DNA of 64,000 nt from the NCBI RefSeq assembly GCF_001443605.1, contig NZ_CP013118.1, forward strand, positions 1,147,075 to 1,211,074, read 5' to 3'. Shown in pieces: positions 1 to 64,000 of the stretch. Each line of letters starts with the position of its first letter. The stretch's first letter is position 1. The position numbers and the translations under genes are program-made. This DNA comes from Salinivirga cyanobacteriivorans (GTDB lineage: Bacteria > Bacteroidota > Bacteroidia > Bacteroidales > Salinivirgaceae). Under the pieces are notes generated by a model that had not been told where the DNA came from, searched no databases, and saw only the letters and a list, made by a program, of their open reading frames with translations.

Positions 1-81
1 TGCTGATTGATGCTGAACAGGTACGATGGCCCAGGAGTCATTGCGATTGTCCAAAATTAACATTACATACTGCTGTTTAAA

Positions 82-191
82 CGAATATTTTCTCGCAAAG
101 CACGCCACGAAAATACTACGCAGCGCACGCACGATTTCCTACGTTGCGATCGTTGCGCCTTCGTTGCGAACGTTGCGTGAAATAATATTCG
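82..191. repeat. Dispersed imperfect palindrome, copy 1
   Basis: Non-coding stretch of GCGT/ACGC-rich short words, bounded by inverted ends CGAATATT (82-89) and AATATTCG (184-191). A related copy lies at 20468-20545: both read TTTC-CGC, CACGCCACGAAAA and end in TTCGTTGCGA-CGTTGCGTGAAA. Each copy is itself an imperfect inverted repeat. Repeats of this sort are common between genes in Bacteroidetes. I see no credible gene in 1-269; the short open frame across it only follows the repeat. Confidence 0.6.
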
Positions 192-269
192 AGGATGTTA
201 GTGAAGTATGATAGCCATCTGTTGTAACATCGGCTACAATGAATTAGAACAAAATTATTTTAATTGAAA

Positions 270-1070
270 TCATTTACCCGTTTTAAAAATATCATAACGC
301 AAATTCTTAAAACCATCAAAGGATACAGGTGTAACCAACCACAGCGCAAGTAGCACTGTCAGCATGTTGTTGCAAAAAATGGCGGTCATAATGGCCACCT
401 GGTATTTGATGGCTGTAACGGGCAATGAACCACCCAGAATCTGTCCCGTCATCATGCCGGGTAATGAAACAAGGCCAACTGTGGCCATGGTAGCCAGCAT
501 TGGGTTTATGGAAGCCTTCAAAGCATCGCGGTAAAATGGTCGTAAGGCCTGGCCCTGCGAAGCTCCAAATGCCAGCATGGTTTGATAGGCTTCCTTTTGC
601 GACTGCAGGGTTGAAAAAAACCGATCTACACCAATTACATTTGATTTAAGCGTATTGCCTAACAGCATACCGCCAATCGGGATAAGATAGCGGGCATCCA
701 GCAGGTCATCAAGGTTAACAATCAGCCAATCGAAATAAAAAACAATGAGCATTAATGGTAATACCGAAGCCAGAAAAATTCGTGTAAAAAACACCCGCCA
801 TTTAATCCCACATGAATTTATAGCTGAAAATGAAGCCACTACTGTCATTAAAATCAGGTATCCAACGTTTACAAGTGCATGATTATATTCAAAAATGTAG
901 TGCAGGTACAAACCAACAAAACCTAATTGAACACCCATGCGGGCAGTAGATATCAGGATTCGCTTGCAGAGGCCAAGTTTCAACCAGCTGGAAATAACTA
1001 AAGGCGGCACCACCAGCAGAAAGGCAAATACCATGGCCCAAACACCGATATTAGCAGTAGGCTCACCCAT
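270..1070 (-). CDS. fetB: FetB-type ABC exporter permease (UPF0014)
   Basis: 266-residue integral membrane protein with about seven hydrophobic segments. It belongs to the UPF0014/FetB (YbbM) family, shown by the conserved ARYLIPIGGMLLGN stretch near residue 130 and SLPGMMTGQILGG near residue 205. In E. coli FetAB is an iron exporter that protects against oxidative stress; the substrate here is inferred from the family. Its start overlaps the end of the upstream ATPase gene by 8 bases, so the two are translationally coupled and form one exporter. Length is normal for the family. Confidence in the family is high, in the metal moderate. Confidence 0.88.
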   Translation of the reverse strand: MGEPTANIGVWAMVFAFLLVVPPLVISSWLKLGLCKRILISTARMGVQLGFVGLYLHYIFEYNHALVNVGYLILMTVVASFSAINSCGIKWRVFFTRIFLASVLPLMLIVFYFDWLIVNLDDLLDARYLIPIGGMLLGNTLKSNVIGVDRFFSTLQSQKEAYQTMLAFGASQGQALRPFYRDALKASINPMLATMATVGLVSLPGMMTGQILGGSLPVTAIKYQVAIMTAIFCNNMLTVLLALWLVTPVSFDGFKNLRYDIFKTGK

Positions 1071-1683
1071 TTAGTGTAATTTTTTTTAGGTCAATTTTAT
1101 CCCATTCACCATCGTGCGCAGTGATTACAACAGTGGCATTTGCCTGTTGAACAGCCTCTAAAATCAAATGACTATTCTCAGTATCAAGGCCACTTGTTAC
1201 CTCATCAAGCAACCAAACATTGCGTTGCATGAGCGTAAGCAAGCTAAAGCAAACCCGCTGGCGCTCTCCCCCGGACAGTTCTCCGGTTTGTTTGTCCAAT
1301 ATACCTGGTTTCAAATTAAACTGTAAAAAAACCTTGCGAACCGCATCCATTGAAATTTGTAATTTGCGATTACCATCGAATTGCATCCACTCCTCTACAA
1401 ACCGGCGAAGCGGCATTAGTGGCATAGGTGCTGATTGTGCAATATATCCAATCCGGGATCGAAGCGTATCCACATTCGCATTCTGTAGCGGTTCTCTGTC
1501 GATATTTATGGTTCCTTTATCGGGTTCTACAAATCCAAAAATCATTCGCAGCAAAGTAGACTTACCGCTACCCGAAGGTGCCTGGATCCATACTTTTTCA
1601 CCATTTTGAACCTGCAGCGAAAGCTGGTTAAAAAGTCTTTGCTCCCGTAAGGTCAATTCAATATTTTTCAGTTCAACATCCAT
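1063..1683 (-). CDS. fetA: FetA-type ABC exporter ATP-binding protein
   Basis: 206-residue ABC ATPase, short as expected for FetA (YbbL). Walker A is APSGSGKST near residue 35, the signature motif is LSGGERQRV near residue 137, and Walker B plus the catalytic glutamate are VWLLDE near residue 156, followed by the D-loop SGLD and the switch histidine in ITAHDG. It energises the permease encoded immediately downstream, with which it overlaps by 8 bases. The kynureninase gene ends 22 bases upstream on the same strand, so a longer transcript is possible. The ATPase assignment is secure; the FetA sub-family rests on the partner. Confidence 0.88.
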   Translation of the reverse strand: MDVELKNIELTLREQRLFNQLSLQVQNGEKVWIQAPSGSGKSTLLRMIFGFVEPDKGTINIDREPLQNANVDTLRSRIGYIAQSAPMPLMPLRRFVEEWMQFDGNRKLQISMDAVRKVFLQFNLKPGILDKQTGELSGGERQRVCFSLLTLMQRNVWLLDEVTSGLDTENSHLILEAVQQANATVVITAHDGEWDKIDLKKITLNG

Positions 1684-1705
1684 GATAAATTAATCCAAAA
1701 CTAAC

Positions 1706-2983
1706 TCAAGTAACTTCATCGCGCGCTGTAGAGAAATGTGTATACAATTTTTCTTTTACAATGCGCTGGAGTTGCACTGTAGCTTCAAATATTTCACTGA
1801 AAGTGGTATACAACGGTGTAATACCCAATCGAATATTGTCGGGTTCCCGAAAATCAGGGATAACCGACTTACCCAATACATTTTTATCAATTAAAGCTTT
1901 ACAAATGCGATACGCTTCCTGGTGTTTAATCGAGACATGAGAGCCCCTGTACGCTGGATCAGTCGGCGTGCCAAGCCGATACCCCAAAGGTTGCAATACC
2001 TCATAAAAAAGCGCAATGAGATAGTTCGTCAGACTGAGGCTTTTCTCACGTATATTGTTCATACCGGCCTCGTTGAGCATATCCACCGCAGGTTCAATGG
2101 CTGTGAGAGACAAAACCGGTGGCGTGCCGGCCAGAAACTTCCTAATCCCCTGGGCCGGACGGTAATCAAGCCCGAACTCGAAAGGATTATCTTCACCAAA
2201 CCAACCCCAGATGGGTGAATTCAACTTTTCCTGCAAATCTTTACGTACATACAAAAATGCCAGTGAACCGGGCCCTCCATTCAGATATTTGTAGGTGCAG
2301 CCAATGGCCATATCCACATTACAAGCGTTCAGGTTTACCGGAACAGCACCCACGGCGTGACTCAGGTCCCAGAGCATCAGTCCGCCATGTTCGTGTACCC
2401 GCTCGGTAATGGTTTTCATATCGTACATGTAAGCACTTTTAAAAACTACGTGCGAAAGTGTTACCAACGCTGTATCATCATCGAGCAATGCTTCAATCTC
2501 CTCATTAGAAATCGACATGCCATCGCTGCTTTTAGCCAGCTCCAGTTTATGTTTCTGCCCAAATAAGTCAATTAAGCCCTGCAGCAGATAGATGTCGGAA
2601 GGAAAATTCAATTGATCACTGATGATTTTAGATCTGCCTTTTTGCAGTTTCAAGGCTCCGTAAGCCAGTTTGAACAAATTCACAGAAGTTGAATCAGCAA
2701 CAATCACTTCATCCGGTTGCGCACCAATCAGTTGGGCAATTTTAGCTCCTATTTTCTGCGAACGGTCATACCATCCTTCATTCCAACTGCGAATCAGCCG
2801 GTAACCCCACTCCTTATCAATAACCTGTTTGATTCTGTCAGGTGTAGCTTTTGGTAAAGCGCCAAGCGAATTTCCATCCAGATAAATAAGATCAGCATCA
2901 TTGAGCTCAAACTTTTTACGGTAAAGCTTTAACGGGTCGCGCTCATCAAATTCCTGAGCATATTTTGCGGAAAATATATCCAT
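1706..2983 (-). CDS. kynU: Kynureninase
   Basis: 425-residue PLP enzyme of fold type I that hydrolyses L-kynurenine or 3-hydroxykynurenine to anthranilate or 3-hydroxyanthranilate plus alanine, in tryptophan breakdown or de novo NAD synthesis. Recognisable blocks are IYLDGNSLGALPK near residue 35, DSTSVNLFKLAYGAL near residue 98, the aspartate in LWDLSHAVGA near residue 203, and the lysine expected to bind PLP in CTYKYLNGGPG near residue 232. The ATG at 2983 is preferred to the TTG two codons upstream. Length is typical. No other kynurenine-pathway genes are adjacent; the FetAB genes follow on the same strand. Confidence 0.93.
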   Translation of the reverse strand: MDIFSAKYAQEFDERDPLKLYRKKFELNDADLIYLDGNSLGALPKATPDRIKQVIDKEWGYRLIRSWNEGWYDRSQKIGAKIAQLIGAQPDEVIVADSTSVNLFKLAYGALKLQKGRSKIISDQLNFPSDIYLLQGLIDLFGQKHKLELAKSSDGMSISNEEIEALLDDDTALVTLSHVVFKSAYMYDMKTITERVHEHGGLMLWDLSHAVGAVPVNLNACNVDMAIGCTYKYLNGGPGSLAFLYVRKDLQEKLNSPIWGWFGEDNPFEFGLDYRPAQGIRKFLAGTPPVLSLTAIEPAVDMLNEAGMNNIREKSLSLTNYLIALFYEVLQPLGYRLGTPTDPAYRGSHVSIKHQEAYRICKALIDKNVLGKSVIPDFREPDNIRLGITPLYTTFSEIFEATVQLQRIVKEKLYTHFSTARDEVT

Positions 2984-3010
2984 AATCAAAAATCTTCTTT
3001 TCGTTCAACA

Positions 3011-3706
3011 TCAAGGGTTAAAGGTAATGGCAGCTTTTGCTTCGTTAAACATCAAATCTACCCACAGTTTATACATTGCTCCTGAAGGGTGCAGCCCATC
3101 CTCTGCAATTAATTCGGGTTGTTCGGCAGCCTGCCGGGAAATGGGCGTCACATTAATAAAGCTTACCCCTTTCTCCATGGTTTCCTCCATTTTAGCAGCA
3201 TTGTAAGCATCTATTTCCTGTGCAATTTGCTCCCGGTCGCGCCCCTCGGCAAATGGTGTTACGCCCCAATCGGGAATCGAAATCACAACAACCTTTTCAG
3301 GATGCCCACCAGCAAACGCAATGGCTTGCTCAAGCAGTTCCACATATTCTTCCCGAAAATTTTCTACAGAGCGCCCGCGATACTGATTATTTACGCCGAT
3401 GAGCAAAGTCACCAGATCGTAGGGACCTGTGATATTTGCTTCTTCAATACCTGCAGCCAGCTCATCGGTAGTCCAACCGGTGGTTGCAATAATTTCAGGG
3501 TCATTAACATCTAACCAATAAACACGCAGTGTATCAACCAATTGCACAGGAAAACGCTTCTGCTCACTCACACGCTCACCAATTGTGTACGAGTCGCCTA
3601 AAGCAAGGTATTTCATAGTTTGCATATCAGTTTGATCTGTTTCAGAGTTACATCCGTGTTGCCATGAAACCAAAATAATGAGTAAAAAAAAGCCCAAATG
3701 TTTCAT
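3011..3706 (-). CDS. SGNH/GDSL-family hydrolase lipoprotein
   Basis: 231 residues. The N-terminus is a lipoprotein signal (hydrophobic FFLLIILVSW, then QHGC with the acylated cysteine near residue 19), so the protein should be anchored at the cell envelope. The SGNH catalytic blocks are visible: block I ALGDSYTIGE with the nucleophile Ser, block III LLIGVNNQYRG with the oxyanion Asn, and block V EDGLHPSG with the Asp and His. Such enzymes are esterases, lipases or deacetylases; the substrate cannot be read from sequence. It starts just upstream of kynU (28 bases between the frames), possibly on the same transcript. Confidence 0.85.
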   Translation of the reverse strand: MKHLGFFLLIILVSWQHGCNSETDQTDMQTMKYLALGDSYTIGERVSEQKRFPVQLVDTLRVYWLDVNDPEIIATTGWTTDELAAGIEEANITGPYDLVTLLIGVNNQYRGRSVENFREEYVELLEQAIAFAGGHPEKVVVISIPDWGVTPFAEGRDREQIAQEIDAYNAAKMEETMEKGVSFINVTPISRQAAEQPELIAEDGLHPSGAMYKLWVDLMFNEAKAAITFNP

Positions 3707-3786
3707 TGTTGCCAGAATTTAATTTGGTGTTAAAATAACAATAAAAAAGGATTGATTAAAATGTTTTATATTCATTAATCATAGCT

Positions 3787-3804
3787 TCCCGGCTAAAGCC
3801 TAAC
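3787..3804. repeat. Left stump of an interrupted REP-like unit
   Basis: The bases CCCGGCTAAAGCC here match the left arm of the REP-like units at 9908 and 10092. The expected continuation (CAGGTTTTGAGAG) is not found here but at 9206, just right of the second IS copy. The simplest reading is that the IS-glycosyltransferase-IS block was inserted into one REP unit. Confidence 0.6.
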
Positions 3805-5386
3805 AGGTGGGGTGTTTAAGATTTACACATTCGGAAAAAAATCTTCACCCCACTTTTTTGAGAATTGATTTTCTACGCTGCATATTAGTTAGGCCAATAT
3901 TTTTTTCGCTCCACTTATGGACATCCTTGTTTCTGACTTTTTCAAATGATATTTTTATTTCATCTATGCCCAATTGACAAGTAAACGCGGCCATGGTTAG
4001 AGAGAGGTTTGTTATACCTATCATTGGGTTATTGTTTATGTAGTTTTTATATTTTCCAAAAGCAGATTCTATTATGTCTGAAGTACAGATTACTTTTCGC
4101 TGCTTGGGGATAAGGGCTTTAAGTTCATTTAGGTAATTTAAGATATGGTTTTTCAATTTGTCTATTCTAGAGCTTTCAATGGTGATTTCTTTTAATATTG
4201 TTTTCACTTTCTTGATATTGCTTTTCGACAGTTGTGTTTTTAGCAATGCTTTTATTTTAAGCAAAATACCATTAACCTGAAATAATTCTTGTATTAGTTG
4301 TTCGTGGTTCTTGACCCACAATAGTTCTTTGTATTCCCTCTTTTGTTTTTCTTGATTTTTCAGATAGTTTAACACCTTCATTCCCCAGTCAGATATTATG
4401 TCAAGATTCATAAATCTTGAATGAAACCGTTGGTTAGGAGGTAGAATGTGAGATACATTGGTTAAGGATAACGCACCTCTCATCTTTGCCATTTTCGTGA
4501 TGTAGGATTGAAATTCCTCTTCCGGTTTATATATCTCCTTTAGAAACCAGGCAAGTTTATGAGTTATGTCATAAACATGTGGTGTTTTCATAAGTCGTAA
4601 GGCTTTCTTTATGGCATTCCCACCATCGGCTACAGCGTATAATATTTTCCCGTACTCTTGTTCTATTATTCGCAGTTGTTTTTCAATTAACTCTCCTGTC
4701 CATCTATCACCACTAATAATAGCCAATGGAGTTAAATCTTGATAGTTTAAAGCTCTTTTAAAATCTACGCTCTTATTTCTTATTCCATAAACGACAAGTA
4801 GTTTATCATGCCCAAATTCAACACTTTCATCAAGAATAACGATCCAATCATTTGTCTTTTTTGTTGTTTTCTTTTCCAACTGATAGTATCCAACTTTCTT
4901 CACCCAGGAAGAAATAGTAGAGTGAGAAGGGGTTCTCATTGAAATACCCATATAGAGAGCATAAATTGACATGATTTTCTGAATCGCTCTGAATCCGGTA
5001 GAAGTTTGTAGTTTGATTGCTAAAGCTAGTTGGATTACTGCACAATCGAAAGAGTGATTTTTAGGGTTGTTTATTCTATTATTTGCTTTAGTATATCCTC
5101 GGTCTTTTTTTTAAGCAATTCTATTTCTTTCTTTAGCAAGTCAGCTACATCTCGTTTAACCTTGTATTTTTCTTTCCAACCATCTCTGCTATTGGTAAGC
5201 TCTTTTATCCTTTTTTTCAGCTCTTTATTTTCGGCATTGCGCTGAACAGACTTTGATTTCCAGTACAATGCATTATAGTCAATTTTATCCATGTTTTTAT
5301 TTGCAATATACAATAAAATCAATAACTGACAAAATTAATGGGGTGCATTTTAAATGGATAAATAAAGCATTTTATACACCCCACCT
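3805..5386 (-). mobile_element. Insertion sequence, copy 1 (unidentified DDE family)
   Basis: 1582-bp element with inverted ends AGGTGGGGTGT (left) and ACACCCCACCT (right). It encodes a transposase on the minus strand. A second copy lies at 7623-9204 in the same orientation, and all translated frames of the two are identical, so the duplication is recent. The outer flanks at this copy are CCTAAC and GTTAGG, which mirror each other and may extend the inverted repeat; I see no clear target duplication. I cannot name the IS family with confidence. Confidence 0.85.
3845..5292 (-). CDS. IS transposase OrfAB, -1 frameshift fusion (copy 1)
   Basis: Two overlapping frames. OrfA (5292 down to 5071, 73 residues from the ATG) is a lysine/glutamate-rich coiled coil. 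Near its end it contains eight A residues followed by G (plus-strand 5105-5112 are T), the classic slippery heptamer A_AAA_AAG. A -1 slip there enters a frame open from 5104 to the stop at 3845 and gives a protein of about 482 residues. The OrfB part has a DDE-type arrangement: VILDESVEFG, AVADGGNAIKKA and TSDIIESAFGKY. An ATG-initiated OrfB of 375 residues (4972-3845) is the alternative. The frameshift is inferred from sequence; the family is unassigned. Confidence 0.8.
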
Positions 5387-5406
5387 GTTAGGACTAAGTC
5401 TCACCT

Positions 5407-5439
5407 ACCCGGGGCGTCGCCTGGAGCGACACCCCGGGT
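5407..5439. repeat. REP-like hairpin
   Basis: Near-perfect inverted repeat: ACCCGGGG, one mismatch, GTCGC, loop CTGGA, GCGAC, one mismatch, CCCCGGGT. The layout (long arm, single mismatch, short arm, loop ending TGGA) is the same as that of the hairpin at 63741-63773 beside cas1, although the stem bases differ. It lies inside the IS-flanked block, upstream of the glycosyltransferase. Confidence 0.65.
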
Positions 5440-5513
5440 TGCCTTCTCTTATGCGCTGGCAAAAAGAAAGATTAACCATTCTAACCAGAATATGCATTCA
5501 AAAAACATTTTAC

Positions 5514-5521
5514 TATTTTTG
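5514..5521 (+). promoter_or_regulatory. Candidate -7 box TATTTTTG
   Basis: Matches the Bacteroidetes -7 consensus TAnnTTTG exactly and lies 16 bases before the ATG at 5538, so the transcript would have a very short leader. No convincing -33 TTTG is seen at the usual distance. Confidence 0.45.
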
Positions 5522-5537
5522 CACAAAATACTGTTCA

Positions 5538-7610
5538 ATGAAAAAACACACGCCCACAATAATTATTATCCTGCTTTTTATAGTTATCGCCATTATTTAC
5601 AATTACCACAACATTGTTTTCAAAAAACCGCAATCGGTGCATAAATGGCGGCAATCAGATTGTGCCTCTATTACATTGAATTACTATCAGGATGGCATGG
5701 ATTTTTTCGAGCCCGAAACACATAACCTGACTTCTGACCAGGGAACAACCGGAAAATGCAGCACAAGCGAAATGCCACTATTATACTACACTGTTGCAGG
5801 GATGTATCATGTTTTCGGATATCATGATTTTATTTACAGAATCTTCAATACACTTATTTTTTTTCTGGGACTGTTTTACCTTTTCAAATTATCAAATTAT
5901 TTATTGAGAAACACATTTTGGTCGGCTGCCATTGTACTATTGTTTTTCACCTCGCCTGTGCTGGCGTACTACGGCAATAACTATTTGACCAACACCACTG
6001 CACTGGCCGTTTCTTTTATTGGCTGGTACCAATTTATCAGATATATTTTTGAAAAAAAGAAACAATTACTCATCAAAGCGCTTATTCTCTTCTTCCTCGC
6101 AGCTTCCTTAAAAATAACAGCGCTATTTAGCTTATTTGCCATTGTCGGCGTCTTTATTTTCGATCATATCCCATTTCTAAAAGGTACAAACAAAGCAAAA
6201 AATATACAGCATCCGATTTTATTCGTAATTGGCTCAATTGCAGCTGGGGGGGTAGTTGCCGGATGGGCTGCCTATGCCAGGTATTACAACGAATTACATA
6301 ATTGCACCTACTTTTCAACCACAATTTTCCCAATATGGAATTACGATAGCGAAGGTATCAACCACATTTTATCAAAAGTGCGAAAATTATGGCTTTACCA
6401 ATATTATCACGCATCAATGCATGCTTTTCTGACCCTCGCTGCTGTTTTTATTATCGCTTTTTACAAAAAAAACCTGAGGGTATTTAACCTGGCAATTCTT
6501 TTCATTCTGATTGAAATTGTAATTTTTGTATTGTTGCAATTTATGACCTTCGCCGATCATGATTATTATACCATCGGGATGTTCATTTTACCTGCCCTGA
6601 TTTTACTGAGCAGTATTTTAGTTTTCAAAAAACGGTTTCCCAAACTATTTAATCACGTTATATTTAAAACGGCCATAGCCCTGCTCATTGGATTTAATGT
6701 CTATTACGCCCATACACAAGTCACGGAGCGATATGAAGGCTGGTACAATAAAACCAGATACAAACAGGATATCTACTCCATTCAACCCTATTTGGATAGC
6801 ATTGGGGTAACACAAAACGACACCATCATTTCCATACCCGATGGCAGTAACGCTTCCCTCTACATTATGAACCGCAAAGGCTGGACACAATACACCGATG
6901 CGCGTTTTAACCGCGGAGAAAAAATCCGATACAACCAGGATAGTGCGGGCATAGCAAAATCAATTAAAAACGGTGCCCGATACATGATAGTTCAGGGCAT
7001 TGAACAGCTTTACCTGCAACCCTTTATTCAACCTTTTGCAACCGAACTCGTCGGTAAATACAAACGGGTTTTAATTTTTGATTTAAAACAGGATCAACCT
7101 AATTTTGATGCCTCCAAACGAATTGTAAGTTATCGATACTTCACTAATGCTGAATACCTTACAATAAACAAAAAACAATTCTTGAACCCGACCGACAGTA
7201 CGTTGTATGCAAATGGCCAGACCCAATCAAACGACGCTTCGTACTCAGGAAATTACAGTATCAAACTAAACGCCGGGAACCCTTATGGTGCAACCATTAC
7301 AATTGACAGTATATCCACAGGTGAAAGCTTTTCGATAAGTGCCTGGCGCAAAAATAATGAAAAAGACAAAGGATGTATTGTAGCCTCAAGTACCCCTGAA
7401 AAATTCTACAAAAAAGGAACACGCGTTGTGGATACAACGGCTAACGGCTGGGAAAAAATTCAACTTGAGTTTTTTATTCCTGAAAATATAAACGGCCAGG
7501 AGCTCAAAATTTATCTGTACAATCCAAACGAAAAAAGCGTTTTTTTCGACGATTTTGAGATCATACGTTATAAGTCTGTATTTAGATTATTTGAGATAAA
7601 AGAGAAATGA
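5538..7610 (+). CDS. GT-C fold membrane glycosyltransferase (PMT/ArnT-like)
   Basis: 690 residues from the ATG at 5538; the frame stays open upstream into the IS, but those residues are not protein-like. After one N-terminal membrane segment, the loop HKWRQSDCASITLNYYQ carries the Arg-Gln-Asp typical of GT39/PMT-like enzymes, which use polyprenyl-phosphate sugars. About ten further hydrophobic segments follow to roughly residue 390. The C-terminal part is soluble; its last 120 residues look like a beta-sandwich with carbohydrate-binding character (SYSGNYSIKLNAG, VFFDDFEI). It is the only gene between two identical ISs and may have been carried by them. The sugar and acceptor are unknown. Confidence 0.75.
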   Translation: MKKHTPTIIIILLFIVIAIIYNYHNIVFKKPQSVHKWRQSDCASITLNYYQDGMDFFEPETHNLTSDQGTTGKCSTSEMPLLYYTVAGMYHVFGYHDFIYRIFNTLIFFLGLFYLFKLSNYLLRNTFWSAAIVLLFFTSPVLAYYGNNYLTNTTALAVSFIGWYQFIRYIFEKKKQLLIKALILFFLAASLKITALFSLFAIVGVFIFDHIPFLKGTNKAKNIQHPILFVIGSIAAGGVVAGWAAYARYYNELHNCTYFSTTIFPIWNYDSEGINHILSKVRKLWLYQYYHASMHAFLTLAAVFIIAFYKKNLRVFNLAILFILIEIVIFVLLQFMTFADHDYYTIGMFILPALILLSSILVFKKRFPKLFNHVIFKTAIALLIGFNVYYAHTQVTERYEGWYNKTRYKQDIYSIQPYLDSIGVTQNDTIISIPDGSNASLYIMNRKGWTQYTDARFNRGEKIRYNQDSAGIAKSIKNGARYMIVQGIEQLYLQPFIQPFATELVGKYKRVLIFDLKQDQPNFDASKRIVSYRYFTNAEYLTINKKQFLNPTDSTLYANGQTQSNDASYSGNYSIKLNAGNPYGATITIDSISTGESFSISAWRKNNEKDKGCIVASSTPEKFYKKGTRVVDTTANGWEKIQLEFFIPENINGQELKIYLYNPNEKSVFFDDFEIIRYKSVFRLFEIKEK

Positions 7611-7622
7611 CGGATACCTAAC

Positions 7623-9204
7623 AGGTGGGGTGTTTAAGATTTACACATTCGGAAAAAAATCTTCACCCCACTTTTTTGAGAATTGATTTTCTACGCTGCA
7701 TATTAGTTAGGCCAATATTTTTTTCGCTCCACTTATGGACATCCTTGTTTCTGACTTTTTCAAATGATATTTTTATTTCATCTATGCCCAATTGACAAGT
7801 AAACGCGGCCATGGTTAGAGAGAGGTTTGTTATACCTATCATTGGGTTATTGTTTATGTAGTTTTTATATTTTCCAAAAGCAGATTCTATTATGTCTGAA
7901 GTACAGATTACTTTTCGCTGCTTGGGGATAAGGGCTTTAAGTTCATTTAGGTAATTTAAGATATGGTTTTTCAATTTGTCTATTCTAGAGCTTTCAATGG
8001 TGATTTCTTTTAATATTGTTTTCACTTTCTTGATATTGCTTTTCGACAGTTGTGTTTTTAGCAATGCTTTTATTTTAAGCAAAATACCATTAACCTGAAA
8101 TAATTCTTGTATTAGTTGTTCGTGGTTCTTGACCCACAATAGTTCTTTGTATTCCCTCTTTTGTTTTTCTTGATTTTTCAGATAGTTTAACACCTTCATT
8201 CCCCAGTCAGATATTATGTCAAGATTCATAAATCTTGAATGAAACCGTTGGTTAGGAGGTAGAATGTGAGATACATTGGTTAAGGATAACGCACCTCTCA
8301 TCTTTGCCATTTTCGTGATGTAGGATTGAAATTCCTCTTCCGGTTTATATATCTCCTTTAGAAACCAGGCAAGTTTATGAGTTATGTCATAAACATGTGG
8401 TGTTTTCATAAGTCGTAAGGCTTTCTTTATGGCATTCCCACCATCGGCTACAGCGTATAATATTTTCCCGTACTCTTGTTCTATTATTCGCAGTTGTTTT
8501 TCAATTAACTCTCCTGTCCATCTATCACCACTAATAATAGCCAATGGAGTTAAATCTTGATAGTTTAAAGCTCTTTTAAAATCTACGCTCTTATTTCTTA
8601 TTCCATAAACGACAAGTAGTTTATCATGCCCAAATTCAACACTTTCATCAAGAATAACGATCCAATCATTTGTCTTTTTTGTTGTTTTCTTTTCCAACTG
8701 ATAGTATCCAACTTTCTTCACCCAGGAAGAAATAGTAGAGTGAGAAGGGGTTCTCATTGAAATACCCATATAGAGAGCATAAATTGACATGATTTTCTGA
8801 ATCGCTCTGAATCCGGTAGAAGTTTGTAGTTTGATTGCTAAAGCTAGTTGGATTACTGCACAATCGAAAGAGTGATTTTTAGGGTTGTTTATTCTATTAT
8901 TTGCTTTAGTATATCCTCGGTCTTTTTTTTAAGCAATTCTATTTCTTTCTTTAGCAAGTCAGCTACATCTCGTTTAACCTTGTATTTTTCTTTCCAACCA
9001 TCTCTGCTATTGGTAAGCTCTTTTATCCTTTTTTTCAGCTCTTTATTTTCGGCATTGCGCTGAACAGACTTTGATTTCCAGTACAATGCATTATAGTCAA
9101 TTTTATCCATGTTTTTATTTGCAATATACAATAAAATCAATAACTGACAAAATTAATGGGGTGCATTTTAAATGGATAAATAAAGCATTTTATACACCCC
9201 ACCT
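7623..9204 (-). mobile_element. Insertion sequence, copy 2
   Basis: Second copy of the 1582-bp element, same orientation, offset exactly 3818 bases from copy 1, with the same AGGTGGGGTGT / ACACCCCACCT ends. Its left flank is CCTAAC, as for copy 1, but its right flank is TTACAGG, which continues as a REP-like unit. With copy 1 it forms a composite-transposon arrangement around the glycosyltransferase gene. Confidence 0.85.
7663..9110 (-). CDS. IS transposase OrfAB, -1 frameshift fusion (copy 2)
   Basis: Same protein as the copy at 3845-5292: OrfA from 9110 to 8889, slippery A8G at plus-strand 8923-8930, then the OrfB frame to 7663. The translated sequences of the two copies are identical, including the DDE-type motifs VILDESVEFG, AVADGGNAIKKA and TSDIIESAFGKY. 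Nothing suggests that this copy is damaged, so it could be active and able to mobilise the block between the copies. The IS family is unassigned. Confidence 0.8.
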
Positions 9205-9351
9205 TACAGGTTTTGAGAGTTGCTGAAGTCCACGCCATGAATGGCGTGGTAAGTTATACCTTAAGCAAGGTTTACTTACAGCGTTTGAGAAAATAACTTG
9301 CGCCGCCATTCATGGCGGTGATAGATAAGAATCCATTGAGTTTTCCGGCTT
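9205..9351. repeat. REP-like twin-hairpin unit A (right part)
   Basis: Contains two hairpins: CCACGCCAT-GA-ATGGCGTGG near 9230-9250 and CCGCCAT-TC-ATGGCGG near 9303-9318. It ends with GGCTTTAGCC. Full units at 9908 and 10092 start with the mirror word GGCTAAAGCC, so unit A lacks its left arm; the matching arm is at 3787-3804 on the other side of the IS block. Confidence 0.65.
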
Positions 9352-9483
9352 TAGCCAGGAATCTTACTAGCTCTTAGCCTGTCTATTTGGTATTTTAGTA
9401 TTGATAATCCAAGAGGCACTTGTAAAGGACATTACTTTTTGTATAAAAAACATATAACTTTGAAAAAAACAAAAACACAAGTC

Positions 9484-9918
9484 ATGGCTTATGTAAAAAT
9501 CTGGGTTCATATTGTATAAACTACCAAAAACAGAGAACCTGTATTAACTAACCCCAAGAGAAAATTATTATTTTCTCATATGAGAGAAAACGCCAGATTA
9601 AAAGGGATATATCTTGATTTTATTGGTGGTTATTTGGAACACATTCATTGCCTGATTAGCCTAAACTCGGATCAGACTATAGCGAAAACCGTTCAATTAA
9701 TAAAAGGTGAATCAGCATATTGGTTTAATCGTAATCTAAAAGAAGGGAAAAAACTTGAGTGGCAAGATGAATATTTTGCTGTATCGGTGAGTGAATCTGT
9801 TGTAAGTACTGTAAGGTCATACATAAAAAATCAAGAGCAACATCATAAGAAAAAGACCTTTCAGGAAGAATATGATGAAATTATGCAAAAATTTGGTTTT
9901 TCTAAGTTTCCCGGCTAA
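9484..9918 (+). pseudogene. REP-associated tyrosine transposase (Y1, IS200-like), interrupted
   Basis: Starting at the ATG at 9484 the reading is MAYVKIWVHIV, then a TAA stop (9517-9519), then TTKNREPVLTNPKRK and on in the same frame to 9918. Y1 transposases of this family normally read through here, usually with Trp or Phe, and are about 145-150 residues, which fits 9484-9918 exactly. The HUH motif is EHIHCLIS and the likely catalytic Tyr lies in VRSYIKNQEQH. The stop makes it a pseudogene unless translation restarts at the internal ATG (9580, 112 residues). It sits between palindromic REP-like units, the usual setting for a RAYT. Confidence 0.8.
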
Positions 9919-10079
9919 AGCCTTGCAGGTTTTGAGAGTTGCTGAAGTCCACGCCATGAATGGCGTGGTAAGTTATATCTTAAGCAAGGTTTAACTACAG
10001 AAATTAAGGATCTAACTTGTACCGCCATTCATGGCGGTGACAAGAAAGGCGCTTGCTAAATACGGCTTTAGCCCGGAAT
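9908..10079. repeat. REP-like twin-hairpin unit B
   Basis: Complete unit directly after the transposase relic, starting CCCGGCTAAAGCC and ending GGCTTTAGCCCGG, so it is itself bounded by inverted arms. Inside are CCACGCCAT-GA-ATGGCGTGG (about 9949-9968) and CCGCCAT-TC-ATGGCGG (about 10022-10037), separated by about 53 bases. The first bases overlap the end of the transposase frame. Confidence 0.7.
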
Positions 10080-10091
10080 ATTTTATTATAC

Positions 10092-10263
10092 AAAATACAG
10101 CTACCCGGCTAAAGCTTTGCAGGTTTTGGTTTCTGTCGAAGTCCACGGGGCGTGGTAAGTTATATCTTAAGCAAACCTTAACTACAGAAAACAAGGATCT
10201 AACTTGCGCCGCCATTCATGGCGGTGACAAGAAAGGCGCTTGCTAAATAGGGCTTTAGCCCGG
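10092..10263. repeat. REP-like twin-hairpin unit C
   Basis: Second complete unit with the same plan as unit B: CCCGGCTAAAGC at the left, GGCTTTAGCCCGG at the right. The left hairpin has decayed to CCACGGGGCGTGG, while the right hairpin CCGCCAT-TC-ATGGCGG is intact (about 10209-10224). A truncated fourth unit follows at 10289-10352. Confidence 0.7.
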
Positions 10264-10288
10264 AATGCTTTTTTATACAAAATACAGT

Positions 10289-10352
10289 TACCCAGCTAAA
10301 GCCTTGCAGGTTTTCGGGGTAGTCGAAGCCCAGGACATGAATGGCGTGGTAA
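10289..10352. repeat. REP-like unit D, truncated
   Basis: Starts ACCCAGCTAAAGCCTTGCAGG and continues to a degraded left hairpin (ACATGAATGGCGTGG); the right half is missing. Confidence 0.5.
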
Positions 10353-10541
10353 CCCAGGTAAATCATGCTTAAAAAAAACTAGCCTTTTAGGGCTTGTCAA
10401 AATGCCAAAGCAATTCACAAACCCAAAAATTCATTACCAACCGGGGAAACAAGCTTTACAATGTGCCATGCAGGCGTGAAAAATCTTAAACAATCCACCC
10501 TGGCACATGTTATACTTTATGAACACCAAAAAATTAAAAAA

Positions 10542-10988
10542 ATGAATATGTATTTAAAAATCTTAGCACTAATAACCGTAGTATTATTTGCAACAGCATG
10601 CAATAATGGTCAAAACACCAAGGAAAAGAAGGAAGCTGACAAAGAGCAGGCAATCAAAGAAGATATGACTGCATTGAAAGATGAATTCAAAGGTGTAGGC
10701 GATGCCATTGGTGACCTGTTTAAAAACGAGCAGGATAACTTTAAGGAATCTGCTAATGAAGTATTAAGTGATATTGAGCGGAAAATTGATAAAACAGAAG
10801 CGAAGTTGAGCGACAATGAGAAAGACTCAAAATTAAAAAATCAGCTCATGAAGCTTCGTGAAAAATCAGATGAGCTTGAGTCGAAAATCAATGAAATGGA
10901 TGATTCCGCAGAGGAACAATGGGCTCAAACCAAAGATGATGTTGAGAAAAAGTTCAATGAACTTAAAAAAGAAATTGAAAACCTATAG
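10542..10988 (+). CDS. Small coiled-coil lipoprotein, unknown function
   Basis: 148 residues from the ATG at 10542; the frame is open further upstream, but the lipoprotein signal fixes this start. The N-terminus is MNMYLKILALITVVLFATAC, a clear lipobox ending at Cys20. The remainder is charged (Lys, Glu, Asp) and almost all predicted helix, with heptad-like spacing that suggests a long coiled coil exposed at the envelope. I do not recognise a named family. It is followed by a hairpin terminator at 11033-11063 and stands alone between the REP cluster and the hydroxyproline module. Confidence 0.7.
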   Translation: MNMYLKILALITVVLFATACNNGQNTKEKKEADKEQAIKEDMTALKDEFKGVGDAIGDLFKNEQDNFKESANEVLSDIERKIDKTEAKLSDNEKDSKLKNQLMKLREKSDELESKINEMDDSAEEQWAQTKDDVEKKFNELKKEIENL

Positions 10989-11032
10989 ACTTAAGTATGA
11001 TAATTAATTAAGTCACACAACTTACATTGCAA

Positions 11033-11063
11033 AAGAGCCGGTGGAATTAACCAACCGGCTCTT
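11033..11063 (+). terminator. Hairpin terminator
   Basis: AAGAGCCGGT pairs with ACCGGCTCTT around an 11-base loop, 44 bases after the lipoprotein stop codon. The T-tract is weak. Confidence 0.6.
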
Positions 11064-11112
11064 AATGTTTACAATAGCGAAAAAAGTCATTTTTTTAGAT
11101 TAAAAAAAGCAT

Positions 11113-11120
11113 TATATTTG
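11113..11120 (+). promoter_or_regulatory. Candidate -7 box TATATTTG
   Basis: Exact match to TAnnTTTG, 148 bases upstream of the activase start at 11269 and downstream of the preceding terminator. It would drive the hydroxyproline module from a fairly long leader. Confidence 0.4.
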
Positions 11121-11268
11121 ACTTATGTCTGTATTTATCTACAATAAGCTCTCTCATGAAATAGGCAAATGTCTGTTTGAATGCTGGATTTGCTGATTCC
11201 CCGCGTATTTACATTTCTAACTCACCCGTGTTTTTAAAGCCATTTATTAATCATCCATTTAACAGACA

Positions 11269-12063
11269 ATGGAAGGAATCATATTTGATATCAAACATTT
11301 TGCTGTGCACGACGGGCCAGGAATCAGGCAAACTATTTTCTTCAAAGGTTGCCCTATGAGTTGTTGGTGGTGCCATAATCCGGAGAGCCAGAATCCGGCG
11401 CCGGAAAAGTGCATAAAAACCAATAAACTTGGAGATCAGCGTTTCTCAAAAGAGCAACAAATCGGTTACAAAATTGAAACCAAGGAGCTGATGGAAACCA
11501 TCCTTGGCGACCAGGTTTTTTTTGAAGAATCTAATGGAGGTGTAACTTTTTCAGGAGGAGAACCGCTAATGCAACCTGCATTCCTGGAAGAAATACTGAA
11601 ACAATGCAGCAAAGATAATATCCATACAGCACTCGATACGACAGGATACACCAACAGTTCAAGGTTTAAATCTATAGCTGAAAAAGTGGATTTATTCCTC
11701 TATGATTTGAAATTGATAGATGACAAACAGCATTTGGAATATACAGGAGTACCTGTTAAACCTGTATTAGACAACCTGAAATGGCTTGATAAAAATGGAA
11801 TAAACACGCGGCTCCGATTTCCGGTTATACCCGGGATAACCGATACAGCAGAAAACATTCTTGCCGTGCTTGAATTAATGAGTTCTTTTAAGTCGATAAA
11901 GCACATCGATTTGCTGCCCTACCACAATATTTCAAACAGCAAATACGAACGATTCCGTAAAATGAATCGCATGGGCGACACACAGGCGATGGATGAAAAA
12001 GAACTGGCACCACTCAAAGCACAATTTGAGCAAACAGGTTTTTCTGTCACTATTGGGGGATAA
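11269..12063 (+). CDS. Glycyl radical enzyme activase (radical SAM), partner of HypD
   Basis: 264 residues. The radical SAM motif CxxxCxxC is CPMSCWWC near residue 28, preceded by HDGPGIRQTIFFKG as in pyruvate formate-lyase activases; the SAM-binding GGE is FSGGEPLMQP near residue 92. It abstracts a hydrogen from a glycine of its partner to create the glycyl radical. The ferredoxin-like insert with extra cysteines seen in many larger activases is absent, which suits the short length. The gene lies 49 bases before the hydroxyproline dehydratase, so that enzyme is its presumed target. Assignment as an activase is strong; the partner follows from adjacency. Confidence 0.92.
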   Translation: MEGIIFDIKHFAVHDGPGIRQTIFFKGCPMSCWWCHNPESQNPAPEKCIKTNKLGDQRFSKEQQIGYKIETKELMETILGDQVFFEESNGGVTFSGGEPLMQPAFLEEILKQCSKDNIHTALDTTGYTNSSRFKSIAEKVDLFLYDLKLIDDKQHLEYTGVPVKPVLDNLKWLDKNGINTRLRFPVIPGITDTAENILAVLELMSSFKSIKHIDLLPYHNISNSKYERFRKMNRMGDTQAMDEKELAPLKAQFEQTGFSVTIGG

Positions 12064-12112
12064 TACCTTCAATACAAATGCAATTTCATACTTCAATCAA
12101 AACCAGCACAAC

Positions 12113-14476
12113 ATGACACCCAGAATATCAGAACTACGCACACAAAGTCTCGAAGCCGAGAATCGCCTCTCTGGCGAACGTGCCCAACTTATAACCAGGT
12201 TCTATAAAGAGATGGAAGGCATAGACCTCCCAGCCCCTATAAAAAGAGCACGGGCCTTTAAGTACCTGCTTACTCACAAAGCTATATGCATTAACGAAAA
12301 TGAACTTATTGTGGGAGAACGTGGGCCAGCTCCAAAGGCTACACCAACCTATCCTGAAGTTAGTCTGCACTCATTACAGGACCTGGATATTTTGCATAAC
12401 CGGCCCAAAGTAGGCTTTACGATTGATGCTGAAACCCGAGAATTATATGAAAATGAGATTATCCCGTATTGGAAAGGGCGTTCAATGCGCGATAAAATTT
12501 TCGGCAGACTCCCTGAAAACTGGCATAGCGCATATGAAGCAGGCATTTTCACCGAATTTCAGGAGCAAAGAGCGCCCGGGCACACTGTAGCCGGGAAGAA
12601 AATTTTCCAAAAAGGCCTTCTTGAGCTAAAGGAAGAAATAGCAGAAACATTAGATCAGCTGGACATCAAAGGCAACCCGGCCGACATTCATAAAAAACAT
12701 GAGTTGGAGGCCATGAATATTGCAGCTGATGCCATTATTATGTATGCACACCGCCATGCCACCAAAATTGAAGAACTCATAACCACCACCCATGACGAAA
12801 ACAGAAAGAAAGAGCTCAGACATATGGCCGATATCTGCCGCAAAGTACCGGCCAATGCTCCGGAAACTTTTCACGAAATGCTTCAACACTATTGGTTCAT
12901 CCACCTGGGCGTAATTACAGAAGTAAACCCATGGGATTCGTTTAACCCCGGAAGATTAGACCAACATCTTTACCCACTCTACCAGCAAGAAATAAGCAAC
13001 CAAACCTTAACCGATAGTGACGCCAAAGAATTACTGGAAGCATTTTGGGTGAAATTTAACAACCACCCTTCACCGCCCAAAATGGGTGTTACTGCTGAGG
13101 AGAGCAACACTTACACAGACTTTGCCCTTATCAACCTGGGCGGCTTAAAACCCAATGGCACCGACGCTGTAAATGAACTTTCTTACCTGATGCTGGATGT
13201 GATAGAAGAAATGCGCATATTGCAACCCAGCTCCATGGTGCAAGTAAGCAAGAAAAATCCCGATAAATTCATTCACCGGGCTCTGCACATATCCAAAACC
13301 GGCTTCGGCCAGCCCTCCATTTTTAACACCGATGCCATCATCAAAGAGCTGCTCAACCAGGGCAAAGACATTGTTGATGCGCGCAATGGTGGCGCCAGCG
13401 GATGCGTTGAAACCGGAGCGTTTGGTACGGAGAGTTACATTCTTACGGGTTATTTCAATCTCAACAAAATTCTTGAAGTAACGCTGCACAATGGCATTGA
13501 TCCGCGAACAGGCAAAAAAATTGGCATTGAAACCGGCAATCCGACTCAGTTTGACAGCATGGACCAATTGATGGAAGCTTACAAAAAACAATTGGAGTTC
13601 TTCGCTAATGTGAAGATTGAAGGCAACCTGATCTTTGAAAAAGCTTATGCAGAGGAACTATCCGTGCCTTTTCTTTCTCTCATAATTGAAGATTGCATAT
13701 CAAACGGAACAGATTACAATGCCGGCGGAGCACGCTACAACACATCCTATGTGCAGGGTGTGGGACTGGGCAGTATCACAGATAACCTGGCGAGCATCAA
13801 TCATAACGTTTTCAGTGAGAAAAACATAGGCATGAAGGAATTGATCAAAGCCATTGATAGCAATTTTGAAGGTTTTGAGGAACTGCGCTATCAGTTCATT
13901 TATGAAACACCCAAGTACGGCAATGATGACGACCAGGCCGATCAATTTACCACACAGGTTTTTGAGATGTTTCATGATGCCATCAACGGACGCCCCACAC
14001 ATCGGGGTGGTGTGTTTCGCATCAACATGTTGCCCACCACGAGTCACGTTTACTTTGGCAGCGTTATTGGCGCCATGCCCGATGGCCGCAAAGCTGGCGA
14101 ACCATTGTCAGAAGGCATCAGTCCGGTGCAGGGAGCCGACAAAAAAGGACCAACTGCAGTATTGAAATCGGCAGCCAAAATTGACCACATTAAAACCGGC
14201 GGAACATTGCTCAACCAGAAATTCGCTCCCTCCTTTTTCAAGGATGAAACCTCGATAGCCAAGTTGGGATATCTCATACGAAGTTATTTCCGGATGGACG
14301 GACACCACATACAGTTCAATGTGGTCAGTGCCGACACCCTCCGCGAGGCGCAAAAGCATCCGGAAAAATATACCGATCTCATTGTGAGAGTTGCCGGGTA
14401 TAGCGACTATTTCAATGACCTGGGTGAAGCACTCCAAAATGAAATTATTCGCAGAACCGCCCATGAAGAGGCTTAG
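12113..14476 (+). CDS. hypD: trans-4-hydroxy-L-proline dehydratase (glycyl radical enzyme)
   Basis: 787 residues from the ATG at 12113, giving the usual family start (MTPRISELRTQSLEAE). The active site is ASGCVETGAFG with Cys431 and Glu433; the glycyl radical loop is VRVAGYSDYF with Gly762; Asp275 lies in NPWDSFNPGR. These are each three residues from Cys434, Glu436, Gly765 and Asp278 as I recall them for Clostridioides difficile HypD (789 residues). The enzyme removes water from trans-4-hydroxyproline to give pyrroline-5-carboxylate, which ProC reduces to proline (proC is not in this window). The radical is oxygen sensitive. Other GREs with the GCVE motif (diol or glycerol dehydratases, CutC) usually continue GCVEP, so HypD fits better. 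Confidence 0.9.
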   Translation: MTPRISELRTQSLEAENRLSGERAQLITRFYKEMEGIDLPAPIKRARAFKYLLTHKAICINENELIVGERGPAPKATPTYPEVSLHSLQDLDILHNRPKVGFTIDAETRELYENEIIPYWKGRSMRDKIFGRLPENWHSAYEAGIFTEFQEQRAPGHTVAGKKIFQKGLLELKEEIAETLDQLDIKGNPADIHKKHELEAMNIAADAIIMYAHRHATKIEELITTTHDENRKKELRHMADICRKVPANAPETFHEMLQHYWFIHLGVITEVNPWDSFNPGRLDQHLYPLYQQEISNQTLTDSDAKELLEAFWVKFNNHPSPPKMGVTAEESNTYTDFALINLGGLKPNGTDAVNELSYLMLDVIEEMRILQPSSMVQVSKKNPDKFIHRALHISKTGFGQPSIFNTDAIIKELLNQGKDIVDARNGGASGCVETGAFGTESYILTGYFNLNKILEVTLHNGIDPRTGKKIGIETGNPTQFDSMDQLMEAYKKQLEFFANVKIEGNLIFEKAYAEELSVPFLSLIIEDCISNGTDYNAGGARYNTSYVQGVGLGSITDNLASINHNVFSEKNIGMKELIKAIDSNFEGFEELRYQFIYETPKYGNDDDQADQFTTQVFEMFHDAINGRPTHRGGVFRINMLPTTSHVYFGSVIGAMPDGRKAGEPLSEGISPVQGADKKGPTAVLKSAAKIDHIKTGGTLLNQKFAPSFFKDETSIAKLGYLIRSYFRMDGHHIQFNVVSADTLREAQKHPEKYTDLIVRVAGYSDYFNDLGEALQNEIIRRTAHEEA

Positions 14477-14522
14477 CCGCATCAAGACAAATTCTAGTAA
14501 AACAATAAAAAAACCACAGATC

Positions 14523-15917
14523 ATGTTTCCAAAAACAACCTATATTAATAGACGTAATGAACTAAAAAAACAATTTAAAACCGGCCTGCTTTTATTTCCC
14601 GGAAACGAAGAAAGTGCCATGAACTATGCCGACAATACCTACCACTTCAGGCAAGACAGTTCATTTCTGTACTACTTCGGGCTCGACTTTCCCGGTTTAA
14701 CAGGCATTATTGACCTTGACAACAACAAAGACTGGATTTTCGGTGACGACCTTACCATTGACCACATCGTGTGGATGGGGTCACAACCAACAATTGCAGA
14801 AAGAAGCCAAAAGGCAGGAATCGAGCACACTGGAAGTCAAAAAGAGCTATTGAACCTGCTTGGTGATGCAAAAAAACGAAAGCAGCCCATTCATTTCCTG
14901 CCAACCTACCGCCCGGAGCATCAAATAAAACTGTACAACTGGCTCGGCATTCCGGTAAATCAAACCAATGATTTTGCATCAAAAGAAATGATTGTAGCCG
15001 TATCGGACCAGCGCAACATAAAATCTGAGGAAGAAATTGCTGAAATTGAAAAAGCCGTAGACATCACCACAGAAATGCACCAGGCCGCTATGCGATTTGC
15101 CCGCCCCGGCATGAAAGAAGCTCAGGTAACAGCTAAAGTGCACGAGGTAGCATTGGCACACGGAGGAAACATCTCCTTTCCCATTATTGCAACTATAAAT
15201 GGCCAAACGCTGCACAACCATTACCACGGGAATACCATCAGCGAAGGTGATCTTTTCTTGCTAGATGCCGGAGCCGAAACGCCATTGCATTACGCAGGAG
15301 ATATGTCCAGCACTTTCCCGGTATCTCAAAAATTCACTGACAAGCAAAAGGAGATTTACCAAATCACCCTTGATGCCCACAATGCAGCCATCGAAGCCTG
15401 CAAGCCCGGCACAGCTTACAAAGAAGTACACCTCACAGCAGCCCGCCACATTTTCGACGGTCTTAAGGCACTTGGGTTTGTAAAAGGCAACACAAAAGAA
15501 GCTGTGCAAGCCGGAGCGCATGCGCTTTTCTTCCCCTGCGGCACAGGTCACCTGATGGGGCTAGATGTGCACGATATGGAAAATTTCGGAGAAGAAATTG
15601 TTGGATATGCCGGTGAGCCTAAAAGCACACTTTTTGGTTTAAAATCGCTGCGCCTTGCCAGGCCCCTCCAACCCGGCTTTGTGTTCACCATCGAACCAGG
15701 GATCTATTTCATCCCGGAATTGATTGATCTGTGGAAATCTGAAAAACGATTTACCGAGTTCATTAACTACGATAAAGTAGAGACCTATAAAGATTTTGGT
15801 GGTATACGAAACGAAGAAGATATTTTGATTACCACCGAAGGCAACCGCATTTTAGGTAAGCCACTGGCTAAAAGCATTGAAGATGTGGAGGCTGAGCGAA
15901 TGAAAGCCTGGAAGTAA
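14523..15917 (+). CDS. Xaa-Pro aminopeptidase / prolidase-like (M24B)
   Basis: 464 residues from the ATG at 14523. An N-terminal aminopeptidase P domain (YFGLDFPGLTGIIDLD) is followed by a pita-bread M24 domain. Metal ligands can be assigned: Asp in LLDAGAE, Asp in HYAGDMSSTFP, His in GTGHLMGLDVHD, Glu in FTIEPGIYF and Glu in GGIRNEEDILIT. The enzyme cleaves bonds before proline or hydroxyproline. No signal peptide, so it is cytoplasmic. It lies 46 bases after hypD, so it plausibly feeds proline and hydroxyproline from collagen-like peptides into the pathway. Exact specificity (aminopeptidase P or dipeptidase) is not settled by sequence alone. Confidence 0.9.
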   Translation: MFPKTTYINRRNELKKQFKTGLLLFPGNEESAMNYADNTYHFRQDSSFLYYFGLDFPGLTGIIDLDNNKDWIFGDDLTIDHIVWMGSQPTIAERSQKAGIEHTGSQKELLNLLGDAKKRKQPIHFLPTYRPEHQIKLYNWLGIPVNQTNDFASKEMIVAVSDQRNIKSEEEIAEIEKAVDITTEMHQAAMRFARPGMKEAQVTAKVHEVALAHGGNISFPIIATINGQTLHNHYHGNTISEGDLFLLDAGAETPLHYAGDMSSTFPVSQKFTDKQKEIYQITLDAHNAAIEACKPGTAYKEVHLTAARHIFDGLKALGFVKGNTKEAVQAGAHALFFPCGTGHLMGLDVHDMENFGEEIVGYAGEPKSTLFGLKSLRLARPLQPGFVFTIEPGIYFIPELIDLWKSEKRFTEFINYDKVETYKDFGGIRNEEDILITTEGNRILGKPLAKSIEDVEAERMKAWK

Positions 15918-15973
15918 CGCATTCAACTTATAAAAATATTGTTATTTTGCATGTCAAAAGAAAACCTATTATT

Positions 15974-17608
15974 ATGAAGAACTTTATCCGATTACTCACC
16001 ATCAGTTTTTTGCTATTCAGCATTCAAAGCCACGCATGTACCATCATCGCCGTGGGCAAAAAAGCCTCTAAAGATGGCTCCAACATTATTTCACACTCCG
16101 ATGCCGGACCCGATTCCCGCATCTTTGTAGTACCGGCCATGACCTTTGAAGAGGGAGCCAAAGCACCAGTTTATTGGGGCATTCAGGATGCCACACTGCC
16201 ACTGGATAAAGATGGTGAAATACTTGGTTACATTCCACAAATTCGTCAAACCTACAAATACTTCCACTCTGCCTATTCGCAGGTAAACGAATACCAACTG
16301 GGCATTGCCGAGAGTACTACAGCACAGCGTGACGAACTGATTTGCACCCGTAAAAACGGTGAGCAGATCATGACCATTGAGCAGGCTCAGATTTTCGCAT
16401 TGCAACGCCACAAAACAGCACGCGAAGCTGTAAAATTTATTGGTGAACTAATGACCAAATATGGATTCCTGCCCAGCAGTGGTCCAGGGTCAGAAACTTT
16501 GGTTATAGCCGATAAAGATGAAATCTGGGTACTGGAGATTTTCGGCGTAGGTGCAGGTTGGACACGCGACAGTGGCAAACCCGGAGCCATTTGGGCTGCT
16601 CAGCGACTACCAGAAGATCAGGCCACCATGGTACCTAACTGGTCTATTATCAAACAAATCGATGAAGACGATAAAGACAACTTCATGGTTTCAGATAATT
16701 ACAAACAAGAAGCCATTGATCGCGGTTGGTACAACCCGGAATCGGGCAAACTATTTATCTGGCAGGAAGCTTATGCTCCCCTACCCGCAGAATATGCCAC
16801 GGGACGCTTTTGGTTGTTTCACCAAACCTTTGCACCGAACCTCAAAAACTGGCCCGACCGCTCAGTTGAAAACAATTACTACAAGGGTATGCAACCCTAT
16901 TTCCAGACCGTAGAACCGGTTTCTTATTACCCGTTTTCCATACAGCCCGAAAAGAAAATGTCGGTACAGGATGTCATCTCATTCCAGCGTTCTACCTTCG
17001 AGGGCACTATTTACGACATGACGCTTTACCCACAATGGATGGTTCCGGATGGCGAAGGCAGCATGGTTCAGAGTCCTATGGCTACGCCGTTCCCCGATAG
17101 TGAGATGCGCAAAGCAATGGAAATTACATACCGTCGCCCGGTAGCACGTCACCGCGGTCATTACGGCATGGTACTGCAAATACGCGATTGGCTGCCTGAT
17201 GAAATTGGCGGTGTGTATTGGGTTTATCTTGACAATCCCTATTTCTGTCCCTACATCCCGATTTACACAGGCAATCTCTCTGTTGATGAATCTTACAAAA
17301 CATACGATCCCGAAGCATACAGTGAGAAATCGGCGCGTTGGGCGTACGATTTCGTGGGCAACCTATGTCGGCTGCGTTTCCAGCCCATGTCAAAAGACGT
17401 GATAGCCAAACGAGATCCGTTTGAGCAAAACATTTTCGACAAACAAGCTGAAATAGAGAAAGAAGCGCTTAAACTGCATAAGAAGAAACCTGAAAAAGCC
17501 CAGGAGTTCTTAACCGAATACACCAATGGGCTCATGCAAGAAGCGACACAAATGTACATTGAGTTGCGTAACCAATTGATTACGGATTACACGAATAATC
17601 ATGAATAG
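15974..17608 (+). CDS. Peptidase family C69 (dipeptidase A-like), exported
   Basis: 544 residues from the ATG at 15974. A signal peptide (IRLLTISFLLFSIQSHA) is followed directly by Cys22 in ACTIIAVGKKASKDGS, the start of the C69 N-terminal-nucleophile fold: cleavage after Ala21 would leave Cys22 as the free N-terminal catalytic residue. Conserved blocks include ISHSDAGPDSRIF and EIFGVGAGWTRDSGKPGA. Family members are dipeptidases of broad specificity. It is the last gene of the hydroxyproline module, 56 bases after the M24 gene, and may supply dipeptides from outside the cytoplasm. A hairpin follows at 17615-17647. Confidence 0.87.
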   Translation: MKNFIRLLTISFLLFSIQSHACTIIAVGKKASKDGSNIISHSDAGPDSRIFVVPAMTFEEGAKAPVYWGIQDATLPLDKDGEILGYIPQIRQTYKYFHSAYSQVNEYQLGIAESTTAQRDELICTRKNGEQIMTIEQAQIFALQRHKTAREAVKFIGELMTKYGFLPSSGPGSETLVIADKDEIWVLEIFGVGAGWTRDSGKPGAIWAAQRLPEDQATMVPNWSIIKQIDEDDKDNFMVSDNYKQEAIDRGWYNPESGKLFIWQEAYAPLPAEYATGRFWLFHQTFAPNLKNWPDRSVENNYYKGMQPYFQTVEPVSYYPFSIQPEKKMSVQDVISFQRSTFEGTIYDMTLYPQWMVPDGEGSMVQSPMATPFPDSEMRKAMEITYRRPVARHRGHYGMVLQIRDWLPDEIGGVYWVYLDNPYFCPYIPIYTGNLSVDESYKTYDPEAYSEKSARWAYDFVGNLCRLRFQPMSKDVIAKRDPFEQNIFDKQAEIEKEALKLHKKKPEKAQEFLTEYTNGLMQEATQMYIELRNQLITDYTNNHE

Positions 17609-17614
17609 ATGCCC

Positions 17615-17647
17615 AGCCCAAGCCTGCATATGAAGCACGCCTGGGCT
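17615..17647 (+). terminator. Hairpin after the C69 peptidase gene
   Basis: AGCCCA pairs with TGGGCT across a loop that contains a smaller GC/GC pairing; a short pyrimidine tract (TTTCCT) follows. Probable end of the hydroxyproline module transcript. Confidence 0.5.
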
Positions 17648-17693
17648 TTCCTGTAAAAACCAAAAATCAAGGACGTGTAATGGCGGTCTCCGG

Positions 17694-17715
17694 CCACCCC
17701 AAATAACTGGGGTGG
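17694..17715. repeat. Short hairpin CCACCCCA / TGGGGTGG
   Basis: Eight-base perfect stem with a six-base loop in the gap between the C69 gene and the IS21 element. It has no T-tract; could be REP-derived or a weak terminator. Confidence 0.4.
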
Positions 17716-17752
17716 TATAATGAAATAATGACAGAATACACAGAGGCAATCA

Positions 17753-17783
17753 GTGAGGGTTTCGCTCAAAGCGAAGCCCTCAC
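17753..17783. repeat. REP-like hairpin, family shared with 62404-62438
   Basis: GTGAGGG, one mismatch, TTCGCT, loop CAA, AGCGAA, one mismatch, CCCTCAC. The hairpin at 62404-62438, between the CRISPR array and cas2, has the same plan and almost the same bases (GCGAGGG, TTCGCT, AGCGAA, CCCTCGC). This points to a dispersed REP family. Confidence 0.65.
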
Positions 17784-17947
17784 TTCTTTTCTCCAGACTC
17801 TTACAAGAATTCTGTCAATGGTAGAACTAAAAATTTTTAAATGTAATTAGAAAATTTGCACCAACAAATTTTCGCAATTGAAAATCATCACTTGCGAAAA
17901 TAAAAATAGCCTTCATCTTTAAGTTGCAAAACACAAAAAAGAAGGCT

Positions 17948-19507
17948 ATGAATAAAAACAAAAAAGTTTTTATGTGGTACAAAATTAAAGAATTATCGGC
18001 ACAAGGACTAAATCAAAGTCAAATTAAATTAGAATTAGGTATTGACAGAGGAACTGTACGCAAGTACCTTTTAATGAACGAAGCTCAGTTTTTAGAGTGG
18101 ATCAGTACTCCTCGTAGAATGCCTAAAAAGCTAAATGGGTATTATAATTTTGTCAAAAAATTATTGGGTAACGCACCTTATTTGTCAGCAGCCCAGGTTG
18201 AGGATAGATTAAAAGAACGTTATACGAATCTACCTGATGTAAGCAGCAAAACTGTCTATAATTTTGTTCAAACAGTAAGAAAAGAGCAAAATATACCCAA
18301 GTATAAAGAAAAACTTCCACGGCAATATGAGAAGCTTGCAGAGACAGAATATGGAGAAGAAGCACAAGTAGATTTTGGCTCATACCGTATGCTTAGTCGC
18401 GGAAGTGGCAGGGTTAAGATTTACTTTTTCACAATAGTTCTCTCACGGTCACGACATAAGTTTATTTACTGCCAACGAATGCCATTTACTACCGAGTCAG
18501 CAAATTATGCACATGAGCTTGCATTCGAATATTTTGAGGGCATACCCCGTCGAATACTCTATGATCAGGATCGTGTTTTTATAACAGATGAAAATCTTGG
18601 GGATGTCCTTCTTACGGAGAAATTTATGCAGTTTACAAATGCCCATCCATTTGATGTGGTGTTTTGCAAAAAAGCAGATCCCGAGAGTAAAGGAAAAGTA
18701 GAAAACGTTGTAAAATACGTAAAGCATAATTATCTAAAAGGGAGAGTTTTTCAAGATATTGACACTTTACAAAAAGAAGCCTTGCTGTGGCTTGAACGCA
18801 CCGGAAATGCCAAGGTGCATGGCACAACCAAACGCATTCCAAAAGAAGAATGGGAAAAAGAAAAGCAACACCTGCTGCCCTATAATGGGAAACCAGAAAA
18901 ACCATTTTTAAAATTACCGACACACCCTGTCCGAAAAGATAATACGGTGCTTTATCGAAGCAATTATTACAGTGTGCCTTTGGGGACTTATCAAGATAGG
19001 GACACAAAGATTTTACTCGAAGAAAAAGATGGAAAACTTTTCTTCTATACTGGTGATAATCAATTACTGGCTACACATGACCTCTGTTTAGACATCGGTC
19101 GGATTATTAAAAATAATGACCACGCAAGGGAAAAATCAAAGACACTGCAAAAAACGTATGAGTTGGTTTTGGAGAGTTTAAGACACATCCCCCAGGCTGA
19201 GCAATACCTGGCAGAAATAGAGAATAATAGACCCCGTAATTTTCATGATAGCCTCAGGGTTATGCAAAAGAACATCGAAAGGTCATCTGCAGAAGCAATC
19301 AATTTTGCTTTGGTTTATTGTTATGAAAACAAGATACTAAATGCCAACCGTTTTGCCGAAGTACTAAATTATTTTGAGAAAGAACAAGGTTTAGAGAATG
19401 TGAAACACAGCATATGTATAGAAACCGGTGGGCTGAATAAGCAACAAAATGATGATATGCAGCCTCAAAAAAGCGACATCAATGAATATGAATCAATAAT
19501 GAATTAG
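17948..19507 (+). CDS. istA: IS21-family transposase IstA
   Basis: 519 residues from the ATG at 17948 (an in-frame start eight codons earlier is possible). An N-terminal helix-turn-helix (LSAQGLNQSQIKLELGIDR, then GTVRKYL) binds the ends. The DDE integrase core is visible: Asp in EEAQVDFGSYR near residue 142, Asp in RRILYDQDRVF near residue 205, and Glu in KADPESKGKVENVVKY near residue 255. The C-terminus has the usual IstA beta-rich region. The gene ends 3 bases before istB, the standard coupled arrangement. It looks intact. Confidence 0.93.
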   Translation: MNKNKKVFMWYKIKELSAQGLNQSQIKLELGIDRGTVRKYLLMNEAQFLEWISTPRRMPKKLNGYYNFVKKLLGNAPYLSAAQVEDRLKERYTNLPDVSSKTVYNFVQTVRKEQNIPKYKEKLPRQYEKLAETEYGEEAQVDFGSYRMLSRGSGRVKIYFFTIVLSRSRHKFIYCQRMPFTTESANYAHELAFEYFEGIPRRILYDQDRVFITDENLGDVLLTEKFMQFTNAHPFDVVFCKKADPESKGKVENVVKYVKHNYLKGRVFQDIDTLQKEALLWLERTGNAKVHGTTKRIPKEEWEKEKQHLLPYNGKPEKPFLKLPTHPVRKDNTVLYRSNYYSVPLGTYQDRDTKILLEEKDGKLFFYTGDNQLLATHDLCLDIGRIIKNNDHAREKSKTLQKTYELVLESLRHIPQAEQYLAEIENNRPRNFHDSLRVMQKNIERSSAEAINFALVYCYENKILNANRFAEVLNYFEKEQGLENVKHSICIETGGLNKQQNDDMQPQKSDINEYESIMN

Positions 19508-19510
19508 AAA

Positions 19511-20260
19511 ATGAAAGTATTAGATCAAATTAAAAACTATGCCGATATTTTACGGCTAACAAAGTTAAAGAACGAACCGGAAGTAGTGCTTCACCAGGCA
19601 CAGATAGACAAACCTTCTTACCAGGAATTTGCATTACTGCTCTTACAAAGAGAAGTGCAACACAGAAGGAAAACAGATCTTGAAAGGAGATTGAAATTAG
19701 CCCGGCTACCTAAAGATCACAATCTTGACAAGTATGATTTTAATATGGCAAACGGTATGTCTGTCCCCCAATTAAAACAATTACGGGAATTATTATGGCT
19801 GGAACAAAATTACAATTTGATACTCATGGGACCTTCAGGAACAGGAAAAACATATGTTGCCGCAGGTCTGGTTAACGATGCCGTAAAATCTGGACATAAA
19901 GCATACTTCATCACCATGGAGGAACTAGTAACCGTACTAAAAATGAAAGAAATGACTTCTACCGCACTAAATACCTACAACCGTCTTTTAAAGGCTCATT
20001 TAGTGGCAATAGACGACATAATGCTGTTTCCTATCAAGAAACATGAAGCTGTCGCTTTTTTCAATCTCATAAATCATTTGCATGAACAAACATCTGTAAT
20101 TATCACAACAAATAAATCCCCTCAGCAATGGGCAGAAATGCTCGATGATGAAGTACTGGCAACAGCTTTGCTGGACAGACTATTATTTAAATGTGAAGTA
20201 GTAAAGCTGACTGGGAAAAGTTACAGAATGGAAAACAGAAAAACTATCTTCGAGCAGTAA
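19511..20260 (+). CDS. istB: IS21-family helper ATPase IstB
   Basis: 249-residue AAA+ ATPase of the DnaC/IstB type. Walker A is MGPSGTGKTYVAAG near residue 108, Walker B is LVAIDDIML near residue 173, and sensor 1 is IITTNKSPQQWAEML. It selects target DNA and stimulates IstA. It follows istA by 3 bases. Length and motifs are typical, so the element may be active. Confidence 0.93.
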   Translation: MKVLDQIKNYADILRLTKLKNEPEVVLHQAQIDKPSYQEFALLLLQREVQHRRKTDLERRLKLARLPKDHNLDKYDFNMANGMSVPQLKQLRELLWLEQNYNLILMGPSGTGKTYVAAGLVNDAVKSGHKAYFITMEELVTVLKMKEMTSTALNTYNRLLKAHLVAIDDIMLFPIKKHEAVAFFNLINHLHEQTSVIITTNKSPQQWAEMLDDEVLATALLDRLLFKCEVVKLTGKSYRMENRKTIFEQ

Positions 20261-20313
20261 TCAACGCTCTGATTGCTTCGGTCGCTACGCGCCCTCAACA
20301 ATCAGAGCGTTGA
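20261..20313. terminator. Perfect 15-bp inverted repeat after istB
   Basis: TCAACGCTCTGATTG at 20261-20275 pairs with CAATCAGAGCGTTGA at 20299-20313, one base after the istB frame. The 23-base loop is rich in CG. There is no T-tract, so a transcript-end or protective hairpin role is only inferred. Confidence 0.5.
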
Positions 20314-20467
20314 TTAATATATTTTTTACCGTAAAATGATGGTTTATTTTTACGAAAATTTGTTGGTTTTAAATTTGCTATTTTCAATTTTTAAATTTAG
20401 TAATGTAGAATGACGTATACCTTTTTCCGTTTTTAGGCTGAAATTCATGAGCTAAATATTTAAATTA

Positions 20468-20545
20468 TTTCACGCCACGCTCGCCACGAAAAATACGCGT
20501 CCAACGTTGCGGTCGCTGCGCCTTCGTTGCGAGCGTTGCGTGAAA
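20468..20545. repeat. Dispersed imperfect palindrome, copy 2
   Basis: Related to the copy at 82-191. Left half TTTCACGCCACGCTCGCCAC mirrors the right half, which ends TTCGTTGCGAGCGTTGCG and then TGAAA. Lies between the IS21 and IS256 elements. Confidence 0.6.
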
Positions 20546-20566
20546 CTTTATTAAATACGTCATTGA

Positions 20567-22064
20567 GGTAGTGTCCAGATTAGTGTGTCTGGGTTGACCT
20601 ATTATTAGTAATGCATTCTTTCAATACAAACTTATATTTTTTTCGTTGATTTATTTGTTCTAAATGCTTTTAAAATTTGACGAAGGATGTTGTCAATAGT
20701 GGCTTAGGTGTTGTGTAGTGGCATGTGGGGCCACTTGTCTTGCTCTTGACAACTTTCCTAGTCAAATTAATTTTGCATTTGAGATAATAAATCAAATCCA
20801 GGTTAATATTTGTTTGCTAATAGTTTTTCTTCATATCTAAAATTATAAATAGGATATGAGTAATGACCCTCTGTTTGTTCTTTTGCCACACTTGTTATCA
20901 GTGATAGAACTGCCTCTTCAGATGGTAATGCACCTCTTATTTTCAATGTTCTTCTGGCGCTTTTATTAAATCGCTCTATCCAGTTGGTCGTATAAAGCAT
21001 ACGACGTATTCTGACATCGTAATCTAAAAAGGTTAAATATGGGTAAATATCCAGGTTATCAAGATATTGCCCAAAAGACCTGTATTTCGTTCGCCATTTT
21101 TCTTTAAATTCTTTAAATTTTGACACAGCTATAGCTTTGTTATGGTGCGGATCAGCAGCACTGAGAACTTCTCTAAAGTCATTAGCAACCTCTTTTTTAT
21201 CACTCATGCGGACATAACTTAATAGGTTACGTTGCAAGTGTAAAATGCATTTCTGATGCGGGCAACTAAATTTTTTTGCTATGCTCTTATCAATACCGCT
21301 TAGAGCGTCTGATATTATAATACCAACAGTCTCTATTCCTCTTGCTTTGATTTGATCAAATATTATTTCCCATGAATTAGCTGATTCTACGGGAAAATTA
21401 ACGATAGATATGACTTCTCGCTTAAAATCTTCACGCAAGCCAAGAATGATATAAAAACATTCTGTTTCATATTTATTTCCTCTTTTTAATTTTACATGAA
21501 GGCCGTCAATATAAAGTGCAAGATAATGGGAGTCCAGTTCTCTGTTTCTCCATGCTTGCATTTGATCATAAAAACTGGTACTAATATCACTAATCTTACT
21601 TTTACTATAATGTCCGCCATAAATGGTATCCATGACTGAGGATATATCACGCGTGGTTAAACCTTTTGAATATAGCTTAAAGGAGACTTCTTTTAAGTAA
21701 GATTCTTGTTCTCGAAATATAGCTAATATTTTTGGAGTAAATTGACTTAAGCGATCTCTAGGGACTTGCAGCTCAAGTTGGTGTCCATGACCTAAGGCAC
21801 TTAGGGGTCTGTAACCATTTCCCTTGTTGCTTTTTGCTCCTGACAGAAAGGCTTCCCGTTCTGAATACATCATTGCATTTAAGACCATCTCCATTACATC
21901 ATGAAGACCATTTTCTCGTGAAATAAACTTGCTTAATACTTCTTCTGTTTGTTTCTTTGTAAACATCATGGTTTCTGACTTTTATTGTTTTACTTTTTAA
22001 TTCATTGCAAAACTAATAATAGTTGGGAACCATGTGTTTTAGACACACTTTTTTGGACGGTATG
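20567..22064 (-). mobile_element. IS256-family insertion sequence with 8-bp target duplication
   Basis: 1498-bp element. Its ends align as imperfect inverted repeats of about 24 bases: GGTAGTGTCCAGATTAGTGT on the left and, on the other strand, CATACCGTCCAAAAAAGTGT on the right, both continuing GTCT. It is flanked by GTCATTGA on both sides (20559-20566 and 22065-22072), the 8-bp duplication expected of IS256 elements. The transposase is on the minus strand and intact. No gene appears disrupted at the insertion site. Confidence 0.88.
20803..21969 (-). CDS. IS256-family transposase
   Basis: 388 residues, normal for the family. The DDE residues fall in the expected contexts: Asp in YLALYIDGLHVKLK, Asp in VGIIISDALSGID, and Glu in YTTNWIERFNKSARR. 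The CPHQKCILHLQRNL block is also characteristic of the IS256/MULE-like group. The coding strand is opposite to the IS21 element nearby. No frameshift or internal stop is seen. Confidence 0.93.
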   Translation of the reverse strand: MMFTKKQTEEVLSKFISRENGLHDVMEMVLNAMMYSEREAFLSGAKSNKGNGYRPLSALGHGHQLELQVPRDRLSQFTPKILAIFREQESYLKEVSFKLYSKGLTTRDISSVMDTIYGGHYSKSKISDISTSFYDQMQAWRNRELDSHYLALYIDGLHVKLKRGNKYETECFYIILGLREDFKREVISIVNFPVESANSWEIIFDQIKARGIETVGIIISDALSGIDKSIAKKFSCPHQKCILHLQRNLLSYVRMSDKKEVANDFREVLSAADPHHNKAIAVSKFKEFKEKWRTKYRSFGQYLDNLDIYPYLTFLDYDVRIRRMLYTTNWIERFNKSARRTLKIRGALPSEEAVLSLITSVAKEQTEGHYSYPIYNFRYEEKLLANKY

Positions 22065-22276
22065 GTCATTGATAGGCAGAATGACGAAGCCATCTGTTTC
22101 AAATTTCGGCGGTGGTTGTTTTTAACAGATCGCTTTATATTTTCACACCACGCGATGACGATTCTAATTACCCTGTAAAAGCCCTAATTTGGAAATATCA
22201 TCTTTATTATAATTAACCTCCCTTGGCTTGTTCTTTACTATAAAATCCTCATATTTGTAATAAAAAGCAAAACAAA

Positions 22277-22876
22277 ATGAAAACTAAACTAATACTTACG
22301 CTAGCATTTTTTTTATGCCTGCGACGATTCCGATGAAACAGATACGCATGCACGACCCTCTAGCTTTCCGCTTGAGGTTGGCAAGGCGTGGGTTTATGAA
22401 CGTACCGAATATTCTCCTGATACTTCATTTTTAGATACGCTTTACATAACCGGGAAAGTAGGTGAGTATTATATTTACTCCTGGGATCCGGCTACTTATG
22501 GATCTTTAGTTAAAAACGAAGACGGTGCCTTAAAACAACTTGGTAGCATCGGTGCTTATCTTACCCATCAATTTGGTTTATCTACGATACATTGGGAACC
22601 TTAACACCTCCGATATATGGCGTTTACCAGTCTGGTCTGGATTCAATTAATATTTCCACAACACTCGAAACTTTTAAGGGAGAACAATACCATTCATGTC
22701 TAACAACAGCCTTTTATAATAATGAACAAGCTTATTATACTTCAAACATTCAAACATACAATAAACTAGGATATTTTCACGCCATAACCAATGGGCAAAG
22801 GGAGTTAGAACTAAAATTAATTGAAACCTTTAATACTACACTTTATCTTAATAAAGAATTCAAAAAACTCGCTTAA
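22277..22876 (+). pseudogene. Frameshifted lipoprotein, unknown function
   Basis: The ATG at 22277 starts a signal sequence (KTKLILTLAF) that runs into eight T residues (22307-22314) and then a stop. One frame over, the sequence continues as a lipobox FFYACDDSDETD and a plausible mature protein (FPLEVGKAWVYERTEYSPDT) until a stop at about 22604. From about 22580 the original frame carries IYDTLGTLTPPIYGVYQSG on to the stop at 22876. Two opposite frameshifts would therefore restore one protein of about 199 residues. The product would be an envelope lipoprotein of unknown role. Either a relic or affected by indel errors in the sequence. Confidence 0.65.
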
Positions 22877-22928
22877 CAGGGCCATAAAGTATTACAAATT
22901 TGGTACTCCCATAAATTAAAGAAAAAGA

Positions 22929-22950
22929 GCTGCCAAAAACACCTGGCAGC
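22929..22950 (-). terminator. purC terminator
   Basis: GCTGCCA pairs with TGGCAGC; on the minus strand the hairpin is followed by TCTTTTTCTTT, a good intrinsic terminator 26 bases after the purC stop. Confidence 0.7.
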
Positions 22951-22975
22951 CCTATTCATTTTTAAGCAAATAATT

Positions 22976-23923
22976 TTACAATATTTCTTTCAATGCTTTC
23001 TCAGTATTCTCCTGAATCCGTTGATCGATATTTTTAATGTCAGCTTTTTCAAAGCTACGGCCTGTAATTTTCTCGTACAATTCAATGTAGCGGTCAGAAA
23101 TCTGCTTAATACGCTCAGCGTCCATATGCGGCACTTGCTGACCCTCCTGCCCCTGAAAACCATTTTCTATAAGCCACTCTCTAACGAACTCTTTTGAAAG
23201 CTGGCGCTGCTTTTCGCCTTTATCGAATCGCTCCTGGTATCCATCGGCGTAGAAATAACGACTACTGTCGGGTGTGTGAATTTCGTCAATCAGGTAAATT
23301 TTACCATCTTTTTTACCAAATTCGTATTTGGTATCGACCAAAATAAGTCCCTTATCGGCAGCCATTTGTGTACCGCGTTCAAAAAGCTTTAACGTATATT
23401 CTTCCAGCAACTCGTAATCTTCTTTTGAAACCAGTCCCTGTTTGAGAATCTCCTCTTTGGAGATATCCTCATCGTGCCCCACATCTTCTTTAGTGGTGGG
23501 CGTGATAATGGGCTTTTCAAATTTCTGATGTTCTTTCATACCTTCAGGCAAGGGGTTGCCACACAATTCACGTTTCCCTGATTTGTATTCGCGCCACGCA
23601 TGTCCGGTCAGATAGCCGCGCACAACCATCTCTACCTTGAATGGTTCGCAATAATGGCCGATGGTTACATTGGGATCCGGCGTGGAAACTTTCCAGTTGG
23701 GAACAATATCTTTGGTAGCATCCAAAAATTCGGCTGCAATCTGGTTTAAAACCTGTCCTTTGTATGGAATACCCTGTGGGAGAACTACATCAAAAGCAGA
23801 TATGCGGTCACTCACAACCATTGCCAAATATTCATCACCTATATTGTACACATCGCGCACTTTACCGTGATAAACATCTTTTTGCTGAGGAAAATTAAAG
23901 TTACTTTTCGTTAAAGCTTCCAT
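22976..23923 (-). CDS. purC: Phosphoribosylaminoimidazole-succinocarboxamide synthase
   Basis: 315 residues. SAICAR synthase joins aspartate to CAIR with ATP in purine synthesis. Recognised by [20 protein letters not shown] near the N-terminus (ATP-grasp-like lobe), [34 protein letters not shown], and the C-terminal [16 protein letters not shown]. Longer than the E. coli enzyme (237) but like the roughly 310-residue form common in Bacteroidetes. A monocistronic minus-strand gene with its own terminator; no other purine genes are adjacent. Confidence 0.95.
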
Positions 23924-24164
23924 AATGTTTTATTTAAATTCCAATTAATAAATCCTATACTCAAATGATAATTTTCAAAGCCCTGATCACTAAGTTGCAA
24001 AATCAAAAATTCAAAAATACGACTACTCACATTTTTAATGTGATAAGTAACTTTAAGATTTCGTTAAATTCTACTGAAGCTTTGCCTGAGTCATTCTATT
24101 AAATTAAATGTAATCAATAAATATTTATCTAAGGCCCATGAACTTATTGGGCAATAGGTTATCA

Positions 24165-25184
24165 TTATTGGTTATTTGATTTTTCTGTATTGGAATTTTC
24201 CGGCTTTTTAACTGCATCTTTTTTTGCATCCATTGCTCTTTTATCTCTGTCTGACTGGTACGCCAAAACAATTTGTTTAACCAACCGGTGCCTTACGATA
24301 TCTGTTTCGTCGAGGTAAACAGTGCTAACTCCGTCTATGTTCTTTAATAATTTAATTCCATGTAGCAAACCACTCTCCATGCGGCCGGGTAAATCAATTT
24401 GGGTCACATCACCCGTAATAAGCATTTTTGAATGTTCTCCCATACGCGTGAGGAACATTTTCAACTGATTAATGGTTGTGTTTTGCGCCTCATCCAGTAT
24501 CACGAAAGCATTATCTAAAGTACGGCCACGCATAAAAGCTAAAGGTGCGATATGTACGGTTCCATCTTCAAGGTAAGACTCCAGCTTACGACTGGGAAGC
24601 ATATCATTCAATGCATCGTAGAGTGGTTGCAGATACGGATCGATTTTCTCTTTAAGGTCGCCGGGCAAAAAACCAAGATTTTCTCCGGCTTCCACAGCAG
24701 GACGGCTTAAAATAATGCGTTTGACCTCCTTATTTTTCAGCGCACGCACAGCCATAGCAATTGCTGTATAGGTTTTACCTGACCCGGCCGGACCAATGGC
24801 AAAGACCAAATCATTTGAATGAACGCTTTGAACCAGTTTACGCTGGTTTTTGGTTCTGGCATTAATAGGCTTACCGTTACGTCCAAAAACCAGTACGTCA
24901 CTTTTTTTCAGGTCCTCCTTATTGGCAGGCTTGTATTCGTTCACAATACGTGAAATATCGTCTGGTGTAAGTTTACCATATTGGTGAAAATGCTCTACAA
25001 ATTCATTTAATTTTTCTTCAAAATAGAGAATCTCATCCTCCTCCCCCATTACTTTCATCACATCACCTCGTGCTACAATCCGGAGTTTTGGGAACAGTTC
25101 CCTCATCACATCCAACTTCGTATCATTGACCCCGTAAAGGTCAATCAATTCTAATTCTGTAATTTTAATTGATTTTTCTATCAT
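24165..25184 (-). CDS. PhoH-family ATPase (PhoH-like)
   Basis: 339 residues. N-terminal KH-like region to about residue 100, then the PhoH ATPase domain: Walker A AIGPAGSGKTYTAIAMA near residue 133, RPAVEAGENLGFLPGDLKEK, Walker B NAFVILDEAQNTT near residue 230, and the LITGDVTQIDLPGRMESGL block. PhoH-like proteins are RNA-associated ATPases, linked in other bacteria to phosphate stress or ribosome metabolism. The C-terminal 25 residues are charged and low in complexity. Single gene, divergent from the SAM hydrolase gene that starts 123 bases away. Confidence 0.92.
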   Translation of the reverse strand: MIEKSIKITELELIDLYGVNDTKLDVMRELFPKLRIVARGDVMKVMGEEDEILYFEEKLNEFVEHFHQYGKLTPDDISRIVNEYKPANKEDLKKSDVLVFGRNGKPINARTKNQRKLVQSVHSNDLVFAIGPAGSGKTYTAIAMAVRALKNKEVKRIILSRPAVEAGENLGFLPGDLKEKIDPYLQPLYDALNDMLPSRKLESYLEDGTVHIAPLAFMRGRTLDNAFVILDEAQNTTINQLKMFLTRMGEHSKMLITGDVTQIDLPGRMESGLLHGIKLLKNIDGVSTVYLDETDIVRHRLVKQIVLAYQSDRDKRAMDAKKDAVKKPENSNTEKSNNQ

Positions 25185-25306
25185 ATACGTTCGTCCGTAA
25201 TTATTACTAATTTTGAAGCGTTAAATATTTGATTCAATTAGTGACAAAAATAATTAAATTTTAGCGGCAAGCAGCAATATTTTAGGTTCACTATTTCAGA
25301 AATACA

Positions 25307-26080
25307 ATGCAAAGTATAACCTTCATTACGGACTGGCATAAAAGCGATTACTACCTGGGTTCACTCAAAGGAAGTATTATAAGCCATTGTGAGCCTGCAC
25401 CTCGCTTTGTAGATATTACGCACCAAATAGAACACTATCATTACCAGGAAGCCGCTTTTATTTTGCGCAACAGTTATCGTCACTTCCCAAAAGGCACAAT
25501 TCACATCAATACGGTTAACAATCGCAATGAGCACCCTGTACCTTACATTGCTGCAAGCTTTGACGATCACTTTTTCATTTCGCCAGATTCAGGAGTGATT
25601 AATTTACTGGTTAGAGATAAAACACATAAAGTGGTAATGATGGAACCGGGCGATCAATATGTACCTACTTTCCCGGAACTTAGTTACATCAGCAAAGGTA
25701 TTTGTCACATACACCGCACCGGAAGCATCGACGGACTCGGGTCCCCTTATACACTGAAAGAGACACGCTATTTGCGGCCACAAATTGAGTCCAATCAGAT
25801 CATAGGTGTTATTAGCCACATTGATGGTTTTGGCAATATTATTACAAATATTACACGAAAAATATTCGAAGAGGCCGGAAGAAACAGAAAATTCTCTATC
25901 TTGCTCAAAGGAAAGCCACATGGCATTGAAAAAATTAGTGAAGGATACAATGAAACAGTAAATGAACTGATCGCAGTATTTAACAGTGGTGATTTGCTGG
26001 AAATAGCACATATGAACTATCCTGCAAATAAATCGTTAGGTTTGCGTACAGGCGATCGAATTAAAATCACATTCAAATGA
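25307..26080 (+). CDS. SAM hydroxide adenosyltransferase (formerly DUF62)
   Basis: 257 residues. This family hydrolyses S-adenosylmethionine to adenosine and methionine and is related to the fluorinases and chlorinases. Family blocks: ITFITDWHKSDYYLGSLKG at the N-terminus, RFVDITHQIEHY, VNNRNE, ISPDSGVINLL, IHRTGSIDGLGSP and VISHIDGFGNIITNI. The usual N-terminal first Asp is in the TDW motif. It overlaps the next gene by 4 bases and starts a three-gene operon with a monooxygenase-fold protein and MazG, which may all limit unwanted metabolites. Confidence 0.9.
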   Translation: MQSITFITDWHKSDYYLGSLKGSIISHCEPAPRFVDITHQIEHYHYQEAAFILRNSYRHFPKGTIHINTVNNRNEHPVPYIAASFDDHFFISPDSGVINLLVRDKTHKVVMMEPGDQYVPTFPELSYISKGICHIHRTGSIDGLGSPYTLKETRYLRPQIESNQIIGVISHIDGFGNIITNITRKIFEEAGRNRKFSILLKGKPHGIEKISEGYNETVNELIAVFNSGDLLEIAHMNYPANKSLGLRTGDRIKITFK

Positions 26081-26403
26081 TTACACGTATTACCAAATTT
26101 CAGCTACAGGATGCCCATCGCAGCGATTTCTCCGAATTCATGAAGCAATTCAGAGACGAACTAATTTCTGTAGACGGGTGCCAACACTTTGATGTGCTGC
26201 AGGACAAAACCGATGACTTAAGCTTCCAGATGTATATGATTTGGGATGAAGATGAAAAACTGGAAGATTTTCGTGTGTCAGATCTCAACAAACTATTGAC
26301 TGATAAAATTGAGTTGTTCTCCGGAGATAATCCCACCAGTTGGACCGTTGAAACGGTATTTGATCCCGAGGAACTTATTAATCAAAAATCGCTGTTTGAC
26401 TAA
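26077..26403 (+). CDS. ABM-fold (antibiotic biosynthesis monooxygenase-like) protein
   Basis: 108 residues forming a single ferredoxin-like ABM domain: ITRITKFQLQDAHRSDFSEF, then CQHFDVLQDKTDDLSFQMYM with the alternating pattern of this fold, and WDEDEKLEDFRVSDL. In Bacteroidetes a similar small gene often lies between SAM hydrolase and mazG. Its catalytic role is unknown; many such proteins are not monooxygenases. It overlaps SAM hydrolase by 4 bases and mazG by one base (TAATG), so the three are translated together. Confidence 0.75.
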   Translation: MITRITKFQLQDAHRSDFSEFMKQFRDELISVDGCQHFDVLQDKTDDLSFQMYMIWDEDEKLEDFRVSDLNKLLTDKIELFSGDNPTSWTVETVFDPEELINQKSLFD

Positions 26404-27206
26404 TGCAACAAGAAGGAAACCAACAAACACTCGACACTTTTAAAAAACTTATCGACATCATGAATGACCTGCGTGCACAATGCCCGTGGGACAAAAAACA
26501 AACGCTCGAAAGTTTACGCAATTTAACCATTGAAGAAACCTATGAATTGGCGGATGCAATTTTGGAGCGCGACGGAAATGAAATAAAAAAGGAATTGGGT
26601 GATATTTTACTCCACATAGTATTCTACTCTAAAATTGGAGCAGAAAATGACTGGTTCACCATTAATGAAGTAATGGAATCATTGAACCAAAAACTCATTT
26701 ACCGGCATCCGCACATTTATGGCGACACCTCGGCCCAATCAGCCACTGAGGTAGAAGAGAACTGGGAAGCTCTAAAGCTAAAGGAAAAAGGACGCAAAAA
26801 GCGCGTACTTGAGGGTGTCCCCAAATCACTTCCGGCCCTTGTAAAAGCTAACCGCATACAGCAAAAAGTACGCGGAGTGGGCTTCGACTGGACAGAGCGT
26901 GAGCAGGTTTGGGGTAAAGTTGACGAAGAATTGAGAGAAGTTAAGGATGAAATTGCACAAAAAAACTCACATGAGGATATTGAAGCTGAGTTTGGCGACC
27001 TGTTTTTCAGCCTAATAAATGCCGCACGGCTCTATGATATTGATCCGGAAACAGCGCTGGAGCGCACCAACAAAAAATTTATCAATAGGTTTAATTACCT
27101 GGAACAACAAACCCTGCAAAAAGGAAAAGACCTGCATAAAATGTCACTGGAAGAGATGGATGTAATTTGGGAGGAAGCCAAACAATTTGATGGGAATAAT
27201 CACTAA
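26403..27206 (+). CDS. mazG: Nucleoside triphosphate pyrophosphohydrolase MazG
   Basis: 267 residues with tandem MazG domains. The N-terminal domain has CPWDKKQTLESLRN, then EETYELADAI with the metal-binding EExxE-like helix, and ELGDILLHIVFYSKI. The second has VDEELREVKDEI and EAEFGDLFFSLINAARL. MazG hydrolyses NTPs and damaged dNTPs to monophosphates and affects ppGpp level in E. coli. It begins on the A of the upstream TAA stop and is last in the SAM hydrolase operon. Length is typical for the E. coli-like form. Confidence 0.94.
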   Translation: MQQEGNQQTLDTFKKLIDIMNDLRAQCPWDKKQTLESLRNLTIEETYELADAILERDGNEIKKELGDILLHIVFYSKIGAENDWFTINEVMESLNQKLIYRHPHIYGDTSAQSATEVEENWEALKLKEKGRKKRVLEGVPKSLPALVKANRIQQKVRGVGFDWTEREQVWGKVDEELREVKDEIAQKNSHEDIEAEFGDLFFSLINAARLYDIDPETALERTNKKFINRFNYLEQQTLQKGKDLHKMSLEEMDVIWEEAKQFDGNNH

Positions 27207-27293
27207 GCCATTCTGGCAGTATTGCTGCCGAAGATAAAAAGCAGAAACGTCTGTAAAGATGTTCCTGCTTATTCAATTCACGGTGCAAGAGAG

Positions 27294-27680
27294 TTATTGC
27301 ATATTAGCAAATTTTTCCTGTACAATTTTTCGATACAGGAACCAATACAAAGCTGAAAGCAATAGCAAGAAAAACCCATACATCGGTGCAAGTAATGAAA
27401 CCTTAAAGCCTCCGGCAATTAGTTTTGGCGATACATCACCTCCTTCCTGTAAAACATGCATAGCTTCATAAAAACCAACCATTTGAGCAAAAATACCCGT
27501 TAAAAAAGCCAGACTTCCGAAAAATAAAATCCACGAAGTTTGCCGGAGCAAAAACTTCTCTGTAGCCTTTGGAGAAAAATAATTAATAACGGATTTTACA
27601 ACGAATACAATTACAATGATCCACATAATGTAAACAAGCGACATAAAAAATGGTCCACCTTCGATCCAATGTTTGAACAT
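27294..27680 (-). CDS. Small membrane protein resembling the MotA/TolQ/ExbB channel family
   Basis: 128 residues with three predicted membrane helices (about 12-34, 48-70, 93-115). The second and third helices and the LIAGGFKVSLLAPMYGFFLL stretch resemble MotA/TolQ/ExbB proton-channel subunits, but the protein is short and has no ExbD-type partner next to it. Function as a proton channel is inference only. It is convergent with mazG and divergent from the LytS kinase. Confidence 0.6.
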   Translation of the reverse strand: MFKHWIEGGPFFMSLVYIMWIIVIVFVVKSVINYFSPKATEKFLLRQTSWILFFGSLAFLTGIFAQMVGFYEAMHVLQEGGDVSPKLIAGGFKVSLLAPMYGFFLLLLSALYWFLYRKIVQEKFANMQ

Positions 27681-27878
27681 AATAAATAGTTTTAATGGGT
27701 TTACAGGATCAATTTTACATCATTGCCAATGCAACTGAAAACTTTTTATGTCAAGGTACGATTTTACGCTTTCAGAAACAATTATTCCATTCTAAAACAC
27801 AAAACATCCATTCAGAACTGATTACTTGTCGTTTGCATAAAATATCTCATTTTAACCTATCAAGCTTCACAAAAAACC

Positions 27879-27886
27879 TATCTTTG
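27879..27886 (+). promoter_or_regulatory. Candidate -7 box TATCTTTG, near-leaderless start
   Basis: Exact TAnnTTTG match ending 5 bases before the ATG of the LytS kinase at 27892. If used, the transcript would begin almost at the start codon, giving a leaderless mRNA. Confidence 0.45.
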
Positions 27887-27891
27887 ATTAT

Positions 27892-28958
27892 ATGAAGATA
27901 GATACCTTTCACAAAACATTTACAGGAAAACGCAGATGGCTCTGGCATATTCTGTATTGGATACTGGCAGCGCTCATTCTGCTTTTTGTGTTCATTAACC
28001 CAAAATTCGATCTTCAAATACGTCTTGTATTGGTGGCATCGATGATAGTGGTAAGCTATTTTCTCACCTGGCTTATTAATTACATTCTGATTCCCCGGTT
28101 TCTGTTCAAAAACAAAATCTGGACTTTTATTTATCTCGTATTTGGAGGATTCATATTTACCATGTGGATCAATTTTTTCGCATCTTTTGGCATACTGATC
28201 TACAGTGCTTATACGCTTCCGGAACTTTTGATTCCTAACGGACAGGATATTCTGATACTACTTGCTGGCAATTACATTATTGTTTTTACAGCCGTGGTAA
28301 TTCACTTTATACGTGAATCGTATCGTCGAATGAACGAAAAAAACGAAATTGAAAAACAACGATTGCTCGCAGAATCAAAGCTTAAAGATGCCCAAATGAA
28401 GTTACTACAGGGTCAAATTCATCCGCATTTTTTATTCAACATGCTCAATAATCTTTATGGACTCAAAAAAAAGACACCAAAGAGGCACGCACTTCAATTC
28501 TGAAACTATCTGACTTGTTGGATTACATGCTTTACAAGGGAGAACACGAGTCTGTAGATTTAAATAGTGAAATAACCTTCATAGAAAACTATATTGCTCT
28601 TGAGAAACTCAGGCATGATAAATCTTTCACTGTGCAATTTAATTACCCAAAAAATATCGAAGGTTATAAAATACCGCCATTGCTTTTGTTTCCACTGGTA
28701 GAAAACGCATTCAAGCACAGCAGCTCCGGCGTTAAGTTGGCTCTTGATCTGGAAGGCGATCAACTGATGTTTAGAACCCAAAACAATTATCACCAAACCA
28801 AAACAGACAAATACCTGAATTCAGAAAGTAATGGAATTGGATTGAAAAACACCAGCGAACGACTTACTGTTCTTTTTCCCGAAAAACACAACTTACAAAT
28901 CCAGGACAACGGTGAAACTTTTATTGTAGACCTAAAAGTCACTTTAACCAATGAATAA
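27892..28958 (+). CDS. LytS-family sensor histidine kinase, frame broken at an A8 run
   Basis: The first frame (27892-28503, 203 residues) has four membrane helices, a coiled linker and the phospho-acceptor box GQIHPHFLFNMLNNLYGL, then ends in unrelated residues. The ATPase half is in the -1 frame: after LKKK it reads DTKEARTSILKLSDLLDYML, then the N box LLLFPLVENAFKHSSSG and the G box NGIGLKNTSERL, to 28958. The switch lies at plus-strand 28465-28473 (AAAAAAAAG), a textbook A_AAA_AAG slippery site. Programmed -1 frameshifting, phase variation, true loss of function or a sequencing error all fit. The intact kinase would be about 355 residues and signals to the LytTR regulator that overlaps its end by 8 bases. 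Confidence 0.75.
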
Positions 28959-29670
28959 CCGACTTAAATATCAATGTCTGATAATTGACGATGAACCCAT
29001 AGCCATTGACATAATTGAAGAGCATTTGGAGGCATTCGATCAGTTTGAGATATGCGGAAAGTTCACAAAAGCCACTGAAGCTATAGAATTATTAAACACG
29101 AAAAAAATAGATGTTTTGTTTTTGGATATCAATATGCCGGGAATTTCCGGAATTAATTTTCTCAAATCGCTACACCACCCGCCTGCAGTTATATTCACAA
29201 CGGCTTACCGCGAATTTGCTATAGATGCTTTTGACCTCGATGCCATCGACTACTTGCTCAAACCCATTGCTTTTGACCGTTTCATGAAAGCCATTAATAA
29301 ATTTCTGAGTTACCAAACCAGCACAACAAAAACTACTGACCATAAAACAGATGAGCAAACACATGTCATTATAAAATCGAATAAAAAGAACTACAAACTG
29401 GCATATGATGAAATTTTATTTATCAAAAGCCTTGACAACTACGTAAAAGTTCAAACACAAGACCATTCTTATGTTTGCTACGAAAAACTCAGTTATTTTG
29501 AAAACACTTTGCCGGAAACAATCTTTCTGCGAATACACCGGAGCTACATCATAAACATCAAAAAAGTAAAAGCCTTTACAACAGCATATGTGGAAATTGG
29601 AAAGCACCAGTTAAATATTGGCAGAAATTTCCGTGAAAAAGCAATAAGCCTATTGAAGGAGAACCCATAG
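28951..29670 (+). CDS. LytTR-type response regulator
   Basis: 239 residues. Receiver domain 1-125: acidic pocket IIDDEPIA, phospho-acceptor Asp in VLFLDINMPGISG, Thr/Lys switch residues in IFTTAYR and LLKPIAFDRF. LytTR DNA-binding domain about 140-235: IIKSNKKNYKLAYDEILFIK, DNYVKVQT, and FLRIHRSYIIN. It should bind promoter DNA when phosphorylated by the LytS-type kinase encoded immediately upstream, with which it overlaps by 8 bases. It is intact even though the kinase frame is broken. Confidence 0.92.
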   Translation: MNNRLKYQCLIIDDEPIAIDIIEEHLEAFDQFEICGKFTKATEAIELLNTKKIDVLFLDINMPGISGINFLKSLHHPPAVIFTTAYREFAIDAFDLDAIDYLLKPIAFDRFMKAINKFLSYQTSTTKTTDHKTDEQTHVIIKSNKKNYKLAYDEILFIKSLDNYVKVQTQDHSYVCYEKLSYFENTLPETIFLRIHRSYIINIKKVKAFTTAYVEIGKHQLNIGRNFREKAISLLKENP

Positions 29671-29730
29671 CACTGGTTTATTTTTTTACAGGCAGGCAAT
29701 CATAATATAACATTTTGATAGTAAAACAAC

Positions 29731-29758
29731 ATGCCGGTTTACACTAGCAAACCGGCAT
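29731..29758. terminator. Bidirectional hairpin between convergent genes
   Basis: ATGCCGGTTT pairs with AAACCGGCAT around an 8-base loop between the LytTR gene (plus) and the Tricorn gene (minus). The T-tract is poor on both strands. Confidence 0.55.
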
Positions 29759-29788
29759 TCAGTTGTCATTTCTTCGTCAAGACTCTAG

Positions 29789-32700
29789 CTACCTCGTTTC
29801 ATAAGGTTCGTGGCCTTTCACAGGTTCGTACGTTTTCAGCTCTTCCAAAATAACCTCAATGGCTTTTTCGAGTTGTGCATCTTTTCCTTTGGCCAATTCG
29901 GCTGGATTTTCAGGAACTTTCACATCCGGATCTACACCGTGACCCTCTTTAAACCATGTTCCGTCAGGGTTGTACATACGGAAAGTTGGCACAGTAACCA
30001 CGCCGCCATCAATCAGGCTGGGGGCGCCTGAGATACCAATGAGACCACCCCATGTGCGGGTACCAACAAGCTTACCCAGTCCTGCTTTTCTGAAATAATC
30101 GGGGAATGCATCACCACCGGAACCACTCCAACCATTAATGAGCATGACTTTCGGGCCAAAGTTTGCAACGCGGGGCCACTGCCAGTCTTTCTTGCCACGA
30201 ACAGCCCAATAGGCCAATGGTTCACGGTCGAGCAATTCAATAAAACGGTCGGGAATTTGTCCTCCGCTATTAAAACGCTCATCAATTACAAGTGCATCTT
30301 TATGATATTGGGCTGCAAACTGGCGCATCAATTCATTCTGTCCATCGATACCAGTCGAGCGTACGTAAATATAACCTGCGCGACCGTTGGTTTCGTCATC
30401 TACTTGCTTTCGATTCTGCTCTATCCATGCAAGATGGCGAAGACGAGATTCCGATTTTAGTGTTTTCACAATTACCTTACGAGCCCCATCTGTGGTGGGC
30501 TTATCATTCACTGTTAGCTCAACGGTTTCTCCTGCCATATCTTCAAAAGCGGCATAAGGCTGTTTACTTGCATCAAGCAGTACGCCATTCACCGCGAGCA
30601 CATAATCACCTTCACTAACATCAACACCGGGCTCATCCAGGGGCGATCTAACCTCAGCATCCCATGGTGCACCACGTACTATGCGTTTAATTTTATACTG
30701 ACCATTTTCCACAGCCCAATCTACACCCAGGTAGCCTATTCGCCTGTATTTACTATGCTCTGTGTCTCCTCCACCTACATACGCATGCGAAGCATTCATT
30801 TCTCCAATCAGTTCACCTAAAACATAATTCACATCAGAACGGGTTACAGCCTGATCTATGAGCTTGGCATATTGCTCACCAATGGCTTTCCAGTCCAAAC
30901 CGTGCATATTGGCATCGTAGAAAAAATCACGCTCAAGCCTCCAGGCATCCCAGAACATCTGACGCCATTCCTCCCTGGGGTTTACAGTCATAATCATATT
31001 ACTCAGGTCGGCCGGCTCATCGAATTTTTGCTTTGGAGCAATATCAATCACCCCTATTTTATTGCGGGCCATGACCATCATTTTTTTCTGATCAGCAGTT
31101 ATTTCAAAGTACTGAACACCTTTAATTATGGTTTTCACTTCCCGCTCTTTCAAATCATAAAACTGCACAGCACTTTGTTTTTCATTTGACCCGGCATTAG
31201 GATAACGCATAAACACTACCTTACCTTCGACTGCAGATAAATCGCTGTATCGACCAGCATCGACAGGCAGCAGAATCATTCTCCGTTCAAAACCTTCAAA
31301 ATCAATCTTCACTGATTCATCCTTATCTTTTTCCTTATCTTTCTTTTTCTTCTTTTCATCTTTTTTTCCATGATCCTCCTCTTCAATTTTCACCTCATCA
31401 TTCTCAGGCTTCAGAGGCGATTCTATTTTGGTAGTCAGTGGAATAGCAGCTACCATGGTTGAATTAGGATATACAAACGTACCGTCAAACTCGCTGTAAA
31501 CCGGCCTCATCTCACGGTTTGTAAGACAATACAGGTATTTCCCTTCGGGATCGAATGCAGGCCGATAGTTGGTATAAAAATCGCTCGTTACCTGATGCTT
31601 TTTGTCAGCATCTACATCATAAATAAAAATAACGCTGTTATTCTGATTAACCGACCTTGACCAGGTTAGCCACTTACTATCTGAAGACCAATCGAAACTG
31701 AAATTTAACAGGCCGTTGTGATTTCTCCCATTTCCAGTATCAATTTTCCGGTTATCTTGTTTCTCGATATCGTAAATAAAAAGTTCCATTAGATGATTTA
31801 CATAGGCCATTTTTTTACTATCGGGAGACCAATAAACAGGGTACCGATAACCTTTTTTGAAGTCAGTAAGCATGTTTGATTCACCACTTTGAAAATCATG
31901 CAGGTAAAGCTGATATTCACCTGACTGATCGCTCCACCAGGCAACTTTTTTGCCATTTGGCGCCCACACCGGGTAGCGCTCTGCAGCACCGCTTGTTTGT
32001 GTGAGATTGTGAGTTACTCCTTTTTCGGCCGGGATACTAAATATTTCGCCCCTGGCTTCTGCTACAATGCGGTTTCCCTCAACAGAAACATGAGCCCATT
32101 CAATCTGTTTCTTTGGGTTCTTTTGTTTAGGTAAAAGTGTAGTTTGGTCGGTCATCACATTTATATCCACCTCCGCATATTCCTGGGTATTCAGATTCAT
32201 CAGGTACAATTTTCCGCCAGCCTCAAAAACAATATCAGATGGTCCGGCAGAAGGGAAATGCACATCAAAATCTTTGAAATGGGTCAATTGCTGATGTTTT
32301 TTGTTAGAAGTATTGTACATCCATATATTAAACCGCTTAGCTTCGCCTCTATCTGAAAGATAGTAAATATTTTCACCTACCCACATTGGAAATTCTTCAT
32401 TGGCATCGGTATTTGAAATATTCCACGATTTTTTTGCCTCACGATCAAAAATATGAATATCGGGGGCCATACCGCCGCGATAACGCTTCCAGGTACGATA
32501 AATTCTGCTATTGAAGTTGAAAGCAATCTTGTTACCATCGGGCGAAAAACACGCAAGGTCGCCATAGCTCACGGCTACTTTCACGGGTAAACCACCATCC
32601 AGAGAAACTGTATAAAGTTGACGGTACCGCTGACGACCACTTTTACGGGCAGAAGAAAAGAGCAATTTATTTTCTTTGGGATGCCAGTCGAGCAGCAAGT

Positions 32701-33031
32701 CGCTTCCGCCATGCGATGTTACGCGCTCAGGCACACCCCCGCCGATAGGAATTACATACACATCGCGGTTTCCACCATAATTACCCGTAAAAGCTATTTG
32801 CTGACCGTCGGGAGAAAACCGGGCCATATTCTCGGTGCCAGCAGGCGAGCTTAGTCGATTGGCTGTACCACCATCTTTATGGACTACCCATAAATCGCCG
32901 CCGTAGGTAAATACAATTTTATTTTCAGAAACATCCGGAAAACGAAACATCCGGGCATTGATTTGTGCTGATACTGTTTGCAGGAAAAATCCTGACAGTA
33001 TCACACAAAATAAAATGGATTTTTTAAGCAT
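29789..33031 (-). CDS. Tricorn-type S41 protease with WD40-like propellers
   Basis: 1080 residues with an N-terminal signal peptide (ILFCVILSGFFLQTVSAQ). Residues about 25-560 form repeated WD40/TolB-like blades (FSPDGQQIAFTGN, WHPKENKLLFSS, WAPNGKKVAWWSD). A Lys/Glu-rich linker lies near 575-600. A core domain, a PDZ-like domain (YVLAVNGVLLD) and a tail-specific protease domain follow. Catalytic candidates are the Ser-His in MNASHAYVGG and the nucleophile Ser in WSGSGGDAFPDYF. It degrades peptides in the periplasm or at the envelope; the archaeal enzyme works downstream of the proteasome. Single minus-strand gene with no clear partner. Confidence 0.92.
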   Translation of the reverse strand: MLKKSILFCVILSGFFLQTVSAQINARMFRFPDVSENKIVFTYGGDLWVVHKDGGTANRLSSPAGTENMARFSPDGQQIAFTGNYGGNRDVYVIPIGGGVPERVTSHGGSDLLLDWHPKENKLLFSSARKSGRQRYRQLYTVSLDGGLPVKVAVSYGDLACFSPDGNKIAFNFNSRIYRTWKRYRGGMAPDIHIFDREAKKSWNISNTDANEEFPMWVGENIYYLSDRGEAKRFNIWMYNTSNKKHQQLTHFKDFDVHFPSAGPSDIVFEAGGKLYLMNLNTQEYAEVDINVMTDQTTLLPKQKNPKKQIEWAHVSVEGNRIVAEARGEIFSIPAEKGVTHNLTQTSGAAERYPVWAPNGKKVAWWSDQSGEYQLYLHDFQSGESNMLTDFKKGYRYPVYWSPDSKKMAYVNHLMELFIYDIEKQDNRKIDTGNGRNHNGLLNFSFDWSSDSKWLTWSRSVNQNNSVIFIYDVDADKKHQVTSDFYTNYRPAFDPEGKYLYCLTNREMRPVYSEFDGTFVYPNSTMVAAIPLTTKIESPLKPENDEVKIEEEDHGKKDEKKKKKDKEKDKDESVKIDFEGFERRMILLPVDAGRYSDLSAVEGKVVFMRYPNAGSNEKQSAVQFYDLKEREVKTIIKGVQYFEITADQKKMMVMARNKIGVIDIAPKQKFDEPADLSNMIMTVNPREEWRQMFWDAWRLERDFFYDANMHGLDWKAIGEQYAKLIDQAVTRSDVNYVLGELIGEMNASHAYVGGGDTEHSKYRRIGYLGVDWAVENGQYKIKRIVRGAPWDAEVRSPLDEPGVDVSEGDYVLAVNGVLLDASKQPYAAFEDMAGETVELTVNDKPTTDGARKVIVKTLKSESRLRHLAWIEQNRKQVDDETNGRAGYIYVRSTGIDGQNELMRQFAAQYHKDALVIDERFNSGGQIPDRFIELLDREPLAYWAVRGKKDWQWPRVANFGPKVMLINGWSGSGGDAFPDYFRKAGLGKLVGTRTWGGLIGISGAPSLIDGGVVTVPTFRMYNPDGTWFKEGHGVDPDVKVPENPAELAKGKDAQLEKAIEVILEELKTYEPVKGHEPYETR

Positions 33032-33171
33032 GATAGGTTAATTTTAATTTGCAGTATAAATAACAGACGCTCAATATGCATCAATATTACAATTTAAGTC
33101 TTTTTTTTTCAACTGAGCAAACTTCCATTATTCAAATCAGGCCTGTAGTGTTTGAATTCCCCACACTCCTC

Positions 33172-33202
33172 AAAAAAAAGAGACCGGTTGTCCGAACCAG
33201 TC
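33172..33202 (-). terminator. Terminator of the DUF4168 gene
   Basis: On the minus strand GACTGGTT and AACCGGTC form a stem with one mismatch, followed by TCTTTTTTTT, 44 bases after the stop of the gene at 33246. Confidence 0.7.
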
Positions 33203-33245
33203 CCTTGCAATAGCATGATACCTATATAAAGATTTATATCACAAA

Positions 33246-33710
33246 TTAATTGCCCATTGGTGATTGCATCATTTGTTTCACCTTTTGAGTCAGTTTAGGA
33301 TCATTTTGTACTTGTTTTGAAATACTTTGGTAACGCTTAAAAGTTAAATCTGACGACTGAATATGTTGTTGGATTTTACTTTGAGCATTGCTTCTGATTT
33401 TGGCTACCTTTTTATTGGCAGCATTGTATTTTTGCATTTCTTCTTCACCAGCCCGGGCATCTTGCTTTGCATCAGCCTCAGCACGTTGAATAGCTACAAA
33501 ACGTTTCACATCAAGCTCCTCAGCTTCTATGGCTTTTACCATATCCTTTTGAGCTTGCTGATCAATAATCTGTAGCTGTTGCACAATAGTTACAAAAGTT
33601 TTCAGTTCATCGTCGTTTGGTTTTTTAGCGTCTGCTGCATTCTGTGCTGTTACACCTATAGAAACCAGTGCCAATACCAATAAAATTGTTAATTTCTTTA
33701 AAATCGTCAT
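33246..33710 (-). CDS. Secreted DUF4168 protein
   Basis: 154 residues with a signal peptide (LTILLVLALVSIGVTAQ) and a helical, Lys/Gln-rich mature part. The layout DDELKTFVTIVQQLQIIDQQ ... FVAIQRAEADAKQ ... FKRYQSISKQVQNDPKLTQ matches DUF4168, a family of exported helical proteins of unknown function common in Bacteroidetes and Proteobacteria. Single gene with its own terminator. Confidence 0.75.
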   Translation of the reverse strand: MTILKKLTILLVLALVSIGVTAQNAADAKKPNDDELKTFVTIVQQLQIIDQQAQKDMVKAIEAEELDVKRFVAIQRAEADAKQDARAGEEEMQKYNAANKKVAKIRSNAQSKIQQHIQSSDLTFKRYQSISKQVQNDPKLTQKVKQMMQSPMGN

Positions 33711-34204
33711 AAATACCTCTTTGTTTTAGTTTTTAATTTAAATAAGGCTTTGAAGCGTTATCATATTTTACTAACCCTATCAAGCCTACAAAATCGCCCC
33801 GGTTATTGAAGCAAAAACAATCACAGGAATTGTATTCTACATACTTTTCAATTTCTTTTAATGCACAAAACTACCTGTAGTTAAACTCAATACACAAAAG
33901 TTCGATTTATTTTCAGGCTCGAAAAAACAATTAAAAATATAGAACACCAAACTACAGGCAATTTCTTTTAATATTGCTACCCCCACTTTACAAATTGAGA
34001 TAAAACTCCGATGCAGTATTTAAAAATTCTTAGTTTTGTGTTTTCAAAACAATCAAAGCAAATCAAGAACAACTGAAGTAGTTGTCAAAAATCAGTTCAG
34101 GGAATGACAGTTTTTAAATCGGTTATTCTTATTTGTTAAAATATTACATTCCGCTAATTTAAAAGCGAGCTTAAAACAATATAATATTTACTAAAAAATT
34201 GACC
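33711..34204. other. Intergenic region between divergent genes, no gene seen
   Basis: About 490 AT-rich bases between the divergent DUF4168 gene and the importer operon. CAATTTCTTTTAAT occurs twice (33849-33862 and 33959-33972), with ACTAC-CTGTAG mirror words nearby. I looked for a cobalamin riboswitch, because the downstream genes resemble a B12 or iron importer, and could not recognise its conserved boxes. Confidence 0.4.
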
Positions 34205-35326
34205 ATGCGCAGCATTCTATTAATCATCAATATATTTTTCATTTTTGCATCGTGCGGGAAACAAGCACAAGAAGCGGCAAACACCTCTATTACTAATGAT
34301 TATGCCAAGCACTTTTCACTGGAGCAAAAAGACGGCTACACGCTTCTGGAAATAAAAAATCCATGGATAGACGCCCAAAATATAAATTACCGTTACGCCA
34401 TTACAGAAACCAGTCAGGCCCAAATTCCTGATGATCTGAAGATTATTCACACGGAACCCGAACGCGTAGCAGCAATATCTACTACACATATTGCCTTTTT
34501 GGAACAATTGAACAGACTTGGCAATCTTGTGGCAGTATCAGACAAACAATTTATTTACAGCCGCCGTTTTCACCATATCGACAGCACACAGGGCATAAAA
34601 GAGGTAGGTTTTGACACCAACCTGAATATCGAAAAGCTTCTGCAGCTGAAAGTAAAGCTGGTTTTTCTTTATGGCATATCAAATGAGATTGAGCCCATTC
34701 GAAAACGATTAATTCGGGCAGGAATAGTGCCGGTAATGATTGGTGAATACATGGAACAGCACCCATTGGGTAAAGCAGAATGGATAAAAGTTTTTGGAAC
34801 TATTTTTAACCAGGAGAATGAAGCGCAAAACTTTTTCGATTCGGTTTCTAATGCCTACCTTCAGCTGGCAAATATGACTGACACGCTAAAAAGCAAACCC
34901 TCTGTTTTTACAGGCATGCCCTGGAATGACACCTGGCACACACCGGGAGGCAACACCTATACTGCAAAACTAATTGAAGATGCCGGTGCGGCATATGTTT
35001 TTAAAAACGATACCAGCTCGGTAAATTTTCAGTACGACACTGAAATTGTATATGAACGTGCCGGCGAAGCTGATTATTGGATTAACCCGGGGACAGCGGC
35101 TTCTTTAAAAGATATCGTTTCGCAAGATACGCGACTTAAATTATTCAAAGCATACCAAAACGGGAAAGTATTCAATAATAATCGTCGGGCCTTACCATCA
35201 GGTGGCTCGGATTATATGGAATCAGGCGTGGTAAATCCACATTTGATACTGGGCGACCTTATACGGATTTTTCATCCGAACAAGGTCAGTAAAAAATCGT
35301 TTCATTACTATCAACAGTTAAAATAA
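34205..35326 (+). CDS. BtuF/FecB-type substrate-binding lipoprotein
   Basis: 373 residues from the ATG at 34205; the TTG two codons earlier is less likely. Lipoprotein signal ending FIFASC (Cys near residue 17). The type III periplasmic binding fold is visible: RVAAISTTHIAFLEQLNRLG near residue 85, VGFDTNLNIEKLLQLKVKLV near residue 135, and WKVFGTIFN-like helix blocks after. Related proteins bind vitamin B12, heme or ferric siderophores; sequence does not decide which. It is first in an operon with a FecCD-type permease (2-base gap) and an ATPase. Confidence 0.85.
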   Translation: MRSILLIINIFFIFASCGKQAQEAANTSITNDYAKHFSLEQKDGYTLLEIKNPWIDAQNINYRYAITETSQAQIPDDLKIIHTEPERVAAISTTHIAFLEQLNRLGNLVAVSDKQFIYSRRFHHIDSTQGIKEVGFDTNLNIEKLLQLKVKLVFLYGISNEIEPIRKRLIRAGIVPVMIGEYMEQHPLGKAEWIKVFGTIFNQENEAQNFFDSVSNAYLQLANMTDTLKSKPSVFTGMPWNDTWHTPGGNTYTAKLIEDAGAAYVFKNDTSSVNFQYDTEIVYERAGEADYWINPGTAASLKDIVSQDTRLKLFKAYQNGKVFNNNRRALPSGGSDYMESGVVNPHLILGDLIRIFHPNKVSKKSFHYYQQLK

Positions 35327-35328
35327 TC

Positions 35329-36351
35329 ATGAACCAGACCCAGAAAATCATACTGATATCGGTAATTACAGTTGCTCTATTCATAGCAGACCTGTTGTTA
35401 GGATCAGTAATAATACCTTTACCTGATTTTTGGGAATTGATAAATGATAAAAGCTCCAACGATTTTTTACATACCATTTTATTCAATTTTCGTTTTCCAC
35501 GTGCACTGACTGCGGTGGCAGCAGGTATGGCACTGTCGGTTAGCGGATTAATTATGCAAACTGTTTTTCGAAATCCACTGGCAGGACCATTTGTACTGGG
35601 CATTAGCAGTGGAGCAAGTTTAGGGGTAGCCTTAATTATTATCGGCTTTCAGACATTTGGTTGGTTTAGCCGGCTTGCTGTTTTATCAAACTGGACCGTA
35701 GTTACAGCAGCACTCCTGGGCAGCGGGTTGCTGTTATTGCTTCTTTTATTGGTTTCCACCCGCGTAAAAGACATCATGACCATCCTGATTCTGGGCATAC
35801 TCTTTAGCAGTTCGGTTTCGGCATTGGTAAGTATAATGCAGTATTTTTCACCCGAAGGCGCCCTTAAATCATATGTAATTTGGACAATGGGGAACCTTGG
35901 AAATGTTACGGGAGGACAATTACAGATATTATGGCTTGCTACCGGTGCCGGCGTACTCATTGCCCTGCTCAATGGAAAAGGATTAAATATTATGCTTCTG
36001 GGAGAACACTACGCCCAAACCACAGGCGTTAATATTTTTGTATTCCGGTTGTTTATTTTCCTTGCCACAAGTTTACTGGCTGGCGCTGTAACAGCATTTT
36101 GCGGGCCAATTGGATTCATTGGGATTGCCGTACCACATGTTGTAAGACTCGTTTTTAAATCGACCAATCACTTCATACTTATTCCGGGCACATTACTGGC
36201 CGGGGCCGCCATTATGCTCATGAGCGACATTGTGGCTCATTTACCAGGCTCCGACCGTATATTACCCATCAACAGCATAACGGCACTTTTAGGGATACCA
36301 ATTGTAGTTTGGATCATATTCCGTAACCGACATCTAAGCCAGGTATTTTAA
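35329..36351 (+). CDS. BtuC/FecCD-type ABC transporter permease
   Basis: 340 residues, about nine to ten membrane helices. Family marks: FNFRFPRALTAVAAGMALSV, GLIMQTVFRNPLAGPFVLGI near residue 80, and the coupling region GPIGFIGIAVPHVVRLVF near residue 260. It imports B12 or an iron complex delivered by the upstream lipoprotein. It starts 2 bases after that gene and its stop overlaps the next ATG (TAATG), so the three are one operon. Confidence 0.92.
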   Translation: MNQTQKIILISVITVALFIADLLLGSVIIPLPDFWELINDKSSNDFLHTILFNFRFPRALTAVAAGMALSVSGLIMQTVFRNPLAGPFVLGISSGASLGVALIIIGFQTFGWFSRLAVLSNWTVVTAALLGSGLLLLLLLLVSTRVKDIMTILILGILFSSSVSALVSIMQYFSPEGALKSYVIWTMGNLGNVTGGQLQILWLATGAGVLIALLNGKGLNIMLLGEHYAQTTGVNIFVFRLFIFLATSLLAGAVTAFCGPIGFIGIAVPHVVRLVFKSTNHFILIPGTLLAGAAIMLMSDIVAHLPGSDRILPINSITALLGIPIVVWIIFRNRHLSQVF

Positions 36352-37367
36352 TGGTAGGAAACGAAATACATATCAAACTCAAAAAATTGTCTGTCGGCTA
36401 CAATGCGGGTAGAAACAAACGCACCATTATTCCATGTATTAACCTTGAAGCACCACGCGGCAGCTTAATTGCATTGGTAGGTGCCAATGGAACCGGAAAA
36501 AGCACCTTATTAAAGACACTCGCCGGGTTGCAACCACCATTGCAGGGCGATATTGAAATTCAGGGAAGGCCACTACATGATTACGGAAGGCCCGAGCTGG
36601 CCCGCAAACTCAGCTTTGTTGGCACCCACTACGACATGCATTCCATGATGCGTGTCCACCAGGTTGTAAGTTACGGACGCTACCCCTACACCAACATTGT
36701 GGGTAAGTTACATGAAACAGACCGGGAACAAATTCGCAAAGCCATGCACGATACCGGTATTTTTCACTTGCGTGATGCCTTTGTGGGCGAAATATCTGAT
36801 GGTGAAAAACAGCGCGTGCTTATTGCAAGAAGCCTTGCACAAGATACCGACATTATTCTGCTGGACGAACCAACAGCTTTTCTTGATGTGCGCAACAAAT
36901 TTGAGGTATTACACTTACTTGGCAAACTTGCGCATGAGCGACAAAAAATTATTCTTTTTTCCTCACACGACCTACAAATTGTGTTAGGCACAGCCGATCT
37001 GTTATGGTTTATCGATCAAAAAAAAATCATACAGGGACTACCCGAAGAACTCGTGCTCAAAAATACCATCAACGAATTGTTCCGGCACAGTGAGGTCTTC
37101 TTCGATCCGGAAGAAAATGAATTTAGAATACAGCGGCAACATAAGTTCACAGTCAACCTAAAAGGTACAGGAGCTCTTTTTAAGTGGACACAGCGGGCGC
37201 TTGACAGGCTACACATTAAAACAGGCTCCCGGGAAGGGCTCCCTGAAATAACCATAGAAGAGCAAAATGGGGAAATTGCATGGATCGTATCATATAAAGA
37301 AAAGACACAACGGTTTCAGGCGCTGGAAGATCTTATCAAATATTTGTACAGCCTTGGATTAAAGTAA
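36351..37367 (+). CDS. BtuD/FecE-type ABC ATPase with a C-terminal extension
   Basis: 338 residues. Walker A VGANGTGKSTLLK near residue 40, signature motif EISDGEKQRVLIA (Asp in place of the second Gly-type residue of LSGGE), Walker B IILLDEPTAFLDV, switch His in LFSSHDLQ. The ATPase domain ends near residue 245. The remaining 90 residues (from NELFRHSEVFFDPEENEFR) are not part of a standard BtuD and form a small alpha/beta domain of unknown role. Last gene of the importer operon. Confidence 0.88.
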   Translation: MVGNEIHIKLKKLSVGYNAGRNKRTIIPCINLEAPRGSLIALVGANGTGKSTLLKTLAGLQPPLQGDIEIQGRPLHDYGRPELARKLSFVGTHYDMHSMMRVHQVVSYGRYPYTNIVGKLHETDREQIRKAMHDTGIFHLRDAFVGEISDGEKQRVLIARSLAQDTDIILLDEPTAFLDVRNKFEVLHLLGKLAHERQKIILFSSHDLQIVLGTADLLWFIDQKKIIQGLPEELVLKNTINELFRHSEVFFDPEENEFRIQRQHKFTVNLKGTGALFKWTQRALDRLHIKTGSREGLPEITIEEQNGEIAWIVSYKEKTQRFQALEDLIKYLYSLGLK

Positions 37368-37498
37368 CCCCTGCAACCTTTAGCAGGACTTGATTGCACC
37401 TAACATTAAAAAAGATTAATCCTGAAACCCGGTCCGGATTTAAAACAACAACGGCACAATTTGTGTCAACAATAATATCAGGTTTCAACAGATAATAT

Positions 37499-37506
37499 TA
37501 ATTTTG
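37499..37506 (+). promoter_or_regulatory. Candidate -7 box TAATTTTG
   Basis: Exact TAnnTTTG match 49 bases upstream of the protease ATG at 37556. It separates the S41 protease gene from the importer operon. Confidence 0.4.
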
Positions 37507-37555
37507 TTGGGATGCATTGAAAATGCATCCTTTAAAAACGAAAATCAATTTCACT

Positions 37556-46951: not shown

Positions 46952-49846
46952 CTAAGCACCAATCAGAATAAAACCTGCCCAGTTTTTGTCCAGAAAGCCT
47001 GCTTCTATAGCATCGAGTTTAGCTAGACGAAGTGCCTCCCGGTAGGCATACCCCTCGTTTAAATAATTATAAAATGAAAGCATAATGTCTTTTGTACGTT
47101 CATCATGTACAGCCCATAGAGAAGCTACTACTCTTGGTACTCCAGAAAGAATTCCACCTCTTGGCAGTGCCATAACACCCTCACCATCTAAATAATCTCC
47201 GCGACCACTATTGCAGGCACTTAACACCATTAAATCAGCATTTAAACGCATATTGAAGAGCTCGCCAAGTGAGAGCAGACCGACATCATTGTTGTTCTTA
47301 GTATTATTTTCATACAAATATAGACCCGAACGCTCAGGATATTTTCTATTTACGAGTCCGTGGGTAGCAAAATGCAGAATATCATAATTGGGGAGTTCTG
47401 CTTTAACCTTATCAAGCTGAGCCTCTTTCCCCTTAAGCTGCACTACATTTTGTAGTGTCGCCGAGACTTGCCCTTTGATGCCATTTACTTCCTCAAGACT
47501 ATATGGTAATGCGCTTAACCCACCTTCGCCTCTATACTCAGACGCATAATACGCTTCGGGCTCATCGCTAAAATCATCAAACAGCGGAGCTATGGCCAAC
47601 AAACTTTCAGGATGCGAAAAACTATTCTCCTTGCGCAGGTTATACCAAAGCACACTTGAATACGAGTATGAAATTGAAAAACTCCTTATGAGCATTTCAT
47701 CATTGACCTTTAACCTTTCAAAGGGTATATAGTTTAAATTGGCATCAGGTACAATCACCAGTTTATTAATATCTTTCAAATACGGCGAAAGGTTTTCAAA
47801 TATTATCTCGCCAATATCTGTAGTTTCACGGCCGGTAAGTACCGAGTAGCGCTCAGCCTCAATTTTATCGTGCAGTTTTACACCTTTGTGATAAAAAAAC
47901 ATAGCAGTATCGGGTAGTACTAATAACTGCGCCCAGGAGCTATCAAGCAAATAATATTCAATCAAAGCCTCGTCGGTCATAAGTTTTGACTGCACCTGGG
48001 ATATTGAAGCAATATTTATATTTCCTTCAAACACCTCAATATCTGTATTTCGATATTGTTCATCTATGCTGTACCTTAGCATTAAATTATCGATCAATTC
48101 GCTGTTTAGTTGCATTTCTAAATCAGCGAGATCACTTCCACCCTCAGTCTTAGCATTGGCAAGTTTATTACGCGCTTCCTGCACTTTACGAGCACTCTCC
48201 ATAACCTGTTCAAAAAGTGTAGCATCACCCTCCAGAACAGACTGATACCTGTTCTTGTTCATCAAAGTATTTAAATGAAGTGCCTTGGATGTTAATGCAA
48301 GATTCATGGTTTGTTCAAAATACGCTTGCGTAGGCAAGTTGAGCAAAAAAGCCAGGTTCTCATCAAGAAAAGCATCATATTCTTGTGATAAACCGGAAAT
48401 TTCGTAGCCATAAATATCTTCGGCCATTATTTTTTTAAACAGGCTATTCTGAAGGTCAATTAATTTGACAATAACGGATGTATAGTCTTCATCCCTGACA
48501 CTTTCAAGTTGCATATATATACTTTGCAACAAATCCAACAAATAGTATTGCTCTGCATATTCGCGCGATGAAGCTATAAGGGGTACCTTTTGACCATTTA
48601 TTTCAGTTAATGAATCAAAGGCTGTCAAAATTAATCCTTTTGCTTCGTCAATATGGCCTTTTTCCACAAGAACATTGGCTTTTATTTCTGCAGCTCTATT
48701 GGCAAAAAATTTCTTGCCGGGCAATGTATCAAGCACATCCAAAAAAGCCATAGCGGTATCAGGAGCGTAAAATGATGCAGCCTCAGAAATTAAAGTATAG
48801 CCAAAGGCTCTGTTATAGGCAGACATTGATTTCTCTTCAACTAGTTTACGAGCAATATTCAAATGCGCCCACATCTGTTTTTCATCACCTTTTTCAGCAT
48901 AATACGTTGCAAGATTTCCGTGAGTCGCAGCTTTAATATTGTATGCCGGGTAAGGTATTGTATCGAGGAGTTTAGCAGCCCGGTTTGCATATGCGATAGC
49001 CTTATCCAGGTTATTAAAATGCTGATAATAGTTTTGACTAACTTTGGTTATAAAATATGCATTATACATTAAAACAGGTATAGTAGCTGCCTGAGATTCA
49101 AATAATTTAATATCATTCTCCATTACCTCATTTTTTGTCTGAAGCAAATCAAAAGAGGATTGCATATTCCCAATAATACTATAATCTGAAAGTGCCAGAC
49201 TGGAAAGATCATTGGCTTCGAGAGCCAGGTTGCGGGCTTTATAAAGTATATCTATGGCCTGTTTATTCTTCCCTTTTCTCAATAGGTGCAATCCATAATC
49301 GACAAGGGTATTACGCAAGGGCTTACCATCTTCATCGAGTCCCTCCAAAACATCAAACATCGACTGATATATTTCTTCCTGGGTACGACTCTGAAAATTT
49401 TCTTTGCCCGGAATATTTTTGATTCGATACAAGGTAGTTCGTAATAATCTCTGCGAGGTAAAATATTCTATGTGGACCGTATCTCTTCTGGCACTGAACT
49501 CATCCATACTTTTTTTCAAAATATCGTAAGCTTCCAAATATTGATGTTGGATCTTTAAAAGATTCGCAATTTCATTTTCTAAAAACAGGTACTGCTCAAT
49601 TTGACCATCCTTTAGACTGCTATCAGCAAGACTATCCAGTATATGATTAACTTTCTTTAATGGAACATCTTTGTTATATAACGAAATGGCTTCGTTATAC
49701 TTCTTGTAAGCAGGGTATTCTGAGAGCGTCCTTAACTCAAAATAAAATGGATAATATTGTGATAGAAGGGGATTAGCAACACAACAAAACAAAAAAAGCA
49801 GCAAAACTTTAGCAAAAAATTGTGGCACAGAGAACTTAGAGCACAT
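46952..49846 (-). CDS. TPR-CHAT protein (caspase-like protease domain), secreted
   Basis: 964 residues with a signal peptide (VLLLFLFCCVANPLLSQ). Residues about 60-520 are helical repeats of TPR type (for example LDKAIAYANRAAKLLDT). The C-terminal 320 residues are a CHAT domain: catalytic His in DILHFATHGLVNRK and Cys in LMVLSACNSGRGDY, followed by GEGVMALPRGGILSGVPRVV and SLWAVHDERTKDIM. CHAT domains are caspase-related proteases, though many have no known substrate. The gene is convergent with the secreted protein gene and the sigma/anti-sigma pair, separated by the 950-bp element. A signalling or defence role is inference. Confidence 0.88.
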   Translation of the reverse strand: MCSKFSVPQFFAKVLLLFLFCCVANPLLSQYYPFYFELRTLSEYPAYKKYNEAISLYNKDVPLKKVNHILDSLADSSLKDGQIEQYLFLENEIANLLKIQHQYLEAYDILKKSMDEFSARRDTVHIEYFTSQRLLRTTLYRIKNIPGKENFQSRTQEEIYQSMFDVLEGLDEDGKPLRNTLVDYGLHLLRKGKNKQAIDILYKARNLALEANDLSSLALSDYSIIGNMQSSFDLLQTKNEVMENDIKLFESQAATIPVLMYNAYFITKVSQNYYQHFNNLDKAIAYANRAAKLLDTIPYPAYNIKAATHGNLATYYAEKGDEKQMWAHLNIARKLVEEKSMSAYNRAFGYTLISEAASFYAPDTAMAFLDVLDTLPGKKFFANRAAEIKANVLVEKGHIDEAKGLILTAFDSLTEINGQKVPLIASSREYAEQYYLLDLLQSIYMQLESVRDEDYTSVIVKLIDLQNSLFKKIMAEDIYGYEISGLSQEYDAFLDENLAFLLNLPTQAYFEQTMNLALTSKALHLNTLMNKNRYQSVLEGDATLFEQVMESARKVQEARNKLANAKTEGGSDLADLEMQLNSELIDNLMLRYSIDEQYRNTDIEVFEGNINIASISQVQSKLMTDEALIEYYLLDSSWAQLLVLPDTAMFFYHKGVKLHDKIEAERYSVLTGRETTDIGEIIFENLSPYLKDINKLVIVPDANLNYIPFERLKVNDEMLIRSFSISYSYSSVLWYNLRKENSFSHPESLLAIAPLFDDFSDEPEAYYASEYRGEGGLSALPYSLEEVNGIKGQVSATLQNVVQLKGKEAQLDKVKAELPNYDILHFATHGLVNRKYPERSGLYLYENNTKNNNDVGLLSLGELFNMRLNADLMVLSACNSGRGDYLDGEGVMALPRGGILSGVPRVVASLWAVHDERTKDIMLSFYNYLNEGYAYREALRLAKLDAIEAGFLDKNWAGFILIGA

Positions 49847-50223
49847 AAATCAAAACTTTTCTGGTTAGTTTATTTCAAAAAACTGAAAATCCAAAGTTTA
49901 TTGTCTACCCAAAATTTCGGACTTCAAAGGGTAAAATTAATAATTATTAAGGTTTAAAAAAGTCCGGTCAGCATACACCTTAATTACCTTGAAAAAACTG
50001 CCAGCTAACACAAATCACACCCAAATCCACATAGATCATTTATTTTCAATTTCATAACCGTGCAGTAACAATCAACAGAACCCCTAATTGCATATTATTG
50101 TAACAATTATTAATAAAATTTAATTATATAAAAAAACACGTGAAATCACCTCCAAATTGATCACACAAAAAAGGCGAAACAATACCCAATTGCTTCGCCT
50201 TCTCTATTTATAAAAGTTAAGTA
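49847..50223. other. Intergenic region with one terminator
   Basis: 377 bases. The only clear element is the hairpin AAGGCGAAACAAT / ATTGCTTCGCCTT at 50171-50201, just after the FISUMP gene on the minus strand. No gene is visible. Confidence 0.5.
50171..50201 (-). terminator. Terminator of the FISUMP lipoprotein gene
   Basis: AAGGCGAA-CAAT pairs with ATTG-TTCGCCTT; on the minus strand it is followed by TTTTTTGTG. It lies 23 bases after the stop codon at 50224. Confidence 0.7.
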
Positions 50224-51168
50224 TTAGTCTAACATACAGCGCACTGAAAAGCCCATTTGATTACTACTCAGGTCGTGTTCTACACCATGGCTATCATCTT
50301 CAAACTTTTTTGCATAGGTATAACCTTGAAAGGCATCGGCGCCACCAATCCAAAACCATGTCCACTCCCCATAACGGGCAAAAACACCATTTCCACTAGC
50401 TCTGTATCCTTCCATACCTGCAGAGAAACCAGTTTCGTTATAATCTGTATACAACTGTTCTCCATGGAATTTTAATTTACGACCCGGTTCAGAACCTAAA
50501 TAATCGAGCAATGTTTGCCATTCGGACTCAGTGGCAACGTGCCATCCGTCAGGGCAAAGATTACCTGTGGCCACAGTGTAATAGTTATAATAAGCACCTC
50601 TATCTGAATTGGAAGAATTGTTTTCATACCATGCATAAGCTGGTGTGGTAAGTTCAGACCATGTATCTTCATTTGTAACATTTGGTATTGCAGTTCCATC
50701 GCTATAGGTGGTAGTGCGAAGGTTTTCGGCCATCCAAACCTGGTCTCCCATTTGTACCGTAGCGTATTGGTTACCCTCTATATCGCTTACCGGGGTAGTG
50801 GTCTCAAAAGTCACTTCAGTACCATATGAGGTTCCTGCATCGCTCATTGCGTATGCTCTTGCATAATAAGTTGTACCCGCTGACAAGTCCTCTATTTCCA
50901 CGGTATATAAATCTTCACTGTCTTCTGTTTCTAACGCATTGTCATCAATAGTTGGCTCTGATGCTGTTCCCCAAACAATTCCTTTCTCAGTAACATACTC
51001 ATCTCCTTCACTTACAAGCTCAGCTTCTAAAAAAGCAGAAGTTTCACGGATATATTTTGCTTGTGTATCCCCTACATTTGGAGCGGCCAAATCTTCTTCA
51101 TCATCGCAACTCATAAAAATCACAGAAAATACTGTCATTGCAGCCAAAAATTTAATTACATTTTTCAT
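50224..51168 (-). CDS. FISUMP-domain lipoprotein
   Basis: 314 residues from the ATG at 51168. Lipoprotein signal ends FSVIFMSC (Cys near residue 21) and is followed by an acidic stretch DDEEDL. Residues about 30-125 form an Ig/fibronectin-like domain (LEAELVSEGDEYVTEKGIVW, TTYYARAYAMSDAGTSYG). Residues 130-314 are a FISUMP domain: VWMAENLRTTTYSDGT, LCPDGWHVATESEWQTLLDYL, NQMGFSVRCMLD. FISUMP proteins are surface proteins of Fibrobacteres and Bacteroidetes of largely unknown function. Single gene with its own terminator. Confidence 0.9.
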   Translation of the reverse strand: MKNVIKFLAAMTVFSVIFMSCDDEEDLAAPNVGDTQAKYIRETSAFLEAELVSEGDEYVTEKGIVWGTASEPTIDDNALETEDSEDLYTVEIEDLSAGTTYYARAYAMSDAGTSYGTEVTFETTTPVSDIEGNQYATVQMGDQVWMAENLRTTTYSDGTAIPNVTNEDTWSELTTPAYAWYENNSSNSDRGAYYNYYTVATGNLCPDGWHVATESEWQTLLDYLGSEPGRKLKFHGEQLYTDYNETGFSAGMEGYRASGNGVFARYGEWTWFWIGGADAFQGYTYAKKFEDDSHGVEHDLSSNQMGFSVRCMLD

Positions 51169-51367
51169 AGTCAATTTATTTTTCTATTTAACATTAAAAC
51201 AGGTCCGGTTATCGGCCTTGCTTTAATTGTTAGTTGCAATGGATGTTTTTTTTTGAAAAATTTATTTCATTTTATGCAGAGGTAGCTGCATTTTGGTTTC
51301 ACTCAAAATTGCTTAATAAAATATGCAGCAAGCACATTGACAAGCACTTAAAATACTGAATAAAAAC

Positions 51368-52429
51368 CTAAAAATCTATTTTCAGTTGCTTTGGCAAATC
51401 GCGGTTTTCACTCAAAAAGTTGGTCATGGTGGCTCCGAGCAAACGCACCCCTTTAGACTGAATTTCTTCGGCAGGCAATAGGTCCATAAGAGTTTTGATA
51501 GCTTCTGCTCTGGTGTATGGATGCCCCTGGGTATGGCTACGGGTAATGGTTGTAAAATCGGAATAACGTACTTTGAGGGTAATGGTTTTACCCTGCTTCT
51601 TTTTCGCCTCTGAGCGCTTCCACATAATATCAATCACTTCGAAAAGCTTCTCTCTTACCTCATCAAGGTCAAAAATATCGGTCTGGTAGGTTCGCTCGGC
51701 GCCAATAGACTTTCGGTCCCGGGATGTTATTACCGGGCGTTCGTCTATTCCTCTGACCACATCGTAATAGTAGCGACCAACTTTACCGAAATGGCGGATC
51801 AATTCATGCTGCGACAAGCGCTTCAGGTCTTTTCCTTTATATATCCCAAGATGATGCATCTTCTCCTCAGTTTTTTTACCCACACCGAAGAACAATCCGA
51901 TTTCGAGTGCTTCCAAAAATGATTCGGCATCTTCGGGCTTAATCAGGTAAAAGCCATCCGGTTTGTCCATATCAGAGGCTATTTTTGCCAAAAACTTATT
52001 GTAAGATACCCCTGCCGACGCAATGAGATTTTCACGCTTCCAAATTTCTTTTTTAATTTCTTTGGCAATCAGAGAGGCAGAAGGAGGTCCTTTTTGGGGC
52101 TCTGTGACATCTAAATAGGCCTCATCAAGCGATAAAGGCTCCACGAGGTCGGTATATTCATGAAAAATTTGCTGTATACTGGCCGAAACCTCCGCGTATA
52201 CGTTAAAACGATGCGGAGTAACAATCAAATGTGGACAAAGGTTCAAAGCGCGGGCCATGGGCATGGCCGAATGAATGCCATACTTGCGGGCTTCGTAACT
52301 GGCCGCAGCCACCACGGCACGCGATGAATTTCCGCCTACGACCAAAGCCTTACCCCGGTATTCGGGAAAATCTCTTTGCTCAATCGAAGCAAAGAACGAA
52401 TCCATATCCACGTGAATGATCTTGCGCAT
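51368..52429 (-). CDS. dinB: DNA polymerase IV
   Basis: 353 residues from the ATG at 52429 (the TTG three codons upstream is not needed). Y-family polymerase: IIHVDMDSFFASIEQRD with the first metal-binding Asp, AVVAAASYEARKYGIHSAMP, and EPLSLDEAYLDVTEP with the catalytic Asp-Glu near residue 103. A helix-hairpin-helix thumb (FFGVGKKTEEKMHHLGI) and little-finger domain follow. Copies damaged DNA with low fidelity. No LexA site was recognised near the start. Confidence 0.95.
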   Translation of the reverse strand: MRKIIHVDMDSFFASIEQRDFPEYRGKALVVGGNSSRAVVAAASYEARKYGIHSAMPMARALNLCPHLIVTPHRFNVYAEVSASIQQIFHEYTDLVEPLSLDEAYLDVTEPQKGPPSASLIAKEIKKEIWKRENLIASAGVSYNKFLAKIASDMDKPDGFYLIKPEDAESFLEALEIGLFFGVGKKTEEKMHHLGIYKGKDLKRLSQHELIRHFGKVGRYYYDVVRGIDERPVITSRDRKSIGAERTYQTDIFDLDEVREKLFEVIDIMWKRSEAKKKQGKTITLKVRYSDFTTITRSHTQGHPYTRAEAIKTLMDLLPAEEIQSKGVRLLGATMTNFLSENRDLPKQLKIDF

Positions 52430-52574
52430 AGAGGGCAAAGTTAGGGATAAGCGTGGAAAAATAAATTTTCATTCGCGAAACTGCGACCTAAGAACTAATG
52501 AAATCATTACTTGTTTACTTAGCTAAAAGTATGACTGTATAGGACTACTTAAAAACCATTATATTTTTTAAGGG

Positions 52575-52700
52575 TTACTCCGGCAACCTGTAAGTCAATC
52601 CAAAACTCACAAAAACATCTATTGCTACATCGTTAAAACCCCATCCTTCTGCTCCTTCACCATGAGTGAAAAAATTATGAATAAAAAAACAACCTCTTCA
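52575..52700 (-). pseudogene. Possible remnant of an outer-membrane protein C-terminus
   Basis: Within the 343-base gap between dinB and aroQ, the minus strand reads GEGAEGWGFNDVAIDVFVSF followed by GLTYRLPE and a stop at 52575. The alternating aromatic pattern looks like the last strands of a beta-barrel. No start or upstream homologous sequence remains (a stop precedes it), so it is a fragment at best. Confidence 0.35.
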
Positions 52701-52772
52701 TTAACAAACCAGAATGAATTTTCTTCAAAAAACATCAACACTTACCCCTAGATATTAAAGCATTAGATAGGG

Positions 52773-53195
52773 CTAAGTGCTTTCAATCAGGTGCTGCAGC
52801 GCCAGCTTATACCCATGCATGCCCGCTCCGCTAATTACAGCCTTTGCTTTGGCACCTGTGAGGCTTTGGTGGCGATAGTTTTCGCGTGCGTAAATATTGG
52901 AAATATGCACCTCCACCACCGGCGCATCGATTGCTGCAATAGCATCGGCTATACTTACGGAAGTATGCGAATAGCCTCCGGGGTTGATCACAATGCCATC
53001 AACATCAAACCCGACTTCATGCAGGTAATTAATGAGCTCACCCTCCACATTTGATTGAAAATAGATAATTTTATGGCCGGGATAAGTTTTCCGGAGATTG
53101 TTTAGATAAGACTCAAAAGATTGGTTTCCATAAACACCGGGTTCGCGTTTTCCGAGCAAATTGAGATTGGGTCCGTTGACGATGGCAAATTTCAT
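52773..53195 (-). CDS. aroQ: 3-dehydroquinate dehydratase, type II
   Basis: 140 residues, the normal length. Type II enzyme of the shikimate pathway. Motifs: FAIVNGPNLNLLGKREPGVY with the active-site Arg and Tyr, FQSNVEGELINYLHE, GIVINPGGYSHTSVSIADA with substrate-binding Asn/Ser, VEVHISNIYARENYRH with the catalytic His, and VISGAGMHGY. Its start lies 18 bases before the GH97 frame ends on the same strand; the functional link is not obvious. Confidence 0.95.
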   Translation of the reverse strand: MKFAIVNGPNLNLLGKREPGVYGNQSFESYLNNLRKTYPGHKIIYFQSNVEGELINYLHEVGFDVDGIVINPGGYSHTSVSIADAIAAIDAPVVEVHISNIYARENYRHQSLTGAKAKAVISGAGMHGYKLALQHLIEST

Positions 53196-53213
53196 TGATC
53201 TGTTGTTTTTTTA

Positions 53214-55280
53214 TTATTTTTTTATGAAAGATACAGCCAATCCGCCACCCGGGGCTAATTGGACATTCAATGTATCGGTAGCTTGAAGTGTATGTGTTTC
53301 AATATTGATGGACTCAGGGTTATCATCCCAATGCGCGTCGGGCGCATCTTTATACAATGTCGCTTCATAAGTAACATCCTTATCAAGAAAATTAAGCGGC
53401 AATGCAAACTCGCGGGCATGTTCATCGGTAATGCTGCCCAGAAACCAATTACCGGTTTCTTTCTCCTTACGGGCAATGGTCACATATTCACCCACTTCTC
53501 CGTTGAGTACTTCTGTTTGCTGCCAATCCACCCCCACATCACGAATAAACTGAAAGGCAGGTCGCCCATCGTAATGTTCAGGCAGGTCGCAGGCCATTTG
53601 CACCGGACTGTAAATTACAACATAAAGTGCCAGTTGCTGTGCCAGTGTTGTACTTACCTGGTTGTTGGGTTTATACGGTTCCAGCTTTAAATTGAAAGCT
53701 CCAGGAGTAAAGTCGATGGGCCCTGCCAGCATACGTGTAAAGGCTACAGTTGGCAAATGCGAGGGTGGGTTACCACCATCGGACGACCATGCGTTGAATT
53801 CCTGTCCGCGCAGACCTTCACGTGAAATGGCATTGGGATAGGTACGGCGAATACCCGTGGCCTTGATCGGCTCATGTGCATTTACAGCGACCTTGTGCTG
53901 CGCTGCTGTTTCCAGTACCTTACGGTAATGTTGCACCATGTATTGTCCATGATGATACTCCCCTTTGGGAATGATCGTGCCCACGTACCCGGTTTTTACG
54001 GCATGCAATCCCAAAGACTCCATAAACTGGTAGGCTGTATCGAGCTGCTGCTCATAAGTGGTCACCGCAGCCGATGTTTCATGGTGCATAATAATTTCCA
54101 CACCTTTACTTTTGGCATAAAGTACTACCTCATTAATGTCATAGTCCGGATATGGCGTCACAAAATCAAAAATCCCCTCACGGTCGTCTACACCAATCCA
54201 TTTCTCCCAGCCGGTGTTCCAACCTTCTACGAGTATCCCACCCAGGTTGTTTTCAGCCGCAAAATCTATGTAGCGCTTGGCATTCTCAGTTGTAGCTCCG
54301 TGCCGGCCGCTGGCCAAATCCCATGTCGATTTATCCAGGTGCATTTCCCACCAAATGCCAGCATATTTCATAGGTTTCACGTAGCTCACATCACCCAGCT
54401 TATTGGGTTCGTTCAGGTTCAAAATCATTTTAGAAGCAATCAGATCCGTTGCATCGGGGGCAATTTGTATGGTACGCCAGGGCGTTTCAAATGGCAAACT
54501 CACTTTAGCTTTATATTCAGTGCGTTCCGACCCAACAAGTTCGCTCCGCATGGTGAGGTTTTCTGTATCGACCCGGAGTGTCATCCCCGGATAATTGGTC
54601 AGTGCAGCCTCATGAAAGCTCAGAAGTAATCCGCTTGCTGTACGCATGGTTACCGGCGTATTTACGGCATTATAGGGTATGTAGGTTTGCGCCAGCGATT
54701 CATGCTGAGCAAATTGCAGGGCATCAATCTCTGAAAACAGCGTCTCGTTATACAGATGTTCATAAATATCCCAGTCTCCCGGAATCCACCACACGCGATG
54801 ATCACCTGTAAGGCAGAATTCAGTATTTTCTGCAGATATTTCGAGTGAATCGAGCCCGGGTTGTTCGGGAAACTCATAGCGAAAGCCAATGCCCTCGGCA
54901 AATACCCGGAAGCGAATATTCATTGAGCGTTTAGGTTTTTTAATCTCTTGCAGGCTAACCAACATCTCCTGGTAGTGGTTTACAACCTCTTTTTGCTCAC
55001 CCCATGGCATAGTCCATTTTTTATTGACAGACTTCATCCGCGTATCTACTACCCTAAACCCGGCCATTTCAGGCTGATTAAGAAACTCAAATCCCATTGA
55101 AGAAGGTTTAATAACGGTATCGCGCTCATAGGTGACCGCATATTTAGGTAGTTGGTTGTTTTTCAAATCGAGTTTCACTTCAATTTTTCCGTCGGGTGAT
55201 TGTATAATCATTTGACTATCTGTTTTTATGCATGCGTGCAGCATGGTAACGATCAAAAGACCTAAAATGTATTTTTTCAT
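53214..55280 (-). CDS. Glycoside hydrolase family 97 (SusB-like)
   Basis: 688 residues from the ATG at 55280, which starts a lipoprotein signal (KKYILGLLIVTMLHAC, Cys near residue 17). An upstream in-frame extension into the CRISPR repeat is an artefact. N-terminal beta-sandwich to about 290 (WWIPGDWDIYEHLYNETLFS), then a TIM barrel (KYAGIWWEMHLDKSTWDLAS, GGILVEGWNTGWEKW) and a C-terminal beta domain. VNAHEPIKATG and EGLRGQEFNAW place glutamates where inverting GH97 alpha-glucosidases such as SusB have their catalytic pair. Substrate is likely an alpha-glucan or alpha-glucoside. No SusC/SusD genes are adjacent. Confidence 0.92.
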   Translation of the reverse strand: MKKYILGLLIVTMLHACIKTDSQMIIQSPDGKIEVKLDLKNNQLPKYAVTYERDTVIKPSSMGFEFLNQPEMAGFRVVDTRMKSVNKKWTMPWGEQKEVVNHYQEMLVSLQEIKKPKRSMNIRFRVFAEGIGFRYEFPEQPGLDSLEISAENTEFCLTGDHRVWWIPGDWDIYEHLYNETLFSEIDALQFAQHESLAQTYIPYNAVNTPVTMRTASGLLLSFHEAALTNYPGMTLRVDTENLTMRSELVGSERTEYKAKVSLPFETPWRTIQIAPDATDLIASKMILNLNEPNKLGDVSYVKPMKYAGIWWEMHLDKSTWDLASGRHGATTENAKRYIDFAAENNLGGILVEGWNTGWEKWIGVDDREGIFDFVTPYPDYDINEVVLYAKSKGVEIIMHHETSAAVTTYEQQLDTAYQFMESLGLHAVKTGYVGTIIPKGEYHHGQYMVQHYRKVLETAAQHKVAVNAHEPIKATGIRRTYPNAISREGLRGQEFNAWSSDGGNPPSHLPTVAFTRMLAGPIDFTPGAFNLKLEPYKPNNQVSTTLAQQLALYVVIYSPVQMACDLPEHYDGRPAFQFIRDVGVDWQQTEVLNGEVGEYVTIARKEKETGNWFLGSITDEHAREFALPLNFLDKDVTYEATLYKDAPDAHWDDNPESINIETHTLQATDTLNVQLAPGGGLAVSFIKK

Positions 55281-55337
55281 CGGTAGATTTTTTTTCAGAG
55301 GTGTAAATATACGAAAAAGGCCACGATTTATGGAAAA

Positions 55338-58300
55338 GGATTCTATTGCTTTCAGATTGTTCTTTGATATATTTGTGTCAGCATTGCAGTTTAAAATTGT
55401 ATAGCCCACTAGGTTGTGAATTGCTTTCAGATTGTTCTTTGATATATTTGTGTCAGCTTTTTGACTTGAATTATAATATTATAATACGTTGTGAATTGCT
55501 TTCAGATTGTTCTTTGATATATTTGTGTCAGCCAGAGCTACCAAATCACTACCGTTGTATCTGTTGTGAATTGCTTTCAGATTGTTCTTTGATATATTTG
55601 TGTCAGCTATTCTTGGATTTTTCTCTTCCAAGACCACGTTGTGAATTGCTTTCAGATTGTTCTTTGATATATTTGTGTCAGCAAAGTGGGTAAAAAAAGC
55701 CCGAAGGCTTAGGTTGTGAATTGCTTTCAGATTGTTCTTTGATATATTTGTGTCAGCTATGGTTTTAAGGTTATTCCAAATTGATTGTTGTGAATTGCTT
55801 TCAGATTGTTCTTTGATATATTTGTGTCAGCTCAGGAGAAGTATACCATTTTCCAGTATCAGTTGTGAATTGCTTTCAGATTGTTCTTTGATATATTTGT
55901 GTCAGCCATAACCTTTTTTTTGCTTTAAAAGTTCTTGTTGTGAATTGCTTTCAGATTGTTCTTTGATATATTTGTGTCAGCAGGATGGTGCGGTTGATTG
56001 AGCCTAGACAGTTGTGAATTGCTTTCAGATTGTTCTTTGATATACTTGTGTCAGCTGCTACCCGATTTTTACACAAGGCGATGGTGTTGTGAATTGCTTT
56101 CAGAACGTTCTTTGATATATTTGTGTCAGCGAACCCTACTGTACGCATCGAAGCGGCTAGGTTGTGAATTGCTTTCAGATTGTTCTTTGATATATTTGTG
56201 TCAGCCACAAAAATATTTCGACCGTTTCCCGGCGCGTTGTGAATTGCTTTCAGATTGTTCTTTGATATATTTGTGTCAGCCCATTTTCTTCATAAGCCTT
56301 CAGCTTGCGGGTTGTGAATTGCTTTCAGATTGTTCTTTGATATATTTGTGTCAGCCGAGGCGGTTGGCAGTTGGTTTATATATGGGTTGTGAATTGCTTT
56401 CAGATTGTTCTTTGATATATTTGTGTCAGCAGGAGATGCTCGTCGCTGAAAAACGCCACCGTTGTGAATTGCTTTCAGATTGTTCTTTGATATATTTGTG
56501 TCAGCTACCGGTGGATGTTTCAGGCGTGAAGATTAGTTGTGAATTGCTTTCAGATTGTTCTTTGATATATTTGTGTCAGCTACTACTTCAAACATTTACA
56601 GGTATACCCCGTTGTGAATTGCTTTCAGATTGTTCTTTGATATATTTGTGTCAGCTTAGTAGCTTCAACTCCTTTTCATTCGCCAGTTGTGAATTGCTTT
56701 CAGATTGTTCTTTGATATATTTGTGTCAGCATAAATTATATTAATATTGTACTTAAATGAGTTGTGAATTGCTTTCAGATTGTTCTTTGATATATTTGTG
56801 TCAGCGTTGTGGGGGTGGATATAGACCCACAATCTGTTGTGAATTGCTTTCAGATTGTTCTTTGATATATTTGTGTCAGCTTTGCACTATAATCAGTTTT
56901 CACAACCGACGTTGTGAATTGCTTTCAGATTGTTCTTTGATATATTTGTGTCAGCGTGCGGCTATTGCGGCATTAAGTGATGCGGGTTGTGAATTGCTTT
57001 CAGATTGTTCTTTGATATATTTGTGTCAGCAAAGGTCGCTTTTTTTTTATAAACGAATTGGTTGTGAATTGCTTTCAGATTGTTCTTTGATATATTTGTG
57101 TCAGCAGTTCAAAACTGAAACCGGTAAACAGAGCAGTTGTGAATTGCTTTCAGATTGTTCTTTGATATATTTGTGTCAGCATTGATTCAATTTGCCACAG
57201 ATGCCTCAAGGTTGTGAATTGCTTTCAGATTGTTTTTTGATATATTTGTGTCAGCAACAAAGGAAATAACCTTTCATTGTTTCCGGTTGTGAATTGCTTT
57301 CAGATTGTTCTTTGATATATTTGTGTCAGCAACCACAATTAAAAACTCAACTTTTTAAGGGTTGTGAATTGCTTTCAGATTGTTCTTTGATATATTTGTG
57401 TCAGCCCTGTAATTGATAGCCCTGACAGGCCGTTAGTTGTGAATTGCTTTCAGATTGTTCTTTGATATATTTGTGTCAGCTTAAACCTACACATCCATTT
57501 AGGAATGTAGTTGTGAATTGCTTTCAGATTGTTCTTTGATATATTTGTGTCAGCGAACCTATATTTTATGTGTAGTATCATATTGTTGTGAATTGCTTTC
57601 AGATTGTTCTTTGATATATTTGTGTCAGCGGAAGATGGTGAAATTGAATTTGATAGTGAGTTGTGAATTGCTTTCAGATTGTTCTTTGATATATTTGTGT
57701 CAGCATGTGACAGGCACTACCTCTGATTCAAACAGTTGTGAATTGCTTTCAGATTGTTCTTTGATATATTTGTGTCAGCCGATTCCGGGTTAAGCAAAAC
57801 GCCTAAAGAGTTGTGAATTGCTTTCAGATTGTTCTTTGATATATTTGTGTCAGCCAACAACCGAAATGCAACAGGGCACAATACGTTGTGAATTGCTTTC
57901 AGATTGTTCTTTGATATATTTGTGTCAGCTTTACCAATCGACTTATTTTAAATCGTCTTGTTGTGAATTGCTTTCAGATTGTTCTTTGATATATTTGTGT
58001 CAGCGATAGGTATCATTATTAAGGAGCTAAATCAGTTGTGAATTGCTTTCAGATTGTTCTTTGATATATTTGTGTCAGCAAAGGTCGCTTTTTTTTTATA
58101 AACGAATTGGTTGTGAATTGCTTTCAGATTGTTCTTTGATATATTTGTGTCAGCATGCCATGGAACTGCTCGCAGACCGAACAGGTTGTGAATTGCTTTC
58201 AGATTGTTCTTTGATATATTTGTGTCAGCCGAATCTATATTCTATGTGTAGTATCATGTGTTGTGAATTGCTTTCAGATTGTTCTTTGATATATTTGTGT

Positions 58301-61300
58301 CAGCCTTCTTCTTCGTAAACAGTTTCACCAGTTTGTTGTGAATTGCTTTCAGATTGTTCTTTGATATATTTGTGTCAGCTGCAGGTGTGATTCTTTCTGT
58401 TGCTGCAAAGTTGTGAATTGCTTTCAGATTGTTCTTTGATATATTTGTGTCAGCTAAAAATCAAATATTATGAAAACTTTAGAAGTTGTGAATTGCTTTC
58501 AGATTGTTCTTTGATATATTTGTGTCAGCAAGGAATAATCATTTTGTATTGAACTTAGTGTTGTGAATTGCTTTCAGATTGTTCTTTGATATATTTGTGT
58601 CAGCATAATTATACAAATAATTAATGCTAATTGTGTTGTGAATTGCTTTCAGATTGTTCTTTGATATATTTGTGTCAGCGTAACGGGACAGCGGTAAGAA
58701 ATCGTGCCGGTTGTGAATTGCTTTCAGATTGTTCTTTGATATATTTGTGTCAGCCTGTACCACCAGTATATCCGATATCAGCGTGTTGTGAATTGCTTTC
58801 AGATTGTTCTTTGATATATTTGTGTCAGCCTGTACCACCAGTATATCCGATATCAGCGTGTTGTGAATTGCTTTCAGATTGTTCTTTGATATATTTGTGT
58901 CAGCATATTTGCATATTAAATAAATATTATATATGTTGTGAATTGCTTTCAGATTGTTCTTTGATATATTTGTGTCAGCAGTAATTATTTTTATTTTTTC
59001 TACGTTGTGGTTGTGAATTGCTTTCAGATTGTTCTTTGATATATTTGTGTCAGCTGTCCGGAGTGCGGATGTATGGTTGCTGCGTTGTGAATTGCTTTCA
59101 GATTGTTCTTTGATATATTTGTGTCAGCACAAGTTGATCCAAACACCCAGGAAGTAATGTTGTGAATTGCTTTCAGATTGTTCTTTGATATATTTGTGTC
59201 AGCATACGTATGTTTGCCTGTACGATATCATCTGTTGTGAATTGCTTTCAGATTGTTCTTTGATATATTTGTGTCAGCAATATAAATACTCACTGGATAA
59301 GTGGTATAGTTGTGAATTGCTTTCAGATTGTTCTTTGATATATTTGTGTCAGCCTTGGAAGCATAATAAATAAACCCTGCATTGTTGTGAATTGCTTTCA
59401 GATTGTTCTTTGATATATTTGTGTCAGCCTCCATTTCGACCAACACCTCTTTACTCATGTTGTGAATTGCTTTCAGATTGTTCTTTGATATATTTGTGTC
59501 AGCATGATTTATAATTATAAACATAAATTTGATGTTGTGAATTGCTTTCAGATTGTTCTTTGATATATTTGTGTCAGCGATGATCTAGGTGATATTTTAG
59601 ACGAATTGTTGTGAATTGCTTTCAGATTGTTCTTTGATATATTTGTGTCAGCGGGATGACCCCTATACAGATGGCCTAACATGTTGTGAATTGCTTTCAG
59701 ATTGTTCTTTGATATATTTGTGTCAGCGGATATGTCAATTTCATCAATGTAATCCATGTTGTGAATTGCTTTCAGATTGTTCTTTGATATATTTGTGTCA
59801 GCTTATCGGGATTCCTCCCAACTCACCACCATGTTGTGAATTGCTTTCAGATTGTTCTTTGATATATTTGTGTCAGCTGATTTTCCTGATCTTGCTGACC
59901 CTTGACTGTTGTGAATTGCTTTCAGATTGTTCTTTGATATATTTGTGTCAGCATTAATGCCCATTGCCCTTAAATCTTCATAGTTGTGAATTGCTTTCAG
60001 ATTGTTCTTTGATATATTTGTGTCAGCGAATTTGAAGAAAATGAAATTATTAATCAAGTTGTGAATTGCTTTCAGATTGTTCTTTGATATATTTGTGTCA
60101 GCAATAGGTGGTAAACCACATAGCGCTGGTGGGTTGTGAATTGCTTTCAGATTGTTCTTTGATATATTTGTGTCAGCATATAGTGTTCAAATTCATAAAG
60201 GGGACGAGTTGTGAATTGCTTTCAGATTGTTCTTTGATATATTTGTGTCAGCCCTTAGATGGCAAGACCTATCAGAGCTATCGTTGTGAATTGCTTTCAG
60301 ATTGTTCTTTGATATATTTGTGTCAGCAACATCTATATTAGTGAAACAAAACAACAGGTTGTGAATTGCTTTCAGATTGTTCTTTGATATATTTGTGTCA
60401 GCGTCTTTGAACTTCTTCGAATTGCTTCAGATGTTGTGAATTGCTTTCAGATTGTTCTTTGATATATTTGTGTCAGCATTCCGGGCAATACTTCGTGTTT
60501 GTCGCAAGTTGTGAATTGCTTTCAGATTGTTCTTTGATATATTTGTGTCAGCCCCTTGCATGTCTGGCATATTGATATCATAGTTGTGAATTGCTTTCAG
60601 ATTGTTCTTTGATATATTTGTGTCAGCATTATCACCATCTTGATAAGCCAGCACGCGGTTGTGAATTGCTTTCAGATTGTTCTTTGATATATTTGTGTCA
60701 GCAATCCTAAAAAAGTAGTCACCAATGCGGATGTTGTGAATTGCTTTCAGATTGTTCTTTGATATATTTGTGTCAGCCCCGCTTTATTAGCGGGCATTGA
60801 GTTGAGTGTTGTGAATTGCTTTCAGATTGTTCTTTGATATATTTGTGTCAGCGATAAACACTTAATATGTTACACTCTTGATGTTGTGAATTGCTTTCAG
60901 ATTGTTCTTTGATATATTTGTGTCAGCTGGAGAATAGGCAGATGGGGGTAATTCACCGTTGTGAATTGCTTTCAGATTGTTCTTTGATATATTTGTGTCA
61001 GCTCCTAAAACTTTAAATAAAATGAAACCAGAGTTGTGAATTGCTTTCAGATTGTTCTTTGATATATTTGTGTCAGCCGTTGTAATGACAGAATTTCCCC
61101 AATCAATGTTGTGAATTGCTTTCAGATTGTTCTTTGATATATTTGTGTCAGCTTATTATACAGAAGCACAGGCCGATGATTTGTTGTGAATTGCTTTCAG
61201 ATTGTTCTTTGATATATTTGTGTCAGCCATTATTTCCTTTATTTTATTCCAGTCACCGTTGTGAATTGCTTTCAGATTGTTCTTTGATATATTTGTGTCA

Positions 61301-62276
61301 GCACGTAACTTTCAAATCCGGCACCTGCATCAGTTGTGAATTGCTTTCAGATTGTTCTTTGATATATTTGTGTCAGCTATTTACAGCCGATGCCGAAAAC
61401 TTCAATGGTTGTGAATTGCTTTCAGATTGTTCTTTGATATATTTGTGTCAGCAAACCAATTCTGTATATAATTTCCCTGTAGGTTGTGAATTGCTTTCAG
61501 ATTGTTCTTTGATATATTTGTGTCAGCGATTAAAATGGAGTACGCCAATGCTCCCTGTTGTGAATTGCTTTCAGATTGTTCTTTGATATATTTGTGTCAG
61601 CCGATTCCATCGAATACCGTTCACGTCCAAAGTTGTGAATTGCTTTCAGATTGTTCTTTGATATATTTGTGTCAGCTAGCTCGTATTGTTCAGTGCTTCT
61701 TTTCGTGTTGTGAATTGCTTTCAGATTGTTCTTTGATATATTTGTGTCAGCTGCACTGTTTGGAGCAATGAGCGCTAAGGTGTTGTGAATTGCTTTCAGA
61801 TTGTTCTTTGATATATTTGTGTCAGCGACGCAGAAATAATGCCCGGCGACATTGATGTTGTGAATTGCTTTCAGATTGTTCTTTGATATATTTGTGTCAG
61901 CGCGGATAGTTTTAATGATACCATCGAAATTGTTGTGAATTGCTTTCAGATTGTTCTTTGATATATTTGTGTCAGCGTTGATACTCATACAGCCATAATA
62001 TTTCAAGTTGTGAATTGCTTTCAGATTGTTCTTTGATATATTTGTGTCAGCAGAGAAACATTTGGAATATGTAAATGAATGGTTGTGAATTGCTTTCAGA
62101 TTGTTCTTTGATATATTTGTGTCAGCGCGGATAGTTTTAATGATACCATCGAAATTGTTGTGAATTGCTTTCAGATTGTTCTTTGATATATTTGTGTCAG
62201 CAAGTGATGCTGGTATACAAGGCAGTAGGGCGTTGTGAATTGCTTTCAGATTGTTCTTTGATATATTTGTGTCAGC
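55338..62276 (+). CRISPR. CRISPR array, 93 repeats, type II-C-like
   Basis: 93 repeats of 45 bases (starting GTTGTGAATTGC, ending TTTGTGTCAGC) and 92 spacers: 86 of 30 and 6 of 29 bases. The GTTGTGAATTGCTTTC start resembles type II-C repeats of Bacteroides and the Neisseria repeat (GTTGTAG..CCTTTC), so the guide reads left to right on the plus strand with repeat bases after the spacer. Repeat 1 is degenerate at positions 2-7 only. Other variants: repeat 10 (T35C), 11 (TT20-21AC), 26 (C25T). Identical spacers: 23 and 37, 46 and 47, 88 and 91; spacers 30 and 39 are near-identical. The periodic 25-codon open frames on both strands are not genes. cas2 and cas1 follow on the opposite strand. Confidence 0.98.
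55345..55375 (+). promoter_or_regulatory. Promoter-like pair inside each CRISPR repeat (repeat 1 shown)
   Basis: Repeat positions 8-11 are ATTG and positions 31-38 are TATATTTG, 19 bases apart. This matches the Bacteroidetes promoter (-33 TTTG, -7 TAnnTTTG, spacing about 19-21) with one mismatch. Transcription would start near the end of the repeat and run through the next spacer. The pair is intact even in the degenerate first repeat; of the variants I saw, only repeat 10 damages the -7 box. Experimental use is inferred from the parallel with Neisseria type II-C arrays. Confidence 0.6.
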
Positions 62277-62345
62277 ATACCCCCGGTTATCTACCAGTAT
62301 ATCAAAAAAATAAACGCAAATATAGAAAAGAAAAAAGATAGGTGA

Positions 62346-62382
62346 AATCCTGATTGGCTTACGGCTGATCAGGATTTTTTTT
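62346..62382 (+). terminator. Terminator at the right end of the CRISPR array
   Basis: AATCCTGAT pairs with ATCAGGATT, followed by a run of eight T residues on the plus strand, 70 bases after the last repeat. It ends transcription coming from the array and keeps it out of cas2, which points the other way. Confidence 0.8.
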
Positions 62383-62403
62383 ATTGAGACACTTAAGCCA
62401 GGC

Positions 62404-62438
62404 TAGCGAGGGCTTCGCTAGAAGCGAAACCCTCGCTA
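62404..62438. repeat. REP-like hairpin between array and cas2
   Basis: TAGCGAGGG, one mismatch, TTCGCT, loop AGA, AGCGAA, one mismatch, CCCTCGCTA. Same family as the hairpin at 17753-17783. Lies 14 bases downstream of cas2. Confidence 0.65.
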
Positions 62439-62451
62439 ACTACCCCAACTA

Positions 62452-62829
<378 letters not shown>

Positions 62830-63726
62830 CTACAGTTCGGGATACGACAACTTCCGGGTTATGCCTTCAAAGCATTTTCGCAATGAAGCAGTTGTTCGTT
62901 GCGCGCCCACTAAAAGCGGACTGTATTCATCATCAATTTTAATATCTACAGTTGCAATGCTTAATAATTCTGCTTTGTGAGCTGTGGTTAATTCTTCTAT
63001 TTCAGCCTCTTTTGAAACAATTGATAATACAATTTGATCTACATACGGTCGAAAGGGCTCCATTATATCATCTGCCAAACAATATTGATTATATTTATTT
63101 CTGTGATGAATACCAAGTCCGGTGAAAAGTCCACTACCCACCAGCGAACGGGCAATGATACCGCGTAAAATGGCATAACCGTAATTCAATAAGTTGTTTG
63201 GCGGTTCTCCGTGCCGATGCCGGCGAAATGAGGGAAACTGATCAAAAATTTCTGCCCAGTAATAGGCTGCTGCACGCCCTTCATAATTATCCGGGTCGCC
63301 ACTTTTCACCTGTGAAGCCCAATAAAGCATATTTTCTACCTCAACACCCAAGCCATCGAGCATTGCTGCCTGATTGCGAATTTTAGCCACAACTGTTTGC
63401 TGCCACAAATTTTTGCGAAGTGGTTGTGATGATTCCAGTTGAGCATAAAACTTTTCAGTAAACTCCGTATGTTTCGCCATGGGCAACATTAGCCCTTCTG
63501 GCATATGCTTCGCATCGCAGGAAATGACAGCCGTATTATTGTTTACCAATGCAGCTAACAACCCCTGGGTAATTGTAATTTGCTGGTTTTCGAGCACCAC
63601 AATACCAATATCCTCAATGGGAACGTTCCGGGTTTCCTTTTCCTCATCGGGAAACTCAACAATCATTTGTCCTGATTTTTTCTTCAAATAACAGGGGTTT
63701 CCAAAATAGAGTGTTCGTTTTATCAT
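62830..63726 (-). CDS. cas1: CRISPR-associated endonuclease Cas1 (type II)
   Basis: 298 residues. Cas1 integrase with the catalytic residues in place: Glu in YEGRAAAYYWAEIF near residue 148, His in GLGIHHRNKYNQ near residue 205, and Asp in LADDIMEPFRPYVDQ near residue 220. An N-terminal beta domain begins IKRTLYFGNPCYLKKK. Length and sequence fit type II-C. Usually cas9 precedes cas1 in Bacteroidetes loci; here the sequence just upstream is a REP-like hairpin and a transposase end, so cas9 must lie beyond the window or be missing. Confidence 0.97.
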   Translation of the reverse strand: MIKRTLYFGNPCYLKKKSGQMIVEFPDEEKETRNVPIEDIGIVVLENQQITITQGLLAALVNNNTAVISCDAKHMPEGLMLPMAKHTEFTEKFYAQLESSQPLRKNLWQQTVVAKIRNQAAMLDGLGVEVENMLYWASQVKSGDPDNYEGRAAAYYWAEIFDQFPSFRRHRHGEPPNNLLNYGYAILRGIIARSLVGSGLFTGLGIHHRNKYNQYCLADDIMEPFRPYVDQIVLSIVSKEAEIEELTTAHKAELLSIATVDIKIDDEYSPLLVGAQRTTASLRKCFEGITRKLSYPEL

Positions 63727-63740
63727 ACGCGTATCTTTTT

Positions 63741-63773
63741 AGTGGGAGACCGACTTGGAGTCGGCCTCCCACT
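63741..63773. repeat. REP-like hairpin between cas1 and a Y1 transposase
   Basis: AGTGGGAG, one mismatch, CCGAC, loop TTGGA, GTCGG, one mismatch, CTCCCACT. It directly follows the stop of the REP-associated transposase, the usual position of a cognate REP, and sits 15 bases upstream of the cas1 start, where it may affect its expression. Confidence 0.75.
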
Positions 63774-63776
63774 TGT

Positions 63777-64000
63777 CTATAGCTCAATATACTTTTCTGC
63801 AACTTTTTGGTTAACCAGCCTTCTATTGCGCAACCCGGCATAATCTTTTGCCGACGAAAATTCCCATTCTTCAGGCTTCGCAACCAAACCGGCTTTCACC
63901 GGGTTTTGGTGAATATAGTTAAAGCAAGCTTGCGGATACTCTTTTTCCGGGTTGCTCACATGAATTTGCGTACCAAATTCGGTAGCATAAAACGTCGGGG
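63777..64000 (-). CDS. REP-associated tyrosine transposase (Y1), C-terminal part, runs off the window
   Basis: The minus-strand frame is open to the window edge and reads FYATEFGTQIHVSNPEKEYP, then CFNYIHQNPVKAGLVAKPEE and WEFSSAKDYAGL to the stop at 63777. The YIHQNPVKAGL block is the conserved C-terminal region of RAYT (Y1_Tnp) proteins. The GTG at 63959 that could serve as a start is internal, since conserved sequence continues upstream. The HUH and Tyr motifs are outside the window, so its integrity cannot be judged. It lies upstream of cas1 in the same direction. Confidence 0.85.
   Translation of the reverse strand, partial: PTFYATEFGTQIHVSNPEKEYPQACFNYIHQNPVKAGLVAKPEEWEFSSAKDYAGLRNRRLVNQKVAEKYIEL

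Follow-up and report, generated by a model that had tools for sequence, protein, structure and literature searches.

A probable composite transposon carrying a native glycosyltransferase gene into a REP-like unit of Salinivirga cyanobacteriivorans

Organization of the locus

The region analysed, a 64-kb stretch of the Salinivirga cyanobacteriivorans chromosome referred to here as the window, contains two copies of an insertion sequence (IS) on the minus strand, at 3808..5383 and 7626..9201, and the only gene between them is a plus-strand passenger at 5538..7610 that encodes a GT-C-like glycosyltransferase (GT) of 690 aa. The two copies are identical, and pairwise comparison extends them to identical direct repeats at 3799-5386 and 7617-9204, which bears out the initial annotation of two identical, like-oriented ISs around a single gene; the IS length of 1582 bp given there is replaced by 1576 bp for the IS proper on comparison with relatives. 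When a longer stretch of both copies is compared, three differences appear, all of them in the outer flank. The terminal inverted repeat reads TGGGGTGT(A/T)TAA(A/G)AT, with matches at 11 of the first 12 bases. Two overlapping reading frames are carried on the minus strand of each copy, ORFA (5071..5292 in copy 1 and, 3818 positions further on, 8889..9110 in copy 2), which encodes 73 aa and appears coiled-coil-like by eye, and ORFB (3845..4972 and 7663..8790), which encodes the putative DDE transposase domain and comprises 375 aa from the ATG within an open frame of 421 aa. These are the only two matches to the IS in the 4.81-Mb single-contig genome, and no match was found in the five relatives of the family that were searched (G001-G005). 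An Rfam scan of 3000-11000 returned nothing, and a limited look at the literature (titles and abstract openings) found no description of the block or of any IS family that combines such ends with 9-bp duplications.

The interrupted REP-like unit and the 9-bp flanks

The two parts of a REP-like unit lie on the plus strand at either side of the block, with the left end, TTCCCGGCTAAAG, at 3786..3798 and the remainder at 9211..9360. The left end aligns with units at 9908, at 10102 and at 2.504 Mb in the genome. With the left part (to 3807) joined to the right part (9211-9375), alignment to the unit at 9901-10085 yields 150 identities, 33 mismatches and 11 gap positions; alignment to the unit at 2.504 Mb yields 161 identities, 29 mismatches and 24 gap positions. 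Judged by these alignments, the block splits one REP-like unit, and the earlier proposal that its outer flanks rebuild such a unit is borne out. The coordinates proposed with it hold in part: an intact second unit does begin at 9908 (9908..10080, plus strand), the third begins at 10102 and not at 10092 (10102..10267, plus strand, with both ends kept and a few bases fewer inside), and the right end of the interrupted unit falls at about 9360 instead of 9351. The sequence CCCGGCTAAAG occurs three times on the plus strand of the window, each of them (3788, 9910 and 10104) at a unit start, and 12 full or partial matches to the unit are present in the genome, four of them at the block locus. The interrupted unit also adjoins an IS200-type gene.

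The flanks of both copies are given here on the plus strand. The left outer flank, CCTAACAGG at 3799..3807, is the presumed target duplication, with its length of 9 bp taken from perfect duplications in relatives, and it matches the right outer flank, CCTTACAGG at 9202..9210, at eight of nine bases. As the right flank has the same sequence as the unit at 2.504 Mb, the left flank is probably the one in which a base has changed, either through mutation or through conversion with copy 2. The inner flank of copy 1, CCTGTTAGG at 5384..5392, equals the right arm of a palindrome upstream of the GT gene in the congener G004, and the inner flank of copy 2, again CCTAACAGG, lies at 7617..7625 directly after the GT stop. 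Each IS taken alone has mixed flanks, CCTAACAGG/CCTGTTAGG for copy 1 and CCTAACAGG/CCTTACAGG for copy 2. The ends of the IS were set by comparison with relatives of the transposase, because the flanks by themselves can be read in several ways; a 3-bp duplication, CCT, at the IS ends was considered and dropped, since the relatives show 9 bp.

Relatives of the insertion sequence

Relatives of the transposase are present in 12 of 393 genomes of the order and in 3 of 395 genomes of a phylum sample, counts that both include the window genome, and in 15 plasmid records from Persicobacter, Nostoc, Calothrix, Gloeothece and Candidatus Thiodictyon. Of the plasmid records, 13 label the transposase as a hypothetical protein and the other two have no feature under the match. 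A scan of genome contigs with the transposase yielded one weak relative (L025), and none was found in the phages scanned; viral contigs yielded none with a single-protein query and two contigs, apparently representing one insertion, with an alignment query. The ends were analysed at 32 of the 35 relative loci, the fragments L050, L052 and L104 being left out. Clear inverted ends, TAGGGTGTT or similar, together with perfect 9-bp duplications are found at 15 of these loci, corresponding to 14 distinct insertions. No 9-bp duplication was found at 13 loci, which are fragments, cut contigs, loci with other ends or loci with no hit, nor at three Persicobacter copies (L055, L056 and L109) and at L058, where no ends were found. 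A 9/9 match at L045 implies an implausible length of 668 bp and was excluded from the duplication count. By analogy with these relatives, the window IS would be 1576 bp long, start with TGGGGTGT and have 9-bp flanks.

In an alignment of 12 members, the ORFB residues D48, D116, D135-x2-H138 and E302 are invariant (12/12). The D-x2-H motif follows the second D by 19 residues in eight of the 12 rows, including the window, and by 24 residues in the other four. A search of the window ORFB against Pfam and NCBIfam, in two scans of which one was run without the first residue, matched no family at E ≤ 1. Of nine relatives scanned, three had hits to transposase models, each falling far short of the cut-off: L054 (IS5_2, E 6e-8; IS6, 6.5e-6; DDE_Tnp_1_5, 0.066), L060 (IS6, 4e-4) and L039 (ISH6, 8e-5). 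A sequence search of the PDB with the transposase gave only weak, unrelated-looking hits. A low-confidence structure model built from a two-sequence alignment has a pLDDT of 44.7 and an order of strands and helices that fits RNase H, and its top Foldseek match is the Hermes transposase (E 4.9e-5, TM 0.25), which together hint at an RNase H-like fold.

The overlap of ORFA and ORFB contains an A8G run at 5104-5112 that is likely to be a frameshift site. The frame difference between ORFA and ORFB is -1 in the window and in L038, L039, L041, L106 and L108, and +1 or -2 in L043, L057 and L059; L054, L060 and L100 have one long frame. With frame differences that vary among the relatives, the two frames may be joined by slippage and not by a strict -1 frameshift.

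Target choice

All four flanks in the window fit CCTNNNAGG, and the 64-kb window contains 13 such 9-mers, those four included. The CCN5GG motif is present at four (L038, L049, L043 and L039) of the ten insertion sites that have a recognisable end in relatives of the order, these ten coming from seven genomes, compared with 29 of 14,603 flanking positions (0.2%; binomial P 3e-9), a value to be read in the light of a motif fixed after the flanks had been inspected, of eight of the ten sites being read from one end and of several sites coming from the same genome. Left out of this count were L040, L044, L047 and L048, which have no comparable ends. Among 12 more distant relatives the motif is found at no site. 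Relatives within the order thus seem to prefer CCN5GG sites, which are found in REP-like palindromes.

A family-wide rule of hairpin targets, prompted by L041, L054 and L112, was not supported by the 14 insertions with 9-bp duplications. Hairpin stem scores in these insertions have a median percentile of 0.55 (Fisher P 0.049, borderline; 4/14 at or below 0.1), and hairpin fold energies have a median percentile of 0.35 (P 0.16; 2/14 at or below 0.1).

A broader reading, offered tentatively as possible rather than probable, is that these elements form a Mutator-like DDE family of ISs that has no curated model and extends across Bacteroidota, Cyanobacteria and one gammaproteobacterium. Its Bacteroidota branch would insert into the CCTNNNAGG cores of short palindromic repeats, so that genes lying between such repeats would repeatedly be bracketed and moved about the chromosome.

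Identity and origin of the glycosyltransferase

The assignment of the gene at 5538-7610 as GT-C-like derives from matches to PMT_2 among its aligned members, 13 of 14 of which reach E ≤ 0.01 (best 6e-12); the window copy is one of the 13, with E 0.0054 and 17.4 bits, which is below the curated cut-off of 26.1 bits. No match to PDB sequences was found at E ≤ 0.1, and a structure model built without an alignment is poor (pLDDT 41.1). Relatives at E ≤ 0.001 are common in the order, being present in 130 of the 393 genomes, many of which match only in the C-terminal region.

The window genome contains a single GT match, the one in the window. The congener G004, whose assembly is 85% complete, carries an orthologue at a different locus, cut by the end of the contig after residue 372. 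There it comes after homologues of a 684-aa protein, a phosphofructokinase (PFK), a FAD-dependent oxidoreductase (DAO) and an ATP-cone/Mrr gene. The name M49 peptidase was set aside for the 684-aa protein, which matches nothing in Pfam. In the window genome the ATP-cone locus lies at 1.395 Mb, 243 kb from the block, where it is without a GT gene and shows no scar by eye. No GT match was found in the congener G005 or in two of the three other genomes of the family; the third, G001, yields two matches, both weak (the better one with E 5e-9 and 26% identity).

Over the 372 residues available, the GT proteins of the window genome and G004 are 79.8% identical, and the corresponding values for the neighbours are 79.1% for the ATP-cone protein, 81.5% for the phosphofructokinase and 83.6% for the 684-aa protein. 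As the divergence of the GT equals that of the three neighbouring genes, it speaks against a foreign gene. Together with the difference in position, it points to a native gene, vertically inherited and relocated within the lineage, presumably to the site in the window.

The DNA upstream of the GT gene provides a further connection between the two genomes. The palindrome in G004 reads CCTAACAGGTTTTGAAAACCTGTTAGG followed by TCTAAGT, and its counterpart at the inner flank of copy 1 is CCTGTTAGGACTAAGT, with the same arm and nearly the same next bases. Downstream of the gene, the inner flank CCTAACAGG resembles the left arm that a second palindrome of this type would have. Counted with exact arms and a variable centre, the palindrome occurs at one place in the window genome and at eight in G004, and was not found in G005, G001, G002 or G003; a count of the exact palindrome with two central N and at most two mismatches found none in the window genome.

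Formation of the block

The split REP-like unit, the outer flanks that match at eight of nine bases and the perfect 9-bp duplications of the relatives make it most likely that the block entered as one IS-bounded unit, and it is probably a composite transposon that carried a native GT gene into a REP unit. Short palindromic repeats flanking the native gene, of which the downstream one is putative, would each have received an IS copy at a CCTNACAGG-type site. The resulting IS-GT-IS unit would then have moved to a CCTTACAGG site inside the REP-like unit with duplication of nine bases, an event suggested by the rebuilt unit and the 8/9 flanks. The DDE transposase, probably made by slippage on the A8G run, would act on the TGGGGTGT ends, as suggested by the sequence and by the relatives. 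The outcome would be a change of place, within the lineage, for a vertically inherited gene.

Several features count against composite transposition. The one mismatch in nine between the outer flanks and the mixed flanks of each IS are also expected from recombination between copies. None of the five relatives searched shows an empty site, the GT gene of G004 is truncated in an incomplete assembly, and the ATP-cone locus of the window genome bears no visible scar. The block could have been assembled without composite transposition if one solitary IS lay in the REP unit and the GT gene was flanked by two other copies, the two loci then being joined by homologous recombination, for instance of a GT-IS circle into the solitary IS. 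This is a rather unlikely origin, although the one that competes most closely with composite transposition. The copies are identical over their full length, hybrid 9-bp flanks of the kind found on each IS have been attributed by Tobes and Pareja to recombination between the copies of a different IS (PMC1525189), and IS256 and ISLre2, of the Mutator superfamily, are reported to form circles (PMC3942029). The route requires three insertions in addition to recombination, however, the genome keeps no solitary copy of the IS, and composite transposition yields the same flanks more simply. The original claim that the block entered as one unit thus gains from the rebuilt REP-like unit, the 8/9 flanks and the other position of the GT gene in the congener, while transposition itself is not separable from recombination between the IS copies. 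The effect on cell-surface sugars suggested along with that claim would be a hypothetical one.

That the GT gene was resident between REP-like repeats, with two ISs inserting independently at its sides and carrying nothing, is improbable. REP-like units do stand in a row here, and the IS apparently favours CCN5GG sites, but a single unit is restored when the outer halves are joined, the stretch from copy 1 to the GT gene resembles the GT leader of the congener and not the remainder of a REP unit, and the gene lies elsewhere in that congener. The initial annotation named the GT gene at this place without ISs in a relative as the observation that would refute its interpretation. The GDSL gene adjacent to the block was found in none of the five family relatives searched, so none of those five offers an empty site; the GT gene in G004 lies elsewhere, with no IS match there. 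Acquisition of the whole composite from another species by horizontal transfer is the least probable origin of all, because the 33% G+C of the IS, which is A+T richer than the window (39%), and its absence from the five relatives searched are set against a GT gene with 37.7% G+C, a divergence from the congener like that of three neighbouring genes there and a search of 72,556 plasmids in which the GT had no match at E ≤ 0.001.

If the block is a composite transposon, a GT gene with genome-typical divergence has been moved by one, and its position and flanking ISs alone would falsely imply a foreign origin. Palindromic repeats of Bacteroidota would also be suggested as landing sites. As the IS family is labelled hypothetical protein in the plasmid records examined, routine annotation readily overlooks composites of this kind.

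Comparison with known systems

Tn4001 is a composite (compound) transposon bounded by IS256. The block shares with such transposons the arrangement of two identical ISs in direct orientation around a passenger and a presumed short duplication outside, and departs from Tn4001 in that the passenger is a native chromosomal GT gene, the IS belongs to another family and the outer duplication matches at eight of nine bases.

The IS itself appears from its sequence to represent a DDE family resembling the Mutator superfamily (p-MULT), with no Pfam or NCBIfam match above cut-off. As outlined in PMC3942029, its criteria are a DDE triad, a C/D(2)H motif lying 11-19 residues beyond the second D, direct repeats of 8-9 bp and inverted repeats of 18-39 bp with a conserved terminal cytosine. 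Shared features are the D-D-E residues, a C/D(2)H motif that follows the second D, a helical stretch before the E, duplications in the 8-9 bp range and a probable two-ORF frameshift, which occurs in one group there (PMC3942029). Where the superfamily has its conserved cytosine, the window IS and each of the 14 insertions with resolved ends have T/A; four of 12 rows place the D(2)H motif at a spacing of 24, and the spacing from the second D to the E is 185-261 here. Among models of the superfamily only ISH6 was matched, weakly and far below cut-off, by one relative. Because of the terminal base and the spacing of 24 in four rows, membership in the superfamily is not claimed. The IS1202 family, long placed in the not-yet-classified group of ISfinder (PMC10132070), was also considered, and is similar in its length of about 1.5 kb, DDE transposase and target preference. 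It was set aside because it has TGT/ACA ends and duplications of 3-5, >15 or 0 bp, whereas the ends found here are TGG or TAG/TAA and the duplications span 9 bp.

In breaking a repeated palindromic element, the window IS is like the REP-targeting ISs listed in PMC1525189, which include ISPsy8, ISPa11, ISPpu9/10, ISRm22 and IS1397 and come from the IS3, IS110, IS4, IS256 and IS5 families. Unlike those ISs, it fits no curated model above cut-off, and its case comprises three putative distinct sites in one genome. Copy 1, which has the inverted arms CCTAACAGG and CCTGTTAGG on its two sides and no direct duplication, is also reminiscent of the insertion of IS1272 by replacement of an inverted repeat (PMC5678879). 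Unlike IS1272, however, relatives of the window IS make 9-bp duplications, and hybrid flanks would explain the arrangement at copy 1.

The gene for an IS200-like Y1 transposase is positioned between the REP-like units (window 9484-9918), and its codon 12 is an in-frame stop, so that only a shorter frame, beginning at 9580 and matching Y1_Tnp at 2.3e-17, is open. Elsewhere in the window genome, at 1.394 Mb, two direct copies that each encode an identical 150-aa Y1_Tnp protein (2.3e-22 for the one copy scanned) occupy 5681-6980 of the ATP-cone locus L023 and sit between phosphofructokinase and the ATP-cone gene, a place held in the congener G004 by an FAD-dependent oxidoreductase instead.

The leader of the glycosyltransferase gene (GT) contains a G+C-rich hairpin, ACCCGGGGCGTCGCC...GACACCCCGGGTT (window 5408-5441), which was not seen in the congener's GT leader. 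Towards the far end of the window lies a large CRISPR-like array (55345-62276) of about 92 units of 75 bp each, in which the repeat (GTTGTGAATTGCTTTCAGATTG...) takes up about 46 bp, and it is adjoined by cas1 on the minus strand (62830-63726; Cas_Cas1 match, 3.4e-29).

A relative of the window IS in G055 (L039 1-1900, 44% identity) is enclosed by long inverted repeats and flanked on either side by GTCCCGTTAGGG-like units, and a more distant one in G015 (L047 960-2960) has the palindrome AACTTTG(C/G)CAAAGTT on either side. The IS family is also present on two IMG/VR contigs (L100 and L101), where the elements have identical flanks and a common 9-bp duplication, TCACTATGT.
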